A stretch of DNA of 64,000 nucleotides from assembly GCF_000020005.1 (NCBI RefSeq), contig NC_010718.1:1942001-2006000 (forward strand). Reading direction: 5' to 3'. Below, one piece after another: positions 1 to 64,000 of the stretch. Within the stretch, counting starts at the first letter, position 1. Each line of letters starts with the position of its first letter. The notes beneath the pieces were generated by a model. It ran no database searches, was not told where the DNA came from, and saw only the letters and a list, made by a program, of their open reading frames with translations. The translations under genes and the position numbers were made by a program. The stretch comes from Natranaerobius thermophilus JW/NM-WN-LF (GTDB taxonomy: Bacteria > Bacillota > Natranaerobiia > Natranaerobiales > Natranaerobiaceae).

Positions 1-2615
1 AGTTTATGCCAGGTTAAATTATTTTCCTGTAATTTATCCCAAAATAATTTCAACCCAGCATGGTAAAATAGACCTAAACTTGCCGGTTCGAGCCGGAAAT
101 ACTCTCGTTCCTTTAACCTCAAGTTTTGCTCGGCAAAATGTCTAAATGGACACTGACAGAAACTTTCAAGTCCCGACACAGATGTGGCAATCTTGTTGGG
201 ATACAGCTTATCAATAACTTCTTGAGTGAGAGGAGACAAACTTTTTTTATAATCTAAGGCCTTAATTTCTGGCGTCGAATAGAACAAATCAGGATGTTCA
301 TTAATCAAATATGCTAATAACTGTTGTTTATCTTCAGCTAATTTTTCGGGATGACCTACTTTATTAATTAATTTAATTAAGTTAGATACTGCTTTTTTAC
401 CATCAATTATATATTGTCTAAAATCTTCGTCATTTTCAGGACCATCATTTTGGTATTCCTGGAATAACTCGGGAAACATCTCTTGGATATCTGAAATTAT
501 GGTAGATGGGCTCATAGTTCTACCTTCTGAATCAGCTGCTGGATAACTAAGATACAGCTTTTGAGAAGGTTGAGTTAAAACATTATAAATTAAATACTGT
601 TCCTGATATAATTTCTGCTCAGTAGTGGGTGCAAATTCTACATCATGCTGGCGCAATGTTATCCTTTCTCGATCATCTATAATGCCATCATCATCTATTT
701 TGGCAGGATACAAACCATCAGAAACTCCTGCCATAAATAATACTTTAATTTCATGATATCTACTTCTATCTGCAGTGCCAACCAAGACCTGATCAAGGGT
801 CGCCGGTAGCAGTCCCAATTTTATATTAGCAAGTCCAGACTCGATTATTTGTAAATACTCAGACAAAGTGACCTTTTGCTCTCCTAAAAAAGTGACCATT
901 TGATCAAGTAAATCAATAACTGTATCCCACAGTTGATTGTGCAACTGCATTTCCACAAAATCTTTTCTTTCTTCTGCTTCAAGTGACCATTCTTCCAATT
1001 GATATTCTATTTGTAACTGTTCTATTAATTCCCACAGATAAGTGGAAATCTCCCTTACTGATAATAAATTATCCTCTTCTGCCTCTTGGTTTTTAAACTG
1101 TGCAGATAATGATTCAGATTTATTTATCCCCCTCAATTTGCTATCAAACTCTAAAAGTGTATCTCTAACTTTACCTTTAATTGAATTAATTTCACTTAAA
1201 TATTGTTTATTTCTGTTACTGGGAGCAATATTTTCCCTTTCCAGATCAAAGTTGGCAATAAAATTCCACTTCCCCTGTTTTTTCCAGTCTTTACCAGATA
1301 TTCCATGTGCAAGTACATAATTTTCTACTTGAAATATTTCCTCACTAGAGATAGGTAACAGGCCTGTTTTAAGCATACGAAATAGGGGTTCGTAATCCCA
1401 GTTAGAAATTACAGTTTCTACAGAAGAACGCAAAAATTCTACTAAGGGATGGTGATGTACAGGTTCCTTTCGATCTAAAAAATGAGGAATTTTGTAATCG
1501 TTAAATACAGCTTTAATAACAGGTTCGTAACTTTCTAATTCTCGTACTATTACGGCAATATCTTTATACCTCATGCCATGGTCTCGAACCAATAATTTAA
1601 TTTCACGGGCGATTTTATCAATTTCATTTCTCAGATTAGTACCTTCAACTATTGATAAACCTGTTGGCTCACTATCGTAAGGATTTATTTTGTTCTTACC
1701 CCATTCTTTCTCAAGATGAGCTAGAGCAGGATTATCTTTGAATCTTGGAAGAGATGAAGCTGATCTATGTTCTTCGTTTTCATTAGGAAAGTGCTTAGAT
1801 TTTTTGATCTCTATATCATTATTAACAGCAAGTTCCCATACCTGATTATAAGTTTTCAGAGTAGGATGAAATAGATGTAACTCGTCATCTATTTTACCAG
1901 TAAACTGGGGAGGTAAAGTGAGGGCGAGTTCAATATTTGAACACTTGGTCAATAAACCCTCCAATAATTTCAATTCCTGGGGAGTGAAGCCGGAAAAACC
2001 GTCAATATAACAAGTGGATCCTGCTAAAAAAGAAATATTGTTACCTTCCATTTTTTGACCGGCTTTACTCAACCTATCTTCTTGATGATGATAACCCTGA
2101 TGTTGCAAAAAAGTTTCGTAATCAGTAAACACTTGAGAGATTTCTTGTAATTTTTGTTTTAAATGAATTAGATCTAATTCTTGACTTATCTGTTCAAGCA
2201 TTTCAGGAGTTATTTCATACATCCTGGCTTCAGAAATTAAGCGCGATAATTTTTCAGAAAAGCCGGACTTCACTGCCACCTTTTCTAATATTTCCAGGTC
2301 ATCTTTACGTTGGAGGAGAATATTCTTAATAATCATTTCTTTACCAGTATCAGAAAGATCAGCTTTTGCTATCCCACCTTGTTCCTCCAAAACTTTTTGT
2401 GACAATCTCTGAAAACTCAAGATATGTAATCTACTAAAACCTGAGATATCGGATCGCCTTAAAATAGCTTGTTCCATCTGAAAAGTTGCCTGTTCCGGTA
2501 CTAAAAAAATTATTGGATCCCCATCTGGAGCTGCTTTTAGTTGTTCTGTAATACTGTCTATAATATAAGATGTTTTTCCACTTCCGGCCCGGCCTAACAA
2601 AAACTTTACACTCAC
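1..2615 (-). CDS. addB: AddB, ATP-dependent helicase/nuclease subunit B (C-terminus beyond the left edge)
   Basis: The reading frame is open from a GTG at 2615 to the left edge, giving about 871 residues of a family usually near 1,150. A TGA lies directly upstream of the GTG, and a GGGGGAG ribosome site sits 5-6 nt before it. Residues 8-15 read GRAGSGKT, a Walker A motif. Near the left edge the protein shows SGLESFCQCPFRHFAEQNL, which matches the first cysteine region of the AddB iron-sulfur nuclease domain. AddB is known to pair with AddA to process double-strand breaks for RecA-dependent repair. addA would be expected just outside the window. The family call is strong. The N-terminal helicase-like part is complete, and the C-terminal nuclease is mostly missing only because of the window edge. 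Confidence 0.93.
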   Translation of the reverse strand, partial: MSVKFLLGRAGSGKTSYIIDSITEQLKAAPDGDPIIFLVPEQATFQMEQAILRRSDISGFSRLHILSFQRLSQKVLEEQGGIAKADLSDTGKEMIIKNILLQRKDDLEILEKVAVKSGFSEKLSRLISEARMYEITPEMLEQISQELDLIHLKQKLQEISQVFTDYETFLQHQGYHHQEDRLSKAGQKMEGNNISFLAGSTCYIDGFSGFTPQELKLLEGLLTKCSNIELALTLPPQFTGKIDDELHLFHPTLKTYNQVWELAVNNDIEIKKSKHFPNENEEHRSASSLPRFKDNPALAHLEKEWGKNKINPYDSEPTGLSIVEGTNLRNEIDKIAREIKLLVRDHGMRYKDIAVIVRELESYEPVIKAVFNDYKIPHFLDRKEPVHHHPLVEFLRSSVETVISNWDYEPLFRMLKTGLLPISSEEIFQVENYVLAHGISGKDWKKQGKWNFIANFDLERENIAPSNRNKQYLSEINSIKGKVRDTLLEFDSKLRGINKSESLSAQFKNQEAEEDNLLSVREISTYLWELIEQLQIEYQLEEWSLEAEERKDFVEMQLHNQLWDTVIDLLDQMVTFLGEQKVTLSEYLQIIESGLANIKLGLLPATLDQVLVGTADRSRYHEIKVLFMAGVSDGLYPAKIDDDGIIDDRERITLRQHDVEFAPTTEQKLYQEQYLIYNVLTQPSQKLYLSYPAADSEGRTMSPSTIISDIQEMFPELFQEYQNDGPENDEDFRQYIIDGKKAVSNLIKLINKVGHPEKLAEDKQQLLAYLINEHPDLFYSTPEIKALDYKKSLSPLTQEVIDKLYPNKIATSVSGLESFCQCPFRHFAEQNLRLKEREYFRLEPASLGLFYHAGLKLFWDKLQENNLTWHK

Positions 2616-2652
2616 TCAAGCTCCCCCTTCCTCTTTTAAACAAATACTTCGA

Positions 2653-2690
2653 AGAAAAAATAAAAGTTACACCGGAAAAAACCGGTGTAA
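2653..2690 (-). terminator. Intrinsic terminator after the acylphosphatase gene
   Basis: TTACACCGG (2667-2675) and CCGGTGTAA (2682-2690) form a perfect 9-bp stem with a six-base loop. On the minus strand the stem is followed by CTTTTATTTTTTC. It separates the acylphosphatase gene from addB, so addB probably has its own promoter or depends on readthrough. Confidence 0.85.
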
Positions 2691-2706
2691 AGCAATTTAA
2701 AGCAAA

Positions 2707-2991
2707 TCATTTTCTGATCTCAAATTCAGTTAAATTTTCCTGGGGTTCTAGCCATTCCCCTTCAACTTCTTCTATTTGGCCAGTTCCTACTTCATTACTC
2801 TCAAGAATTCTTTTAAGTTCTTCAACTCTTTCTTCATCTCCTTCAATATACACTTCAACTCTTCCATCCCGTAAGTTTCTGACATAACCGCCAGAAACCC
2901 CTATTTCTTTTGCCACTTGACTAACTGAATATCTCATACCCACTCCTTGAACTAAACCTGATAAATATCCTTTAAAAGCTGTCTTTGCCAT
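2707..2991 (-). CDS. acyP: Acylphosphatase
   Basis: A 94-residue protein that hydrolyses acyl phosphates in the cytoplasm (known for the family). The signature LVQGVGMR gives the phosphate-binding loop with catalytic Arg20, and YVRNLRDG supplies the conserved Asn39. Length is typical. The frame extends to a GTG at 3000, but that GTG overlaps the GGAGGTG ribosome site. The ATG at 2991, 6-7 nt after the site, is the better start. It lies just downstream of the stalk-domain protein on the same strand and has its own terminator. Confidence 0.93.
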
Positions 2992-3016
2992 ATTTATCAC
3001 CTCCTGTATATTTTCA

Positions 3017-3706
3017 TTAATCTTGATTAGGAGTTTCAGGAGGATCAGGGTGTTCAGGACTTTCAGGGAAATCTAAAGGAAAATTATTTTCTTGTTCGTT
3101 TTCTTTGAATTCGCTTTCATCAAATTCTTTATTGTGGTTTGATTCTCCTGCCGATTCTTGTTTATTTGTTTGTTGTTCCTCATCGGGGAGTATGACATCA
3201 ACAATTCCCTCTTCCCCGTCATACTCTACGTAACCACCAAAGGCCTCACCAGTAAATCTAAAGGGTATGTATGTACGCCCTTTTATCAGCCGTGAGGAAA
3301 CATCTAGGTTTGTTCTATCCCCATTAATTATTGCTACATCCTCGCCTATTGGCAATGCCACCCTGTCTTTATTTCTTTGGGCATAAGCAACTTGTTTATC
3401 GCCGTCCCATTCCATAGTTGCACCGATAGCTTCAAAAACCGACCGGGCCGGCATTAAAATTCGTCCATCTTGCACTTTGATATCATTCTGCAACTTTATT
3501 TCTTTTTCGTTAACTGTTACTTTCAGATCATCAATTCTTTCATACTGCTGATCACTATCGTCATCAGCAGAGACAGATGAAGGGTGTTGAATTGTCAAAA
3601 CTAATCCTAAACTAAAAAATATGACAAACAATAAGCTAAAAAAACCGAACTGAGTAAAAACTGTTTTTTCCCTCTTGTTGTTTAGTATAATTTTAATATT
3701 ATCCAA
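3017..3706 (-). CDS. Secreted or anchored copper-amine-oxidase-N (stalk) domain protein
   Basis: 229 residues starting at TTG, with GAGGTGA just upstream. Residues 20-45 form one hydrophobic segment followed by small residues, either a signal peptide or an N-terminal anchor. Residues about 60-170 match the copper amine oxidase N-like domain common in Clostridia: a [20 protein letters not shown] segment, then [20 protein letters not shown]. The C-terminal 50 residues are acidic and rich in Pro, Glu and Asn, ending in repeated PE/PD units, and look disordered. The domain is a structural module of cell-surface proteins, not an enzyme. No catalytic domain is seen and the function is unknown. A related domain is fused to the amidase at 6250-6909. 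Confidence 0.75.
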
Positions 3707-3742
3707 AAGATCACCTCAACAAATAGGCAACTTTATTATTAA

Positions 3743-3819
3743 TTAAGATATACTGTCAAACCCACATAATCCGTACAATTTATAAGTTTTACAGTATCAA
3801 CAAATAAATATATAGCACC
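3743..3819 (+). repeat. Dispersed intergenic repeat, copy A
   Basis: This copy contains ATACTGTCAAACC, CATAATCCGTACAATT and TTTTACAGTATCAACAAATA in order. The same blocks recur at 11717, 19354, 49131 and, inverted, at 39300. ATACTGT and ACAGTAT at the ends of the core are inverted repeats and could close a hairpin. It is non-coding and lies between two minus-strand genes. Confidence 0.75.
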
Positions 3820-3851
3820 TAAAATTAAGTAAGATGCAACAAAATTCAGGG

Positions 3852-3947
3852 CTAGTCCACTAAATATGTAATAACTGCTATAATCGCAGCCCAACCTATA
3901 ATAAATAAAAACACATATAAAACTAATTGTAATAATCTCTTACTCAT
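3852..3947 (-). CDS. Small single-span membrane protein (31 aa)
   Basis: An ATG at 3947 follows a strong GGAGAGGAG site by 6 nt and opens a 31-codon frame. It starts MSKRLLQLVLYVFLF, continues through a Trp/Ala/Ile/Val-rich stretch and ends in LVD. A positively charged start followed by about 22 hydrophobic residues predicts one transmembrane helix with the N-terminus inside. I do not recognise a family. The frame sits alone in the 357-bp gap between the stalk protein and the MFS gene. The good ribosome site and clean hydrophobic profile support translation. Length alone would not. Confidence 0.55.
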   Translation of the reverse strand: MSKRLLQLVLYVFLFIIGWAAIIAVITYLVD

Positions 3948-4063
3948 AGTATCTCCTCTCCATTTATTATTTATTTATAACCACATCAGTTCCTCTGGAT
4001 AGGATCAGCCATCATATCTAATCTAAGATAAGGGTCACTCACTAGGGTCATGTCATTTATTCA

Positions 4064-5287
4064 TTAATTTGAGTTTGATAGGTTAAGTTCTCTCCCTATA
4101 CCAAATTTTATCATAATTAAATTAACACCCATAACAAGTATAGCAATTATCCCGGCAGTACCAAACATAGCAATCCTAGATATTTCAACTAACAGACCAA
4201 AAGCCGGTGGCCCAAAAGCCACTCCGAAGAACCTTACACTACCATATAAAGAAGTAACTCCACCCCTGGCCCTTCCAGACGCAGTGCTAGTTACTAGAGT
4301 ATTAACTGATGTTAAAACAAGACCAGTACCAACACCTATTAAAATTATACCAGCAAATAAAGCGTAATCATTATCCAACAATAAAATTATTCCGCCAAAA
4401 GAAAGCCCGATAATTGTCAAACCAGTTACAACCAATTTACTCATAAGTAATTTGGACTGAATGAAATGCCCTGTAGTGTAAGAAGTAACTGCCATGACAA
4501 TTACAGGAAGCGCTATAACTATTCCCTTAGGTGCTCCCTCTAAATTATATCTTATCTCTAAAATATCCGAAAGGTATGATAGAGTACCAAATAAAGAAAA
4601 TAATACAGTGAATCCCGCCAAATAAGTAGCTATTAATACCATCTTTTTATCTTTGAAAACATCAAAAATCCTGGTAAAATAACCTTTTTCTTCTTGACTA
4701 CTACCTCCTGCCTTTTGCTCTGGCTCTTTTAAAACCACCCATAACATGATAGCAACTGGCAAAGAAAATATAGTGTAAACAAAAAAAACTGAGTACCATA
4801 TCCAAACAACTATTATAGCACCTAAGATAGGACTTACAACCTTTCCTATACCATTAGCCGCTTCCAGAACCCCCATAGCCTCACTTCGTTCACCTGATTG
4901 AAATAAATCACCTGCTAAAGCCATAGCAATGGGACCAGTTCCACCAGCTCCTATTCCCTTTACAACTCTCCCAAAAATTATCCAGGGATAAGCGGAATTA
5001 AAAAATATAGGTGCAAAGCCACTTATTAAGCCTCCTATAGCATATAAAAAAACAGAAGGTACTAGTACTACTTTACGACCATATTTATCGGAAATAAAAC
5101 CAACAATAGGTATTGTAATCCCTGCTGCTATAGAAAAAGTTGTTACAAGCAATCCAACTTCAAGTTGTGTTAGATTGAGCTGATTTTGGATCTCAGGGAA
5201 TGCTGGAATAATTAAAGAGTTTCCCAGAACCATAATAAATGGCACTCCACTCAAAGCTGCTAAATATTTTTTTGTTTCCTGTTGCAT
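4064..5287 (-). CDS. MFS drug/efflux-type transporter
   Basis: 407 residues with about 12 hydrophobic segments. The loop 2-3 signature of the major facilitator superfamily is visible as GFISDKYGRKVVLV, and the region following has the GRVVKGIGAGGTGP pattern of proton-coupled exporters (motif C-like glycines near GIGKVVSPILG). This resembles the 12-TM drug:H+ antiporter group. The substrate cannot be told. A TTG at 5326 would add 13 residues, but it lacks a ribosome site. The ATG at 5287 has AGGAGAG about 10 nt upstream and is preferred. It appears to be a single-gene unit. Confidence 0.85.
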   Translation of the reverse strand: MQQETKKYLAALSGVPFIMVLGNSLIIPAFPEIQNQLNLTQLEVGLLVTTFSIAAGITIPIVGFISDKYGRKVVLVPSVFLYAIGGLISGFAPIFFNSAYPWIIFGRVVKGIGAGGTGPIAMALAGDLFQSGERSEAMGVLEAANGIGKVVSPILGAIIVVWIWYSVFFVYTIFSLPVAIMLWVVLKEPEQKAGGSSQEEKGYFTRIFDVFKDKKMVLIATYLAGFTVLFSLFGTLSYLSDILEIRYNLEGAPKGIVIALPVIVMAVTSYTTGHFIQSKLLMSKLVVTGLTIIGLSFGGIILLLDNDYALFAGIILIGVGTGLVLTSVNTLVTSTASGRARGGVTSLYGSVRFFGVAFGPPAFGLLVEISRIAMFGTAGIIAILVMGVNLIMIKFGIGRELNLSNSN

Positions 5288-5481
5288 TTTCTGCTCACTC
5301 TCCTGTATAATTGTAATGTATGTCAATTAGCGTCTATTTATATCCTTTATTGTAAAATTGCTTTTATACTTTTTATATCAGCTCAGAAAAAGGTAGATTT
5401 TTGCAGTTTAATTTTATTTTTTGCGATTTCCCAGTAAATAAAATCTAATCCTAAAAAAACAAATTTTTATTTATTATGCTC

Positions 5482-5510
5482 TTTACAAACAGTTTATTAT
5501 CTGCTATACT
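5482..5510 (+). promoter_or_regulatory. Sigma-A promoter of tRNA-Leu(UAA)
   Basis: TTTACA (5482-5487), a 17-nt spacer and TATACT (5505-5510), with an extended -10 TGC just before. The expected start is about 20 nt upstream of the tRNA. Confidence 0.85.
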
Positions 5511-5537
5511 TATTTACGTCGATGGGAGAGAAAACAT

Positions 5538-5629
5538 GCCGGGGTGGCGGAACTGGCAGACGCAAGGGACTTAAAATCCCTCGGACAATCAAATTGTCCG
5601 TACCGGTTCGATTCCGGTCCCCGGCACCA
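5538..5629 (+). tRNA. tRNA-Leu (anticodon UAA)
   Basis: A class II tRNA with a long variable arm. The acceptor GCCGGGG pairs with CCCCGGC, followed by A and an encoded CCA (5627-5629). The anticodon loop CTTAAAA at 5570-5576 gives UAA. The T-arm contains GGTTCGATTCC. It reads UUA/UUG leucine codons. Confidence 0.97.
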
Positions 5630-5640
5630 AAGCCCAAAAA

Positions 5641-5671
5641 AACCTCACTTAAAAAAGTGAGGTTTTTTTAT
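5641..5671 (+). terminator. Intrinsic terminator of tRNA-Leu
   Basis: AACCTCACTT and AAGTGAGGTT flank a short A-rich loop, followed by a T-run and TATT. It starts 12 nt after the tRNA end. Confidence 0.9.
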
Positions 5672-5729
5672 TATATATGACTTGTTTTACTAACATTATT
5701 TTTTGTGATCGTATTCCGTCTTATCCTGA

Positions 5730-6089
5730 TTATTTTGTATTTGGTGACACATCTTCATCTTTAACAATGACTTTATGAAAGAAGTATTCTCCTACAGCAA
5801 CCAAAATTCCAAATAAAATCAAAGAACCTATAGTTGTCTGGAAAACTGTCACTAAACTCACTACATAAGCCGCAACCAATCCAAGTACTCCATCTCCCAC
5901 CGAAGCGTAAATATTTCCGTACTCTGGTAAAATATATAAATCTCCAACAACATAGTTCAGTGCCGTAGCCAGGATAGCAAATCCAAATACCCACCCCCAT
6001 GGATTACCATCAAGGCCAATAAAGGCAACACTGGCAACGATAAAAGTCATTAAAAACTTGATGACTAATGCTGATAATGTATCATTCAT
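5730..6089 (-). CDS. DUF2512 (YndM-like) four-helix membrane protein
   Basis: 119 residues with four hydrophobic stretches. The motifs NYVVGDLYILPEYGN and SVGDGVLGL are characteristic of the DUF2512 family found in Bacilli and Clostridia, whose function is unknown. Starts at the ATG 6089 after GGGAGGAGAT. It is encoded alone, convergent with tRNA-Leu and downstream of the amidase terminator. Confidence 0.85.
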   Translation of the reverse strand: MNDTLSALVIKFLMTFIVASVAFIGLDGNPWGWVFGFAILATALNYVVGDLYILPEYGNIYASVGDGVLGLVAAYVVSLVTVFQTTIGSLILFGILVAVGEYFFHKVIVKDEDVSPNTK

Positions 6090-6191
6090 ATTTTATCTCC
6101 TCCCTTAATTTCTATGGATTTTGTCTAGTTTAATTTTTTAGAGTCCTCGATTATCCATTCATTACTATTATTTCCCTAATTTATACAAAAT

Positions 6192-6220
6192 AATCAAAAA
6201 AAGCACCATAATTGGTGCTT
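6192..6220 (-). terminator. Intrinsic terminator after the amidase gene
   Basis: AAGCACCA and TGGTGCTT form an 8-bp stem. On the minus strand it is followed by eight T residues. It lies 30 nt past the amidase stop. Confidence 0.88.
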
Positions 6221-6249
6221 AAACTAGTATTCCTAAATTAATAAAAAAG

Positions 6250-6909
6250 TTAGTTGTTACTGTTTTTTGTAACTTCAAATTCACCAAGACTACTGTCCCA
6301 GTTCACACTATATCCAAGTTGCTGTTCTACTACTTTACGCAAGGGAACATAAGTTTTGCCATCAATGAGAAACCCATCTGATACTTCCTCGTCTAATACA
6401 GTTCCCCTAACTTTTCGCTCTATTTCAGGTAACTCTCCTAATTCCTGTTCCTGTAAAGAGTTTCTTATTAAGTCTAAATCGGTATTTTCACCGGGACAAT
6501 TAGTAGATACCCAGTCGCTGTGTGAAAAAACGAGTAAATTTTTCGAGTAAATGCTATTCAACCATTTATGAATTTCAATAGCCTTTTGATACTGTTGTTC
6601 AGTTGGCTGGGATTCATTCATGTTACCAGAAAAAGCTATGCCTATAGTTTTTTGATTTGCATTCCCGCCTGAATGGGCACCTTGCTTCTCATGAGGTCGA
6701 CCTAACTCAATAGTACCATCACTACGTATTTGATAATGATAACCGACCATTTGCCAACCTCTAACATTTCTGTGGAATTCATCATGTCTGGTAATTGGTC
6801 GGTCTGAAACACCAGTATGATGATAAGTTATCCCAATTGTTTCTGGCCTTTCAGTCAATCCAGTTTTAGGCTCAAGATTATAATCTTTCACTTCTGGTTT
6901 ACTAACCAT
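6250..6909 (-). CDS. N-acetylmuramoyl-L-alanine amidase (Amidase_2/PGRP) with C-terminal stalk domain
   Basis: 219 residues. The first ~150 match the zinc amidase family: ITYHHTG near residue 30 gives the first Zn histidine, and HSDWVSTNCPGE near residue 130 gives the second histidine and the cysteine ligand. The GAHSGG and QKTIGIAFSGN segments are also typical. The last 45 residues (FLIDGKTYVPLRKVVEQ to the end) match half of a copper-amine-oxidase-N domain. The enzyme cleaves the lactyl-L-Ala bond of peptidoglycan. No signal peptide is visible, so export is uncertain, and a prophage or spore-related role is possible. Upstream ATGs overlap the ribosome site GAGGAG at 6919-6924, so the ATG at 6909 is chosen. 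Confidence 0.88.
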   Translation of the reverse strand: MVSKPEVKDYNLEPKTGLTERPETIGITYHHTGVSDRPITRHDEFHRNVRGWQMVGYHYQIRSDGTIELGRPHEKQGAHSGGNANQKTIGIAFSGNMNESQPTEQQYQKAIEIHKWLNSIYSKNLLVFSHSDWVSTNCPGENTDLDLIRNSLQEQELGELPEIERKVRGTVLDEEVSDGFLIDGKTYVPLRKVVEQQLGYSVNWDSSLGEFEVTKNSNN

Positions 6910-7120
6910 TAATGAATCTCTCCTCATTATAATTTTAGCCAATAAATTTAGACTTATAATAAGACTGACATTAATTCAATATATTCTTTTAATTTTATAA
7001 TAGTTACTATTTATAGTCACTTAATTAATTCAGGAGTATTAGATGTAGCAAAACCTAGGCATTTTTAGTGAATTTGAAATTTCACAGTTATCAACTCTTA
7101 ACTACTTTAATACAGCCAAT

Positions 7121-7147
7121 AAAAAAAAGCGCCTTTACAGACGCTTT
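7121..7147 (-). terminator. Intrinsic terminator of the tRNA cluster
   Basis: Minus strand: AAGCGTC and GGCGCTT pair (one G-U), with a 6-nt loop followed by eight T residues. It lies 24 nt after tRNA-Cys. Confidence 0.88.
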
Positions 7148-7170
7148 GCTTTTGAGATTCATATGTATAT

Positions 7171-7248
7171 TGGAGGTGGGAGCGGGATTTGAACCCGCGA
7201 ATAACGGATTTGCAGTCCGCGGCGTTAGCCAGACTTCGCCATCCCACC
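7171..7248 (-). tRNA. tRNA-Cys (anticodon GCA)
   Basis: Acceptor GGTGGGA pairs with TCCCACC, discriminator U as expected for tRNA-Cys, encoded CCA at 7171-7173. The anticodon loop contains GCA. Third gene of an Asp-Gly-Cys cluster. Confidence 0.97.
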
Positions 7249-7259
7249 TTGTCTCCACA

Positions 7260-7334
7260 TGGAGCGGGAAACGGGATTCGAACCCGCGGCCCCCGCCTTG
7301 GCAAGGCGGTGCTCTACCACTGAGCTATTCCCGC
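7260..7334 (-). tRNA. tRNA-Gly (anticodon GCC)
   Basis: Acceptor GCGGGAA pairs with TTCCCGC, encoded CCA. The anticodon stem-loop CGCCTTGCCAAGGCG gives GCC. Middle gene of the cluster, 11 nt from tRNA-Cys. Confidence 0.97.
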
Positions 7335-7339
7335 AAAAA

Positions 7340-7416
7340 TGGCGGGGCTGACGGGATTCGAACCCGCGATCTCCGGCGTGACAGGCCGGCGTGTTGAGCC
7401 ACTTCACTACAGCCCC
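7340..7416 (-). tRNA. tRNA-Asp (anticodon GUC)
   Basis: Acceptor GGGGCTG pairs with CAGCCCC, encoded CCA. The anticodon loop CTGTCAC gives GUC. First gene of the cluster, 5 nt from tRNA-Gly. Confidence 0.97.
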
Positions 7417-7514
7417 GCGTGTTTATTAAGTTTTGCCTCTCATCGTCGGCACTTTTAAATTATACATAACCATTACCCTAAAGTCAATAGCTTTCTTTAA
7501 AAAAATCCAAATTA

Positions 7515-8174
7515 TTATTCCAAATCTTGAGTACTCTCTTCATTCAGCTCATCTTTTGCAAAATAAATCAAACTTTGCAGCTCAATAGTCAAATCAACAT
7601 TGTGAATCCTCACATCTTCAGGAGCAGTTAATTTAGCAGGTGCAAAGTTCAAAAGAGCTTTTACATTTTCTTCTACAAGACGGTCAACTACTTCCTGAGC
7701 GTGAACAGCTGGAACAGTAATTACACCTACTTGAACACGTTCTTTTCTTACTATTTCCTGTAAATCATTCAAATGATATACAGGTACCCCTTCAATATTT
7801 TCTCCAACTATGTCAGGACTGACGTCAAAAAGTCCTACTACACTTGTATACGGGTTTTCTCTCACGTTATACCTTGCAAATGCAGTTCCCAAGTGTCCTG
7901 CACCTACTATAGCAACATTAGTTTGTTTATCTAAGCCGATGATTCTCAGAACTCTTTCTCGTAAATAGTTGGTATTGTATCCAGTCCCTCGGGTACCAAA
8001 GGCTCCAAAAAAAGCTAAATCCTTTCTAATTTGTTCTGCTGTAAAGCCAGTTTCCTTACTCAAACTTTTGGAAGACACAACTTCAATGTCACGTTTTACT
8101 AGATTATCAAGTACCCTTAAATAAACCGGCAATCTTTTAATCACTGAAATCGGCGCTTCTCCCCGTTGATTCAT
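7515..8174 (-). CDS. rex: Rex, NADH/NAD+-sensing transcriptional repressor
   Basis: 219 residues. The N-terminal winged helix begins ISVIKRLPVYLRVLDNL and includes SKETGFTAEQIRKDLAFFG. The Rossmann NADH-binding motif VAIVGAGHLGTA is in the centre, and the C-terminal domain-swapped helix is present. Rex is known to leave its operators when NADH rises, so it often controls fermentation, bcd/etf and hydrogenase genes. Lysine fermentation in this window produces and consumes NADH, so it is a plausible target, but I saw no clear Rex palindrome at those promoters. Start ATG 8174 follows AAGGAGG. Upstream in-frame codons lack a ribosome site. Confidence 0.95.
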   Translation of the reverse strand: MNQRGEAPISVIKRLPVYLRVLDNLVKRDIEVVSSKSLSKETGFTAEQIRKDLAFFGAFGTRGTGYNTNYLRERVLRIIGLDKQTNVAIVGAGHLGTAFARYNVRENPYTSVVGLFDVSPDIVGENIEGVPVYHLNDLQEIVRKERVQVGVITVPAVHAQEVVDRLVEENVKALLNFAPAKLTAPEDVRIHNVDLTIELQSLIYFAKDELNEESTQDLE

Positions 8175-8401
8175 GTTTAGCCTCCTTATTGTTAAAGAAT
8201 AATATATAACTATTTTCAATAATTGTGTTAATTGTTATTATCCCCCAGTATATATTATCAGATTTAGTGAGCAATTTCATTAGTAAATTTTCTTTTGTTT
8301 TTAATGTTTTTTCCAGATTAATATTGGTAAATACATATTAATTCCCATATTACGCAAAATAATACAGAACCTCGGAACAACAATTTTAAGGAGGGAATAT
8401 T

Positions 8402-9076
8402 TTGTTTAATCACGATAAGCAGTTATTACAACAAGTTAAAGTAGATCGGCCTAACCCAACTTATGCAGCTATGCTTCAAGAACAATTGGGTGGACCAAAT
8501 GGAGAATTAAAAGCAGCAATGCAATATATATCTCAAAGCTTTAGAATTAAAGATCCTGAAATTAAAGACCTTTTCTTAGATATCGGAGCTGAAGAGTTAA
8601 GTCATATGGAAATGGTAGCAGCAACAATCAATATGTTATACGGCCACGATCCCGCAACTACCTCTGTCCGTGCAGGTAATGTAGAACCTCAAGTTGTTGG
8701 TGGATTAACACCATTACTCCAGGACGCTTCTGGTAATCCTTGGTCCGCTCAATATGTAAATAGTACTGGAGATCTAGCGGCAGATTTACTCTCCAATATT
8801 GCCGCTGAACAACGCGCCAAGGTGGTTTATGAATATCTTTATAGACAAATAAATGATAATGGAGTGCGTGAAACCATTGATTTTCTATTAAACCGAGAAG
8901 AAGCTCATAACGCACTGTTCCGTGAAGCTTTAAATAAAGTTCAGAGTAAAGGATCAAACAAAGATTTCGGGGTAGATCAAGATGCTAGACTATACTTTGA
9001 TTTATCTACACCAGGACAACACTTTAGTGCCCCTCAACCCACACCACCTGCTTTTCAAACTCCACGTAGAAATTAA
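8402..9076 (+). CDS. Manganese catalase, CotJC type
   Basis: 224 residues with a ferritin-like four-helix fold and di-manganese ligands: Glu35 (GGPNGELKAAMQY), Glu65 and His68 (EELSHME), a later Glu in AAEQRAKVVYE, and a His in NREEAHNALF. The GGPDGEL-like start and length match the CotJC/YjqC group of catalases and spore-coat proteins. No cotJA or cotJB is nearby, so a cytoplasmic peroxide-detoxifying role is as likely as a coat role. The C-terminus is a short Pro/Gln-rich tail. The start is TTG at 8402, 5 nt after AGGAGGG, and no better codon is available. Divergent from rex. Confidence 0.9.
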   Translation: MFNHDKQLLQQVKVDRPNPTYAAMLQEQLGGPNGELKAAMQYISQSFRIKDPEIKDLFLDIGAEELSHMEMVAATINMLYGHDPATTSVRAGNVEPQVVGGLTPLLQDASGNPWSAQYVNSTGDLAADLLSNIAAEQRAKVVYEYLYRQINDNGVRETIDFLLNREEAHNALFREALNKVQSKGSNKDFGVDQDARLYFDLSTPGQHFSAPQPTPPAFQTPRRN

Positions 9077-9109
9077 TTATAAGACAATTATATTTAATGT
9101 AGTTATGAA

Positions 9110-9141
9110 AAAGCCGGGTACTTTAGACCCGGTTTTTTTTT
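9110..9141 (+). terminator. Intrinsic terminator of the Mn catalase gene
   Basis: CCGGGT and ACCCGG stem (9114-9132) followed by nine T residues, 34 nt after the stop. Confidence 0.9.
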
Positions 9142-9417
9142 TGAAGGCGCTGTTATACTCCGTTATTGAGTAAATTGGATTAAACTCTAATCATTTAGAA
9201 AACAAAAAACTTGTAGTTTAAAAATTGATTATTTTCTCAAAAATTACGCCAATATCATTATTAAAATATCTTGATGTTCTATGTGACAAGTTTGGCACTG
9301 TTTAAGCAGGTCTTTTAATATATCCACTAACTCATCTTATTCAAAACTTTGGTAGTTTTAAGGGTAAATCGTTGTAAAACATTTTCTAGATTCTCGCGGA
9401 ATTCATGTATAAAATTT
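9142..9417. other. Intergenic region without a recognisable gene
   Basis: 276 bp between the convergent Mn catalase and DUF2225 genes. No ribosome site opens a credible frame on either strand. GCGCTGTTATACTCCGTTATTGA near 9150 resembles GCGATGTTTTACTCCG...TTGA near 51176 (21 of 23 positions), which may be a relic of a shared repeat. Confidence 0.4.
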
Positions 9418-10095
9418 TTATCCTTCACCACTCTGTCTTTCCTTTTCTTTTTTGATTAGCATCCATTGTTCCCTTGCCCTGTTAATCATTTTTTCGTCTT
9501 TAATCCCCTTATCACTGACTAACTTTGAAAACCAAGAAAGGGCTTCGTCACGCTTGTCCAATCTTCTACTTAGTTCTCCTAGCAAAAAAAGAAGTTTAGG
9601 GAGATCAACTTGACCTGAAGTATCTTCTTGATAAACTTTTAGAAAATACTCCCTGGCTAAATTTAAAAAGCGTTTTTCGTTATTATAATCTTGGGCTTCT
9701 CTATGTATCCATGCAGTATGTAAAAGTAATGTAGCCAGGATATTGTATTTTTCACCTTTCAACTGTCCGCAAAGAATTCCAAGTTTTAAAGACTCGACAG
9801 CCATTTGAAAGTCGCGAATAGAACCATAATCCCGTGGAACCCAATTTTCGCTGACTTGTTCTTTAATTTCTTTTATTTGAGCAGGTTTAGGAGATGAAAA
9901 TTGATCAGTATAGGCGTAACCACAGTGATAACATACATTTACCATGTAATAACTAGGGTTTAATTGTTCGTATTCTTTAAAAAAGTCACCATGCTCTTCT
10001 TTTAGACGTAATTTAGAATGGCGAGGTTTTTTGGATGTGAACTTTTTTTGACAAACTGGACAAGTATATTTTTTATCATAAAGTATTTCAGAAAT
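9418..10095 (-). CDS. DUF2225 protein, with a non-canonical start
   Basis: The family signature is an N-terminal zinc-ribbon-like pair of CxxC motifs, and both are here: YTCPVCQKKFTSKK and VNVCYHCGYAYTDQ. TPR-like helices follow to the C-terminus. The function of DUF2225 is unknown. The first ATG (9945) falls after the first CxxC, so translation must begin upstream. The open frame runs back to a TAA at 10132-10134, which is the stop of the 2H phosphodiesterase gene in the same frame, and there is no ATG, GTG or TTG between. An ATT at 10095 stands 9 nt after AGGAAGGGGAG and would give 225 residues starting (M)SEILYDKK. That is my working start. UAA readthrough or a lost start codon are alternatives. 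Confidence 0.8.
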   Translation of the reverse strand: MSEILYDKKYTCPVCQKKFTSKKPRHSKLRLKEEHGDFFKEYEQLNPSYYMVNVCYHCGYAYTDQFSSPKPAQIKEIKEQVSENWVPRDYGSIRDFQMAVESLKLGILCGQLKGEKYNILATLLLHTAWIHREAQDYNNEKRFLNLAREYFLKVYQEDTSGQVDLPKLLFLLGELSRRLDKRDEALSWFSKLVSDKGIKDEKMINRAREQWMLIKKEKERQSGEG

Positions 10096-10131
10096 ATTAT
10101 CACTCTCCCCTTCCTGACCAATAACAGATGA

Positions 10132-10710
10132 TTAGTTTTCCCCTTTCCCCAGAGTAAAAAATTCTTCAATTTCCAAGTGAGGTTGGAATTTGGGTTTCCA
10201 AAGCTCTAGCCATTCTACTTTACAACTCATATTGACGTTCCATTCTTTTACTAACTCTTTTGCTTTTGTAAATTCAGTTTCACTCCATTCACGCAGAGCA
10301 AAAGTCGTATTTATCAAACTAATATGGTATTCCCATTCATTATAAATAGGACGGCTTGATAACCCTTCTTGCTCCAGTGCCTCATGGATCTCTAAGGATA
10401 AGTCCTGCAACTGTGTAGTTTTCTCCACATACAAGTTTATTGATTTATGAGGAGGACCAAAAAAACTGAATCCATTCACTTGTAAATTAAATGGTGGTTT
10501 ACTATGACATATATTTTCTATTATTTGTACAGCTTTATCATATTCATCTTGATTGTTAATTGTCAAGTGGTCAATTGTTACATGTAAAGGGGGTAACTTT
10601 TCATCATAAATATCAAAAATTTCATTTAGCTTTCTCTGGATTGAACTAGCTACCGATAACAATCTCCCTCGAGGTATAGCTACTAAAAATAATTTGTTTT
10701 CCATACTCAT
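10132..10710 (-). CDS. 2'-5' RNA ligase / 2H phosphoesterase family protein
   Basis: 192 residues with the two hallmark H-x-T/S-x motifs of the LigT/CPDase fold: HVTI at 43-46 and HISL at 129-132. The family hydrolyses or forms 2'-linked phosphodiesters, and the natural substrate here is unknown. A GTG at 10722 is possible, but the ATG at 10710 follows AGGTGA with good spacing. That ribosome site overlaps the stop of the small lipoprotein-like ORF upstream, which suggests coupling. The downstream DUF2225 frame follows in phase after the TAA. Confidence 0.85.
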   Translation of the reverse strand: MSMENKLFLVAIPRGRLLSVASSIQRKLNEIFDIYDEKLPPLHVTIDHLTINNQDEYDKAVQIIENICHSKPPFNLQVNGFSFFGPPHKSINLYVEKTTQLQDLSLEIHEALEQEGLSSRPIYNEWEYHISLINTTFALREWSETEFTKAKELVKEWNVNMSCKVEWLELWKPKFQPHLEIEEFFTLGKGEN

Positions 10711-10722
10711 ATCAAGTATCAC

Positions 10723-10833
10723 CTATCTTTGTAAGTACCTATTTAACTGACATGAATCTGACAAAATCGTACAACTGGATATAGTAACCAAAGCAATTAT
10801 TAAACTAATTTTAACATAACTAATTTTTATCAT
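10723..10833 (-). CDS. Small lipoprotein-like peptide (36 aa)
   Basis: An ATG at 10833 lies 9 nt after AGGAGA. The peptide begins MIKISYVKISLIIALVTISS followed by Cys21, an ISSC lipobox after a charged start and hydrophobic core. Only 15 residues follow the cysteine. The TAG stop at 10723-10725 overlaps the ribosome site of the 2H phosphodiesterase gene, so the two are probably translated from one message. I do not recognise a homologous family. It could be a genuine small lipoprotein or a leader peptide. Confidence 0.5.
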   Translation of the reverse strand: MIKISYVKISLIIALVTISSCTILSDSCQLNRYLQR

Positions 10834-10877
10834 AAACTTAAATCTCCTGTCAAAACTTTAGATATTTTTAAAGGTAA

Positions 10878-10906
10878 TTGAATTACTCTCGAGAATATTA
10901 TATACT
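10878..10906 (+). promoter_or_regulatory. Sigma-A promoter of pssA
   Basis: TTGAAT (10878-10883), 17-nt spacer, TATACT (10901-10906). The gene starts 60 nt downstream at 10966 after TGGAGGA. Confidence 0.75.
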
Positions 10907-10965
10907 ATCAAGAGATTGAAGTAATAAACACTAGCTAAAATTGAGCCTAACTGGAGGAATTATTA

Positions 10966-11652
10966 ATGCAACATGTTGAAAGATGGTTACCCACAATATT
11001 TACCTTTGCAAACCTTACACTGGGGTTTTTGGCAATGACATTTATATATTCAGAACACTTCAGGCTATCATTAACTTTATTGATCCTAGCCCTATTTTTT
11101 GACGGAATTGATGGGCGACTTTCTAGAAAATTTAATGTATCAAGTATTGTGGGTAAAGAATTGGATTCTTTAAGTGATTATCTTTCTTTTGGAGTAGCTC
11201 CATCACTGTTTTATCTGCTTATCCAGGGGAATGTAACTTTACTTCATTACGTCTTTATAATTTTTTTCCTATTATGTGGCGCCTATCAAATTGCCAAATA
11301 CAACACTGATTTCATATATGGATCGGCTGAAAATGTTCTTTTAGGGCTACCCATAAATGCAGCAGGTATTTTATTGGTTATTATGGGATATCTAGATTGG
11401 TTTCCATTCACGATAGAAGCATTGATTATTTTAATTGTTTCACCTTTAATGGTAACCCAAATACCCTATCCCTCTTTTAAAGCTCATCATCCAAAAAAAC
11501 ATGGACATTTTTTATTTCCAATCATCATTATGGTATTATTTATTATTTTTCCAGCCACTGCTTTTGTAGTATTTAGTATTTACGTAGTTTATGGTTTCGC
11601 TGCATTATTCATTGATTTTGACAATATCAAAAAATTTATTAATATCACATGA
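10966..11652 (+). CDS. pssA: CDP-diacylglycerol-serine O-phosphatidyltransferase
   Basis: 228 residues with about seven hydrophobic helices. The CDP-alcohol phosphotransferase signature is DxxDGxxSR-x8-GxxxDxxxD: Asp46, Asp49, Gly50, Ser53, Arg54, Gly63, Asp67 and Asp71. The usual Ala is Ser at residue 53. The ELDSLSDYLSFGVAPSLFYL stretch is typical of the Bacillus-type PssA. It makes phosphatidylserine from CDP-DAG and L-serine in the membrane. No psd (decarboxylase) is adjacent. A related CDP-alcohol transferase (PgsA type) is less likely because the ELDS...FGVAPS pattern and the start fit PssA. Confidence 0.87.
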   Translation: MQHVERWLPTIFTFANLTLGFLAMTFIYSEHFRLSLTLLILALFFDGIDGRLSRKFNVSSIVGKELDSLSDYLSFGVAPSLFYLLIQGNVTLLHYVFIIFFLLCGAYQIAKYNTDFIYGSAENVLLGLPINAAGILLVIMGYLDWFPFTIEALIILIVSPLMVTQIPYPSFKAHHPKKHGHFLFPIIIMVLFIIFPATAFVVFSIYVVYGFAALFIDFDNIKKFINIT

Positions 11653-11682
11653 TTCTTAGCCAAATAATTTACAGAAACTCTC

Positions 11683-11711
11683 AACCTCGGAGCTATAACT
11701 CCGAGGTTTTT
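11683..11711 (+). terminator. Intrinsic terminator of pssA
   Basis: AACCTCGGAG and CTCCGAGGTT form a perfect 10-bp stem followed by TTTTCATTT. Confidence 0.9.
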
Positions 11712-11716
11712 CATTT

Positions 11717-11787
11717 GATTAACAGACATTACGCATAATACGTTTAATTAAAGAATTCTAGTATCAACAACTCAATATAACAGCACA
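11717..11787 (+). repeat. Dispersed intergenic repeat, copy D
   Basis: The blocks CGCATAATACGTTTAATTAA and TAGTATCAACAACTCAATAT align with copies A-C in the same order and spacing. The left inverted-repeat arm is diverged in this copy. Non-coding, between pssA and the AsnB-like gene. Confidence 0.6.
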
Positions 11788-11931
11788 ACACTTATTGTTC
11801 AGAACACTGTGAAATTTTAATTTTCAATAAAACAACCCTTAAAAAGTATAATATAAAAAATATCATTGGAGAATTCTAAAAATAGCACTATAATAACTTA
11901 ACTTCTTAGAATTTAATTAGGAGTGAACGAA

Positions 11932-13410
11932 ATGAGTGGAATTGTTGCTATTAAAGGTACCCAAGCTTATAAAGATACTATGGTCAAAATGTTAGACAAA
12001 CTTAAACACCGAGGTCCTCAAAAACAAAATATATTTCCAAGCTATGCAAGCAATGTTTTGATCGGAGAATGTAATCTAGAATACGAATTGAGTAAAATTG
12101 ATGAAAGCCAAAATCCTATAGACAACAAAAATCACAATATTAATTTAGCACTAGATGGCGAACCCCTCATGGAAGGTAAGCGCCTATCAAGAAATGATTT
12201 AATTAAATTATTTCAAAGGGAAGGTCCTGAATTTGTAAAGTTTTTGGGAGATGGATTTGCTTTGATTTATACTGATGGCAAAGAACTCTATGCTGCAAGA
12301 GACATTTTTGGTAGAAGACCATTATATTACGGTCATGATTCTTCAAACAATATTTACTTTGCATCAGAAATGAAAGCTTTGACAGAAATATGTGAAGAAA
12401 TAAAAATTTTCCCTCCAGGTTATTATTATTCTCAAGATGATGGTTTTAACAAGTATACCAGTATACCTCATTTCGAATCAAATATTGATGAAGAACCAGG
12501 TTCTAAGGACTATTATGAAAAGTCTGCTCGGTTAAAGTATTTGTTAATTAAAGCAGTAGCCGACAGTTGGGAAACAGGCAAAGAGCCTGGCATTTTTTTG
12601 AGTGGAGGAGTTGATAGTTCAGTAGTAGCTGCAGCTTTAGCCAATTTAACTGATAAACCTATTCACACCTTCGCTGTAGGGATTGAGGACAGTGAAGATA
12701 TAAAAAATGCCGAAGAAGTTAGTCAATATCTTGGTACAGAACATACGGTTCTTACTTATACAGAAGAAGATATGTTTGAAGTGTTACCAGAGGTGATTTA
12801 CTATCTTGAATCCTTTGATGTTGAGCTTGTTAACAGTTCTATTGCCAATTATTTGGTCTCGAAACTCGCAAAATCTAATAATTTTGAAATCACACTATCA
12901 GGTGAAGGTGCTGATGAACTTTTTGGGGGATATCATCATTTAAAAGATTGTAAAAGTGATGAACAGTTAAATGAAGCTTTAGAAGGATTATTGAAAGGTT
13001 TACATAATGGTGGATTGCAAAGAGTTGATCGAATGACAAATGCTCATTCATTAAATTGTCGAATGCCTTTCTTACACTCTTATATCATAAATTACGCCCT
13101 AAAGATCCCCTGTGATTGGAAAATTTCAGGAAATGGTATGGAAAAACTAATTTTACGTCAGGCCTTTGATGGAGACTTACCTGAGCAGGTTTTATGGCGC
13201 AAAAAAGCCCAGTTTGGCATTGGATCAGGAAACGAAAAAGCTATGGAAAAAATCATAGACTCGGAAATCACTGACCAAGAATATTATGATAACAAAGAAA
13301 AACACGGAATTGATTTTAAATCAAAAGAAGAATATTTCTATTTTAAAATTTTTCATAAATTTTTTCCCGAAAAATCTCAAACTAAAACTGTCAACCGCTG
13401 GTTAGTGTAA
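11932..13410 (+). CDS. Asparagine synthetase B-like amidotransferase without the catalytic cysteine
   Basis: 492 residues. The layout is an N-terminal Ntn-glutaminase domain (1 to about 190) and a C-terminal synthetase domain with the pyrophosphate loop SGGVDSS at 224-230 and the SGEGADELFGGY motif. Residue 2, where AsnB has the nucleophile Cys, is Ser (MSGIVAI). The glutamine-site NGE is DGE, and RGPD is RGPQ. Asparagine synthesis or another amide/lactam-forming reaction using free ammonia is therefore more likely than glutamine use. The ammonia-releasing lysine fermentation nearby would fit. The start is the ATG at 11932, 8 nt after TAGGAG. A GTG at 11923 overlaps the spacer. A single gene between terminators. 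Confidence 0.85.
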   Translation: MSGIVAIKGTQAYKDTMVKMLDKLKHRGPQKQNIFPSYASNVLIGECNLEYELSKIDESQNPIDNKNHNINLALDGEPLMEGKRLSRNDLIKLFQREGPEFVKFLGDGFALIYTDGKELYAARDIFGRRPLYYGHDSSNNIYFASEMKALTEICEEIKIFPPGYYYSQDDGFNKYTSIPHFESNIDEEPGSKDYYEKSARLKYLLIKAVADSWETGKEPGIFLSGGVDSSVVAAALANLTDKPIHTFAVGIEDSEDIKNAEEVSQYLGTEHTVLTYTEEDMFEVLPEVIYYLESFDVELVNSSIANYLVSKLAKSNNFEITLSGEGADELFGGYHHLKDCKSDEQLNEALEGLLKGLHNGGLQRVDRMTNAHSLNCRMPFLHSYIINYALKIPCDWKISGNGMEKLILRQAFDGDLPEQVLWRKKAQFGIGSGNEKAMEKIIDSEITDQEYYDNKEKHGIDFKSKEEYFYFKIFHKFFPEKSQTKTVNRWLV

Positions 13411-13438
13411 ATATTCTAATGATTTTCTAATTTAGCAT

Positions 13439-13488
13439 AAAAAAGGACAGTGAATCTATGTATCTTTGATTCACTGTCCTTTTTTTAT
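13439..13488. terminator. Bidirectional intrinsic terminator
   Basis: AAAAAGGACAGTGAATC and GATTCACTGTCCTTTTT form a long perfect stem with a T-run on the plus side and an A-run on the other. It serves both the AsnB-like gene and the UPF0180 gene. Confidence 0.9.
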
Positions 13489-13513
13489 TAATTTTTTTCA
13501 AAAAGTGTTAACA

Positions 13514-13747
13514 CTAACTGATTCTGTTATCTAATTCTTGAATAATTTGTCTTTCATCCATTCCTCTAGCATCAATAACTGGTACTGCTTGTTCTACGTC
13601 CTGAATATTCATCATATTTTCGTCTCTACCTGTGATAATAGCAGCAGATACCATGTCATCTGTGTCAATTGAAACGGGTGTATACCCATTTTCTCTTAGG
13701 GTTTCTCTCAAAAAATTCAGTTCCTCTTCCAAGGCAACTTTTTTCAC
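13514..13747 (-). CDS. UPF0180 (YkuS-like) protein
   Basis: 77 residues beginning at GTG 13747, which stands 7 nt after AAAGGAGG. The longer frame upstream reads through that ribosome site. AAIITGRDENMMNIQDVEQA and VIDARGMDERQIIQEL match the UPF0180/YkuS family of small Firmicute proteins. The function is unknown. Monocistronic, ending at the shared terminator. Confidence 0.8.
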   Translation of the reverse strand: MKKVALEEELNFLRETLRENGYTPVSIDTDDMVSAAIITGRDENMMNIQDVEQAVPVIDARGMDERQIIQELDNRIS

Positions 13748-13873
13748 TTGGAAACCTCCTTTTAGCTGATATGATAACTCATCAATTATATTTTTTCTCA
13801 TAATCAAGCTATTATGTAAGATCCACTAGTAATACCGACCAAAAACAATTTTAAACAATCATAAAAAATTATT

Positions 13874-14515
13874 TTAATGATTATTTAATTTTTTTATTTT
13901 AACACGCGTGACAGTGTTCCCATACATTTCAAGTACAGTTATTTCAGCACCACCTATGCTAAAACTACTATCTTGTTGTAATTTACGCCCCTCATCTTTA
14001 GCAATTCTGTGCAGTAATTGATTTAAAGTTATATCTTGATTCTCATGAGAAAGTATGTCTACTCCTGCAATAGTATTGGCATCTTTAACTAAAGTACAGC
14101 CTCCTACTACTACGGTATCAGCTGGCTCAAAGTCTTCAATAAATAAGTATTTGCGGATAGCAAACACTCCCGCCAAAGCAATAGCGCCTAAAACTAACTC
14201 AAATGTCTCATTGGAATAAACGAGTAATTTACGGGTTATGGCTAGAAAAAATATTTCAATAATAGTCCCGGGTTTACGATTGAGTAACATTTCACATAAT
14301 TCCAGAGCTATAACTAAAATCAAAACATAACTTACAAAATTTTTAAATTGGTCGTAAGGAGTATCTCCCCCGAAGTTTGATAGGTCTTGAAATAATAATA
14401 TTATTCCTCCCAAGACCCCTAAAATTAAAATTAGAGCCAAGATTTTTTCTACATACTCTGAAGTGTTAACTAAGTAGTGGTTTATTCTTTTACTCAACTC
14501 CTCATTCTTAAACAC
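13874..14515 (-). CDS. PsiE-like integral membrane protein
   Basis: 213 residues starting at GTG 14515 after GGGGGAGGAG. Three to four hydrophobic segments fill residues 22-120, with the SYVLILVIALELCEMLLN region resembling the phosphate-starvation-inducible PsiE family. The last 90 residues are soluble and end in an ITVLEMYGNTVTRVKIKK strand-rich region. The role is unknown. The PsiE assignment rests on the pattern of the membrane core and is moderate. It lies downstream of copA but is separated from it by 155 bp. Confidence 0.55.
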   Translation of the reverse strand: MFKNEELSKRINHYLVNTSEYVEKILALILILGVLGGIILLFQDLSNFGGDTPYDQFKNFVSYVLILVIALELCEMLLNRKPGTIIEIFFLAITRKLLVYSNETFELVLGAIALAGVFAIRKYLFIEDFEPADTVVVGGCTLVKDANTIAGVDILSHENQDITLNQLLHRIAKDEGRKLQQDSSFSIGGAEITVLEMYGNTVTRVKIKKLNNH

Positions 14516-14670
14516 AAACTCCTCCCCCTTTACTTTTTTGTTATTTGTTTCACAAGTTTTTTCAAAATAAATAGGACATCCAGATGTTTAAGCTTGTCCT
14601 AAGTTCTATTTTAGCTAAATTTGATAAATTTGTAAAATAACTCTAAGGTGATCATTATTTGTCGACAGGG

Positions 14671-17271
14671 CTAGAAGTAACAAAATCTGAGGAAATATCT
14701 ATTTTTTTTAAGCCTGGTCGAATTGAGAATGACATTTAAAGAACTAAAAGCCATAGCTGCCGCACCAATGATGGGGTGAAGTAATCCAAAAAAAGCTAAC
14801 GGTATGGCTATGGCATTATAAAACCAAGCCCAAAAGTAATTTTCTTTAATCTTTCTGAAAGTAGCTCGAGATAATTTAATTCCAGATACCACTGCACTCA
14901 AGTCCCCTCTTATCAAGGTGAGATCAGCGGCTTCAATAGCAACGTCAGTACCAGTCCCAATTGCTATTCCAACATCTGACTGCTTAAGTGCTGGTGCATC
15001 ATTTATTCCATCTCCTACCATAGATACCATTCCATATTGCTTTTGGAGACTTTTTATTTCATTAACTTTTTCATCTGGTAGAACATTGGCAACTGTTCTA
15101 CTTATTCCTACCTCCCTAGCTATTGCATCAGCTGTTCGTTGATTATCCCCTGTTATCATGCAAGTGATAAGGCCCATCTCTTCAATTTCCCTGATTGCTT
15201 CTTTTGAATCCTCCTTTAAAGTGTCAGAAACAGCTATAATACCCGCCAAATTTCCTGAAATAGCCACAAGCATTGCTGTTTTCGCTTTATTTTCAAGTTT
15301 TTCCATTTCCCTTTCTATCTGATTAATATCGATACCTTTAGATTCCATAAGTTTCCTGCTCCCAACTAAAACTTCTTGACCATCTACTAGTCCCCTTACT
15401 CCTTGGCCTGTTATGGCAGAAAATTCTTCTGCCTGAGCCAGATTAAAATTTTGCTTCTCCGCTTCTTGTCTTGCTTTAACTACTATTGCCTCTCCTAAAG
15501 GATGTTCAGATGAAGCCTCCAAACTTCCTACATAAAAAAGGATATCTTGAGTACTATAACTTGAGGTAGAAACAATATCAGTTACTTCTGGTTTCCCTTT
15601 TGTGATGGTTCCTGTTTTATCGAAAGCAATCATTTTTATATCCTTCATCATCTGAATTGCTTCTCCATTGCGAATAAGAACACCTTGTTCTGCCCCTTTG
15701 CCGCTACCTACCATTAAGGCAGTAGGAGTGGCAAGACCAAGGGCACAAGGACAGGAAATTACTAAAACAGCAGTTGCTGCTAAAAAGGCTAAGGTAAATT
15801 GAGGAGCATCTGGATTTACCCAAGGTAAATATTGTTCTGCTGCTGTAATTATGCCTAGGAAAAAACTTGGAATAATTAACCAAAATATAAAAGCAGACAG
15901 AGCTATTATTAGCACTGCTGGAACAAAATAACCTGTGACTCTATCAGCAAACTCCTGAATAGGAACCTTGCTGCCTTGGGCTTCTTCAACCATTTTTATT
16001 ACCTGGGATAAAAATGTATCTTTACCAATTTTTGTAGCTTTTACTTGTAAAGCTCCTTGTTTATTAACTGTTGCACCAATCACTTCATCTCCAGCTTTTC
16101 TTTCTACTGGTAGTGACTCACCGGTAGCCATGGACTCATCTACAAAACTATTCCCTTCCATAACTCTACCGTCAGTAGGAATTTTTTCGCCTGGGCGCAC
16201 CACCATAATATCACCAGGTTCCACTTGATCAACTGGTATACTAAGTTTTTCTCCATCCCTAATAACTCGAGCCTCTTTTGCTTCCATGGCCAGAAGTCGT
16301 TTAATAGCTTCTGAAGCTCTTCCTTTAGCTTTTGCCTCCAAAAAACGACCTACTAAATGCAAAGTAAGAATGGTAGCAGCCATTTCAATAAAAGTTGTTA
16401 TGGGAAACCAGATGCCAAGAAAACTCAACATATACGGAACTGTAGATCCTAGAGTAACCAAAGTATCCATATTAGCATTTAGACGACGTAAGTTTTTTAG
16501 AGTTGATTTGTGAGTTTCAGAACCAGCTATAAAAATAGCTGGAAAACCTAATACAGCGCTTAACGCAAAGTAATAGGGAATTTGAATCAAAAACATATGA
16601 ATCATCATTAATATCATTAAAGGCCCAGCAAAAGCAACTGCTAACCACATACGCCAGGCCGCTTTTTTTAACTTCTTTTCTGCTTGGCTTTCCTCTGCAA
16701 TACTGGCGCCGCCCTTTCCTTGCAGTTCCTTAACCTCTTCAGCTTCATAACCTAATTTTGAAACAGCTTCTTTAATTGATAATAAGTCTATTATTGACGG
16801 ATCATATGTAACTCTAGCTTTTTCAGTTGACAAATTTACTGTTGCACTTACACCTTCCAATTCATTTAAACCTTTTTCCACTCGTTGCTGACAAGCAGCA
16901 CAGGTCATCCCTGATATGGATAAATCCGCTTCTTCCCAACCAAAGGCCTGCTTTACGCTTTTTTTCCCCTTATCACCAGTTTGAAAATTATGTTCATGAT
17001 TGTCACCTGATTTTTTCTTGGCTTTCGATTTCTCTCCATACTCTGGAAGTAATTCGCCGTGATAACCAGCTCTCTCAACAGCAGTTAAAAGATCTCCTTC
17101 AGAAACTTCCCTGGGATTGTATTTCACTAAAGCCTTTTCTGTAGCAAAGTTTACACTGGCTTCGTAAACCCCTACAAGGTCTTCTATTTCTTTTTCCACT
17201 TGTTTAACACATGATGCACAGTTCATTCCTTCTATGATTATCTGAATAGATGCTTTCTCAGATGTCGTCAT
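14671..17271 (-). CDS. copA: Copper-exporting P1B-type ATPase CopA
   Basis: 866 residues. Two N-terminal heavy-metal-associated domains carry GMNCASC (Cys18, Cys21) and GMTCAAC (second domain, near residue 120). The linker between them is long and Lys/His rich. The ion-binding CPC in [11 protein letters not shown], the phosphorylated Asp551 in DKTGTITKG, the SEHPLGEAI histidine motif and the [20 protein letters not shown] hinge are all present. It pumps Cu(I) out of the cytoplasm. No csoR or copZ is next to it, so its control is not visible here. The start ATG 17271 follows GGGGAGGAAT. Confidence 0.96.
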
Positions 17272-17516
17272 TATTATTCCTCCCCTAATACATCTCTTAT
17301 TTAATAATTTTTAATCTTAGTCCAAACAGTATCTTACAAAAATAATTTGGTTGTAGTATTTGAAGTTTATGAATTATATACCACAAATCGCTCGAGTTTT
17401 GTGGGTGCTTTTTCTAACTTTAATTTCATAACTAATCTTCTATCTCATATACCTATCTTGATGATAATTCTGAAAATTTTATATTAACTTTTGATTTTAT
17501 ATTGGGGTGAGCAATT
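17272..17516. other. Intergenic region between divergent copA and the CapA-like gene
   Basis: 245 bp. CCACAAA (17381-17387) and TTTTGTGG (17397-17404) form a short hairpin followed on the plus strand by GTGCTTTTT, possibly a weak terminator. No copper-responsive operator was recognised. Confidence 0.35.
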
Positions 17517-18587
17517 GTGATTGGCAAAATGAGTTTATGGGTATTAATTCTTAATTTTTTATTAACTATGAATCTTGGGGGTTATAATATAAACCATATC
17601 GATTGTAACCTAATACACGTTTTTGAAGAAATGAAAAAAGAGTATCAAACTAAGGAAGAAGTCGTAAACAACGATGAAGTAAAATCTATAATTATAAGTG
17701 TTGCTGGTGATACAACTCTTGGTTATGATGAAGATTTTGGTTATTACAATAGTTTTGATCATGAATTTGAAAGACAAGGCAAAAATTATAATTATTTTTT
17801 TAGCAATGTAAAAGAAATTTTTAAAGACAGCGATATTTCAATTTTAAATTTAGAAGGTACCTTAACAAATCATGATCAACCTAAGAACAAAAAGTTTACT
17901 TTTAAAGGTAAACCAGAGTACGCCAAAATTTTGAAAAAAGGGCATATTGATGCAGTAAACCTGGCAAATAACCACACTATGGATTTTGGAAACAGAGGGT
18001 TTCAAGACACTAAAAAATCTTTGGAACAAAAAGGAATTGGCTACTTCGGCTATGACCTGGAATTTACCAAAGAAGTGAAAGGTAAAAAGTTTTCTATATT
18101 AGGATTCACCGGATGGTACGTTAATCAGGAGCGAAAAAATTATTTGAGTTCAAGAATAGAACAGGCAAAAGCAAACTCTGATGCAGTAATTGTCACTTTT
18201 CACTGGGGAAATGAGTATGAATATGTCCCTAATGATACTCAAAAAGAATTAGGAAGATCGGCCATAGAAAGCGGTGCAGATATGGTATGGGGGCATCATC
18301 CTCATGTGCTTCAAGGGATAGAACAATACGAAGAACGCTATATAGCTTATAGTTTAGGAAACTTCTGTTTTGGTGGTAATAAAAATCCTTCAGATAAAGA
18401 TAGTATGATATTCCAAAACGAATTCAAATTTAAAAATGGTAAAATTGAAGAAGTAGACCACAATATTATTCCCATAAGTATATCTTCTAAAAAGGAGCGA
18501 AATAATTATCAACCTACTCCAGTCCAGAATAAAGAAAAAGAAAGAATCAATGAGAGAATAAAAGAATTAAATAAAAAAATAGATTAA
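17517..18587 (+). CDS. CapA/PgsA-like metallophosphoesterase (poly-gamma-glutamate type)
   Basis: 356 residues. An N-terminal hydrophobic segment (residues 5-25) suggests a signal or anchor. The CapA fold follows with SVAGDTTLGYDEDFG, LNLEGTLTN, VNLANNHTMDFG and the metal-site GHHPHVLQG, all characteristic of the PGA_cap calcineurin-like family. The C-terminal 40 residues are charged and low-complexity. In capsule operons this protein partners CapB/CapC, which are absent here, so a lone surface phosphoesterase role is likely. Start GTG 17517 after GGGGTGA. The gene ends 4 nt inside the convergent DUF368 gene. Confidence 0.85.
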   Translation: MIGKMSLWVLILNFLLTMNLGGYNINHIDCNLIHVFEEMKKEYQTKEEVVNNDEVKSIIISVAGDTTLGYDEDFGYYNSFDHEFERQGKNYNYFFSNVKEIFKDSDISILNLEGTLTNHDQPKNKKFTFKGKPEYAKILKKGHIDAVNLANNHTMDFGNRGFQDTKKSLEQKGIGYFGYDLEFTKEVKGKKFSILGFTGWYVNQERKNYLSSRIEQAKANSDAVIVTFHWGNEYEYVPNDTQKELGRSAIESGADMVWGHHPHVLQGIEQYEERYIAYSLGNFCFGGNKNPSDKDSMIFQNEFKFKNGKIEEVDHNIIPISISSKKERNNYQPTPVQNKEKERINERIKELNKKID

Positions 18588-19330
18588 GATTTTCCGCTCC
18601 AAGTCCAAACAAATATAAAGCCAGTAATAAAAAGTATTACGACAAACAGAGATAATTCGTAGGGGAGCAATGCCCTGGCTGAACCAATTATTAACCCAGA
18701 GAAAAAATATAATACTAAATCTTTATAACGATTATATACTTGTTCCAATAATTTAACTAACAAGGAAATTCCTACCACACCACCGACACCAAAAACAAAC
18801 AATTTGCCAATAACCAAATCACGTAAATAAAACAGTACTGTGTCATATATACCCATAGCAATTAACACAGAACTTCCCGGAAGACCTGGTAAAATCATTG
18901 TGGCGCTTGAAAAAGCCCCTCCCATGAATAGATAACCATTACTAACATTTTCGTTTGATGATACAACTCCCATGGGTTCATCACCCAAAATCAATCCAAA
19001 GACGATCCCAATAGTAAATAACCCCACCCTGGCAAAATTAAAACTTTCCCTATCTCGCAGTAAAGCTCTCACAGAGGCAAGTAAACAACCTAATAAAAAC
19101 ACTGCTGTTTCATCTCGATAATTTTCAAAAAACAGGGAAAACAGAAGACCACTTAAAAATATCCCAACGGCCATACCAACCATCAAAGGCATATATGGTT
19201 TGATTTTGAACTGGACAAGATCCTTAATTAATTGTTCGTACATTCCAAATATCACAAATACACTTCCACCGCTCATCCCTGGAAGGACCATAATAAATCC
19301 TAAAATCAAACCTTTTATTGAAAGTAACAT
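18584..19330 (-). CDS. DUF368 membrane protein, PopT-type polyprenyl-phosphate transporter
   Basis: 248 residues with eight or so hydrophobic segments and the two internal repeat motifs VLPGMSGGSVFVIFGMYE and ILPGLPGSSVLIAMGIYD, which define DUF368. Members of this family have been shown to recycle undecaprenyl phosphate across the membrane (PopT). Activity of this member is inferred. The gene overlaps the 3' end of the CapA-like gene by 4 bp, tail to tail. Start ATG 19330 after TGAGGTGAG. Confidence 0.83.
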   Translation of the reverse strand: MLLSIKGLILGFIMVLPGMSGGSVFVIFGMYEQLIKDLVQFKIKPYMPLMVGMAVGIFLSGLLFSLFFENYRDETAVFLLGCLLASVRALLRDRESFNFARVGLFTIGIVFGLILGDEPMGVVSSNENVSNGYLFMGGAFSSATMILPGLPGSSVLIAMGIYDTVLFYLRDLVIGKLFVFGVGGVVGISLLVKLLEQVYNRYKDLVLYFFSGLIIGSARALLPYELSLFVVILFITGFIFVWTWSGKS

Positions 19331-19353
19331 TTTCTCACCTCAAACAAAAATGA

Positions 19354-19430
19354 TAATAAGATATACTGTCAAACCGCATAATCCGTTCTATTAAAAATTT
19401 TACAGTATTAACAAGTAAATATCAGTACCT
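19354..19430 (+). repeat. Dispersed intergenic repeat, copy B
   Basis: Very close to copy A: AAGATATACTGTCAAACC, CATAATCCGTTCTATT and TTTTACAGTATTAACAAGTA in the same order. Inverted arms ATACTGT/ACAGTAT are intact. Lies just upstream of the DUF368 start. Confidence 0.78.
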
Positions 19431-19589
19431 ACTGAAATAACTACAGCGAATTTTACATGATTAATCAGATTAACTTTACCCTGTGCTACCATGTTTGTCA
19501 ATAGACTAACTTAAATTACACCTTGGCCTAGTGAAACAGTGGCTAAATTAGTGATATTGACTACATTTTTACAAAATTACATTAATGTG

Positions 19590-19618
19590 TTGCACTATTT
19601 AGGTAAATGTTGTATCAT
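19590..19618 (+). promoter_or_regulatory. Candidate sigma-A promoter of pckA
   Basis: TTGCAC (19590-19595), 17-nt spacer, TATCAT (19613-19618). The start codon is 89 nt downstream. The hexamers are moderate matches, so this is a prediction only. The rest of the 376-bp gap before pckA holds repeat copy B and no gene. Confidence 0.45.
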
Positions 19619-19706
19619 AATTTTTGGATTATTCCATCATATTTTTTGAAATATGTCACTTAGGATTACATAACGTAATAGAGATGTGATTAGGGAGGGG
19701 AAAAAT

Positions 19707-21308
19707 ATGGTTTACTCACAAAGTATCTCTTTAAAATGTCTTCCGAGAAAACTAAATGACTTAACCTTACAGGGAGTTGCAGATTTACCGATTTCAAGTT
19801 TAGTTGAAGAAGTGATTGTCAATGGTGAAGGGAAATTAACTTCACAAGGGGCAATTACAGTCAAAACTGGCAAATATACCGGGCGATCTCCTAAGGACAA
19901 ATTCATCGTTGATGAATCAGAGATTAAAGATAAGATAAATTGGGGAGAAATCAATTGCCCTATTCCTGAATCAACCTTTGACAAGCTTTATGATAAGGTT
20001 TTAAATTATCTTAGCGAAAGAAAAATTTATAAATTTAACGGAAAAGTTTGTTCCCAAGAAGAATACACCTTGCCAATTCATGTTATTACTGAACGCGCCT
20101 GGCACAACTTGTTTGCAAAACAGTTATTTATTAATGACAACAAACCAATACACCATAATGATTCTTTATTATATCCTGGTTTTACAGTTATCAACGCACC
20201 AGGGTTCAAAGCAGATCCCAAAATTGACGGAACAAATTCAGAAGTTTTTGTGATAATTTCATTCCGGAGAAGAATTATTTTGATTGGCGGTACTGAGTAT
20301 GCTGGAGAAATTAAAAAATCCGTCTTTACAGTACTTAATTGTTTGCTTCCTGAACGAAATGTCCTTCCTATGCATTGTTCAGCTAATATAGGTAAACATG
20401 GTGATATTTCGTTATTTTTTGGATTATCGGGTACAGGAAAAACTACATTATCTGCTGATGAAAACAGGTTCTTAGTTGGGGATGATGAACACGGCTGGCA
20501 TGATAATGGCATTTTTAATTTTGAAGGTGGCTGTTATGCTAAATGTGTTAACCTTGATAAAGAAAAGGAACCTCAGATTTATGAAGCTATAAATTTCGGT
20601 ACAGTTTTGGAAAATGTAGTGATCAAACGTGAAAATGGTGAACCTGATTTCTTTGATACTAGCTTAACTGAAAACACTCGAGCAGCATATCCTTTGGATA
20701 ATATTCCCGGAGCACTTAATTCGGGTAAAGCCAAAAGTCCTGATGTCATTATTTTCTTAGCAGCTGATGCTTATGGTGTGCTTCCTCCTGTTTCCAAGCT
20801 GACTAAGGAACAGGCCATGTACCACTTTTTATCCGGGTACACTTCCAAACTAGCAGGTACCGAACGAGGGGTGAGTTACCCAGAAGCCACATTTTCTACT
20901 TGCTTTGGGGCACCATTTATGCCTCTTGATCCATGTGTTTATGCAAAAATGCTAGGAGAAAAAATAGAACGACATAATGTTCAAGTATATTTAGTTAATA
21001 CAGGATGGACAGGTGGACCATACGGAAAAGGAAAGCGTATTGATCTTGAATATACCAGGAACATGATCACAGCAATCCAGACTAAAGAAATCGAAAAATC
21101 ATCTTTTCATCCAGATCCAGTTTTTAATGTGTTAGTCCCAGAGAATATCCCTGGTGTACCTTCAAAGATCTTAACACCACGAAATACTTGGGAAAACAAA
21201 CTTGAATACGATGATAAGGCTAAAATTTTAGCTCAAAAATTCCAGGAAAATTTTAAGCAGTTTACTAATATACCTTCCCAGGTATACGCCGCAGGGCCTA
21301 ATATATAA
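19707..21308 (+). CDS. pckA: Phosphoenolpyruvate carboxykinase (ATP)
   Basis: 533 residues. The kinase-1a motif GLSGTGKTT is at 239-247, with [12 protein letters not shown] before it, the acidic loop VGDDEHGW, the TENTRAAYP segment and [16 protein letters not shown], all diagnostic for the ATP-dependent enzyme. It interconverts oxaloacetate and PEP. In an amino-acid fermenter it can serve gluconeogenesis. The frame opens at GTG 19686, but AGGGAGGGG sits between it and the ATG 19707, which I take as the start. Monocistronic with its own terminator. Confidence 0.96.
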
Positions 21309-21322
21309 GCCACTTTTAGTAC

Positions 21323-21352
21323 AAATAGGGTGCCATTTATGGCACCCTATTT
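21323..21352 (+). terminator. Intrinsic terminator of pckA
   Basis: AAATAGGGTGCC and GGCACCCTATTT form a perfect 12-bp stem with a 6-nt loop, ending in TTTTCTTAT. Confidence 0.88.
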
Positions 21353-21417
21353 TCTTATATTCACGCTCTTTATTGGACAAGATAATAAAAAGATCTTTCA
21401 AAACGGAGAAATTCAAT

Positions 21418-21960
21418 ATGACAATTATAAACTCAAATAGAGTCCTTATTTGGGAAGTAGCCGGAATTTTATTTGTAATAATAGTCGGGTCTTTTCTTCA
21501 TTTTCTTTATGAATTATTAGAATTACCTTTAGTTGGTATAATAAGTCCTGTCAATGAAAGTCTCTTCGAACATCTTAAATTGGGATTTTGGTCAATCGTG
21601 TTTTTTAGTTTGATTCAATATATTTTTTTAAATGATCAAGTTAATAACTTTTTAGTTGCAAAAGCAGTGGCAATTCTAATTCTACAATCTTTTATAATGT
21701 TATTTTTCTTTTCTTACACTGCTATCACCGAAGAACCTATTGTTTTTCTTGATATCATGTCATATATTTTTGGTACTGTCCTGGCTTATTCTGTTAGTTA
21801 TAAAACTTTGATTTCAAGTGAATTAAGAGAGTTTTATTCTCTAATGGCTGGAAGTTTTATTATAATTCACGGCACATTATTGGCTTACTTTACCTACAAC
21901 AGACCAGACCACTGGTTCTTTCACCCTTTGATTGAGCTAATGATTCATTTCATAATCTAA
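21418..21960 (+). CDS. DUF6512-type membrane protein
   Basis: 180 residues from ATG 21418, 7 nt after CGGAGAA. Five to six hydrophobic helices. WEVAGILFVIIVGSFLHFLY and SPVNESLFEHLKLGFWSIVF match the DUF6512 family of clostridial membrane proteins, whose role is unknown. The longer frame from 21373 reads through the ribosome site. It is transcribed with or just after pckA but beyond its terminator. Confidence 0.7.
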   Translation: MTIINSNRVLIWEVAGILFVIIVGSFLHFLYELLELPLVGIISPVNESLFEHLKLGFWSIVFFSLIQYIFLNDQVNNFLVAKAVAILILQSFIMLFFFSYTAITEEPIVFLDIMSYIFGTVLAYSVSYKTLISSELREFYSLMAGSFIIIHGTLLAYFTYNRPDHWFFHPLIELMIHFII

Positions 21961-22025
21961 GGCTGTATTAAGATGAATTTTGATAGCTATATAAAATTTT
22001 TTAGTATCAAAGGTTAATATAACAT
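21961..22025 (+). repeat. Possible degenerate copy of the dispersed intergenic repeat
   Basis: TATATAAAATTTTTTAGTAT and the following ATCAAAGGTTAATATAACAT align with the 3' half of copies A-C. The 5' half is poorly conserved. Listed as tentative. Confidence 0.3.
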
Positions 22026-22031
22026 AGCTAA

Positions 22032-22076
22032 AATAAAAGGATTGAGTCCTATAGTTAGAATATAGAACCCAATCCT
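22032..22076 (-). terminator. Intrinsic terminator of the crt-hbd operon
   Basis: Minus strand: AGGATTGGGTTCTATA pairs with TATAGGACTCAATCCT (16 bp including two G-U) followed by TTTTATTTT, 54 nt after the hbd stop. Confidence 0.85.
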
Positions 22077-22129
22077 GTAAGTAATTTTTAAGAAATGGTT
22101 CTGCCTAATTTGGGAATTTAATACTTCCA

Positions 22130-22975
22130 TTAGGAATAATCAAAAAATCCTTTTCCTGATTTTTTACCCACATATCCAGCTCGTACAAGTTTTCTTAACA
22201 ATGGACATGGTCTATATTTAGGATCTCCAAATTCATCGTATAGCGTTTCCATTACTGCAAGGCAAACGTCAAGACCTATCATATCTGCCAAAGTAAGGGG
22301 GCCAACGGGGTGGTTGGCACCAAGCTTCATCCCTTTATCAATATCTTCTGCGCTGGCCACATTTTCCATTACAGCAAACGCAGCTTCATTTATCATAGGA
22401 ACTAGAATTCGATTCACTACAAAACCCGGAGCTTCATTGACAATCAAAGGTTCTTTTCCAATTTGTTTAGCAAACTCATATCCTTTTTCAACTATTTCCT
22501 CATCACTTGTTTTTGCCCTGACAATTTCAACTAAAGGCATTACCGGAGCTGGATTAAAGAAATGAATACCTATAAATTGTTCTTTTCTATCTGTTTCGTT
22601 AGCTATTTCAGTAACACTTAAGGCAGATGTATTAGTAGCAAAAATTGTCTCAGGAGGACAATTTTCAGAGATCTTATTGAATACTTCTTTCTTAACTTCA
22701 ATATCTTCCAAAACAGCTTCAATAACTATGTCGACATCAATTGATTGGTTTAGGTCTTCATGAGTATTTATATTACTCATTATTTCCTCTTTTTTAGCCA
22801 GATCAATCTTTTCTTTTGACACCTGCTTATCCAATTGTTTCTCAATTTTACCCAAACCTTTTTCTATAAAAGATTTGTTTACATCATTTAAGAATACTTC
22901 ACAACCAGCTGTTGCTAAAACTTGGGCTATTCCAGAACCCATAGTACCAGCACCTACTACTAAAGCCTTGTTCAT
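22130..22975 (-). CDS. hbd: 3-hydroxybutyryl-CoA dehydrogenase
   Basis: 281 residues. The NAD(P)-binding motif [13 protein letters not shown] is at 6-18, then [30 protein letters not shown] with the catalytic His, and [15 protein letters not shown] with the C-terminal dimerisation domain ending GKGFFDYS. It interconverts acetoacetyl-CoA and 3-hydroxybutyryl-CoA. It lies 17 nt downstream of crt on the same strand, so the pair forms an operon. With the lysine genes nearby it could run oxidatively from crotonyl-CoA to acetoacetyl-CoA, or reductively in butyrate synthesis. Start ATG 22975 after AGGGAGG. Confidence 0.95.
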
Positions 22976-22992
22976 AATAATTTCCTCCCTTC

Positions 22993-23781
22993 TTATTTAT
23001 CTTTAAAAGTTGGTTTCCTATTTTCTAAAAATGCTTCCATTCCTTCTTTCTGGTCCTCAGTTGAAAAACATACACTAAAAGAGCTAGTTTCCATCAAGGA
23101 ACCAGTCTCAATGGGTTCTTCATAACCTCTATTTATAACTTGTTTAGCTAACTTAAGAGGTATACTACTTTTTGAAGCTATCTTTGATGCCATTTTAGTA
23201 ACAACTTCCATCAGTTCTTCTTGTTTTACCACCTTATTAATTAAGTTTGCTTCCTTGGCGTCTTCCGCTGTAATTATTTCACCGGTAAAAATAAGTTCTT
23301 TAGCTTTATGTAGTCCTACAATTTTGGGAAGCCTTTGGGTACCTCCAAAACCAGGAAAAATCCCTAAGTTAATTTCTGGGGTTCCAAATTTAGCGTTTTC
23401 AGAAGCAATTCTAATATCAGCAGATAAAGCAAGTTCTAAACCTCCACCAAGAGCATAACCATTTATTGCAGCTATAACTGGAATTTTTAAATTTTCAATG
23501 TAGGTCATGACTTCGTTTCCAAATTCAGAGAACTTTCTCGCTTCAACAGTATCCATATCTTTCATTGACCCTATATCCGCGCCTCCTACGAAAGCTTTTT
23601 CACCACTACCCGTGATAATTACACATTTAACAGTCTCATCTTTTTCAATCTCTTGTAATTCATTGTATAGTTCCTTCAAGACTTCGACATTCAAGGCATT
23701 TAATGCTTTGGGACGATTAATCTTCAATAGGGCAACAGAATCGTTTTTCATTTCTTTTAAAATTAGTTTTTCAGAAGTCAT
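22993..23781 (-). CDS. crt: Enoyl-CoA hydratase / crotonase
   Basis: 262 residues of the crotonase superfamily. The oxyanion-hole region [12 protein letters not shown] and the [20 protein letters not shown] segment are seen, and the catalytic glutamates fall in LGGGLELAL and [20 protein letters not shown], both retained. It hydrates crotonyl-CoA to 3-hydroxybutyryl-CoA. First gene of a two-gene unit with hbd. Upstream lies the 3' end of group II intron 1, so the unit is separated from the bcd-etf operon by that operon's terminator and the intron. ATG 23781 follows AAGGAGGG. Confidence 0.93.
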
Positions 23782-24030
23782 TAAAAACCCTCCTTAACTC
23801 CTTAAATTTGAGTTCTGTTTTAAACAGATTCAAATTCAGACTATTCTCATAATTTTGAAATATGACTAAACTTGCTAAATAAATAATTTTGAAAACTCCA
23901 TAATTATAATTCTCCCATAATCTTTCTTTTATTCTATTAATCTTATATTCTATATTACCATTGAAAAACCTTTTAAATGTTTTTTTTAATAATTTTCTAA
24001 AATCGACTTTAATACAGCCTTTTTAAAAAT

Positions 24031-26132
24031 ATCGAGTAGGTAGAAGCCACAGTAATTAGCTGTGGCTTCGTTCCTCTCACAGAACCGTGCTTACGGGCCA
24101 CGTACACGGCTCCTAGTAGACCTCGATCACTTTCTAAAGTGATGCAAAATACCAACTTGATAGGTACTAATATTAATTAGACCTATCTCGTCAAACCACT
24201 TATTGGGTAGTGCTAAACTTATGAGAGGACTTGATGAGTTTCTCCATTTATTCATGGAGATTTTCTCAAATTCCCCTTTGTAGCCTTTTCTGCGAAGAGT
24301 TTTGTGTAGTTGTTTCCAACTTTTCCATTCTCGCATTTTCTTCATCCTAAGTCTTCTTCTAATCCATTTCATTAAGTTCTCAAATTGTTTCTTACAATTG
24401 GCTATTCGGAAGTAATTTGCCCATCCTCTTAATACTGGATTTAGCTCTTTTATGATTTCGGATAGATTTCTACCATGATTTCTTGGTGTAAGAGTTCTGA
24501 CTTTTTCTTTGAATTTCTGTATCTTTTCAGGCTGGATGGATATGTTTTGACTCCTTATGATAACTCCTAGGTAGGGAACACCTTTGCGGTCATTTGTTAT
24601 GTGAGTTTTCTCTTTATTAACTGTTAGTTTTAATTCGTCTTCTAATATTTCAGTAGCTATATCTTTATATCTTTTCGCTTGTCTTGGTGTGTAGGCGAAT
24701 ATTAAAATATCATCGGCATATCTTACTATTCGGATATTGCGACTCTTCATTTCTTTATCAAATCTGTCTAGGTAAATGTTGGTTAGTAGTGGTGATATCA
24801 CTCCACCTTGAGGGCTCCCTATTTCTGTGTCTTCTATGGCTCCATCTTCCATTACTCCGGACTTCAAAAACTTCTTTATTAATTTGAGAACACTTCCATC
24901 ACTAACTTTCTTGGCTACTTCTTCGATAATCAACTCATGGTTTAATTTATCAAAGCATTTAGATAGGTCCATATCTACTACATGTCTTAGATTGTATTTA
25001 TTAATGAACTGTTCTGATTTAGCTATTGCTTTGTGACATGAGCGATTAGGCCTGTATCCGTAGCTTGACGGGTGGAAGTCTGGATCAAAAATCGGTTGAA
25101 GTATATTTAAGGTTGCTTGTTGGACTACCCTGTCTTTTACGGTTGGAATCCCTAATGGGCGAGTACTTCCATCTGGTTTGGGTATCTTAACTCGCCTCAC
25201 AGGTTGTGGTTTGTATGCGCCAATTTTAAGGTCATGATGAAGGGTTTCCAGATTTTCTTCTAGGTTGGAGCCATAAGCCTCCACGGTTACCTGGTCTATG
25301 CCGGGTTTACCTTTGTTAGCTCTGACCCTGCGGTAGGCGTCTTCTAGATTCTTTTTGGAATAAATCTTGTCTATTAAACTGTACCATTTCTTCATCAATT
25401 GCACCTTCTTTCGCTGTGTGCCTTCCCTCTTTCTACACTTTTAGTTGTGGTTTCTTTGAACGTGCTTAACGGTGTCTCTAGCTCTTTGGCAATCTTACCT
25501 ATCAGGGTACGCTCTACTTCCACTAGGCGGACGGTAAAGCAAGTAAGCTCGTCACCACCTGACTTTCCGTTCCCTTTAGCATTTCAGCTTCAGTTTTCTT
25601 CCTACCTAAAGTGTCTACTCGAGTTCTTGCTACACTCTTTGGTCTACTTTCACCCCTTCACACTACATAATTCCCCTTTCGGTCATTATGCACCACTACA
25701 ACCAGGTGTAGTGTCCTTTCGGTTTTATCCTCCAGACTGTTACCAGCTTTCTTTGGCCGAAAGTTCTTCACTACTACGGGTTCATCTGCCTCCTGCACTG
25801 CTTTAGTTAAAACTCATGTTTCCACTTGTCTTAACTTTACTTGTCGTCACAAGACAATACAGGTATCTCCCCGGTTAAGTCTGCTTGCCTGAATTTGAAC
25901 GCATCCGTCCTAACCTTTTAGGTTATCCAGCTTTCGGGCTTTCCCATAATTTGCAAGGTTACCCACCTAAAAGGCCATCCTCGGTTTGTTCTCACTATGT
26001 TCCAAATTCCCCCTTCAGCTTCCTTCAGACTCCACCGTCACCGGTGACGCCCTTGCCTTATGGTTGTCTTCCTGCTGGTTAGGTGACAGGGTTTCTTTCA
26101 ACCCATCGGCGCGGCAGGCATGCCGGGCAAAC
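24031..26132 (-). mobile_element. Group II intron 1 (probable class IIC)
   Basis: The 5' end reads GTTTGCCCGGCATGCCTG at 26132 downward and the 3' end ...CCTACTCGAT at 24031, about 2.1 kb. Near the 3' end, domain V (24081-24112, GAGCCGTG...GGTTCT) and domain VI (24043-24069, stem GAAGCCACAG/CTGTGGCTTC) are visible. It encodes a reverse transcriptase. Its 5' end is 5 nt after the terminator stem of the etfA operon. Insertion behind a terminator and an RT without endonuclease domain are hallmarks of class IIC. GTTTG differs from the usual GTGYG, so the exact 5' boundary may be off or the intron weakened. Confidence 0.85.
24127..25395 (-). CDS. ltrA: Group II intron reverse transcriptase/maturase (intron 1)
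   Basis: 422 residues. Fingers-palm domain with RRVKIPKPDGSTRPLGIPTV, FHPSSYGYRPNRSCHKAI, GSPQGGVISPLL and the catalytic RYADDILIF. The maturase X domain follows (NPVLRGWANYFRIANC...) and the protein ends without the HNH endonuclease domain. It reverse-transcribes and helps splice its host intron. The ATG at 25395 stands 8 nt after AGAAGG. A GTG 9 nt earlier is an alternative. All catalytic motifs are intact. It is quite different in sequence from the RT of intron 2. Confidence 0.94.
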   Translation of the reverse strand: MKKWYSLIDKIYSKKNLEDAYRRVRANKGKPGIDQVTVEAYGSNLEENLETLHHDLKIGAYKPQPVRRVKIPKPDGSTRPLGIPTVKDRVVQQATLNILQPIFDPDFHPSSYGYRPNRSCHKAIAKSEQFINKYNLRHVVDMDLSKCFDKLNHELIIEEVAKKVSDGSVLKLIKKFLKSGVMEDGAIEDTEIGSPQGGVISPLLTNIYLDRFDKEMKSRNIRIVRYADDILIFAYTPRQAKRYKDIATEILEDELKLTVNKEKTHITNDRKGVPYLGVIIRSQNISIQPEKIQKFKEKVRTLTPRNHGRNLSEIIKELNPVLRGWANYFRIANCKKQFENLMKWIRRRLRMKKMREWKSWKQLHKTLRRKGYKGEFEKISMNKWRNSSSPLISLALPNKWFDEIGLINISTYQVGILHHFRK

Positions 26133-26137
26133 AAATA

Positions 26138-26160
26138 AGCCCCGGCTACTTGCCGGGACT
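26138..26160 (-). terminator. Intrinsic terminator of the nhaC-kce-kdd-kal-bcd-etf operon, target of intron 1
   Basis: Minus strand: AGTCCCGGC and GCCGGGGCT pair over 9 bp (one G-U) around AAGTA, followed by TATTT and then the intron. The insertion has replaced the rest of the U-tract with GTTTG. Confidence 0.88.
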
Positions 26161-26202
26161 ATTTAAACAACTTCTACTCTATTGTTCAACCTTTACTTAA
26201 TT

Positions 26203-27435
26203 TTAATCAGCCGTAATTTCTTTAACTGCTTCTTCTAATTCTTCCTCATTATCTAAAGCTTCTATAAGTTTAGGGACTACTTCATATACATCCCCTACTA
26301 TGCCGTAATCGGCAACTTTAAAGATTGGTGCATCAGGGTTATTATTTATTGCTACAATGCACTCTGAACCTTCCATTCCTGCTAGATGCTGGATTGCTCC
26401 AGATATTCCACACGCAATATATAAACCAGGCCTTACTGTCTTACCTGTTTGTCCAACCTGATGGTCTTTATCAATCCAGCCTGCATCTACTGTTGCCCTA
26501 GAGGCCCCTACAACTCCGCCTAATTTATCGGCTAAATCCTGTAACATTTTAAATCCATCTTGATTTCCAAGGCCTCGACCACCAGATACTATAATATCGC
26601 TCTCTTCTAGGTTAACTACGGCTTTTTTCTCTTTTTTGATCTCTTTGACTGAAATATTGATATCATCATGTGTCACGTTTGCTTCTACATTTACTACTTT
26701 TCCTTCACGACTGTCTTCTTTTTCTGCCTTTTGCATTACACCTGGTCTTACTGTAGCCATTTGCGGCCTATGATCAGGGCAGATTATAGTTGCCATTATA
26801 TTTCCACCAAAGGCTGGCCTTGTTTGCAGCAATTTGTTGTCTTCACTATCTATATCCAATTGAGTGCAATCTGCTGTTAGACCTGTGTTGACTCTTGAAG
26901 CCACTCTAGGGGCTAAGTCTCTTCCTATATGGGTTGCTCCTATTAAGATGATTTCTGGTTTGTAGTCGTTGATCATGTTTGTTAAAACCTTTGTATATCC
27001 ATCTGTTGTGAAGTTCTTTAATAGTTCATCTTGGCAAAGATATACATTATCTGCACCATAGGCAAACAGTTCTTTAGTAAGGTCTTCTACATTGTCCCCT
27101 ATTAGAACTGCACTTAGCTCTTCTCCTATTTCTTTTGCTATCCTTTTACCTTCACCTAGTAGTTCGATTGTAACGGGCATTAATTCGCCGTCTCTTTGTT
27201 CAGCAAAGACCCAAACTCCCTTATATTCATCTATATTAACAGTACCTCTTGGAGTAGTGTCTTCTTCTTCTTTTATAATAGCACCAAATTTACAAGATTC
27301 TATACAAGCACCACAGTTTGTACAGCTTTCATTTAGTACAGCTATATCATCTTTCATCTCAATAGCTTCGAAGGGACATGCATCTACACATAAAGCACAA
27401 CCCTTACATTTATCTGTTAATATTTTAACACCCAT
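26203..27435 (-). CDS. etfA: Electron transfer flavoprotein alpha subunit with N-terminal 2[4Fe-4S] ferredoxin domain
   Basis: 410 residues. The first 55 hold two ferredoxin clusters: Cys10, 13, 16, 20 and Cys38, 41, 44, 48. The EtfA N-domain follows and the C-terminal FAD-binding region contains [33 protein letters not shown] and [14 protein letters not shown]. In fermenting Clostridia and acetogens EtfAB with an enoyl- or butyryl-CoA dehydrogenase can bifurcate electrons from NADH to the acyl-CoA and ferredoxin. The extra ferredoxin domain would offer an electron exit. Last gene of its operon, 19 nt after etfB. Start ATG 27435 after AAGGGGGAT. Confidence 0.95.
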
Positions 27436-27454
27436 TCTTAAATCCCCCTTGTCG

Positions 27455-28243
27455 TTATATTACATTTCTGCTTTTAAGTTTTACTAATAAAGTCTTGGCC
27501 TGTTCTCTAGGTGAACCTTCTATCATTTCTCCTTCTTTTTTCTTATCGGGTGTGAAGGTTCTCTTTACTTGAGTTGGAGATCCGTCTAAACCTAGTTCTG
27601 ACTTTTCAATTTGCAGTTCATCATTTGACCAAACCTTTATCTTTTTCTCTCTATAGGCGTCAAAGATCTTGTCAATGTATGGATATCGCGGCTTGTTTAG
27701 TTCTTCAATTGCTGTAAACAGGGCTGGTTTTTCAACTTCAATGGTTTCATAACCATCTTCTAGGCTTCTTTTTACCGTTACTTTGTCGTCTTTGATATCA
27801 AATTCTTTTACATAAGTTACCTGAGGGAGACCTAATCTTTCTGCTATCTGAGGACCTACTTGAGCCGTGTCACCATCTATGGCCTGTCTTCCACAAAATA
27901 CTAGATCGTAGTCACCAATGTTCTCGATGGCTTTTGCCAATGTGTTTGAAGTAGCCCAAGTATCTGCTCCGGCAAAGGCTTTATCACATAATAATACCCC
28001 TTCGTCTGCTCCCATAGAAATTGCCTCTATTAGGACTTCTTCTGCTTGGGGTGGTCCCATTGTTAGGACTGTCACTTTTGTATCCGTATTTTCATCCTTG
28101 ATTCTAAGAGCTTCCTCTAAAGCACTTTGATCATCGGGATTTAATATACTCGGTACACCTTCCCTAATCAAGGTTCCTTTTTCAGGGTCTATCTTCACTT
28201 CGTTTGTGTCCGGCACTTGTTTTACACAAACTATTATATTCAA
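27455..28243 (-). CDS. etfB: Electron transfer flavoprotein beta subunit
   Basis: 262 residues. Starts [19 protein letters not shown] and carries [27 protein letters not shown] and the family signature region [16 protein letters not shown]. It partners EtfA to oxidise NADH or pass electrons to the acyl-CoA dehydrogenase encoded immediately upstream. Start ATG 28243 after AAAGGAGGA. The gap to bcd is 64 bp without a terminator. Confidence 0.95.
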
Positions 28244-28307
28244 TTTAATTCCTCCTTTGACAACTTATTATAGACTAGAAAACTAGTAGTGAGCTTGTTT
28301 ACTTTTG

Positions 28308-29447
28308 CTATTTTAACAGATCTCCTGAAATTACCATTCTTTGAACTTCTGATGTTCCTTCATAGATCTCTGTGATTTTTGCATCTCTTAACATTCGTTC
28401 TACTGGATAGTCCTTGGTGTATCCGTAACCACCATGTAGTTGAATGGCTTTATTTGCTACATGCATAGCTACCTCTGAAGCATATAGCTTGGCCATAGCT
28501 GCTTCTTTAGTGTAGGGTTTACCTTGCGCTTTTGCCATAGCTGCTCTATATACCAATAGTCTTGCTGCTTCTACTTGAGTGGACATGTCTGCCATTTCAA
28601 ATTGAAGTCCTTGAAATTTAGCTATTGGCCTGTTAAATTGTTCTCTTTCTTTGGTGTAGTTTACTGTCTCATCTAAAGCGCCTTGTGCTATCCCCAGGGC
28701 TTGTGCAGCTACTCCTATCCTACCGCCATCTAAAGTTTTCATAGCTATCTTGAAACCTTGGCCTTCTTTGCCTAATAGATTTTCTTTCGGTACCTTCATA
28801 TTTTCAAAGATTAGTTCAGTTGTAGCTGAACCTTTGATGCCCATTTTCTTTTCACGTTTACCTACTGAAAAGCCAGGAGTATCTCTATCTACTATAAAGG
28901 CTGAGATTCCTTTTACACCTTTATCGGGTTCTGTCATTGCAAAGACGATATAAGTATCTGCTTCATCACCATTTGTAATAAAGATTTTTGTGCCATTTAT
29001 TAGATAATGATCGTCTTTTAGTTCTGCTCTTGTCTCTTGGGAACCAGCATCACTACCTGCATTAGGCTCTGTGAGGCCAAAAGCTCCAATTTTTTCACCT
29101 GATGCTAATGGTTTTAGATATTTCTGCTTTTGCTCTTCAGTTCCATACTTTAAAATGGGCCAGCATGCTAATGACGTATGAGCAGAACAAATGATACCAG
29201 TAGTTGCACAAGCTCTTGAGAGCTCTTCTACTGTTATGGCATAGGCTAACTCATCACCACCTGCACCACCGTACTCTTTCGGAACATTTACTCCCATCAT
29301 TTTATATCTTTGCATCTGATCTACATTTTCTGTCGGAAATCTCTCGGTTTCATCTATCTCTGCTGCAATTGGCTCTACTTCGTTTTGAGCAAACTCGCGT
29401 ATTGTTTTTTGAACCATTTTGTGTTCATTCGATAATTCAAAATTCAA
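28308..29447 (-). CDS. bcd: Short-chain (butyryl/crotonyl-CoA) acyl-CoA dehydrogenase
   Basis: 379 residues, the usual length. FAD and substrate motifs are GAFGLTEPNAGSDAGS and FITNGDEADTYIVFAMT, and the catalytic base Glu is in TEIYEGTSEVQRM near the C-terminus, the position used by short-chain enzymes. It reduces crotonyl-CoA to butyryl-CoA with EtfAB. In the lysine pathway crotonyl-CoA comes from Kal, encoded upstream. The start is TTG 29447 after GGAGGGAG. No ATG alternative is as well placed. Confidence 0.94.
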   Translation of the reverse strand: MNFELSNEHKMVQKTIREFAQNEVEPIAAEIDETERFPTENVDQMQRYKMMGVNVPKEYGGAGGDELAYAITVEELSRACATTGIICSAHTSLACWPILKYGTEEQKQKYLKPLASGEKIGAFGLTEPNAGSDAGSQETRAELKDDHYLINGTKIFITNGDEADTYIVFAMTEPDKGVKGISAFIVDRDTPGFSVGKREKKMGIKGSATTELIFENMKVPKENLLGKEGQGFKIAMKTLDGGRIGVAAQALGIAQGALDETVNYTKEREQFNRPIAKFQGLQFEMADMSTQVEAARLLVYRAAMAKAQGKPYTKEAAMAKLYASEVAMHVANKAIQLHGGYGYTKDYPVERMLRDAKITEIYEGTSEVQRMVISGDLLK

Positions 29448-29502
29448 GGTTAACTCCCTCCTTAATATTCTACGTTAATATTTTGTTATATAGCATTGAA
29501 CT

Positions 29503-29554
29503 ATCACAGTTACCCCACTGCTCAGCCGTTTGAATTCAGGGGGGTAACTGTGAT
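29503..29554. repeat. Perfect 14-bp inverted repeat between kal and bcd
   Basis: ATCACAGTTACCCC (29503-29516) and GGGGTAACTGTGAT (29541-29554) are exact complements around a 24-nt loop. There is no U-tract on the minus strand, so it is not a typical terminator. It could be an operator or an mRNA-processing/stability hairpin inside the operon. Confidence 0.85.
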
Positions 29555-29602
29555 GAATTAAGATAATTATGGAACTTTGTTACTAATTCTTGTCAGTTTA
29601 GA

Positions 29603-30007
29603 TTACTCTTGTTTACCCCTCTGCATATCTTTAGGTACAACACAAGTGCCTTTTGCCTTACATACAAGAACAGGTTCTTCTAAAACATTGCAAGCACTTG
29701 TTTGTTCTTCAATTCCTGCATTTTCAATAACTTTGTAGGCTTCAAATTTCATCTCTCTAGAGCTGTTACCTACCCGAGTGATTTCACCCCTTGCTTCAAT
29801 AAAATCACCTGATTTAACTGGAGCAAGAAATTCCACTTCCTGATAAGCTCTAAATAGCCCTTCGTCTCCGTCATTCCTTATCAAAAGTTCTGTAGCAACA
29901 TCTCCAAACAAATCTAACATTTTAGAACCGTTTACAATTCCACCAGCATAGTGAACATCCTTCTCGTTCATTCTAAGTCTAATAGTTGCTTCGACTGGCT
30001 TTTCCAT
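29603..30007 (-). CDS. kal: 3-aminobutyryl-CoA ammonia-lyase
   Basis: 134 residues with a hotdog-fold pattern: [35 protein letters not shown], then [20 protein letters not shown]. Length and motifs fit Kal of lysine fermenters, which removes ammonia from L-3-aminobutyryl-CoA to give crotonyl-CoA. The context (kdd upstream, bcd downstream) supports this over a generic thioesterase. The ATG at 30007 is 8 nt after AGGAGGG. The TTG two codons earlier is too close to that site. Only one kal is present, although kce and kdd are doubled. Confidence 0.9.
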
Positions 30008-30077
30008 TTTCAAATCCCTCCTATTATAGTTTCGTTTACGAAAATTATATCTTAGTTGGATTAAGGTGTATATATCA

Positions 30078-31112
30078 TTAAACGTATTGCCTATTGAATA
30101 TTTCTCTTATCGTCTTGTTCTCTCTTAAAATTTCTAGTGTTATATCAGCATGATTTTTGGTGTAGCCATTTCCTACAATCATATTAACATCTTTTCCTAC
30201 TCCCTCAGCACCTAAGGCAGCCTTGGTAAAGCTTGTTGCCATACTAAAGAAGTAAACAATTCCTCCATCTTTAGTTGGTAGGATAGAGCCCATTTCAGTA
30301 TCTGGAACATTAACATTATTGATTGTAACGTCACATAATTCACCATCAGTCGATTCTTCAACCATTTCAAAAATATTCATAGGTTCATTAGCACTTCCTT
30401 GTAGTACTACATCAGCTAATCCTGTTTCTTTAATACGTTCACAGCCAGCGTCACTTCTGCTAATACCTATAACTTTTCCACTCACACCTGCTCGCTTTTT
30501 GGCTTCATGCAGACACAACAGACCTGACTTACCACCAGCACCAATAATAAACACAGTATCTCCAGGTTTAACTAGTTTTGCAGTTTGTGCAGCCGCACCG
30601 GCCACATCTAAAGCTGCCAAGGCTAATGTATCTTCCATATCTTCAGGTAATTTTGAGTACAAGGCAGATTCAAATAAAATCGCCTTTCCTGAAATTTTCA
30701 CCTGATCAGTATCTGTGTTAACCTCTTTAATTTCATCAATTTGTAAAGGAGTTAATGATAATGAAGACAATGTAGCTATTTTATCTCCTGGCTGTAAATC
30801 TCTGTCTGTTAATTTTTCTCCTACTTGTTCTACTGTGCCAATTAACATCCCACCTGAACCTGTTTCAGGATTATGATGCTTGCCACGCTCTGCCACTATT
30901 TCCTTCATCCTAGCCTTGATTTTTTCAACATCTCCTCCAGCTTGTTCTTTTATTTGAGTCATACTAGCTGCATCAATATTTAATGTATCAACATCAATTA
31001 GAACCTCATTATCGTATATCTCCATAGTATTATCGATCTTCCAAGCCGGTTGTGGTAAAGCACCCTCTGGCTCAATCACTCTGTGAGTTCCAAATTTGTT
31101 TCCTTTTGTCAT
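30078..31112 (-). CDS. kdd: L-erythro-3,5-diaminohexanoate dehydrogenase, copy 1
   Basis: 344 residues of a zinc-less MDR-like dehydrogenase. The Rossmann motif is [20 protein letters not shown], and conserved blocks are [20 protein letters not shown] and [16 protein letters not shown]. It oxidises 3,5-diaminohexanoate to 3-keto-5-aminohexanoate with NAD+. Copy 2 at 53382-54416 is of equal length and roughly 90% identical by eye, while third codon positions differ widely. Start ATG 31112, 9 nt after GAGGAGG. The ATG at 31130 overlaps that site. Follows kce1 by 25 bp. Confidence 0.95.
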
Positions 31113-31137
31113 TAAAATCAGCCTCCTCATTTATGTT

Positions 31138-31953
31138 TTATTTAATCTTTAGAATCTCTCTAGCCTCATCTGGAGTAGCCACTTCTCTTCCAAGTTCTTC
31201 AGCAAGTCGAGCTATTCTTTCCACCAGCTGGGCATTACTTTCTGCCAGTACTCCTTTTTTATAGTAAATATTATCTTCAAACCCTACTCTTACGTGACCA
31301 CCCATCAAAATAGCATGAGTAGCTAATGGCAGTTCATGCCTTCCTACACCAGCCACTGTCCAAGTTGAACCTTCAGGTAAAAGATCTACCATAAACATTA
31401 AATTCTTTAAAGAAGCTTTCATCGCTCCAGGTACCCCTAAGACCATGTCAAAGTGCAAGTGGTTAGGTAACAAATTTTCCTTATCTAACTGAAGTGCATT
31501 GTAAACATGTCCAGGTTCAAAACATTCTAACTCTGGTAATATATTTAGCCTTTTCATCTCCTTACCAAATTCTCTCATCATGGGCAAATCATTTACAAAT
31601 ATCGCGTCACCGAAATTTGTTGTACCACAATCTAAAGTGGCCATTTCAGGTTTTAATTCTATCGGCTGAGCCCTTTCTTCAAAGCTCATCCCAGCTGCTC
31701 CACCTGTTGATGGCTGGATAATTGCTGAAACACCACGTTCCTTCATTGCGTCAATGGCCTTTTTAAATACTTCGCCATCTTGTGTAGGATTGCCTTCTTC
31801 ATCTCTAACATGCAGGTGGATAATTGAAGCCCCTGCTTTTTCAGCTTTAACTGCATCTTCCGCTAGTTCCTCTGCTGTAATTGGGAGATTAGGGTTGTCT
31901 TCTTTTGTTACTTCAGCTCCACAAATTGCAGCAGTAATAATCAATTTTTCCAT
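31138..31953 (-). CDS. kce: 3-keto-5-aminohexanoate cleavage enzyme, copy 1
   Basis: 271 residues of the BKACE (DUF849) family: a TIM barrel with zinc ligands in IIHLHVRDEEGNPT and the GGHVRVGFEDNIYY block near the end, and a PELECFEPGHVYNAL segment. It condenses 3-keto-5-aminohexanoate with acetyl-CoA to give acetoacetate and L-3-aminobutyryl-CoA. The genome context (kdd, kal) fixes the substrate better than the family does. Start ATG 31953 after AAGGTGGTG. Copy 2 is at 54463-55278. Confidence 0.95.
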   Translation of the reverse strand: MEKLIITAAICGAEVTKEDNPNLPITAEELAEDAVKAEKAGASIIHLHVRDEEGNPTQDGEVFKKAIDAMKERGVSAIIQPSTGGAAGMSFEERAQPIELKPEMATLDCGTTNFGDAIFVNDLPMMREFGKEMKRLNILPELECFEPGHVYNALQLDKENLLPNHLHFDMVLGVPGAMKASLKNLMFMVDLLPEGSTWTVAGVGRHELPLATHAILMGGHVRVGFEDNIYYKKGVLAESNAQLVERIARLAEELGREVATPDEAREILKIK

Positions 31954-32057
31954 CTTAACACCACCTTTTCTATTAATATTATTGAAAATATTTAGTCTAT
32001 CGGGCATACTTAACTACTTTTATATATACCCTAGTATATTGCTGTCAGAACATTATC

Positions 32058-33486
32058 TTAATTAACTGCTTCTTCACTCTCTTCATTACCACCGTTCCAC
32101 TCGCTCATAGTTATGCCTGTTAAACCGTAAATAACTGAAAGTAATAGAGCGATCAAGTTAAAGAATGCATATGGCAGATAAGCAAATGGATTAACGCCTA
32201 AAGCCCCATACATATAAGCACCGCAAGTATTCCATGGGACTAGTGGTGATGTGATTGTTCCGGAGGTTTCAACAATTCTTGATAAGTTCTTAGGATGTGA
32301 GTTCATTTCTTTAATAAGCATTTTTATACATTCGAGCATTTAGTACTATCGCTAAATACTGATCAGCAGTAACGATGTTGAAAAATACAGCTGTTATATG
32401 AGTTACAAGAGATAATGATCCGATTGTTTTGGTAAGTTTTAAAATGTTCTCAACAAATACTTCTAAAAATCTAGCCCTTTCTAAAATTCCTCCTAAACTT
32501 AGTGCTACCAAAATTAGTGAAATGGTCCACATCATTCCGTCAAGTCCACCTATTGTTAATAGATCATCCACCACTTCTACACCAGAATCCATCACAAATC
32601 CATAGTGCATAGATCCAATCACTTCTGCTGGAGCTGCTCCTTGGAAAATTATTGCAAATAGTGCACCAACGATGCTCCCTAAAAGCAAACCAGGTATCGG
32701 AGGTATCTTAAAACCAATTAGAATTAAAACAAATACAACTGGAATTAACATCATAGGACCGATTTGAAACTCTCCAGATAAAGCATCAATTATAACATTG
32801 ATATGTCCTTCATCTAAACTTTCTCCCGCAAATTGTAGACCAATTATAGCATAAATGATTAATGTGATTATGTAAGCAGGAATAGTTACATATAACATAT
32901 GCCTTATATGATCGAAGAGGTCTACATCCCCTGTTGTACCTGCTGCTAAATTAGTAGAATCGGACAATGGAGACATTTTATCGCCAACATAAGCTCCTGA
33001 GATTATAGCACCGGCAGTTATAGGGGCAGGAACTCCTAATCCTTCTCCAACTCCTAAAAGAGCAATACCAATGGTTGCGGCTGTTGTCCAAGAACTACCA
33101 GCAAATACGGACACAATGGTACATACTATTGCCGTGGCAACTAAGAATATTTGGGGTGATAGAATTTGCAATCCATAATAAATCATAGAAGGTACTACCC
33201 CGGCTTCAACCCAACTTCCAATCAAAGTACCTACAATCATTAATATCACTATAGCCTGCATAGCTATCATAATCCCTTTAAAAATACCGTCTTCAATTGT
33301 ATCCCACTTATAACCTATTTTCATAGCAACTAGTGCTGCCACTGCTCCACCAATTAATAATGGGATATGTGGATCAACTTCTAATACAACAATTCCATAA
33401 CCTAAAGCTATAATTAGAAAAACTATCGGTATTAATGCCTGACCTAAGGTAGGCTTCATGTTATTTTTATCACATATCTCTTCCAT
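32058..33486 (-). pseudogene. nhaC: NhaC-family Na+/H+ antiporter interrupted by a frameshift
   Basis: The 5' frame (33486 to 32311, 391 codons) encodes about ten membrane segments with GTLIGSWVEAGVVPSMIYYG and AGAYVGDKMSPLSDSTNLAAG-like NhaC motifs, ending ...LNARMYKNAY then TAA. The missing C-terminus follows in another frame (to 32058): KEMNSHPKNLSRIVETSGT, then SPLVPWNTCGAYMYG. Removing one T from TATTAAAG at about 32311-32316 joins them into a full-length antiporter. Start ATG 33486 follows GGAGGTG. NhaC-type genes are typical partners of amino-acid fermentation clusters. It could be a pseudogene, a sequencing error or a +1 frameshift at the stop codon. The rest is well preserved, so the lesion is recent or tolerated. 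Confidence 0.85.
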
Positions 33487-33821
33487 TTTAAAGGCACCTC
33501 CAAAAAATTTTTTAGTTTCATAATACTTCTTTATAATAACTTCTATTTATTTTTTATGTACGTTTAAATGTCCACCTGCTAACTCATATAACACCCCCTA
33601 TTTGAGTCAAAAATTTCTTGATAATTAATGGTTAAAAAAATCACTTTGAATATAATGAATTTAATATTATCTTAGATCAATATGATCTAAGATTGCATCA
33701 AAATCTTTCCCATCCATATAACAGTTGTACTTTGAAACCCAGAGAAATTGATATTATCAGTACTTTTTTATTTAAAAAGAACATCTTGTTAAAGTCAGAA
33801 CTTTTGTATCTAGTTTAATAA
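33487..33821 (-). promoter_or_regulatory. Long 5' leader of the nhaC operon
   Basis: About 325 nt lie between the expected sigma-54 start site (near 33811) and the nhaC ATG. It contains the 9-bp inverted repeat CTTAGATCA-ATA-TGATCTAAG (33671-33691), an adjoining GCATCAAAA motif (33695-33703), and a strong GGGGGTG site followed by a two-codon frame (ATG AGT TAG, 33587-33579). No gene is seen. A regulatory leader is possible. Confidence 0.45.
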
Positions 33822-33840
33822 CATGCAAATAACATGCCAA
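33822..33840 (-). promoter_or_regulatory. Sigma-54 promoter of the nhaC-kce1-kdd1-kal-bcd-etf operon
   Basis: Minus strand TTGGCATGTTATTTGCATG. The -24 GG and the -12 GC are separated by exactly 10 nt, as the sigma-54 consensus requires. The element is near-identical to those ahead of kamA, kamB and atoD. Confidence 0.88.
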
Positions 33841-33970
33841 ATTTTATAGCTCATCTTTTAAAAAGTTCTTTAGGAAACCTTTTGCCAGACTTTTTAAAAA
33901 GTTTGAGAAAAATAATTAAAGACAACTTACAAAAGAGTCACGCAAATACCAACTATATATTTCAGAAAAA

Positions 33971-34074
33971 TGATGCACAAATGAATCAACGGACGACAAG
34001 AAATGACATCAAACAAACCGCTGTTATAGGATTCGACATTCTGATGCAATATCGGATCGGCTTATGCGGTTTGT
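33971..34074. promoter_or_regulatory. Putative enhancer (UAS) region between kamA and nhaC
   Basis: TGATGCA at 33971-33977 and 34042-34048, an intervening ACATCAAA near 34007, and a 9-bp inverted repeat ACAAACCGC (34013-34021) / GCGGTTTGT (34066-34074). It lies 130-240 bp upstream of the kamA sigma-54 promoter and on the other side 130-250 bp upstream of the nhaC one, a normal distance for activator sites. Confidence 0.5.
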
Positions 34075-34206
34075 GTTTCTTTTCACAAATTAAGCTGATG
34101 AACATCATAAACCGAAACCTTTGATAAAATCACTGAAATCAATATTACAACAAAATATTTAATAATTAATTTTTACTCTTTTAAATTTCAGTACTATGTT
34201 TGTCTA

Positions 34207-34224
34207 TTGGCATGAAAATTGCAT
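34207..34224 (+). promoter_or_regulatory. Sigma-54 promoter of kamA
   Basis: TTGGCATGAAAATTGCAT with GG at 34209-34210 and GC at 34221-34222, spaced 10 nt. The transcript should start near 34236, about 40 nt before the kamA ATG. Confidence 0.9.
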
Positions 34225-34278
34225 ATGTTTAAATTATGAACAATAAGTATAGTCACATAAATTGAAAGGAGAGATAAC

Positions 34279-35541
34279 ATGTCTAAAACCAATCTAGAAT
34301 CAATTCCAAAGTATAGTAATATTTCTGATTCAGAGTGGCAAAGCTGGGAATGGCAATTAAATAATCGAATAACAGATGTAGAGAGCTTAAAAGAAATCAT
34401 CAATCTAACTGAGGAGGAAGAGGAAGGTATCAAGCAAACCTTAAAAACAATTAGGATGGCTATCACCCCTTACTATGCATCATTAATGGATAAAGATGAC
34501 CCAAGCTGTCCCATCAGAAGACACGCAGTACCTAGTTCTCTTGAACTTAATTTTTCTGAGTTTGATTTAGAAGATCCGTTAAGTGAGGATTCCGATTCTC
34601 CAGTTGAAGGTATTACTCACCGTTACCCAGATCGTGTTCTATTTTTGGTAACAGATCAGTGCTCAATGTACTGTAGGCACTGTACTAGAAGAAGATTAGC
34701 CGGTTCTACTGATAAAGCTGCCCCTATCGAAGTTATTGATAAAGCCATCGATTATATTAAAAATACTCCTCAAGTAAGGGATGTATTAATTTCAGGTGGA
34801 GATGGATTATTAATTTCAGATGAAAGATTAGAATATATCTTGAATGAACTTTATAAAATTGAACACGTTGAAATCGTTAGAATTGGTACTCGTGCACCTG
34901 TGGTATTACCCCAGAGAATTACAGATAATTTAATAAGTATATTGAAAAAATATCATCCTATTTGGTTAAATACTCACTTCAATCATCCAAAAGAAATAAC
35001 ATCGGAAGCTAAGGAAGCCTTGGCTAAACTTGCAGATGCTGGAATTCCCCTTGGAAACCAATCTGTATTGTTAAGAGGAATTAATGATTGTCCTGTTACA
35101 ATGAAAGAACTTGTTCACGAACTTGTTAAAAACAGAGTGAGACCTTATTATATTTATCAATGTGACCTATCCCAGGGAATAGAGCACTTTAGAACCTCTG
35201 TTTCCGCTGGTCTAGAAATTATAGAATCATTAAGAGGTCATACTAGTGGTTATGCAGTACCTACCTTTGTTGTGGATGCTCCAGGAGGTGGAGGAAAAAC
35301 TCCAGTAATGCCGCAGTATTTAATCTCTCAATCACCAGACAGTGTAGTTTTAAGGAATTATGAAGGAGTTATTTCTAAATATTCCGAACCTAAAGATAAA
35401 ACTAAAGGATGTGGCAAGGAAAGCTGTACAGATTGTGAACATATCGGACAAGATTCCACTGGAGTTTCTGCATTAATGAGCGGGAATGAAATTAGTCTAG
35501 AACCCAGTAATTTAAGACGATTAAATCGACGAAATAAATAA
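34279..35541 (+). CDS. kamA: L-lysine 2,3-aminomutase
   Basis: 420 residues. The radical-SAM cluster motif CSMYCRHC gives Cys128, Cys132 and Cys135, followed by TRRRLAG. The SAM and PLP regions include [28 protein letters not shown] and [21 protein letters not shown], where the Lys in GGGGKTP is the PLP-binding residue of the family. The C-terminal [10 protein letters not shown] cysteines fit the zinc site of KamA. It converts L-lysine to L-beta-lysine, the first pathway step. Start ATG 34279 after AAAGGAGAG. Monocistronic, divergent from the nhaC operon, followed by a long hairpin. Confidence 0.97.
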
Positions 35542-35577
35542 TTTTAGTTTATACAGAATGGAACCGATAATTATTTT

Positions 35578-35645
35578 GTAGGGTATCCTTAACTTTTTAA
35601 ACCTTTTACAAGGCTTTATCTTTTGAAGGATACCCTACTTTTTTG
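35578..35645 (+). terminator. Intrinsic terminator of kamA
   Basis: GTAGGGTATCCTT and AAGGATACCCTAC form a perfect 13-bp stem around a long loop, then a T-run (CTTTTTTG). Confidence 0.82.
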
Positions 35646-35682
35646 ATGTAAAAAATTCTTCAGTAAAGATGAGGTGAAACTA

Positions 35683-37659
35683 ATGCAGCATAGTTTAAAA
35701 TTTAAATTTATTGTTTTTATTTTACTTTGTATAGCAATTCCTATATTTATAGTAGGTATATTTTCTGTCATTGTAGGAGCAAGCACCATAGAAGAACAGG
35801 CAAAAGACGCATTATCAAAAGAAAGTGAGATAGTTGCAACAGAAGTCCAAAATTATTTAGAACAAAACAAAAACATTGTAAAAACTGTTAATAATTATTA
35901 TGAAAACAACTGGGAAAACGAGATAAATGAAATTCGAGAAAACTTTGGATTTTTCTTAGATAATAACGAACAATTTATTGATTTTTATGTGGGTGATGAA
36001 GAAGGAAATATGATAATGGTTTCAGATGAAGAGTTAGGTGATGATTATGTACCAAGTGAACGACCTTGGTATCAAGGAGCCATTAATAATGAAGAATTGT
36101 TTGTAACAGAGCCTTATATTGATGTTGATACAGGTGAGCCAGTAATAACATTTTCTTCACAAGTAATGGAAGCTGATAATGAGCAAGTTTTCGCAGCTGA
36201 TCTTGGATTAGGTCATATTTCGGATTATGTCGGTGAAATGAATGTTGAGTATAATGGTACAACATACATTATTAGTTCAGAAGGTGAACTGATAGCACAT
36301 TCTGAAAAAGATCTTGATAGTGCTGCCGAAACAGTAAATAACAGAGGGTTTATTGACTCATTATTGGATGGACAAACTGGTTTTTTCCAAGAAGATAATA
36401 TAGCCGCTCATGGAATTATTTTAGATGATTTAGGCTGGGGAATTGTCATTGAAGCTGATTCAGAGCTGGTTTTTGCTGAGTCAAATACTATTCGTCAGAA
36501 CATGGTGTTAATTCCAATAATTATTTTAATATTGGTCAGTTTTATAGCCTATAAATATATTTCCAAAAATATAACTACTCCAATTACAGAACTTAATAAA
36601 GTCTTTGAAAAAATGTCTAATTATGATCTATCTTTTGATGAGAATGATAAAGCCTCAAAATACTTAACTAGAAAGGACGAAATAGGTCAAATTACAAATG
36701 GCCTGGCTAATATGCAATCTAATGTAGTAGAACTTATAAAAAGTATTCACGAAAAATCGGATGAATTAGCTGCATCATCTCAAGAATTGAGTTCAAACAG
36801 TGAAGAAAATACACAAACAGTTAATGAAGTAGCTAAGGTCATTGAAGACATTTCAAATGGTGCCGCAAACCAAGCGGAAGATGTAGAGCTAGCTAATAAT
36901 CAGATGGAAGAGTTTAATAATTTGATTGAACAAGATCAGCATTACTTAAAAGAAGTAACTGATAAAACAGAAACAGTTGATAAACTAAAGGAAGAAGGTT
37001 TCGAAACAATAGAGACTTTAGCAAATACAGCTAGTGAGAATAGTAATTCCATTAAAGAAGTCCGGGCTATCATTAATGAGACTAGAGAGAGCACACAAAA
37101 AATTGAAAAAGCAAGTGATATGATTAAAGATATTGCAGAACAAACAAACTTACTCGCTCTAAATGCCAATATTGAAGCAGCACGAGCAGGCGAAGCAGGA
37201 AAAGGATTTGCTGTAGTTGCTGACGAAATCCGAAAATTAGCTGAAGAGTCTAATGAATATTCCGAGGAAATATCTATGATTATATCAGAATTAACTACAA
37301 AAACCGAAAATGCTGTAAATGCTATGGAAACAGCAGAAAGACTCATGGATAATCAATCTGAAAGTGTAAATGATACTAAAGATAAATTTACAGGTATAGC
37401 TGAAGCGATCCAGGCCTCTCAAGAACTGATTAATAAACTGAATAAAACAGGAGAACAGATGGAAGAAAAGAAAAAAGAATTTGTAGATAAACTTCAAAAT
37501 TTATCATCAATAGCAGAAGAAAATTCTTCATCTACCCAACAAGCATCAGCCTCTGTTGAAGAACAAACTGCATCTATGGATGATATTGCAAAAGCAAGTG
37601 AGAAACTAGCACAACTAGCTGAAGATATGCAAGAAGATGTTAATAGATTCAAATTTTAA
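35683..37659 (+). CDS. Methyl-accepting chemotaxis protein with extracellular Cache domain
   Basis: 658 residues. Transmembrane helix 1 is at about 8-30, the extracellular dCache domain follows ([20 protein letters not shown], then [13 protein letters not shown]), TM2 is near 275-295, then HAMP and a long coiled-coil signalling domain. The hairpin-tip sequence is [20 protein letters not shown], with [18 protein letters not shown]. dCache receptors often sense amino acids, and the site next to kamA suggests lysine as an attractant. That is inference only. It lies beyond the kamA terminator and no sigma-54 promoter was found for it. Start ATG 35683 after GAGGTGA. A GTG at 35674 overlaps that site. 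Confidence 0.93.
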
Positions 37660-37721
37660 TTGTTTCAACGCTTGTACTACTAATTTTAAAGGTATAAACA
37701 ACTACTTTCATATCGAGTAAA

Positions 37722-37776
37722 AAAACGGTGTAAACCTCTCCTGCTCATGAATTACAGAAGGTTTACACCGTTTATT
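37722..37776 (+). terminator. Intrinsic terminator of the chemoreceptor gene
   Basis: AAACGGTGTAAACCT and AGGTTTACACCGTTT form a 15-bp stem. A-run on the left and TTTATTTTAT on the right, so it could work in both directions. Confidence 0.87.
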
Positions 37777-37837
37777 TTATATCTTTTTTAATTGTAAAAC
37801 TTTACGTTGTAATAAATCCCTACCAAATAATAATTAA

Positions 37838-37925
37838 TGGTGCGGAAGGCGGGATTCGAACCCGCAAGCCCAGCAGGGCACAGCCCCCTCAAGACTGCGT
37901 GTATGCCTAGTTCCACCACTTCCGC
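37838..37925 (-). tRNA. tRNA-Leu (anticodon GAG)
   Basis: Class II tRNA with a long variable arm. Acceptor GCGGAAG pairs with CTTCCGC, encoded CCA at 37838-37840. The anticodon stem CAGTC/GGCTG closes the loop TTGAGGG, giving GAG. T-arm GGTTCGAATCC. Confidence 0.96.
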
Positions 37926-38009
37926 ACAGATAATTTAAAGATTAAATACACATATAATATATATACAAGCCTCAATTATTATACAATTGACTCAACCTAG
38001 CTGTCAAGT

Positions 38010-38597
38010 TTATTCTCCGGCATAAGATTCTTCGTATATTTCGCGATAGCGTTCGTAATCTCTAAGCACATTTTTTACATAATGTTTAGTTTCATTGTAA
38101 GGTACATTATCTAATTCTTCATAGCTGCCATCCCATATATTCATTTCCATCCATTGACGAACGTTACCCTGTCCTGCATTATAAGCAGCTAGAGTGACTA
38201 CTAAATCTTGATCAAATTCTGATAGCAAGTAATCTAAATACCAGCTTCCTAATTCAATATTAGTTTTAGGATCAAACAAGTCATCATGTTCAAAGGAGTT
38301 ATAAGTGACATTTTGAGCAGCCCAAGCTCCAGTTGTAGGCATAAGCTGCATTAATCCCATGGCCCCTTGATTTGAAATAGCTTTTTCATCAAACTTACTT
38401 TCAACTTTTATAATTGCAAATAGTAAATAAGGATCTAATTCATGATCTTCAGCTATAGAATAAACTTCCTCTTGAAAATGTTTAGGATACAGATATTCCC
38501 AAATTCTGGGCATTGCAAACCAATATGTTAACAAAGCTGTTATAATTATTATAACTAACGCAATTAAATATCTTTTACGTGAATTTTGCAAATTCAT
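38010..38597 (-). CDS. Membrane-anchored lytic transglycosylase (SLT family)
   Basis: 195 residues. An N-terminal membrane helix (10-28) is followed by an SLT/goose-lysozyme-like domain: FAIIKVESKFDEKAISNQGA with catalytic Glu66-Ser67, MGLMQLMPTTG and LAAYNAGQGNVRQW. It cleaves the glycan chain of peptidoglycan outside the membrane. Last gene of the polA-mutM-ytaF-coaE block, an order common in Firmicutes. ATG 38597 lies 9 nt after AGAGGTG. A GTG at 38609 overlaps that site. Confidence 0.93.
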   Translation of the reverse strand: MNLQNSRKRYLIALVIIIITALLTYWFAMPRIWEYLYPKHFQEEVYSIAEDHELDPYLLFAIIKVESKFDEKAISNQGAMGLMQLMPTTGAWAAQNVTYNSFEHDDLFDPKTNIELGSWYLDYLLSEFDQDLVVTLAAYNAGQGNVRQWMEMNIWDGSYEELDNVPYNETKHYVKNVLRDYERYREIYEESYAGE

Positions 38598-38658
38598 TAT
38601 TAAAGACACCTCTAATATCGATTTCTGTTCATATTGTATTACAAACTATCTCGATTTA

Positions 38659-39249
38659 CTATAGCAATTTTGAATAAATCTGCTTGACCTGCAATTCTGT
38701 CTCTTCAAAAGTGCCAGAATTATCTATTACTCGATGGGCTAATTGCTTCTTTTTATCCAATGACATTTGAGCATTTATCCTATCACGAGCTTGTTGAGTT
38801 GTAAGTCCATTACGTTCCTTTAACCTTTTTAATTGTGTGTGATAATCTACCCATATTACCCAACTTTCATCATATTGCTTTTCTTGACCTGTTTCAAATA
38901 GCAAAGCTATTTCAACTACTACGAGTTTATTCTGGTTTTCAGCCTGAAATTTAGAAATCTCTTGTTTCAATCTTTCGTTAATTTTAGGATGCAAAATAGC
39001 CTCTAATTTTTGCTTTGCCTGCTTATCGCTAAAAACTTTTTCCCCAAGTTTTGCCCGATTGAGACAGCCTTCTTCCGTAAAGTATTCATGGCCAAACGCC
39101 TGACATATTTCATCTAAAACCGGAGAATCCTTTTCAGTAAGTTCTTTAGATATTTTATCTGCGTCTATAGTTGCGGCACCTAATTCTGAAAGTATTTGCA
39201 TAACTGTAGATTTTCCTGAAGCAATACCACCGGTTAATCCTACAATCAT
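38659..39249 (-). CDS. coaE: Dephospho-CoA kinase
   Basis: 196 residues. The P-loop GLTGGIASGKST is at 4-15, then DADKISKEL, the LHPKINERL block and LKERNGLTTQQARDRINAQM. It phosphorylates dephospho-CoA, the last step of CoA synthesis. It follows ytaF in the polA operon, although the gap of 147 bp holds a copy of the dispersed repeat. ATG 39249 is 8 nt after AAGGA. GTG 39267 is an upstream alternative without a site. Confidence 0.96.
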   Translation of the reverse strand: MIVGLTGGIASGKSTVMQILSELGAATIDADKISKELTEKDSPVLDEICQAFGHEYFTEEGCLNRAKLGEKVFSDKQAKQKLEAILHPKINERLKQEISKFQAENQNKLVVVEIALLFETGQEKQYDESWVIWVDYHTQLKRLKERNGLTTQQARDRINAQMSLDKKKQLAHRVIDNSGTFEETELQVKQIYSKLL

Positions 39250-39299
39250 AATAATCATCCTTTTCACTGTAGTATTATTGTTTTCTTAATCTTAGGCGC

Positions 39300-39378
39300 T
39301 GATAAATATATAGTTATAGATACTGTAAAATATTTGATTAAACAGATTCTTGCGGGTTTGATAGGTATTTTGACAGGT
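39300..39378 (-). repeat. Dispersed intergenic repeat, copy E (inverted)
   Basis: The minus strand shows TATCAAACCCGCAAGAATCT, then TTTTACAGTATCTATAAC and ATATATTTATCAGC, matching copies A-C block for block. It lies between ytaF and coaE. Confidence 0.65.
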
Positions 39379-39396
39379 ATAAAGAAATTTTCCAAT

Positions 39397-40020
39397 TTAG
39401 AAAAAGTTCAATAAACCCAACATAATTAAAATAATGCCTGGTAAAAAAGCGACTTTAGACCGATCCACTTTTGAAAATAGATTAAACCCAAAGTTAACTC
39501 CCATAGGAACAAAAATAAACTTGCATAAGCCTACAAAAAATGGAGTAATTATTGAGTGAAAGCCCATTAAAGAAGCAGCAAAACCCGCACTAAATGCATC
39601 CATAGCTAGTGCGATCCCTAAAATAATTGCCTCCTTTAATGATATCACACCAGAACTATCTAAATCAGCCTTTATAGGATCATCCATCACATTTTCTATA
39701 ATATTTTTTCTATCAGCCTGATCATTTTCTTCTTGATGATATGCTTTGGAAGTAATAGCTAAATTTTGAATGATGAACCAAAAACCTAAAACTACTAATA
39801 TAACGCCCCCCATTATCTCAGCGATACCTGGTGAAATTAAATCGGCAACTATCCTGCCAAAAAACATAGATATGGCAATGGATATTGCCGATGTTACACT
39901 TAATAATAGCAAAGAGCTTAGTGGTATCTTAATATTTTTTAATCCATAAGCAAAACCAGCTGCCAATCCGTCTAAACTCACAGCCAGTGATAATGCCACT
40001 AAAGGAAAAAGCTCCGGCAT
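39397..40020 (-). CDS. ytaF: Sporulation membrane protein YtaF (MntP-like fold)
   Basis: 207 residues with six hydrophobic helices. The repeated motif SLAVSLDGLAAGFAYG and ALAMDAFSAGFAAS is typical of the MntP/YtaF family, and the insertion before the second half (NDQADRKNIIEN...) is typical of YtaF. MntP exports manganese. YtaF is annotated as a sporulation membrane protein of unknown biochemical role. The conserved position between mutM and coaE supports YtaF. ATG 40020 is 6 nt after GGGGGG. The longer frame runs through that site. Confidence 0.87.
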   Translation of the reverse strand: MPELFPLVALSLAVSLDGLAAGFAYGLKNIKIPLSSLLLLSVTSAISIAISMFFGRIVADLISPGIAEIMGGVILVVLGFWFIIQNLAITSKAYHQEENDQADRKNIIENVMDDPIKADLDSSGVISLKEAIILGIALAMDAFSAGFAASLMGFHSIITPFFVGLCKFIFVPMGVNFGFNLFSKVDRSKVAFLPGIILIMLGLLNFF

Positions 40021-40098
40021 TTGTTTCCCCCCTAAAACTAGACAGTTAATAATAATATATGGGAGGAACAAAGCCGGAGTGCATGTCCTTTATTCTGT

Positions 40099-40986
40099 TT
40101 AAAGGGGTTGGCAGTTTGGACAATAATAGGTGCCTCTATTGGCAACTTTTGTTTTTTGAACTTCTCTACGGCAAATCAGGCATTCTTCTTTGTTCCTATT
40201 AAAAACCTTTAATAGGTCCTGAAAATTACCCTTATTACCTTCCGAATCACGGTAGTCGCTAAAAGTTGTTCCACGATATTTTATTCCCAGTTCTAATATT
40301 TGTATTATTGTTTTATACAAACTCCCAACTTCCTGTTCTGTTAACTCTTCGCCCTTTCGAGCCGGATGAATCCCAGATGCAAATAAGACTTCATCCGCAT
40401 AAATATTTCCTATACCTGCCACTAGTTTTTGGTCTAAGAGAATACCTTTAATGGGCTTTTTTGATTTTTTCACACCTTTATAAAAGTCCTCGTAATCAAA
40501 CTCTTCACTTAAGGGTTCAGGTCCTAAGTTAGCCAAACCTTTCCAGTAGAATTCTTCTCCTTGATTAACTAGAGCCATAGTACCGAACTTTCTTTGATCA
40601 TGGAATTCTAAAGTAATACCAGATTGTAATTGAAATAAACATCGAAGATGCCGGTATTCTTGGATGATTTCCTCATCATCTAAATGATTGTGAGACTTCT
40701 CGACCTCGTTGTTTTTTAAGATCAATCTACCAGTCATTCGCAAGTGTATAATTATCACTTTTACTTGATCCTTCATTTTGCCATTACATGACACATAAAT
40801 CAGAAGATATTTTCCCCGCCTCTTTACATCTTTAATCTGATTAGAAATTACACTTTCCTTAAAATCCTCGGGACTCATGTTTTGTAACATTCCTGGAAAA
40901 TATATTTCTACCCGACTTATTCTATCACCGGTCAGATCCGAAAGGAGACTCTTTTTAATTGTTTCTACCTCAGGTAATTCGGGCAC
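40099..40986 (-). CDS. mutM: Formamidopyrimidine-DNA glycosylase
   Basis: 295 residues starting at GTG, which gives the obligatory mature N-terminus Pro2-Glu3 (PELPEVET). The beta-lyase Lys is in the MTGRLIL region, the helix-two-turn-helix is at DQKLVAGIGNIYADEVLF, and the C-terminal zinc finger has four Cys (CLICRREV...YYCPNC). It removes oxidised purines such as 8-oxoguanine. The ribosome site GGAGAG precedes the GTG by 8 nt. A longer in-frame start would put extra residues before Pro2 and inactivate the enzyme. It begins 5 nt after the polA stop. Confidence 0.97.
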   Translation of the reverse strand: MPELPEVETIKKSLLSDLTGDRISRVEIYFPGMLQNMSPEDFKESVISNQIKDVKRRGKYLLIYVSCNGKMKDQVKVIIIHLRMTGRLILKNNEVEKSHNHLDDEEIIQEYRHLRCLFQLQSGITLEFHDQRKFGTMALVNQGEEFYWKGLANLGPEPLSEEFDYEDFYKGVKKSKKPIKGILLDQKLVAGIGNIYADEVLFASGIHPARKGEELTEQEVGSLYKTIIQILELGIKYRGTTFSDYRDSEGNKGNFQDLLKVFNRNKEECLICRREVQKTKVANRGTYYCPNCQPL

Positions 40987-40991
40987 GAAAA

Positions 40992-43784
40992 TCACTCTCC
41001 TGATTGATAAGGATTTAAATCGTACCAGTTTGGTCCAGTTTTTAGATCAACGGTTAGAGGGACTTTTAATTCAATGATATTTTCCATTATTTCTTTAACT
41101 TTAGTGGCAACATCTGATAGAACTTCTTTATTAATTTCTAATATTAATTCGTCGTGGACCTGTAAAAGCAAAGCGGCCTTATCAAGTAAGTCCTGTTTTT
41201 CCAATTCCTTTTCCACTTTTACCATAGCGTCTTTAATGATATCAGCAGCAGTACCTTGAATAGGCGTATTAATGGCTGTTCTTTCAGCAGCGGACCTAAT
41301 ATTGAAATTTCTGTGGCTTATATCTGGTAAGTTTCTTCTTCGATTGTACAAAGTTTCAACATAACCATTCATCTTAGCTTGGTTAACTATTTGATCCATA
41401 TACTCTTTGACTCCCGAAAATCTTGTTAAATAGTTGTCAATATAAGTTTTAGCTTGTTTTCTCGAAATCCCCAGTTGTCTTGATAATCCATAATCACTTA
41501 TCCCGTACACAATTCCAAAATTGACAGCTTTCGCATGGGATCTCATCTCCCTAGTAACCTGTGTTGATTCTACTTCAAAGACCTGGGCTGCTGTCTGTGT
41601 ATGAATATCTTGCTGTTCTTGAAAAGCCTGAATTAAATTAGTATCTTCTGAAACATGGGCTAGAATTCTCAACTCTATTTGGGAATAATCAGCAGCCAAG
41701 AACAACTGATCGCTATTTTGTATCACAAATCCCTTTCTGATTTTACGACCCTCTTCTAATTTTATTGGTATATTTTGTAAGTTAGGATCTGTACTACTGA
41801 GCCTTCCTGTAGCAGTAATTGTTTGATTATAAGTTGTATGGATTTTACCGGTTGTTTTAGAAATCAAGTCTTTTAGTCCAACCAAGTAGGTCGTCTTTAA
41901 TTTATGTAACTGGCGATAGTCTAATAGCAGCTTGCAAATCTCATAGTCATGAGACAAAGTTTCTAATGTTTTAGCATCGGTAGAATAACCAGTCTTTGTT
42001 TTCTTAACAACTGGTAGTTGAAGTTTCTCAAATAAAATATAACCTAGCTGTTTGGGAGAATTTAAATTAAACTCTTCCCCTGCAATTTCAAATATTTTAG
42101 TGCTGATCTCAGACAGCCTATGATCAATATTTGCTTCCATTTCCGTCAGAACCCTTGCATCTACTTTAATACCTCTAAATTCCATTCTTGCCAGTATAAA
42201 AGCTAATGGTAACTCGATATTCTTGTATAATTGCCATTGATTTCTTTCCTGTAATATATCTTCTAAAGGAGAAATCAAATCCAACAAGATTGCTCCTCTC
42301 TCGCAAACAGCTTGCCAATCTTGACCATAAGGCGTTAAGTCAAATTGTCCATAATACCTATTCATCATGTCTTCAATGGAATGTGGAGCTTCAGTAGGTT
42401 CTAACAAATAAGCCATTAGTTCGGTATCATAAAATAAAAATTTATTTGTATCTAAATCGTAAAGATCAAGTTCTGTATTGTTTTTAAATAAATGCCAAAT
42501 CCTCTTAATGTTATAGGAAGCTATTTTTAATTTTGGTGCATCCTCTGTTTCAGTTCCTTTGTCATTCCCTTTTATCAGTTTAGGCGCAATAGTTTCAGCT
42601 AACACCTGACTAAGCAGCTTTTCAGGAACATAAAAAATTAAATCATTAATAGAAACAACCAAACCACCTTCGGGTTCAGGATAACTATCTTTTTGCTTAG
42701 CAGTACTTAATTTTTTGGGTAAATGCCTATACAAAGCCATTTTATGGTTTCCGTCTTGAATGAATTTTTCTAATTCACTTTCAAGATTATCACTATTCTC
42801 ATGGGGAAATTCGGATATGTAATAAAAATTATCCCAGTTAAAACTAGAGGTTTTCCCCTCATTTACTGGGCTTTGGTCTTTCTTCTGTTCTTCATCACTG
42901 GCAGGTAATCTTTCTAGAATACTATTCATTTCCCATTCTTGTAATAATTCACGCGCTTTTGGAGAAGCAATTTCGAATTTAGAAAGTTGGTTCCAGTCAA
43001 GGTTTTCAATCAGGGATTCTTCACAGTCAATAGTAACTAATTCTTTACTTAAAAAAGCTTTATCTTTATTGTCTGCTAACTTAGATTGTAGTTTTCCACC
43101 TACTCCATCTAAACTTTTATATAGTTTCTCTAAATCACCATAATTATTAAGTAATTTTAAGGCGGTTTTTTTACCTACACCCGGGACACCCGGCACATTA
43201 TCTGATTTATCACCTGTAAGCGCTTTTAGGTCAATTAGTTTATCGACATTCACACCAAATTCCTCTTTAACTTTTTCTCCATCATAGCTTTCCATTTGAG
43301 TAATGCCTTTTTTAGTCAGTAATATAGTTGTTTTATCATCGAGTAATTGTAATAAATCCTTATCACCAGTAACCACCATTGTTTCTTTATCCTCTTGTTT
43401 TGCAATTTTAGTGAAAGCTCCAATTAAGTCATCTGCTTCATAACCATCTTTTTCAAAGTAATTAATATTCATCGCCTCTAGCAGTTCTTTCAACATGGGC
43501 ATTTGTGGACGCATCTCATCAGGTGCTTTATCCCTGTGACCCTTGTATTCGGGAAACTTGTGGTGTCTAAATGTTTTTGCCTTGGTATCAAACACTACTG
43601 CCAGGTAATTAGGTGATTCGTCCTGAACAAGTTTTAACAACATAGTTGTAAAACCATAAATAGCATTTGTGAAAAAACCCTGCTTTGTTTGTAATAAAGG
43701 CAGGGCATAAAAAGCTCTATTCAATAAGCTGTTTCCATCTATAACAACAAATTTATCATTGGCTTGGTAATCATTACTATTCAA
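40992..43784 (-). CDS. polA: DNA polymerase I
   Basis: 930 residues. The 5'-3' exonuclease/FEN domain spans about 1-300 (VVIDGNSLLNRAFYALP, GDKDLLQLLDD, LTGDKSDNVPGVPGVGKKTA). A middle domain lacks the DxE motif of a working 3'-5' exonuclease, keeping only FYDTELMAYLL. The polymerase has TATGRLSSTDPNLQNIP, ADYSQIELRILAHVS, the O-helix REMRSHAKAVNFGIVYGIS and the LQVHDELILE motif C. It repairs gaps and removes RNA primers. Loss of proofreading is usual in many Firmicute Pol I enzymes. The start is TTG 43784, 7 nt after GGGGGGA. First gene of its operon. Confidence 0.97.
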   Translation of the reverse strand: MNSNDYQANDKFVVIDGNSLLNRAFYALPLLQTKQGFFTNAIYGFTTMLLKLVQDESPNYLAVVFDTKAKTFRHHKFPEYKGHRDKAPDEMRPQMPMLKELLEAMNINYFEKDGYEADDLIGAFTKIAKQEDKETMVVTGDKDLLQLLDDKTTILLTKKGITQMESYDGEKVKEEFGVNVDKLIDLKALTGDKSDNVPGVPGVGKKTALKLLNNYGDLEKLYKSLDGVGGKLQSKLADNKDKAFLSKELVTIDCEESLIENLDWNQLSKFEIASPKARELLQEWEMNSILERLPASDEEQKKDQSPVNEGKTSSFNWDNFYYISEFPHENSDNLESELEKFIQDGNHKMALYRHLPKKLSTAKQKDSYPEPEGGLVVSINDLIFYVPEKLLSQVLAETIAPKLIKGNDKGTETEDAPKLKIASYNIKRIWHLFKNNTELDLYDLDTNKFLFYDTELMAYLLEPTEAPHSIEDMMNRYYGQFDLTPYGQDWQAVCERGAILLDLISPLEDILQERNQWQLYKNIELPLAFILARMEFRGIKVDARVLTEMEANIDHRLSEISTKIFEIAGEEFNLNSPKQLGYILFEKLQLPVVKKTKTGYSTDAKTLETLSHDYEICKLLLDYRQLHKLKTTYLVGLKDLISKTTGKIHTTYNQTITATGRLSSTDPNLQNIPIKLEEGRKIRKGFVIQNSDQLFLAADYSQIELRILAHVSEDTNLIQAFQEQQDIHTQTAAQVFEVESTQVTREMRSHAKAVNFGIVYGISDYGLSRQLGISRKQAKTYIDNYLTRFSGVKEYMDQIVNQAKMNGYVETLYNRRRNLPDISHRNFNIRSAAERTAINTPIQGTAADIIKDAMVKVEKELEKQDLLDKAALLLQVHDELILEINKEVLSDVATKVKEIMENIIELKVPLTVDLKTGPNWYDLNPYQSGE

Positions 43785-43807
43785 ATTCTATCCCCCCGTT
43801 GCAAACA

Positions 43808-43832
43808 AAGAGAGGGGAATTATTCCCCTCTC
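43808..43832 (-). terminator. Intrinsic terminator overlapping the end of the anti-sigma gene
   Basis: GAGAGGGGAAT and ATTCCCCTCTC form an 11-bp stem, followed on the minus strand by TTTGTTTGC. The stem includes the anti-sigma stop codon. Confidence 0.75.
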
Positions 43833-44458
43833 TCGCGATTTTTAAATATAATCACCATTGATGCGGCAATGGGTAAAAAAGCACCATTGAATATCATAAA
43901 TGGTGTTGAATTTGTTTCATCCGCGTCTTCACCAGTTTCCTCGTACTTGCTTATATCAATTTCCCCAACAGAGGAAGCCATTCTAACATCAGCCTCTCCT
44001 GCGTCGGGGTGATAGTAATCTCTATCTAAAACCCCTGCCATTTTCTCAATAAACTTTTCTTGTTCGGATTCACTTAAATTAATTTCATGTTCAGATTCTG
44101 CCATTTCGTCACCTTCATAAAAAGCAAATATCATTCCATTTCCAAGTAAAAGCACTCCTAATAAGACTGCCGCTACATTTTTTAACGATAACAAGTTATC
44201 AAAAATAAAGTGTTGCTTATTTTCCTGTTGTACTTGTTCTACTCCAGTCGCTTGCTCACAAACACTTTCAACAAAATTTGCAGGGGGTGATACCCTTTCT
44301 AAAGAACTCACTAAAGTACTGGTATTTTTTAGTTTGTTCAGTTCAGCACTACAAGTTTCACAGTTTTTCAAATGTTTTTCAACTTTTTTCACATCTAAAG
44401 GGCAAAGTTGATCATCCAAGTAACTTGAAAGCCGCTCTATTATCCAACTGCAATTCAT
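43820..44458 (-). CDS. Zinc-finger anti-sigma factor (ZAS type) for the adjacent ECF sigma
   Basis: 212 residues. The N-terminal zinc-binding anti-sigma motif is His29-x3-Cys33-x2-Cys36 (HLKNCETC), then a transmembrane helix near 95-115 (VAAVLLGVLLLGNGMIFAF), an acidic extracytoplasmic segment, and a second helix near 190-205. It should sequester the sigma factor encoded 6 nt upstream until it is released by proteolysis or redox change. Both genes are translated together. Start ATG 44458, preceded by AAGGAGGTG. Confidence 0.87.
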   Translation of the reverse strand: MNCSWIIERLSSYLDDQLCPLDVKKVEKHLKNCETCSAELNKLKNTSTLVSSLERVSPPANFVESVCEQATGVEQVQQENKQHFIFDNLLSLKNVAAVLLGVLLLGNGMIFAFYEGDEMAESEHEINLSESEQEKFIEKMAGVLDRDYYHPDAGEADVRMASSVGEIDISKYEETGEDADETNSTPFMIFNGAFLPIAASMVIIFKNRERGE

Positions 44459-44464
44459 TGTCTG

Positions 44465-45076
44465 TTACACCTCCTTACCCTTTAGATGTGATTTATCTGG
44501 AAAAAGTTCCGTTTTTTGGACTAAGATTTCCTTTAAATTGTTTCTAGCCCTACTCAAACGCGACTTGACAGTTCCCACGGAAACATTCATCACCTCTGCC
44601 ATTTCGTCATATGAAAAACCTTCCATTTCTCGTAAAAGCAATGTTAACTTTTGATCTTTTGGTAGTTCTTGAATAGCTTTGTGTACAATTTCTTGAACGT
44701 CCTTACGCTCTGCCATTAATTCCGGATTGAATTTTTGATCAGGTAAATTAAAATACAATTCCCCATCATCAGTTTCCATAGGCGAATCTAAAGATACTGA
44801 AGATTTACGTTTCCGTTTTCTCATTTCATCAAGACACACATTAGAAGTGACTCGGTACAACCAGGTTGAAAATGCGGATTTAAAATGAAATTTGTTTATG
44901 GAATGATAAACCCGAATAAAAGCTTCTTGTGCCAGGTCATTAGCATCATCGTGATTTCCTGAAAACCTATAGCACAGTGAATAAACCTTTTGGTGATATT
45001 TATGTACTAGCTCTTCAAAAGCATCTAAATGACCATTTTGACATTGTTTTACCAAGAACTCATCATTAGATTTCAT
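44465..45076 (-). CDS. ECF RNA polymerase sigma factor (SigW-like)
   Basis: 203 residues. Region 2 shows YHQKVYSLCYRFSGNHDDAN, the core-binding DLAQEAFIRVYHSI and the -10-contacting FSTWLYRVTSNVCLDEMRKR. Region 4 has LPKDQKLTLLLREMEGFSYD and the helix-turn-helix VSVGTVKSRLSRARNNL. It should direct a small stress regulon, with its anti-sigma encoded next. The ATG at 45076 lies 8 nt after AAGGAAG. The upstream ATG at 45103 overlaps the site region. Confidence 0.93.
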   Translation of the reverse strand: MKSNDEFLVKQCQNGHLDAFEELVHKYHQKVYSLCYRFSGNHDDANDLAQEAFIRVYHSINKFHFKSAFSTWLYRVTSNVCLDEMRKRKRKSSVSLDSPMETDDGELYFNLPDQKFNPELMAERKDVQEIVHKAIQELPKDQKLTLLLREMEGFSYDEMAEVMNVSVGTVKSRLSRARNNLKEILVQKTELFPDKSHLKGKEV

Positions 45077-45169
45077 AATTGTCACTTCCTTTACCCTCTT
45101 CATATATATACTCTATTATAAAATTGTCGGGTTTACCACCCCTGACAGTTAAGATATAGGGGTTTTAAA

Positions 45170-46276
45170 TTAAACCGTTATTAAGTAATAAGCTAAATCG
45201 GCTGCATTCTCCAATTCTTTAACAGGAATGTATTCATCAGTAGTGTGAACTTTTTCGTAACCCATTCCAAGATTAACTGTTTCAATTCCATTGGCATTAA
45301 AAATGTTAGCATCACTACCGCCGCCAGTTGCTTCATATTTAGGTTGTAAGCCCACTTTATTCAAAGCATTCAAACAGTGTTGAACTACTTCATCTTTTTG
45401 ATCAAGCTTATATGCTGAGTAAAGTCGTTGTGCATCAAATTCTAGTTCAGCACCATACTGTTCACAGTATGTTTCACATGTTTGGCGCATCTTTTCAGTA
45501 ACTTCTTTTAACCGTTGTTCATCACGACTACGAGCCTCCCCTTCCATTTTCGCCAGGGGACAAACCACATTAGTTTCTTCTCCAGCCCTAATAACTCCAA
45601 TATTAGCTGTCGTTTGATCATCTAATCTGCCTAGCTTCAAGTCAGATATTATTTCAGCCGCTACTTTAATAGCATTAATTCCATCTTCTGGTTTTAAACC
45701 TGCATGAGCTGATCGTCCTTTAATTTTAATATCGTATTTATCTTGTCCCGGTGCTTCAACTATCATGGTTCCCACAGGTCCATTACTATCAAATATGTAA
45801 CTCTTCTTAGCTGTCAACCTATTAAAATCCATTCTTCTAGACCCATTCAATCCACCTTCTTCATAAGCTGTAAAAACAACTTCTATTGGTGCGTGGCTTT
45901 CATTACGTTCTTGAGCTGTTTTAATCGCTTCTAAAATAGCTGCTATTCCCCCAGCATCATCTGAACCTAAAACAGTATCTCCTTGACTTTTAATCACATC
46001 GCCTTCTATGACAGGTTTTTTCCCAACCCCAGGTTTAACAGTATCCATGTGAGCACTTAAAATTACTGGTTCTTTAGAATTATCACCTTCTATTCTGCAT
46101 ATTACATTACCAGCTTCAGTCCCCATTTTTTCCCCGGCATTGTCTTCGTAAGGGTCTCCGCCTAACTCTCGCAGCTTCTCCTTCAGACGATCTGCCATTT
46201 GACGCTCTTTCCCTGATTCACTATCGATCTCCGCTAATTCAAAAAACAGTTCCTTTAACCGGTCCTTATTGGTCAT
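45170..46276 (-). CDS. M20-family tripeptidase-like peptidase (PepT/YqjE-like)
   Basis: 368 residues. Zinc ligands appear in ILSAHMDTV (His76, Asp78), GSDDAGGIAAILEA, the catalytic AYEEGG, and GGGSDANIFNANG. The dimerisation domain carries IKIKGRSAHAGLKPEDGINAI. It probably releases an N-terminal residue from short peptides, feeding amino-acid fermentation. It resembles the B. subtilis YqjE group more than classic PepT. Start ATG 46276 after GGGAGGTATC. Transcribed alone or with the M16 genes upstream. Confidence 0.87.
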   Translation of the reverse strand: MTNKDRLKELFFELAEIDSESGKERQMADRLKEKLRELGGDPYEDNAGEKMGTEAGNVICRIEGDNSKEPVILSAHMDTVKPGVGKKPVIEGDVIKSQGDTVLGSDDAGGIAAILEAIKTAQERNESHAPIEVVFTAYEEGGLNGSRRMDFNRLTAKKSYIFDSNGPVGTMIVEAPGQDKYDIKIKGRSAHAGLKPEDGINAIKVAAEIISDLKLGRLDDQTTANIGVIRAGEETNVVCPLAKMEGEARSRDEQRLKEVTEKMRQTCETYCEQYGAELEFDAQRLYSAYKLDQKDEVVQHCLNALNKVGLQPKYEATGGGSDANIFNANGIETVNLGMGYEKVHTTDEYIPVKELENAADLAYYLITV

Positions 46277-46389
46277 TATTCAGATACCTCCCATCCTTAC
46301 TAAAATATAGGAATATCTTTTGTGGCATATAAAGTATTCTGCAAAATTGACTTTTTTTCCTGTTTTTTTATGATATTTTTCGGATAGAT

Positions 46390-47694
46390 CTAATTGGAAG
46401 GATAAAGTAGAGATTTGGTTTTGTTTTCAGTATACAGATGATTAGCCAAACGATTATGAAGTTCATCGATACTGATTTGATTAAGAATTTCAGAGTAATC
46501 AAATAGGAAGGCATCTGAAAAATATAAATTTAAAAAGGTATTGGCCAGGTATTCTAAAGAATTAAATCCCTGGATATAATCACCTAATAATTTGTTTTTA
46601 ATTCTTTGAAAATCCCTTTTGTCAATTCCTTCTTCAAATGTCGTTTCTATCCCTTTTTCCAGTTTATGTATTAATTTATCTGGATCCTTCGTTGGTCCTC
46701 CGATTAGGGAAAAACCAAAACCTTCTCCATGAGAATACGAAAATTCAAATTGATTGTCAATCAGCCCCTCTTCCAACAAGGACTGGTAAATTTTTGAACC
46801 TTTTCCGAAGATTAATTCCAATAAAAAGTCTGTCACGATTTCATCTTTCAGACTGGGAGTTTCTGTTTGCTTAGTCACTTGATCTTTAAAACCTATATAA
46901 GCCCTTGGTTTGGAAATGTCATGTTCATCAGTTTTTTGTGACATAAACACACTTTCTGGTTCACTTGGTAAAGTTCTGTGGTCTAAATCAGAACTAGGAG
47001 ATAAGTTTTTGGCCGACAGATTTTTGTCAACTTCAGAAAAAACTTCAGCTACATCCAGGTCACCAATTATAAACAACACCATATTAGAAGGATGATAAAA
47101 AGTCTTGTGACAATCATAAAGTAATTCAGGAGTAATAGTACCTATTTCCTCTTCAGTTCCAGCTATATTGATATTTACTGGATGGTTATGGTAAATTCCT
47201 TCAAGCATATTAAAGAATACTTTCCAATCTGGATTATCCTGATACATTCTAATTTCCTGGGAAATTATCCCCTGTTCTTTTTCTACACTCTCCTTAGTAA
47301 AATATGGTTCATTAACAAAGTCTAATAAGGTATTCAAACATTCATAAAAATTTTCAGTGGCACTAAAGAGATATGCAGTGTGTCCAAATGATGTGAATGC
47401 ATTTGCACTTGCTCCTTTTTTCGAAAATTCATCAAACACATTCCTGTCTTTTTGTTCAAACATTTTGTGTTCAAGAAAATGAGCTGTACCTTGAGGTAAT
47501 TTCACAATTTTACCAGAACGATTTCGGTACCGTGTATCAATAGAACCATAATTCACTGCATATACTGCATATTTTTTTTGATACCCTTTTCTGGGAAATA
47601 CATAGGTGTCAAGTCCAGGGGATATTTTATCATAATAAATGGTTTCTTTTAATAAAGGATGAAATCGTTCCTGAGTTTTTTCAATGGTTCTCAT
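46390..47694 (-). CDS. ymfH: Zinc peptidase M16 (YmfH-like), active partner
   Basis: 434 residues. The inverted zinc motif HFLEH (His72, Glu75, His76) and the downstream EKEQGIISQEIRMY with the third ligand make this a competent metallopeptidase. The second half shows the M16_C domain. It is translated directly after ymfF: the ymfF TAA and this ATG overlap as TAATG at 47694. Such pairs of active and inactive M16 subunits are common in Firmicutes. The substrate is unknown. Confidence 0.9.
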   Translation of the reverse strand: MRTIEKTQERFHPLLKETIYYDKISPGLDTYVFPRKGYQKKYAVYAVNYGSIDTRYRNRSGKIVKLPQGTAHFLEHKMFEQKDRNVFDEFSKKGASANAFTSFGHTAYLFSATENFYECLNTLLDFVNEPYFTKESVEKEQGIISQEIRMYQDNPDWKVFFNMLEGIYHNHPVNINIAGTEEEIGTITPELLYDCHKTFYHPSNMVLFIIGDLDVAEVFSEVDKNLSAKNLSPSSDLDHRTLPSEPESVFMSQKTDEHDISKPRAYIGFKDQVTKQTETPSLKDEIVTDFLLELIFGKGSKIYQSLLEEGLIDNQFEFSYSHGEGFGFSLIGGPTKDPDKLIHKLEKGIETTFEEGIDKRDFQRIKNKLLGDYIQGFNSLEYLANTFLNLYFSDAFLFDYSEILNQISIDELHNRLANHLYTENKTKSLLYPSN

Positions 47695-48989
47695 TATGTA
47701 ACACCCACCTTTTCTTGTTTTGCATCTGCCATAATATAAACTGTATCTAATGCTACTTTTTGAGCAGCAGTTAGTATTCTATCCCGGTCTACATTTGCAA
47801 TCTTTTCTTTAATCTCCTCAGGTGTCATGACTCTGTCATTGATAATACCTTCTAAAATTGTTTCACAGATAGCATCAGGATTGTCTTCAATCTGTCTCAT
47901 AGCTGACAACAGGGACTGTTTAGTCATATCCAACTCTTTATCTTGTATATCATCCTGTCTCAATTTTTCTAATTCTTTTGTGATTAATTCCACCGTTTTT
48001 TCATAATCTTCCTTTTGGATTCCGGCATTAACAACCATAACACCTTTACTTTTTTCCAATCTAGATAAAACATAATAACATAAACTATGTTGTTCTCTGA
48101 CTACTCGAAATAGCCTGGAATGGGAGAATCCTCCTAATACACCGTTAAATAGCATTAATGGGAATATCAATTCATCTTTGAAAGAAATTTGTGTTCTGAA
48201 CCCTAAGCATAATTTGCTTTGGTTAATTTTTTCATTTTCTTTAACCTCTTTTGTTTCATCTACATCTTTTATAATCTCTGTTGTAAAATTAGGGATGTTT
48301 TCTCGATCAGGAAAATTAAAATGTTTTTGAATAGCAGAATTCAGTTCTTCCTGCGAAAAATGTCCTACTACAAAGATATCAATAGGAGCAGAAGATAATA
48401 GTTTCCTGTACTGTTCATAAAGACTATATGGAGTTATGCTCTTTACTTCCTCTTCTGTGCCAAATTTTGATTTACTGAAAGGTTCATTTTCACACATATG
48501 TGCAATTAATCTTTCTACAGCATAATTTGTTTTATCATCTTTCAATTTCTTTATCCGGTCAATCTGGTTTTTCTTTTCCTGTTCAACCAATTCTTTTTTA
48601 AATCCAGCCCCTTTTGTTACTGGCTCAAAGATAACCTGACTCATAAGTTTAATAACTTTATCTAAATTAACATATTGTTTTCCCTGTTCCAATAAAAAGT
48701 CTTGGCTAACTGTTTCTAACCTAAACTCTATCATCTGACGTTCTCCTTTTTTGTGAACACCAGTCACTAATTCCGCTCCGTACATTTCCTCTAATTGACG
48801 ATAAAATTCTGTAATTGATGGATAGGGACTAGGTCCTCGCTCTAAAACTTTAGGGATAACAGCCATGTGACCGTTATAATCTCCTAAAGGCCAGTGAAAG
48901 AATACTTTTATTAAAGTTGTTTTTAAGTTAGTTTTTGGGATATAGTGGAGCCTTATACCCGTATCTAACTCTGTTTGACTCATATCCAT
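47694..48989 (-). CDS. ymfF: M16-like protein without the zinc motif (YmfF-like)
   Basis: 431 residues. It is related to ymfH, but the HxxEH site is replaced (AVIPKVLERG), so it is catalytically dead and probably the partner subunit. The C-terminal half retains the family pattern FNGVLGGFSHSRLFRVVREQ and HSLCYYVLSRLE. Start ATG 48989 after AAAGGAGAAT. One-base overlap with ymfH indicates coupled translation. Confidence 0.88.
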   Translation of the reverse strand: MDMSQTELDTGIRLHYIPKTNLKTTLIKVFFHWPLGDYNGHMAVIPKVLERGPSPYPSITEFYRQLEEMYGAELVTGVHKKGERQMIEFRLETVSQDFLLEQGKQYVNLDKVIKLMSQVIFEPVTKGAGFKKELVEQEKKNQIDRIKKLKDDKTNYAVERLIAHMCENEPFSKSKFGTEEEVKSITPYSLYEQYRKLLSSAPIDIFVVGHFSQEELNSAIQKHFNFPDRENIPNFTTEIIKDVDETKEVKENEKINQSKLCLGFRTQISFKDELIFPLMLFNGVLGGFSHSRLFRVVREQHSLCYYVLSRLEKSKGVMVVNAGIQKEDYEKTVELITKELEKLRQDDIQDKELDMTKQSLLSAMRQIEDNPDAICETILEGIINDRVMTPEEIKEKIANVDRDRILTAAQKVALDTVYIMADAKQEKVGVT

Positions 48990-49130
48990 AGAATTCTCCT
49001 TTCGCTTATGTATGATTTATTACAATACAAAATTCGAATAAAGGTTTATTTCAGGTATAGTATTAACTAGCTCTTAGTTTACCTGATAAGACTTCAATTT
49101 ATCCCTAATAATTAATAAAAGGCGTTAAGA

Positions 49131-49201
49131 TTCATTACTAAACGCGCTTAATCCGTTCAATTGAAAATTTTTAAAGTATCAACAATAAATATAAAGACGC
49201 C
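49131..49201 (+). repeat. Dispersed intergenic repeat, copy C
   Basis: GCTTAATCCGTTCAATTGAA and AAAGTATCAACAATAAATAT match copies A, B and D in order and spacing. The outer parts GGCGT and ACGCC form a short terminal inverted repeat in this copy. Confidence 0.7.
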
Positions 49202-49215
49202 AATAGAGATCAACA

Positions 49216-49249
49216 AATAAAAAGTAAGGGTCTATATCTGACCCTTACT
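49216..49249 (-). terminator. Intrinsic terminator of the cutA-hisD operon
   Basis: AGTAAGGGTC and GACCCTTACT pair perfectly (10 bp, 7-nt loop). On the minus strand TTTTTATTTGTTG follows. Confidence 0.87.
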
Positions 49250-49308
49250 GATAATACTCAATATTGCTTATAAGATACAAAAATTACTTAAAGATATCAC
49301 TTAACTAA

Positions 49309-50595
49309 TTAATCCTTTGGGTTATTGTTGTCAGCTCGTAACTCAGCTGACTTTTTATGTGCTTCAAGTCCCTCTAACTCAGCTAAGTGCATACATTTAT
49401 CTGATAATTCATGAGCACCCGTTTCTGTTAAAACTTGATATGAAGACATCTTTAAGAACTTCCCTACAGATAACCCACTTGAAAACCTGGCACTATTACC
49501 CGTTGGCAAAATATGGTTTGTACCGGATACATAATCTCCAAAAGCTACCGAGGCCCATTCTCCAACAAATAAGGAACCATAGTGATTAACCATCTCCATA
49601 ATATTTGAGTTATTATCGGTCATCAATTGTAAATGTTCCGGTGCCATCTGATCAGAAATTTCAATAGCTTGGTCGAGATTATCCACTAGTATGATTTCTC
49701 CGTAATCTTCCCAACTTTTAGCTGCTGTTTCCCAGGTTAACAATTCATCTAGCTGGCGATGAATTTCCTGATTCACTTCTTTAGCTAGTTGTTCTGAAGT
49801 GGTCACTAGTACACAAACGGCATCGGGGTCGTGTTCCGCTTGTGCCAATAAATCTGCAGCAACATTAGTTGAAGAGGCAGTATTATCGGCAATTATCAAC
49901 ACTTCACTTGGGCCAGCCAATTGATCTATTCCAACAATACCATTCAATTGTCGCTTAGCTTCAGTCACGTATTTATTTCCTGGTCCCACAATAAAATCAA
50001 CCTTAGATATTGTCTCAGTGCCCAATGCCAAAGCAGCAATTCCATGAGCACCGCCTACAATATAAACCTCATCTACCCCTGCTAGATACATAGCTGCCAG
50101 TAATTCCGGGTGGATTCCACCATATTTCCTGACAGGTGGAGCAATAGCCACAATTCTCTCAACTCCCGCTACCCTGGCAGGTACTATAGACATCAAAGCA
50201 GATGAAGGTAAGGGATATCTACCAGCAGGTACATAACAACCGCATGATGAAATCGGTTTGATCTTGTAACCAAGTTTTACTCCAGGGATATTTTCACATT
50301 CTATTTCTTTAAATCCTGCAAGTTGCTGACTTGCAAAAAATTCAATCTGGTCTTTAGCAAAATTAAGCGCTTCTTTAGTTTTATCCGTTAAATTGTCGTA
50401 ACATTGTTTCATATATTCTTGGCTAACTTCCAATTTGGATAGAGAGCAATTATCCAAAGATTGAGTCAGTTCAAATAGTGCTTTATCTCCATTTGTCCTT
50501 ACTTGATCTATTATCTTGGTCACTGTGTTTCTAGTTTCCACATCTTCAAATTTTGCCTTTTGGCTAGCTAGTTTAGCTTCTTTTAATTTATACAT
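49309..50595 (-). CDS. hisD: Histidinol dehydrogenase family protein
   Basis: 428 residues. GPGNKYVTEAKRQLNG, the catalytic pair in APEHLQL (Glu-His), GDYVSGTNHILPTG and the C-terminal EAHKKSAELR cover the known active-site residues. It would oxidise histidinol to histidine using NAD+. No other his gene lies in the window and the partner is cutA, so a paralogous dehydrogenase role is possible. The sequence FVGEWASVAFGDYVSG differs from the usual FLGPYTPEAxGDY pattern. ATG 50595 follows GGGGGAT. An upstream ATG at 50607 lies over the site. Confidence 0.88.
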   Translation of the reverse strand: MYKLKEAKLASQKAKFEDVETRNTVTKIIDQVRTNGDKALFELTQSLDNCSLSKLEVSQEYMKQCYDNLTDKTKEALNFAKDQIEFFASQQLAGFKEIECENIPGVKLGYKIKPISSCGCYVPAGRYPLPSSALMSIVPARVAGVERIVAIAPPVRKYGGIHPELLAAMYLAGVDEVYIVGGAHGIAALALGTETISKVDFIVGPGNKYVTEAKRQLNGIVGIDQLAGPSEVLIIADNTASSTNVAADLLAQAEHDPDAVCVLVTTSEQLAKEVNQEIHRQLDELLTWETAAKSWEDYGEIILVDNLDQAIEISDQMAPEHLQLMTDNNSNIMEMVNHYGSLFVGEWASVAFGDYVSGTNHILPTGNSARFSSGLSVGKFLKMSSYQVLTETGAHELSDKCMHLAELEGLEAHKKSAELRADNNNPKD

Positions 50596-50613
50596 AGTAT
50601 CCCCCATTTTGTT

Positions 50614-50934
50614 TTAGCATTGATTCACTTCATCATCAATCCATTTTAGAAAATCCGGATTACCATCTTTCATTTCCCAAGTAACTACACAAGGTACATC
50701 GTAAGGATGGAGTTCCTTAACTCTTTCTACTAACTTGCTGACTGTTTCAGTTTTAGTTTTTCCGAATAATAAAACTTCTTCCTCGGATTGGGCCTCTCCT
50801 TCCCAATAGAAGAAAGATTTAATTTTAGGTATTACATTTACACAAGCTACCAAACGATCTTCCACAAGTTGTTTTGCGAGTTGCTCAGCATCCTCCATAC
50901 TTTCAGCAGTAATGTAAAACATTGATCTACTCAT
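50614..50934 (-). CDS. cutA: Divalent-cation tolerance protein CutA
   Basis: 106 residues of the trimeric CutA1 fold. AEQLAKQLVEDRLVACVNVIPKIKSFFYWEGEAQSEEEVLLFGKT and the ELHPYDVPCVVTWEM block are conserved. It is PII-like in shape. The role in metal tolerance is known only in E. coli. The ATG 50934 is 6 nt after AGGAGGG. First gene of a unit with hisD, 18 nt apart. Confidence 0.93.
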   Translation of the reverse strand: MSRSMFYITAESMEDAEQLAKQLVEDRLVACVNVIPKIKSFFYWEGEAQSEEEVLLFGKTKTETVSKLVERVKELHPYDVPCVVTWEMKDGNPDFLKWIDDEVNQC

Positions 50935-51240
50935 CCTTATCCCTCCTATTACCAAGTTTCTATATATTATCAATATTTATATTAAATCCCCGAATCATCT
51001 TTCTCAATAGCTAGCTTTACAGCTTGCATTGCTAAATTTAAATTAAATTCCATGGAAATTTTAAAATATTTGAGTATAAAATTCAATTTTATACATTTGT
51101 ACATTAAAGAGATAACTTGTTTATTTAAAATTCGACACATAGCCAAAAGTTCCTGTCAATTTATTATCATTTTAGCGATGTTTTACTCCGTTATTGATAG
51201 TTGAACTCTTTGATTGAATGAATTTGTGAAGGGTTGATAT

Positions 51241-51361
51241 TACATCTAACGATCAATAGTAGAATTTAAGTCAAAAAACAGGATGTTATTTTCTGATCAT
51301 GTTCAGGGATGAGCAGTTGATCAGGAAGCTTTATTTCTACTGTTGAGGAGTTTTAGATGTA
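51241..51361. repeat. 121-bp nested inverted repeat, possible structured RNA or MITE-like relic
   Basis: Three nested complementary pairs share one centre: TACATCTAA (51241-51249) with TTAGATGTA (51353-51361); TCAATAGTAGAA (51253-51264) with TTCTACTGTTGA (51335-51346, one G-U); and CTGATCA (51293-51299) with TGATCAG (51318-51324). It is flanked by intron 2 on one side and the cutA upstream region on the other. The rest of 50935-51392 shows no gene. Confidence 0.7.
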
Positions 51362-51392
51362 CCACCCCGAATAATCTCACTATAATCCATCA

Positions 51393-53307
51393 ATCGAGTA
51401 GGAGGTAGATAATTATTTTATCTACCGACCTCTCACACCACCGAGCAAACCGTTCGGTACACGGCGGTTCCTAGTTTACGCTTTAACTTGTCGATAATAT
51501 TCCGAAAAGAATAGGAAACCAAATCCTTTGATTACATCATTTCCAAGGGATTTGGATAAGACGGGGCTATTGGAAATTCTCCAGTAGCCCTTTCTTGTGT
51601 TTGCATATTCCCATGCTTTGTATTTATTGGCTCCAAAGAACTTGAGCATTTTAAATTTTGTTCTCACTTTCTTCCATTGTTTCCAGTAAATCATGCGAAT
51701 ACGCCTTCTCATCCAACTGTCAGTATTTATTAACAGATTCTTCATATCAGCTGGTTTAAAGTAGTTAACCCAACCCATAATGTATCGGCTAAGTTTCTTT
51801 GCTCTGGCTTCGTTGCTTATTCCATAACTTCTAGATGTGAGTTCTTTTATTCTCGTTCTCATCTTTGTAACTGATTTAAGATGAACTCTTAATCTGGCTT
51901 TTCCTTTATGTCTGTAAAAGCCAAACCCAAGAAATCTTACCTTTCCTACATAGGCAACTACAGTTTTATCTTTATTTACTTTGAGAAATAGTTTATTTTC
52001 GATGAAGGGTAGTATGTTCTTCAAGGTGCGTCCGGCACTTCTTCTGCTTTTACAAAAGATTAGCAGGTCGTCCGCATAGCGGACGAATTCGTGCCCCCTT
52101 TTCTCAAGTTCTTTATCCAATTCGTGGAGCATTATGTTACTGAGGATAGGGCTAAGAGGCCCGCCCTGGGGCACGCCAACTTCTGTATCCTTATAGGTGT
52201 GTTTGATCATTACTCCTGCTCTTAGATATTTGTTGATAAGAGATATTACTCGACCGTCTTTTATTGTCTTAGATAGCACTTCTATCAATTTGCTCTGGTT
52301 TACTGTGTCAAAGTATTTCTCCAAGTCCATATCTACTACATATTTGTATCCTTCATTTATGTTTTGTTGACTTTTCTTAATTGCATCATGAGTACTGCGT
52401 CCAGGGCGAAAACCATAGCTGTTATCTGAGAATTGCTCCTCATATATTGGAGATAGTACTTGGGCTATTGCTTGTTGGATTACCCTGTCTACCACTGTAG
52501 GTATGCCTAATTTTCTTTTCTTCCCATCTTCTTTAGGTATCTCTACCCTTCTGACGGGATTAGGGCGGTATTTACCGTCCAGGACTCTTTGCCTGAGGTG
52601 GTCCCCGTTTTCTTTGAGATATTGTAGAAGTTCATCTACTCCCATCCCATCAATCCCGTGAGAGCCTTTGTTGGATTTTATTTTCTTGAATGCTTTATTC
52701 ATGTTGTCTCTATCCAAAATTTCCTCTAGCAAATTCCCCTTCGACAAGTTTGCATTGGAGATGTTGTTTTCAGTTATCCTTAAAGAACTGTGCACTCCCG
52801 CATATCCTTCGTGTTCCGCACTATTCTTCTGCGGTGAGCCTTCTTTGCAGCTTTCGCCTGTCAGAAGTTGGCGGCACTTCATTCCTTTATTGGTAACAGT
52901 CATTTACTGATCTCCTCCTAGGTTCATCCCTTCCTTAATGATGTCGACCTCATCAAGTACTATGGAATCTGCTGACTTCTCATGACAAATCTTATTTCAA
53001 CCGTGGTTCGAAGTTCATCTTGCCACGTCCATGAGACCTCCCACGGTAAGACGATTAACTTTCATTCCATGTACCCACATCATTTACACTGGTATGTCCG
53101 TGTAGTTGATTGGACTTCGTTTTGTATTGCAAACTCATCCCATACCTTATGCCTGATGATGTTCGTGTGCCTTGGGTCGGAATTTTGCCTTAAGCTTCCT
53201 TCAGATCCCACCTCACGATGGGCACCCTTGCTCTTGGCTAATGGTTGGTAACTACAAACCCCCATAGTGGACTTACACCACCTAGCTAATCGTCATGCAT
53301 GGCGCAC
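51393..53307 (-). mobile_element. Group II intron 2 (probable class IIC)
   Basis: 5' end GTGCGCCATGCATGACG at 53307 and 3' end ...CCTACTCGAT at 51393, 1.9 kb. Domain V lies at about 51435-51470 and domain VI has the stem GGTAGATAA/TTATCTACC. It encodes its own RT. It begins 9 nt after the terminator stem of the kamB-kdd2 operon. The canonical GTGCG start and intact RT suggest a functional intron. It shares the last ten bases with intron 1 but little else. Confidence 0.88.
51476..52903 (-). CDS. ltrA: Group II intron reverse transcriptase/maturase (intron 2)
   Basis: 475 residues. An N-terminal extension of about 60 residues comes before LLEEILDRDNMNKAFKKIK. The RT core carries PVRRVEIPKEDGKKRKLGIP, FSDNSYGFRPGRSTHDAI, VPQGGPLSPILSNI and the catalytic RYADDLLIF. 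The maturase domain includes SRYIMGWVNYFKPADM. There is no endonuclease domain. ATG 52903 follows TAGGAGGAG. Only distantly related to the RT of intron 1, so the two introns arrived independently. Confidence 0.95.
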   Translation of the reverse strand: MTVTNKGMKCRQLLTGESCKEGSPQKNSAEHEGYAGVHSSLRITENNISNANLSKGNLLEEILDRDNMNKAFKKIKSNKGSHGIDGMGVDELLQYLKENGDHLRQRVLDGKYRPNPVRRVEIPKEDGKKRKLGIPTVVDRVIQQAIAQVLSPIYEEQFSDNSYGFRPGRSTHDAIKKSQQNINEGYKYVVDMDLEKYFDTVNQSKLIEVLSKTIKDGRVISLINKYLRAGVMIKHTYKDTEVGVPQGGPLSPILSNIMLHELDKELEKRGHEFVRYADDLLIFCKSRRSAGRTLKNILPFIENKLFLKVNKDKTVVAYVGKVRFLGFGFYRHKGKARLRVHLKSVTKMRTRIKELTSRSYGISNEARAKKLSRYIMGWVNYFKPADMKNLLINTDSWMRRRIRMIYWKQWKKVRTKFKMLKFFGANKYKAWEYANTRKGYWRISNSPVLSKSLGNDVIKGFGFLFFSEYYRQVKA

Positions 53308-53316
53308 AATGACAAA

Positions 53317-53344
53317 GCCCGGAATTCATAATTGAACTCCGGGC
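53317..53344 (-). terminator. Intrinsic terminator of the kamB-kamD-kamE-kce2-kdd2 operon, target of intron 2
   Basis: Minus strand: GCCCGGAGTTC and GAATTCCGGGC pair (11 bp, one G-U) with a 6-nt loop, followed by TTTGTCATT and then the intron. Confidence 0.88.
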
Positions 53345-53381
53345 CTGTAAATCTAAATCATATTACAAAATCATATTAAAT

Positions 53382-54416
53382 TTATGTGTACAATCTATTG
53401 AAAATATCCCTGATTTTTTGATTTTCTCTTAAAATTTCTAGAGTAATGTCAGCGTGATCCTTAGTATATCCGTTTCCAATTATCATATTAACGTCTTTAC
53501 CTACTCCTTCAGCTCCCAATGCGGCTTTAGTAAAGCTAGTAGCCATACTAAAGAAATAAACTATTCCTCCATCTTTTGTTGGTAAAATTGATCCCATTTC
53601 TGTATCAGGCACATTTACATTATTTATTGTTACATCACATAACTCTCCATCTGTAGCTTCTTCCACCTCTTTTAAAATATTCATAGGTTCAGTGGCACTA
53701 CCTTGGAGGATTACATCGGCTAAGCCTGTCTCTTTAATACGTTCACAACCAGCATCACTTCTGCTGATACCAATCACTTTACCGCTAACTCCAGCTCGCT
53801 TTTTAGCTTCATGTAAGCAAAGAAGTCCTGACTTACCGCCAGCTCCAATAATAAATACAGTATCACCAGGTTGAACCAACTTGGCAGTTTGCGCTGCAGC
53901 ACCTGCTACATCTAAAGCTGCCAGTGCTAAGGTATCTTCCATATCTTCTGGTATTTTGGAATACAATGCTGATTCAAATAAGACGGCCTTTCCTTCTATA
54001 TGAACTTGGTCTATATCAGTATTGACTTCTTTTATCTTGTCAATCCTTAAAGGGGTCAGGGATAAAGACGATAGAGTCGCAACTTTATCTCCTGGCTTTA
54101 AATCACGATCCGTTAATTTTTCACCCACTTGTTCTACAGTTCCAATTAACATGCCACCAGAGCCAGTTTCAGGATTGTGATGTTTTCCACGTTCTTCAAC
54201 TATTTCCGTCATTTTAGCTTTAATTTTTTCTTCATCGCCACCTGCTTCTCGTTCAATTTGAGTCATACTGGCAGCATCGATATTTAATGTTTGTACATTA
54301 ATTAATATTTCATTGTCATAGATCTCCATGGTGTTATCAATTTTCCATGCAGGTTGAGGCAGTGCTCCAGCGGGCTCTATTACTCTATGTGCGCCAAATT
54401 TATTACCTGTTTTCAT
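53382..54416 (-). CDS. kdd: L-erythro-3,5-diaminohexanoate dehydrogenase, copy 2
   Basis: 344 residues, co-linear with copy 1 at 30078-31112 without gaps. All Rossmann and family motifs ([29 protein letters not shown]) are identical. Differences are scattered and mostly conservative, for example Thr/Ala in TEPMNILKEVEE against [12 protein letters not shown]. Last gene of the kam operon. Start ATG 54416 after AAGGGGTGA. Same reaction assumed. A preference for a stereoisomer or another diamino acid cannot be judged from sequence. Confidence 0.93.
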   Translation of the reverse strand: MKTGNKFGAHRVIEPAGALPQPAWKIDNTMEIYDNEILINVQTLNIDAASMTQIEREAGGDEEKIKAKMTEIVEERGKHHNPETGSGGMLIGTVEQVGEKLTDRDLKPGDKVATLSSLSLTPLRIDKIKEVNTDIDQVHIEGKAVLFESALYSKIPEDMEDTLALAALDVAGAAAQTAKLVQPGDTVFIIGAGGKSGLLCLHEAKKRAGVSGKVIGISRSDAGCERIKETGLADVILQGSATEPMNILKEVEEATDGELCDVTINNVNVPDTEMGSILPTKDGGIVYFFSMATSFTKAALGAEGVGKDVNMIIGNGYTKDHADITLEILRENQKIRDIFNRLYT

Positions 54417-54462
54417 ATTAATCACCCCTTATATTTATTTAGAATTTGTTAACAGATGACTA

Positions 54463-55278
54463 TTACTTGATTTTGAGTATTTCTCGAGCTTCATCGGGAG
54501 TTGCAACTTCTCTATCTAACTCATTGGCCAATCTTACAATTCTTTCCACTAACTGGGCATTACTTTCGGCAAGAACACCTTTTTTATAGTAGATATTATC
54601 TTCAAAGCCGACTCTTACATGGCCACCCATAAGGATTGCGTGAGTAGCTAGAGGAAGTTCATGCCTACCCACTCCTGCAACAGTCCAAGTAGCATCTTCA
54701 GGTATTAAGTCCACCATAAACATCAAGTTCTTCAAAGACGCTTTCATGGCTCCGGGCACACCCAATACCATATCAAAGTGTAAGTGTTCCGGTAACAGTC
54801 CTTCTTTATTAAGTTGCAGAGCATTGTATACATGTCCTGGTTCAAAACATTCCAATTCTGGTAAGATATTGGATTTTTTCATAGACTGTGCAAATTCTCT
54901 CATCATAGGTAAATCGTTAACAAAAATTGCATCCCCAAAGTTAGTGGTTCCGCAATCCAAAGTTGCCATTTCTGGAGATAATTCAACTGGTTGGGCACGC
55001 TCTTCAAAACTCATACCAGCAGCTCCACCCGTAGATGGTTGAATTATAGCCGTAACGCCTCTTTCCTTCATGGCATCAATTGCTTTTTTGAATACTTCCT
55101 TGCTTTGTGTAGGGGTGCCATCTTCGTCGCGAACATGTAAGTGAATAATTGAAGCACCTGCTTCTTCAGCTTTAATTGCTTCCTCGGCAAGTTCCTCTGC
55201 TGTAACAGGGATGTTAGGATTATCCTCTTTAGTTGCCTCGGCCCCAGAAATAGCAGCAGTTATAATCAATTTTTCCAT
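54463..55278 (-). CDS. kce: 3-keto-5-aminohexanoate cleavage enzyme, copy 2
   Basis: 271 residues, the same length as copy 1. The zinc motif IIHLHVRDEDGTPT and GGHVRVGFEDNIYY are kept. N-terminal differences such as ITAAISGAEATKED against ITAAICGAEVTKED are minor. It cleaves 3-keto-5-aminohexanoate with acetyl-CoA. ATG 55278 after AAGGAAGGTGGG. It sits 93 bp downstream of the amidohydrolase and 46 bp before kdd2. Confidence 0.93.
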   Translation of the reverse strand: MEKLIITAAISGAEATKEDNPNIPVTAEELAEEAIKAEEAGASIIHLHVRDEDGTPTQSKEVFKKAIDAMKERGVTAIIQPSTGGAAGMSFEERAQPVELSPEMATLDCGTTNFGDAIFVNDLPMMREFAQSMKKSNILPELECFEPGHVYNALQLNKEGLLPEHLHFDMVLGVPGAMKASLKNLMFMVDLIPEDATWTVAGVGRHELPLATHAILMGGHVRVGFEDNIYYKKGVLAESNAQLVERIVRLANELDREVATPDEAREILKIK

Positions 55279-55371
55279 GTTAAATCCCACCTTCCTTAAA
55301 AATTGTACCCCTTAAGAAATTATACCCTCAATTAAGGCTTTAGCCTGTTCTCTAATTTTTACGTGGAGAGT

Positions 55372-56934
55372 CTAGTCGTTATTCTTTTGGTAATGAACTT
55401 GTCCATCGATTATTGTTTTTTCAACCTGAACATCTTTTAATTTCTCGTGGGAAATTTCCAAAATGTCTTGTTCTAAAACGGTCAAGTTTGCTAACTTGCC
55501 CGGCTCTATACTTCCTTTTAAATCTTCTTCGTAAACTGACTTAGCGGCATTTATTGTGAATAATTTTAAAGCCTCAGTTACTGTCAATCGTTGTTTAGAA
55601 TTTGAATGATTTACAGCTCCGTGAATCCCTAATAAGGGATTCATGGGGGTTACATCACTGTCTGAACCCCCAATTAATAAACAGCCGGAGTCAATTATAT
55701 CCCTGTAAGGATTAGTTGTTTTAGCTCTGTCTTCGCCCAATCTAGTGCCATACATTCCAGGTCCGCCCCAAAAGTATTCAAAAGTAGGTTGGACTGATAA
55801 AGTAACATTTATTTTCTGACATCTTTCTAGTTGTTCTCGATTAATAAGTTCTGCATGTTCAATCCTGTGTCTAATGTCCTGTCTAGGATATTGTTGTTGA
55901 GCTTTTTCGTATGCTTGTAGAATTCGTTCTATAGCCCTGTCACCTATAGCGTGAACTGTAATTTGCATCCCTTGTTTGTGCGCTTTCATGACAAAATCAT
56001 CTATTTCTTGTTGAGAGTAATATAACTCACCTTTAGTTGATTGGTCATCGGTGTATGGTTCCAATAAAGCTGCCGTTCTTGATCCAAAGGATCCATCGAG
56101 AATTATGCAGCCACCAATTCGTTCAAGACCTAAATCGACAACTCTGCCAACATCTGTTGTTTGGTTGAAAACTACTATATAAAGGGGATTTTCTTCCCAT
56201 TTCCTTAATAGAATATCAACATCTTGATCACTAAATAATTTTCCACCTTCCATACTGTGAACAGTAGTTATTCCTGCCTTCAAAGCTAAGTCTGTTGCGT
56301 AATCCATAGCTTGTAGTCGCTGTTTTTCGGAAATCATATCCATAACAAGTTTCCTTACTACGCCATTTGCTACATTTCGCATATTACCTGTGACTTGTCC
56401 GTCTGTATCTCGTTCCACACCTTCCAAATTCTTTAATTCTTCATTGGTTAAATCCAAAATTTCCATGGCCTTACTATTGATTATACATGAATGGCAGTCT
56501 ACTCTATTCATCCATATTGGATTGTTAGGTGCTACTTCATCTAATTCTTTTATAGTGGGAGGTCGTTTCTCAGCTAATTTATCATCATCATATTTTGCTA
56601 CGCGAATCCAGGTACCCGGGCTCGAAGTTTCAATTTTACTCGATAAGTCTTTAAGTAACTCATCCAAGCTAGTAAATTCTGTATAATCCAAAAACAATTC
56701 GTTCATTCCAGTTTGCATAAAATGAACATGGGAATCAATAAACCCGGGTACCACTGTTTTTCCATCTAGTGACATGATTTCTGTTTCATTGCCTATTAAT
56801 TCGTCAAGTTCTTCATTATTTCCTGTCATCAAAATTTTTCCGTCTTTAATTGTAACTCCTTGCTCGATATCATGGGAATCATTTAAAGTAATTACCTTTG
56901 CATTATTAATTACTAAATCTGCCTTTTGAGGCAC
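55372..56934 (-). CDS. YtcJ-like amidohydrolase within the lysine operon
   Basis: 520 residues of the amidohydrolase superfamily, YtcJ group. Metal ligands are seen in GFIDSHVHFMQTG, ITVHAIGDRAIERI, RIEHAELINREQ and GGSDSDVTPMNPLLGI. The N- and C-terminal strands form the usual composite domain. Substrates of this group are amides or imides that are mostly unknown. Placement between kamE and kce2 suggests it frees a lysine-related compound. Start GTG 56934, 6 nt after GGAGGGAGGAA, 16 nt past the kamE stop. An upstream ATG would run through that site. Confidence 0.87.
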   Translation of the reverse strand: MPQKADLVINNAKVITLNDSHDIEQGVTIKDGKILMTGNNEELDELIGNETEIMSLDGKTVVPGFIDSHVHFMQTGMNELFLDYTEFTSLDELLKDLSSKIETSSPGTWIRVAKYDDDKLAEKRPPTIKELDEVAPNNPIWMNRVDCHSCIINSKAMEILDLTNEELKNLEGVERDTDGQVTGNMRNVANGVVRKLVMDMISEKQRLQAMDYATDLALKAGITTVHSMEGGKLFSDQDVDILLRKWEENPLYIVVFNQTTDVGRVVDLGLERIGGCIILDGSFGSRTAALLEPYTDDQSTKGELYYSQQEIDDFVMKAHKQGMQITVHAIGDRAIERILQAYEKAQQQYPRQDIRHRIEHAELINREQLERCQKINVTLSVQPTFEYFWGGPGMYGTRLGEDRAKTTNPYRDIIDSGCLLIGGSDSDVTPMNPLLGIHGAVNHSNSKQRLTVTEALKLFTINAAKSVYEEDLKGSIEPGKLANLTVLEQDILEISHEKLKDVQVEKTIIDGQVHYQKNND

Positions 56935-56950
56935 AGAAAATTCCTCCCTC

Positions 56951-57691
56951 CTAAATTTCCCCGGCAACCTTTTTAGCTATATAAGTTGCAACATCAGGGG
57001 GTAAAGTATCTTTACCAAAACCTGCGTCAAATCCAAGTTCTAATGCCAATTCATGAGTTATTCTAGGTCCTCCGACAATTAATACAAACTTTTCTCTCAA
57101 ACCTTCTGCTTCCAGGAGCTCTACTAATTCAGTTAGGTTTTTAACATGAATTTCACGTTGTGTTACAACCTGAGAAACTAATATTGCATCAGCTTCAGTT
57201 TCTACTGCCTTTTTAATCAATTCCTCATTTGGAACCTGACTGCCCATATTATGAGCGTTAAATTGAGGGTATCTTTCTAGACCGTACTCCCCGGCATATC
57301 CCTTCATGTTCATAATAGCATCAAGACCAACAGTATGAGCATCGGAGCCTGTACAAGCTCCAACAACTGTTAATTTTCTACCAATATTTTCTTCAATGTA
57401 GTCATTGATTTCATAATAATCCATCGCCTCTGTTTCTACTTTGGCTACCTTAATTTTTGTAGCATCTACAGTAGCTTCGGCTTTGCCGTATAAAACGAAG
57501 AAACTAAAACCTTCTCCCAAGTCTTGCATTTCTACTACATTTACTTCATCAAGCCCCATTTTATTTGCCATAATTCTTGCAGCTTCCCTAGCTTCAGGGC
57601 TAGCCTCTAATGGCAAGGTGAAACTCATTTGCACTTTACCGTCATTTAAAGAATCTCCATATGGTTTGATTGCAGTTTTATCCAGTTTCAT
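56951..57691 (-). CDS. kamE: Lysine 5,6-aminomutase beta subunit (cobalamin-binding)
   Basis: 246 residues. The base-off cobalamin motif DAHTVG (Asp117, His119, Gly122) follows VGACTGSDAH, and the later GHR-type loop is seen in VSQVVTQREIHVKNLTEL and VGGPRITHELALELGFDAGFG. With KamD it moves the 6-amino group of beta-lysine to C5 using adenosylcobalamin and PLP. The gene overlaps the end of kamD by 14 bp (57678-57691), indicating coupled translation. Start ATG 57691 after AAGGGGTTG. Confidence 0.96.
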   Translation of the reverse strand: MKLDKTAIKPYGDSLNDGKVQMSFTLPLEASPEAREAARIMANKMGLDEVNVVEMQDLGEGFSFFVLYGKAEATVDATKIKVAKVETEAMDYYEINDYIEENIGRKLTVVGACTGSDAHTVGLDAIMNMKGYAGEYGLERYPQFNAHNMGSQVPNEELIKKAVETEADAILVSQVVTQREIHVKNLTELVELLEAEGLREKFVLIVGGPRITHELALELGFDAGFGKDTLPPDVATYIAKKVAGEI

Positions 57692-59249
57692 TGATACCCA
57701 ACCCCTTTCTTAAAAGATCTAGGAAGGGATTATAATAACCCTGTTCCTTAGTTACTACTCCATCTGCTCCCTTTCCTCCGGTTTGAGGACGAGATATTCC
57801 AGCAAATTTTCCTTCTTCTATGGCTTTCATAAGTCCTTTATCCGCTATTTCTTCCAGCATATCTGTAGTTTGTTCTAAAATTTCATCAGCGCGTTTTTGA
57901 ATTTTTCCATTATCTTTGTAACTTATTTCATCCATTAAGTGTCTAGCATTATTGAATATATACTTGGCATTATCTAAACTAAGCGCACGGTCGTGCAGAT
58001 AAGGAGTATGAATTGCTTCAGTTAACATACCTAGAAGTTGAATATTTTGACCTGTCATAATTGAAGCCAGATTAAACATTCCATCCATCAAATGCCCTTT
58101 GAAAATATCTCCTGTCATAAACTTCGTTGGAGGCATATACTTCAAAGTAGCGTCTTTAAATACCTGGCGAGTAAGTTGGGCCTGGGCAAGTTCAAGTAAA
58201 AATCCATCTTCTATATCCGGATCTATCTCAAAAGCATGTCCTAGACCCATTTGCCATGGTGCTAAACCTGCACGATCAGCCAATTCTTCATTAATAAACT
58301 GAGAAGCCATAACTGTATGACCTTCTTCAATAGCATCGGCTGTTGTCAGGTAATTGTCCTCTCCAGTGTTAATAATAATACCAGCATAAGCATTCAACAA
58401 CCTGGAAAAATCTTGATCTACAAAGGTTCTTTTCATATTTATATCTCTAAACAAAATTCCGTACATAGCGTCATTAAGCATCATATCGAGTCTCTCTTGG
58501 GCTCCCATAGCTGCAATTTCAGGCATACATAGCCCTGAACAATAGTTAACTAATTGAATATATCTTCCTAATTCTTCCCCTACTTCATCTAATTCTTGTC
58601 TCATGATTTTAAAGTTCTCTTGAGTGGCGTAAGTACCGCCAAAGCCTTCTGTGGTTTTTCCGTAGGGAACATAATCTATCAAACTTTGAGCAGTACTTCT
58701 AATCACAGCTATAATATCAGCACCTTGCCTGGCAGCTGCTTTAGCTTGACGAGCGTCTTCATAAACATTACCTGTGGCAACAATTACATATTTCCAGGGT
58801 TGCTCACCTGGGGATTGTTTTTCCATTAGCTCTTCGCGTTCTTCACAGTTTTTACGGATATTTTCAATTGTTTTTTCAGCTAACTCGTTAACTGTTTGAT
58901 ATATCTTATCTGGATCATGTTGGGGAAGATCAGTTAATGTCAGTTCTCCCCTACCTACAGCTTCTGCTATTTCTTGGGGCTGTTTACCCGTCTCTACCAT
59001 AGCATTACCAATCCAGTAAGCTATCCCTTTTCCAAGGGAATCACTTTTGTGTACCTGTTCAACAACTACGTTGGGTAGTGGGATTTCCTCTTTATCAGTA
59101 CCGTCGATCCCCATTAATCTGGCAACAGTTCTCTCCACACTTGTAGTGGTATTTTCGTCAATATGCTTTTGTATTCCATCAGCTATCTTTTGAGAATATT
59201 TTCTGCTTTTGTCAACTAACTCTTGATTGACCTTTAATTTGGCCTCCAT
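57678..59249 (-). CDS. kamD: Lysine 5,6-aminomutase alpha subunit
   Basis: 523 residues, the normal size. The TIM-barrel region includes VIRSTAQSLIDYVPYGKTTEG, YCSGLCMPEIAAMGAQERLD, DQDFSRLLNAYAGIIINTGE and GLGHAFEIDPDIEDGF, all typical of KamD. It holds PLP and the adenosyl group. It follows the KamB-like gene by 38 bp and overlaps kamE. Start ATG 59249 after AAAGGGGTGA. Confidence 0.96.
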   Translation of the reverse strand: MEAKLKVNQELVDKSRKYSQKIADGIQKHIDENTTTSVERTVARLMGIDGTDKEEIPLPNVVVEQVHKSDSLGKGIAYWIGNAMVETGKQPQEIAEAVGRGELTLTDLPQHDPDKIYQTVNELAEKTIENIRKNCEEREELMEKQSPGEQPWKYVIVATGNVYEDARQAKAAARQGADIIAVIRSTAQSLIDYVPYGKTTEGFGGTYATQENFKIMRQELDEVGEELGRYIQLVNYCSGLCMPEIAAMGAQERLDMMLNDAMYGILFRDINMKRTFVDQDFSRLLNAYAGIIINTGEDNYLTTADAIEEGHTVMASQFINEELADRAGLAPWQMGLGHAFEIDPDIEDGFLLELAQAQLTRQVFKDATLKYMPPTKFMTGDIFKGHLMDGMFNLASIMTGQNIQLLGMLTEAIHTPYLHDRALSLDNAKYIFNNARHLMDEISYKDNGKIQKRADEILEQTTDMLEEIADKGLMKAIEEGKFAGISRPQTGGKGADGVVTKEQGYYNPFLDLLRKGLGINETG

Positions 59250-59287
59250 ATTTCGTCACCCCTTTACTTTCTTTTTAAGTTATTTAT

Positions 59288-60346
59288 TTAAGTTTGATTT
59301 TTGTACTCGGAACTCAATAAATCGTAAACCGGTACTGATAGATCCTCCTTTAGATGGTCGATAATTAATTGGGAGTTTAGATATGTCCCATCAGAACTCC
59401 AGGGATTGACTGTAACAGCAACTAACTCCAAAGAATTATATACTTGTAACGATATATTACGTAATTGTAAAAGGTTTTTTGTACGCTCTTTTAAGAAAAT
59501 CTTTGTACCATCTTTTACAATGATATTTCCGTGATCAAGTTTTACTGAGTACAGCAATTTTTCAACCAAATTATCAACTATAGCTCCATTTATCACCAAA
59601 GTATGAAAGGATTCTTTGTTTCTATAAATATAGGAACAAATAGAATCATACTCACTGAAAGAACAACCTTCCGCCAATTTCACCACTTCACCTGTTTTAG
59701 TGATCACTCCAGTATGACCGTTTTCCAGTAATTGACTAGCTTTTACCTGTAAAGCTTCATCATTAATTTCAGGGGTAGTTAGTTTGTCAATTTCAATAAT
59801 TGTTTTTTTAGCCACTAGCTCCTCAGTGTTAGCAATATTAGCTCCAGTTGCTAATACAAAACCTTCACTTAAGCTAGGCATAGCCGAACTTTTTCTATCC
59901 AAAGCTCCATCGATTAATAATAGGTCTATTTGATTTTCCAGCTGTTTTTTTACTTGATAAATTTGGTTTGCCGAGTTAATCCCGACAAGTTCACAATTAC
60001 CCCCGTAATCTCCACTTTCATAAATTCCCACTCTACCCATTGTGGTACGGTATTCTAGTTCTTTAACAAGTTTCGTTGTTATTTCCGATTTATTTGCAGC
60101 TTCACTAGTTGTTAGAAATAAGGTTCTAGGTGGAATATATACCCTGGGTTTTTTGTGTCTGGTAATGGCATCAACTTCTTCACCATCACGCCCATAAGAT
60201 AAAAGCGCCAACCTTAAATCTTTGTTCATAGCCTCTGAGATAACAGTATTTAAAGTTACAGTTTTACCTGTATTTTTTTCCATTCCAATAATAGCTAAAG
60301 TGGTTATAGATTTATTTAATATACTATCGATTATTTTATTATTCAC
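59288..60346 (-). CDS. kamB: KamB-like P-loop protein, putative aminomutase reactivase subunit
   Basis: 352 residues. The P-loop GMEKNTGKT is at residues 21-29, followed by ALLSYGRDGEEVDAI and IDLLLIDGALDRKSSAMPSL, which looks like a Walker B region of a SIMIBI-type NTPase. The C-terminal third (LVINGAIVDNLVEKLL on) is a mixed alpha/beta domain. In other lysine fermenters kamB, together with the MutS-like kamC, precedes kamD and is linked to reactivation of the B12 enzyme. That is the basis of the name. No kamC is present in this window. GTG 60346 follows AAAGGTAGAT. First gene after the sigma-54 promoter. Confidence 0.7.
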   Translation of the reverse strand: MNNKIIDSILNKSITTLAIIGMEKNTGKTVTLNTVISEAMNKDLRLALLSYGRDGEEVDAITRHKKPRVYIPPRTLFLTTSEAANKSEITTKLVKELEYRTTMGRVGIYESGDYGGNCELVGINSANQIYQVKKQLENQIDLLLIDGALDRKSSAMPSLSEGFVLATGANIANTEELVAKKTIIEIDKLTTPEINDEALQVKASQLLENGHTGVITKTGEVVKLAEGCSFSEYDSICSYIYRNKESFHTLVINGAIVDNLVEKLLYSVKLDHGNIIVKDGTKIFLKERTKNLLQLRNISLQVYNSLELVAVTVNPWSSDGTYLNSQLIIDHLKEDLSVPVYDLLSSEYKNQT

Positions 60347-60427
60347 ATCTACCTTTGGCCCCCTTTCTTATTTTCTTGTCTTTATTAAAATAGTCACAAT
60401 TCTAGACTTTGTTTTCATTTATTAAAT

Positions 60428-60446
60428 GTTGCAAAAATCATGCCAA
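60428..60446 (-). promoter_or_regulatory. Sigma-54 promoter of the kamB-kamD-kamE operon
   Basis: Minus strand TTGGCATGATTTTTGCAAC, -24 GG and -12 GC separated by 10 nt. The kamB GTG is 82 nt downstream of the element. Confidence 0.9.
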
Positions 60447-60516
60447 TTCGTCTTACCTAAGATAGCCCGAGGAAAAGCTTTTCGCATTCTAATAAATCCA
60501 TTTTCTTTTATTTGTT

Positions 60517-60557
60517 GATGCATTTGCACATCTTTTGATGCAACATTACATCAAAAG
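60517..60557. promoter_or_regulatory. Putative enhancer-binding sites upstream of kamB
   Basis: TTGATGCA near 60515-60522 and a perfect 9-8-9 palindrome CTTTTGATG / CATCAAAAG (60532-60557). About 85-110 bp upstream of the sigma-54 promoter, the usual place for an activator. Confidence 0.65.
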
Positions 60558-60686
60558 CATGTTCTGTTTTTTCACATGTTAAGATAGTCGGAATTATCTT
60601 TATACAGCTAAACTAGTCTAGTCTATGCTTATATTAAAATACTGACATTTACTTTTCAATACAAATCCCGATAAAATTTAAATTGA

Positions 60687-60716
60687 AAAGACGGGTACTT
60701 GATATTCCCCGTCTTT
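60687..60716 (-). terminator. Intrinsic terminator of the atoD-atoA-thl operon
   Basis: Minus strand: AAAGACGGG and CCCGTCTTT stem, then TTCAATTTAAATTTT. It lies about 70 nt past the thl stop. Confidence 0.8.
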
Positions 60717-60784
60717 CAATATAGGATTACTTACTTTCTTTTAACATGGAAACTTTTTCATTTACTATTAATCAAGCCCATACT

Positions 60785-61963
60785 TTATCTAGATACTATA
60801 GTTGAAACACCCATTCCACCGCCGACGCAAAGGGTGGCTAATCCTCGTTTTTTGTCTGTTCGCTTCATGTGATATAACAGAGTGATTAAAATTCGAGCAC
60901 CACTGGCTCCGATGGGGTGACCTAGAGAGACTGCTCCTCCTCCAATGTTCACTCGTTCTTCATCGAGGCCCAGCTCTTTCATGACAGCAACACTTTGTAC
61001 GGCAAAGGCTTCATTAGCTTCAATCAGATCTAGATCATCTACGCTTAAGCCAGTTTTATCTAAGACTTTTCTAGTAGCTGGTACTGGTCCTATTCCCATA
61101 TGCTCAGGTTCACAACCGGCAGAAGCGTAACCATCTAATACTCCCAAGGGCTCAAGGCCTAATTCTTTGGCTTTGGATTCAGTTGTGATCACCATGGCAG
61201 CAGCCCCATCATTTATACCAGAAGCATTAGCTGCAGTTACTGTACCTTCTTTTTGGAATGCAGGCTTCATTTTAGCTAATTTGTCTAATGTGGTCCCAGG
61301 CTTGGGATGTTCATCAGTATCGAAAATAATTGGATCTTTCTTTTTCTGTGGAATTTCTATTGGCAGAATCTCCTCTTGAAACCAGCCTTCGGAAATGGCT
61401 TTTTCTGCCTTATTTTGGCTGTCCACACTAAATTCGTCCTGTTCTTCTCGGGTTATATTATAATGTTCGGCTATGGCTTCAGCCGTATTCCCCATGTGCT
61501 GATCAGTGATTGAACACCATAGGCCGTCTTTAATCATAGCATCTTCCACTTTGCCATGCCCCATACCATATCCGAATCTCGCTTTGGACAAATAATATGG
61601 TGCCTGACTCATGTTTTCCATACCGCCCACGACAACCACTTCACTGTCGCCGTCTTTGATGGCTTGTGCTCCTAATATTAAAGCTTTCAAACCAGAGCCG
61701 CATACTTTATTAATAGTCAACGCTGGCGTTTCCTTGGGAATTCCTGCACCTAAGGATGCTTGACGTGATGGATTCATTCCTTGACCTGCCTGTAATACAT
61801 TGCCCATTATTACTTCATCTACGTCCTCTGGAGCTATGGAAGCTCTGTTCACAGCTTCTTTAATCACTTTTTCACCAAGCTTGTGAGCAGGAAAGTCCTT
61901 AAGAGAACCTCCATATGTTCCAATAGGAGTCCTTACTCCAGAAGCGATTACTATCTTTTCCAC
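60785..61963 (-). CDS. atoB: Acetyl-CoA C-acetyltransferase (thiolase)
   Basis: 392 residues. The nucleophile is Cys88 in NKVCGSGLKA. The other catalytic residues are in EANEAFAVQS, GHPIGASGARI and the C-terminal CVGGGMG. It splits acetoacetyl-CoA into two acetyl-CoA, the final step of lysine breakdown, and supplies the acetyl-CoA used by Kce. Start GTG 61963 after GGGAGGG. A frame start at 61978 would overlap that site. Third gene after atoD and atoA, which supply its substrate. Confidence 0.96.
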   Translation of the reverse strand: MEKIVIASGVRTPIGTYGGSLKDFPAHKLGEKVIKEAVNRASIAPEDVDEVIMGNVLQAGQGMNPSRQASLGAGIPKETPALTINKVCGSGLKALILGAQAIKDGDSEVVVVGGMENMSQAPYYLSKARFGYGMGHGKVEDAMIKDGLWCSITDQHMGNTAEAIAEHYNITREEQDEFSVDSQNKAEKAISEGWFQEEILPIEIPQKKKDPIIFDTDEHPKPGTTLDKLAKMKPAFQKEGTVTAANASGINDGAAAMVITTESKAKELGLEPLGVLDGYASAGCEPEHMGIGPVPATRKVLDKTGLSVDDLDLIEANEAFAVQSVAVMKELGLDEERVNIGGGAVSLGHPIGASGARILITLLYHMKRTDKKRGLATLCVGGGMGVSTIVSR

Positions 61964-61983
61964 TATTAACCCTCCCAATCTTG

Positions 61984-62643
61984 TTATTTTAAAACCCCTA
62001 CGTTATCAGGGATAATTAGGTCCGCTTCAGTTTTATCTTGCACCTCTTCAATACTAGATTGTTCAGCTACTTCCCGTAACACAGCCCCTTCTTCAGTAAT
62101 TTCAATCACACATAGTTCTGTCACTATCATATCGACCTCTTTTTCGGCTGTTAAGGGTAAGGTACATTTTTTTAAAATTTTAGGGGCACCGTTTTTGTTT
62201 ACATGTTCAGTTGCAATAATAACCTTTTTGGCACCGACAACTAAGTCCATGGCACCTCCCATTCCAGGGACTAGTTTCCCAGGAATCATCCAATTAGCTA
62301 AATTTCCTTCTTGGTCAACTTCTAAAGCTCCTAAAACAGTGCTATCCAGATGTCCACCTCTAATTATACTAAAAGATTCTGCACTATCGAAGCCAACTCC
62401 ACCAGGAATTATAGTTACTGGTTGACCACCGGCATTTGTTAAATCAGGGTCTTCTTGACCTTCTTCGGGAGCTGGTCCGACCCCTAGGACACCATTTTCC
62501 GATTGGATTAAAATATTTTCACCATCTTCAATAAAATTGGCTACTAAGGTAGGCATTCCTATTCCTAGGTTAACCACTTCTCCTGGTTGTATTTCTTGAG
62601 CTATACGCTTAGCTATTAAATTTCTTTTTTCTTTTTTATCCAT
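61984..62643 (-). CDS. atoA: 3-oxoacid/acetoacetate CoA-transferase subunit B
   Basis: 219 residues. The catalytic glutamate is Glu49 in QSENGVLGVGP, with NLGIGMPTLVANF before it and PGKLVPGMGGAMDLV after. With subunit A it transfers CoA from butyryl-CoA to acetoacetate, giving butyrate and acetoacetyl-CoA. That pair is inferred from the pathway. The family also uses acetate or succinate. The ATG is 2 bp past the atoD stop with GGGAGGGAT inside the atoD end. Confidence 0.93.
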   Translation of the reverse strand: MDKKEKRNLIAKRIAQEIQPGEVVNLGIGMPTLVANFIEDGENILIQSENGVLGVGPAPEEGQEDPDLTNAGGQPVTIIPGGVGFDSAESFSIIRGGHLDSTVLGALEVDQEGNLANWMIPGKLVPGMGGAMDLVVGAKKVIIATEHVNKNGAPKILKKCTLPLTAEKEVDMIVTELCVIEITEEGAVLREVAEQSSIEEVQDKTEADLIIPDNVGVLK

Positions 62644-62645
62644 AG

Positions 62646-63302
62646 TTATCCCTCCTCCCTTCTCACAAGATAGTCAACATAGACACCGGGAGTTATAACT
62701 TCGTCTGGATCTAATTCACCTGGTTCTACTATTTCTCCAACTTCGGCTATCACGACTTTAGCAGCTTTAGCCATAAGAGGATTAAAATTACGTGCAGAAA
62801 GTCTATAAACCAAGTTACCATTTTTATCAGCTTTTTCTGCTTTGATTAAAGCCACATCACCTTCTATAGGTTCTGCTAAAATATACTCTTTTTCATCAAC
62901 TGTTAGCTTTTGCTTACCTTCTTCGGCAACAGTACCAATTCCAGTAGGTGTTAGAATACCCCCAAGTCCTGCACCAGCTGCGCGGACTTGTTCCGCTAGT
63001 GTTCCCTGAGGCACCAGGTCAACTTCAAGTTCTCCATTATTCATTTTTTCCCCGGTATACTTGTTGGTGCCAATATGAGAAACTATGACCTTTTCAAACT
63101 GATTAGAAACTATTAGTTTACCGATTCCTTTTTCGGGAAAAGAAGTATCATTTGCTACTAAAGTCAATTTTCCTGTTCCTTGTTCTTGTAGAGCATCAAC
63201 CAATGTTTCCGGAGTTCCGGTTGCAAGAAAGCCACCCACCATTACGGTGGATCCGTCTGTAATTTGCTTGACACTTTCTTTTGCAGACAGTATTTCTATC
63301 AT
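62646..63302 (-). CDS. atoD: 3-oxoacid/acetoacetate CoA-transferase subunit A
   Basis: 218 residues. The family start pattern is VKQITDGSTVMVGGFLATGTPETLVDAL. IVSHIGTNKYTGEKMNNGELEVDLVPQGTLAEQVRAAGAGLGGILTPTGIGT is split here across conserved turns and fits subunit A. Forms a heterodimer or heterotetramer with AtoA. ATG 63302 follows GGGAGGTG. The GTG/ATG 15 nt earlier overlaps the site. First gene behind a sigma-54 promoter. Confidence 0.93.
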   Translation of the reverse strand: MIEILSAKESVKQITDGSTVMVGGFLATGTPETLVDALQEQGTGKLTLVANDTSFPEKGIGKLIVSNQFEKVIVSHIGTNKYTGEKMNNGELEVDLVPQGTLAEQVRAAGAGLGGILTPTGIGTVAEEGKQKLTVDEKEYILAEPIEGDVALIKAEKADKNGNLVYRLSARNFNPLMAKAAKVVIAEVGEIVEPGELDPDEVITPGVYVDYLVRREEG

Positions 63303-63363
63303 AATTTCACCTCCCATAGTGGTAAATCAAAATTTATTTATAAATCGAGGTAATTATATACTT

Positions 63364-63381
63364 ATGCAACATTCATGCCAA
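63364..63381 (-). promoter_or_regulatory. Sigma-54 promoter of the atoD-atoA-thl operon
   Basis: Minus strand TTGGCATGAATGTTGCAT, with 10 nt between the GG and GC. About 60 nt before the atoD ATG. Confidence 0.9.
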
Positions 63382-63474
63382 CTCTCTAATCACTTTACAA
63401 GTACCTTTTGGATCCCACTAATGCTATATTAATAATTTAATCATTATATTAGCCTACAATTTTCGATTCGATTT

Positions 63475-63506
63475 TGCATCAAATTATTCGAGTTGCGCAT
63501 CAAAAA
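63475..63506. promoter_or_regulatory. Putative enhancer-binding sites upstream of atoD
   Basis: Direct repeats TGCATCAAA (63475-63483) and GCATCAAAAA (63497-63506), with their CATC cores 21 bp apart, two helical turns. About 95-125 bp upstream of the sigma-54 promoter and next to the end of the activator gene. Same core as the palindrome before kamB. Confidence 0.6.
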
Positions 63507-63533
63507 TTATATTTTAGTTCGATAGATTTTATA

Positions 63534-64000
63534 TTAGTTTGCTTGATCATCATGTTTGTAATTCAATCCATACTTGTCTAACTTTCTCACAACAGTTGAC
63601 TGAGCTACACCTAAAATTTGGGCTGCTTCCCTGGTATTGTTCGACTGTTCCATAGCTTTTTGAAGCATTCGCTTTTCAAGCTTGCTAACGGCATCAGGTA
63701 AAGATAAGTTCTCTAAGATTTTGACATTACTTTCTTTAATTTGTTGTGGGAGATCTGAAGTTTCAATTAAGTTTTCAGGTACCATGATAACTAGTCGCTC
63801 TATCATATTTTCTAACTCTCGAACGTTCCCCGGCCAATTATAAGACACTAATTCTTCCAAAGCAGAAGAGGACAATCCCTTATTAACACCGTATTTTTCA
63901 TTATATTTTCTAATATAATGACGAATTAAAAAAGGTATATCATCTGGGCGTTCTCTCAAGGGTGGTATATACAATGGCACCACGCTCAAACGATAGTACA
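63534..64000 (-). CDS. Sigma-54 enhancer-binding transcriptional activator (N-terminus beyond the right edge)
   Basis: The last ~155 residues are visible. The frame is open to the edge (YYRLSVVPLYIPPLRERPDD), which is the end of the AAA+ domain, then FLIRHYIRKYNEKYG and the conserved SYNWPGNVRELENMIER. The C-terminus has a Fis-type helix-turn-helix, NTREAAQILGVAQSTVVRKL, that should bind the enhancer sites. The sensor domain is not visible, so the signal (lysine or a pathway intermediate) is unknown. Placed directly upstream of the atoD sigma-54 promoter. A natural candidate to activate all four lysine units. Confidence 0.92.
   Translation of the reverse strand, partial: YYRLSVVPLYIPPLRERPDDIPFLIRHYIRKYNEKYGVNKGLSSSALEELVSYNWPGNVRELENMIERLVIMVPENLIETSDLPQQIKESNVKILENLSLPDAVSKLEKRMLQKAMEQSNNTREAAQILGVAQSTVVRKLDKYGLNYKHDDQAN

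Follow-up and report, generated by a model that had tools for sequence, protein, structure and literature searches.

The window analysed here, a stretch of 64,000 nucleotides from the Natranaerobius thermophilus genome, carries on its forward strand an open frame of 492 codons (11932-13410, stop included) that begins ATG AGT GGA and encodes a glutaminase-dead AsnB-like protein of 492 amino acids, with MSGIVAI at residues 1-7 and with matches to the Pfam domains Asn_synthase (5.4e-66) and GATase_7 (1.8e-11). A Shine-Dalgarno-like AGGAG (about 11919-11923, +) lies 8 nt 5' of the ATG at 11932, and an in-frame TAA (11914-11916, +) closes the frame upstream, the complete open frame amounting to 497 amino acids. 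A sequence-only reading of this locus had described the frame, its coordinates and its N-terminus as they are found here, and had considered that a true start further upstream might restore a normal Cys2. Such a start is excluded by the sequence of the window, since beyond the TAA at 11914-11916 there is nothing to extend into and the sole alternative in-frame start, a GTG at 11923 three codons upstream, would read MNEMSG and not MC, so that no start can supply Cys2. A terminator-like hairpin (11683-11708, +) follows the upstream CDP-alcohol phosphatidyltransferase gene and parts it from the AsnB-like gene, while an 18-bp perfect inverted repeat with a T tail, likewise terminator-like, lies 3' of the coding sequence (13439-13485, without assigned strand). 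With such hairpins on both flanks the gene looks monocistronic. Its neighbours in the window encode the CDP-alcohol phosphatidyltransferase, a UPF0180 protein, a CorC-like domain, a 2'-5' RNA ligase and a DUF2225 protein, none of which offers a pathway link, and no biosynthetic cluster surrounds the gene.

In the glutaminase half the catalytic N-terminal cysteine is replaced by serine (Ser2, AGT, 11935-11937, +), as the sequence-only reading had observed. That reading also listed changes of RGPD to RGPQ and of NGE to DGE; both are seen, the first in HRGPQ (residues 26-30; 12007-12021, +) where relatives have HRGPD, the second in ALDGEP (residues 73-78; 12148-12165, +), where Asn74 of the NGE glutamine-site motif has become Asp, but the list understated the change, the arginine of HxRLSI (Arg48) and the aspartate of SDxE (Asp96) being lost as well (site residues are numbered as in human ASNS, after PMC6748925). 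At Arg48, Asn74, Glu76 and Asp96 the window protein has Asn, Asp, Glu and Ser, respectively, so that Glu76 alone of the four is kept. A comparison of residue 2 across close relatives, which the same reading had proposed, found Ser2 in a 56% identical paralogue (L009:7490-8935), in the two homologues that the sister genome G001 encodes (L013 and L020) and in a 49% identical relative from genome G369 (L136). Together with the window protein these form a clade of five with 100/100 support, in all members of which the whole reading frame is kept. Since Ser2 is common to the paralogue, to both G001 homologues and to the G369 relative, it is neither a sequencing error nor a product of chance but an ancestral, long-fixed state. 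Of the two domains, the glutaminase has diverged the faster: between the window protein and its closest G001 homologue the identity is 46% in the glutaminase and 74% in the synthetase domain, and dN is 0.47 versus 0.18, with dS saturated. In three gene pairs that no Cys2 loss separates (L016/L017, L022/L024, L038/L052) the two domains differ little in this respect.

The AsnB-type synthetase half has all of its catalytic residues. The SGGVDSS pyrophosphate loop (residues 224-230; 12601-12621, +) and SGEGADELFGGY (residues 323-334; 12898-12933, +), which contains Ser362, Glu364 and Asp367 of the synthetase site (numbering after PMC6748925), had both been called intact from the sequence, and both were found so and in place. 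HNGGLQRVDR (13003-13032, +) retains Arg403 and Asp405, and WRKKAQF (13195-13215, +) the catalytic Lys466, so that the complete set of SGGxDSS, Glu364, Asp367, Arg403 and Lys466 is present. The acceptor site is altered at two positions. In ELVNSS (12823-12840, +) the Arg339 of human ASNS (Arg325 in E. coli) is replaced by Asn, a change specific to the five-member clade of the window protein, and in HNGGLQRVDR the position of human Asp400 is occupied by Gly. Human Asp400 belongs, with Glu364 and Asp367, to the modelled acceptor/inhibitor pocket and is networked with Arg403 (PMC6748925). The absence of Arg339 and of Asn/Asp400 from this clade lowers the likelihood of L-Asp as the acceptor without excluding it, given that genuine asparagine synthetases may vary here. 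Furthermore, Glu414 at the domain interface is changed to Asn or Asp in the four Natranaerobiaceae members of the clade.

Family models place the protein close to asparagine synthetases. It passes TIGR01536 (glutamine-hydrolysing asparagine synthase) with 281.7 bits against a cut-off of 267.1, but does not reach the narrower PRK09431 "asparagine synthase B" (396.6 versus 499), the lasso-peptide cyclase model NF033535 (114.9 versus 525 bits) or the model of the N-acetylglutaminylglutamine (NAGGN) amidotransferase, TIGR03104 (138.3 versus 570.1 bits). By sequence, E. coli AsnB and human ASNS are the nearest of the solved structures; the E-values are 6e-63 for AsnB, 6e-12 for beta-lactam synthetase (BLS) and 7e-18 for carbapenam synthetase (CarA). 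An AlphaFold2 model built from a 29-sequence alignment (mean pLDDT 89.9) superposes best on 1CT9 (E. coli AsnB, TM 0.87), followed by human ASNS (0.83-0.85) and by BLS and CarA (0.67-0.73, BLS about 0.71). Since the model orders both domains and matches 1CT9, the glutaminase domain, although dead, is predicted to be still folded. The window protein thus shares with E. coli AsnB and human ASNS the two domains, the fold, SGGxDSS, SGEGADE, Arg403 and Lys466, but it differs from them in lacking Cys2, Arg48, Asn74 and Asp96 and in having Gly400, Asn339 and Asn414, and its identity to them is about 28%. "Glutamine-hydrolysing AsnB" is not an acceptable label, since two defining features of this class, Cys2 and the set of glutamine-binding residues, are not found in the window protein.

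BLS and CarA are AsnB-type enzymes that work without glutamine. They resemble the window protein in this independence and in their fold, but they are far more distant in sequence than AsnB, and their antibiotic clusters are absent around the window gene; neither by sequence nor by fold are they its closest relationship. AsnH of Lactobacillus casei and LtsA of Rhodococcus are AsnB homologues whose acceptor is a cell-wall component and not free aspartate (PMC3885529); unlike the window protein, they retain Cys2 and the glutamine pocket, need glutamine and are about 630 amino acids long rather than 492. The NAGGN amidotransferase is likewise AsnB-like and is linked to an osmolyte, to judge by the title of Sagot et al. 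(2010) as cited in PMC13060819, but the window protein lies far below the cut-off of its model. AsnA would share with the window protein the proposed use of ammonia as nitrogen source, although its fold is unrelated. AsnB homologues with other acceptors or amines include, in addition to AsnH/LtsA, the nitrile synthetase PesC (PMC13060819) as well as TsnB9 and FzmA (PMC6133997). By the tests made, the window protein is a member of none of the BLS, CarA, AsnH/LtsA, PesC, TsnB9 and FzmA groups; it would work in the manner of an AsnB synthetase domain.

Relatives gathered from 80 named genome loci and 398 phylum genomes provided 123 sequences with a readable N-terminus, 79 of them with Cys2 and 44 without (28 Ser, 11 Ala, 4 Gly and 1 Tyr), a ratio that is no natural frequency since the query itself is Cys-less and biased the sampling to such forms. 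Arg48, Asn74, Glu76 and Asp96 are invariant in all 79 Cys2 relatives; among the 44 Cys-less sequences Arg48 is kept in three, Asn74 in two and Asp96 in 13, while Glu364, Asp367, Arg403, Lys466 and the serine of the pyrophosphate loop are the same in every one of the 44. A laboratory exchange of Cys2 for Ser in AsnH, the homologue from L. casei, abolishes glutaminase activity (PMC3885529). Because the loss of the glutamine pocket is both extensive and conserved, and in view of this result, a use of glutamine by the window protein is almost certainly excluded. The well-supported branches of a tree of 78 synthetase domains force at least six independent losses of Cys2. The clearest is seen in a syntenic pair, in which Thermoanaerobacter thermocopriae (L021) has Cys2 and an intact pocket and Caldanaerobacter subterraneus (L023) has Ala2 and a lost pocket, the upstream neighbours of the two genes being 80 and 88% identical. 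The Cys-less relatives come from Bacillota, Actinomycetota, Chloroflexota, Pseudomonadota, Desulfobacterota and other phyla, as well as from one archaeal MAG. The sequence-only reading had regarded ammonia dependence as possible in a cell that releases much ammonia; the Cys-less trait is also seen in organisms of quite different lifestyles, such as Arthrobacter and Brevibacterium. Position 400 is Asn or Asp in 79 of 79 Cys2 enzymes but Gly, Ala or Thr in 40 of the 44 Cys-less ones, with L023 and L131, two single-lineage losses, among the exceptions. Since the sequences are related, these raw counts overstate the coupling: on the tree, four of the six independent losses carry the change at position 400 and none shows the reverse, which with so few events gives a non-significant sign test (p = 0.125). 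Loss of the glutaminase thus appears to go together with a remodelling of the acceptor side, and for this reason the name "ammonia-dependent asparagine synthetase" is not simply adopted here.

Three linkages recur near the relatives, in Cys2 and Cys-less members alike. The first is to OpuC-type betaine/osmoprotectant ABC transporters: in L142 and L143 the AsnB-like gene is preceded, at a distance of about 80 bp and in the same orientation, by the gene of an OpuC-type binding protein, and in L140 likewise by a lone binding-protein gene; in L136, which is the nearest relative from outside the family, an OpuC-type operon diverges 200 bp away. The same linkage is found in L026 and L097 (Actinomycetota) as well as near the Cys2 members L051 and L079. 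The second linkage is to an MTTB-type corrinoid methyltransferase together with a corrinoid protein (Cys-less L129, L135 and L140; Cys2 L031 and L035), with L096 having MTTB but no corrinoid protein near its AsnB-like gene. In the third, an opine-dehydrogenase-like gene is followed by a B12-binding/MutE-like gene (Cys2 L021, L127 and L139; Cys-less L023, L028 and L131); this group, AsnB-like gene included, is present in several Bacillota (e.g. L021:2170-6458 and L023:2172-6479) and, in inverted order, in one archaeal MAG (L093). A planctomycete MAG (L048), which to judge by the GSL in its isolate name may come from Great Salt Lake, has an Ala2 gene (3482-4972) and a Cys2 gene (5001-6521) in the same orientation, separated by 28 bp, and MTTB 1.4 kb upstream of them; the adjacency of the two copies suggests that they are non-redundant. 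None of the OpuC-type, MTTB/corrinoid or opine-dehydrogenase/MutE neighbours lies beside the window gene. The N. thermophilus genome contains neither MTTB nor a full-length MutE-like protein; it has 14 matches to PF04069 (OpuAC-type binding proteins), none of them seen beside the window gene. This number is unusually high, as expected of a halophile, and at least one of the places has internal stops.

Six genes of the AsnB-like superfamily are found in the N. thermophilus genome. The 56% identical short paralogue (C2:467489) likewise has Ser2, and two short Ser2 paralogues are retained in each of the two family genomes, that of the window and G001. The sole short Cys2 paralogue is broken (L010:8030-9524; C2:2055029-2056515), with an in-frame TAG at the Ser codon of SGEGADE and a frameshift further on. 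Two intact long Cys2 AsnB homologues lie side by side (L011:5197-9110) and adjoin a glutamine synthetase gene (glnA at 9316). A further long AsnB-like gene (L012:5911-7773, +; 620 aa) has Ser2 (MSGLAGV) and degraded glutamine-site motifs and, being of the B. subtilis-AsnB-like type, would stand for a loss of its own. Whether another AsnA or AsnB exists had been raised by the sequence-only reading; these two long homologues answer for AsnB, and for AsnA there is no PF03590 match anywhere in the genome, the window protein matching PF00733 instead. AsnRS is also missing, no match in the genome exceeding the model cut-off and three sub-cut-off matches at two places resembling AspRS and LysRS, while GatB is present. 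Asn-tRNA is thus presumably made only by transamidation of Asp-tRNA, so that free asparagine would not be required for translation. AsnRS is missing in eight of the nine genomes of the wider subclade of the window protein, and the association with Cys2 loss is confined to this subclade: across all sampled genomes there is no link, Cys-less carriers being split roughly half and half.

The window protein is probably a synthetase in which a glutaminase-dead but folded N-terminal domain accompanies an active synthetase domain that forms an amide from an aspartate-like carboxylate and an amine not derived from glutamine. ATP-Mg would be bound in the SGGVDSS loop, the side-chain carboxylate of the acceptor would be adenylated, and the acyl-adenylate would be attacked by the amine, most likely free NH3, to give the amide, AMP and PPi; for the window protein we infer the activity, the nucleophile and the acceptor from the conserved residues. 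At pH 9.5 and 53 °C a large share of ammonium is present as NH3. These values are the growth optimum of N. thermophilus (PMC3817357) and fit a use of NH3, but prove nothing, since Cys-less enzymes are found in organisms from other habitats as well. Human ASNS has a kcat of 0.59 per s with ammonia and of 0.49 per s with glutamine (PMC11615228), so that free NH3 suffices for this half of an AsnB-type enzyme. Three features, namely the loss of Arg339, the Gly at position 400 and a translation that does without free asparagine, make a modified acceptor, or one that resembles aspartate, somewhat more likely in our judgement than plain L-Asp. The sequence-only reading had suggested an ammonia-dependent asparagine synthetase or an enzyme making another amide or lactam. 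The independence of glutamine is well supported by the lost pocket, the invariant synthetase residues and the AsnH mutant, but asparagine as the product is doubtful in view of the missing AsnRS, the presence of GatB, Asn339, Gly400 and the two long Cys2 AsnB homologues.

That the enzyme is a plain ammonia-dependent asparagine synthetase (L-Asp + ATP + NH3 -> L-Asn), which would be a sub-case of the synthetase proposed above, is quite possible, though on balance we lean away from it. True AsnB enzymes are its closest relatives in fold and sequence, TIGR01536 is passed, the Asp site retains Glu364, Asp367 and Arg403, and the genome is without AsnA; yet two residues of the acceptor site are changed, asparagine is not charged directly here or in most of the subclade, two long Cys2 homologues are at hand, and both family genomes retain two short Ser2 paralogues. 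Rather unlikely, in our view, is a ligase or cyclase with an amine substrate that is not ammonia, comparable to BLS and CarA or to the hydroxylamine- and hydrazine-transferring homologues; a glutaminase would have become superfluous to such an enzyme, and its pocket would have widened at position 400. This reading would agree with the changes at position 400, which accompany four of the six losses of Cys2, with the existence of homologues that take other amines, such as TsnB9 and FzmA (PMC6133997), and with the TM of 0.71 to BLS, but AsnB is far closer than BLS in both sequence and fold, the window gene has no surrounding biosynthetic cluster and a sign test of the independent pairs falls short of significance. 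N-terminal Ser occurs in place of Cys in many of the relatives (28 of 44, the commonest replacement). Ser is also the N-terminal nucleophile in some other Ntn hydrolases. That Ser2 serves as such a nucleophile in an enzyme with remaining glutaminase, or other Ntn amidase, activity is nevertheless very improbable: 16 of the 44 Cys-less relatives have Ala, Gly or Tyr at the site, Arg48, Asn74 and Asp96 are gone from the window protein, and the glutaminase of AsnH is killed by the same exchange (PMC3885529). Furthermore, L140, L142 and L143 have two extra residues ahead of the Ser or Gly that replaces Cys2 (MPSLGG, VASLSG and MIPLSG), which would be incompatible with an N-terminal nucleophile. 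A decaying, non-functional gene, as might be suspected from the broken Cys2 paralogue and the faster evolution of the glutaminase domain, is scarcely credible against five homologues with open frames and intact synthetase motifs, a synthetase dN of 0.18 at saturated dS, two Ser2 copies kept in both family genomes and a terminator of its own.

For the glutamine-independent synthetase preferred here, the relatives point to an unrecognised amide product beside betaine transport and corrinoid methyltransferase genes. It is possible, and we suggest it only tentatively, that the Cys-less AsnB-like branch comprises distinct, widespread glutamine-independent amide synthetases, in which a coupled change of Asn/Asp400 to Gly/Ala in the acceptor pocket accompanies the loss of the glutaminase and which serve a betaine- or methylamine-linked metabolism, either amidating an amino acid that is N-methylated or modified in another way, or using a non-ammonia amine, and that in Natranaerobius they take part in osmolyte chemistry. 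The Cys-less group is widespread and repeatedly evolved, and by its score against the curated model it is probably mislabelled, as such proteins can pass the NCBI "glutamine-hydrolyzing asparagine synthase" model though they would be unable to hydrolyse glutamine. A literature search, mostly without subscription journals, found no description of a natural Cys-less AsnB branch, and an earlier description is possible. The repeated, independent losses of the glutaminase, among them that in the Cys2/Ala2 pair of Thermoanaerobacter and Caldanaerobacter, form a natural series in which the coupling of the two active sites of an amidotransferase can be put to a direct test.

Two minor observations concern other parts of the genome. 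An open reading frame on the reverse strand of the window (24127-25404, -) resembles, judged by its sequence, a group II intron reverse transcriptase and would lie inside a fatty-acid/butyrate-type gene cluster, and the record of the 8,689 bp plasmid of N. thermophilus carries a gene annotated as iscB (RNA-guided endonuclease).
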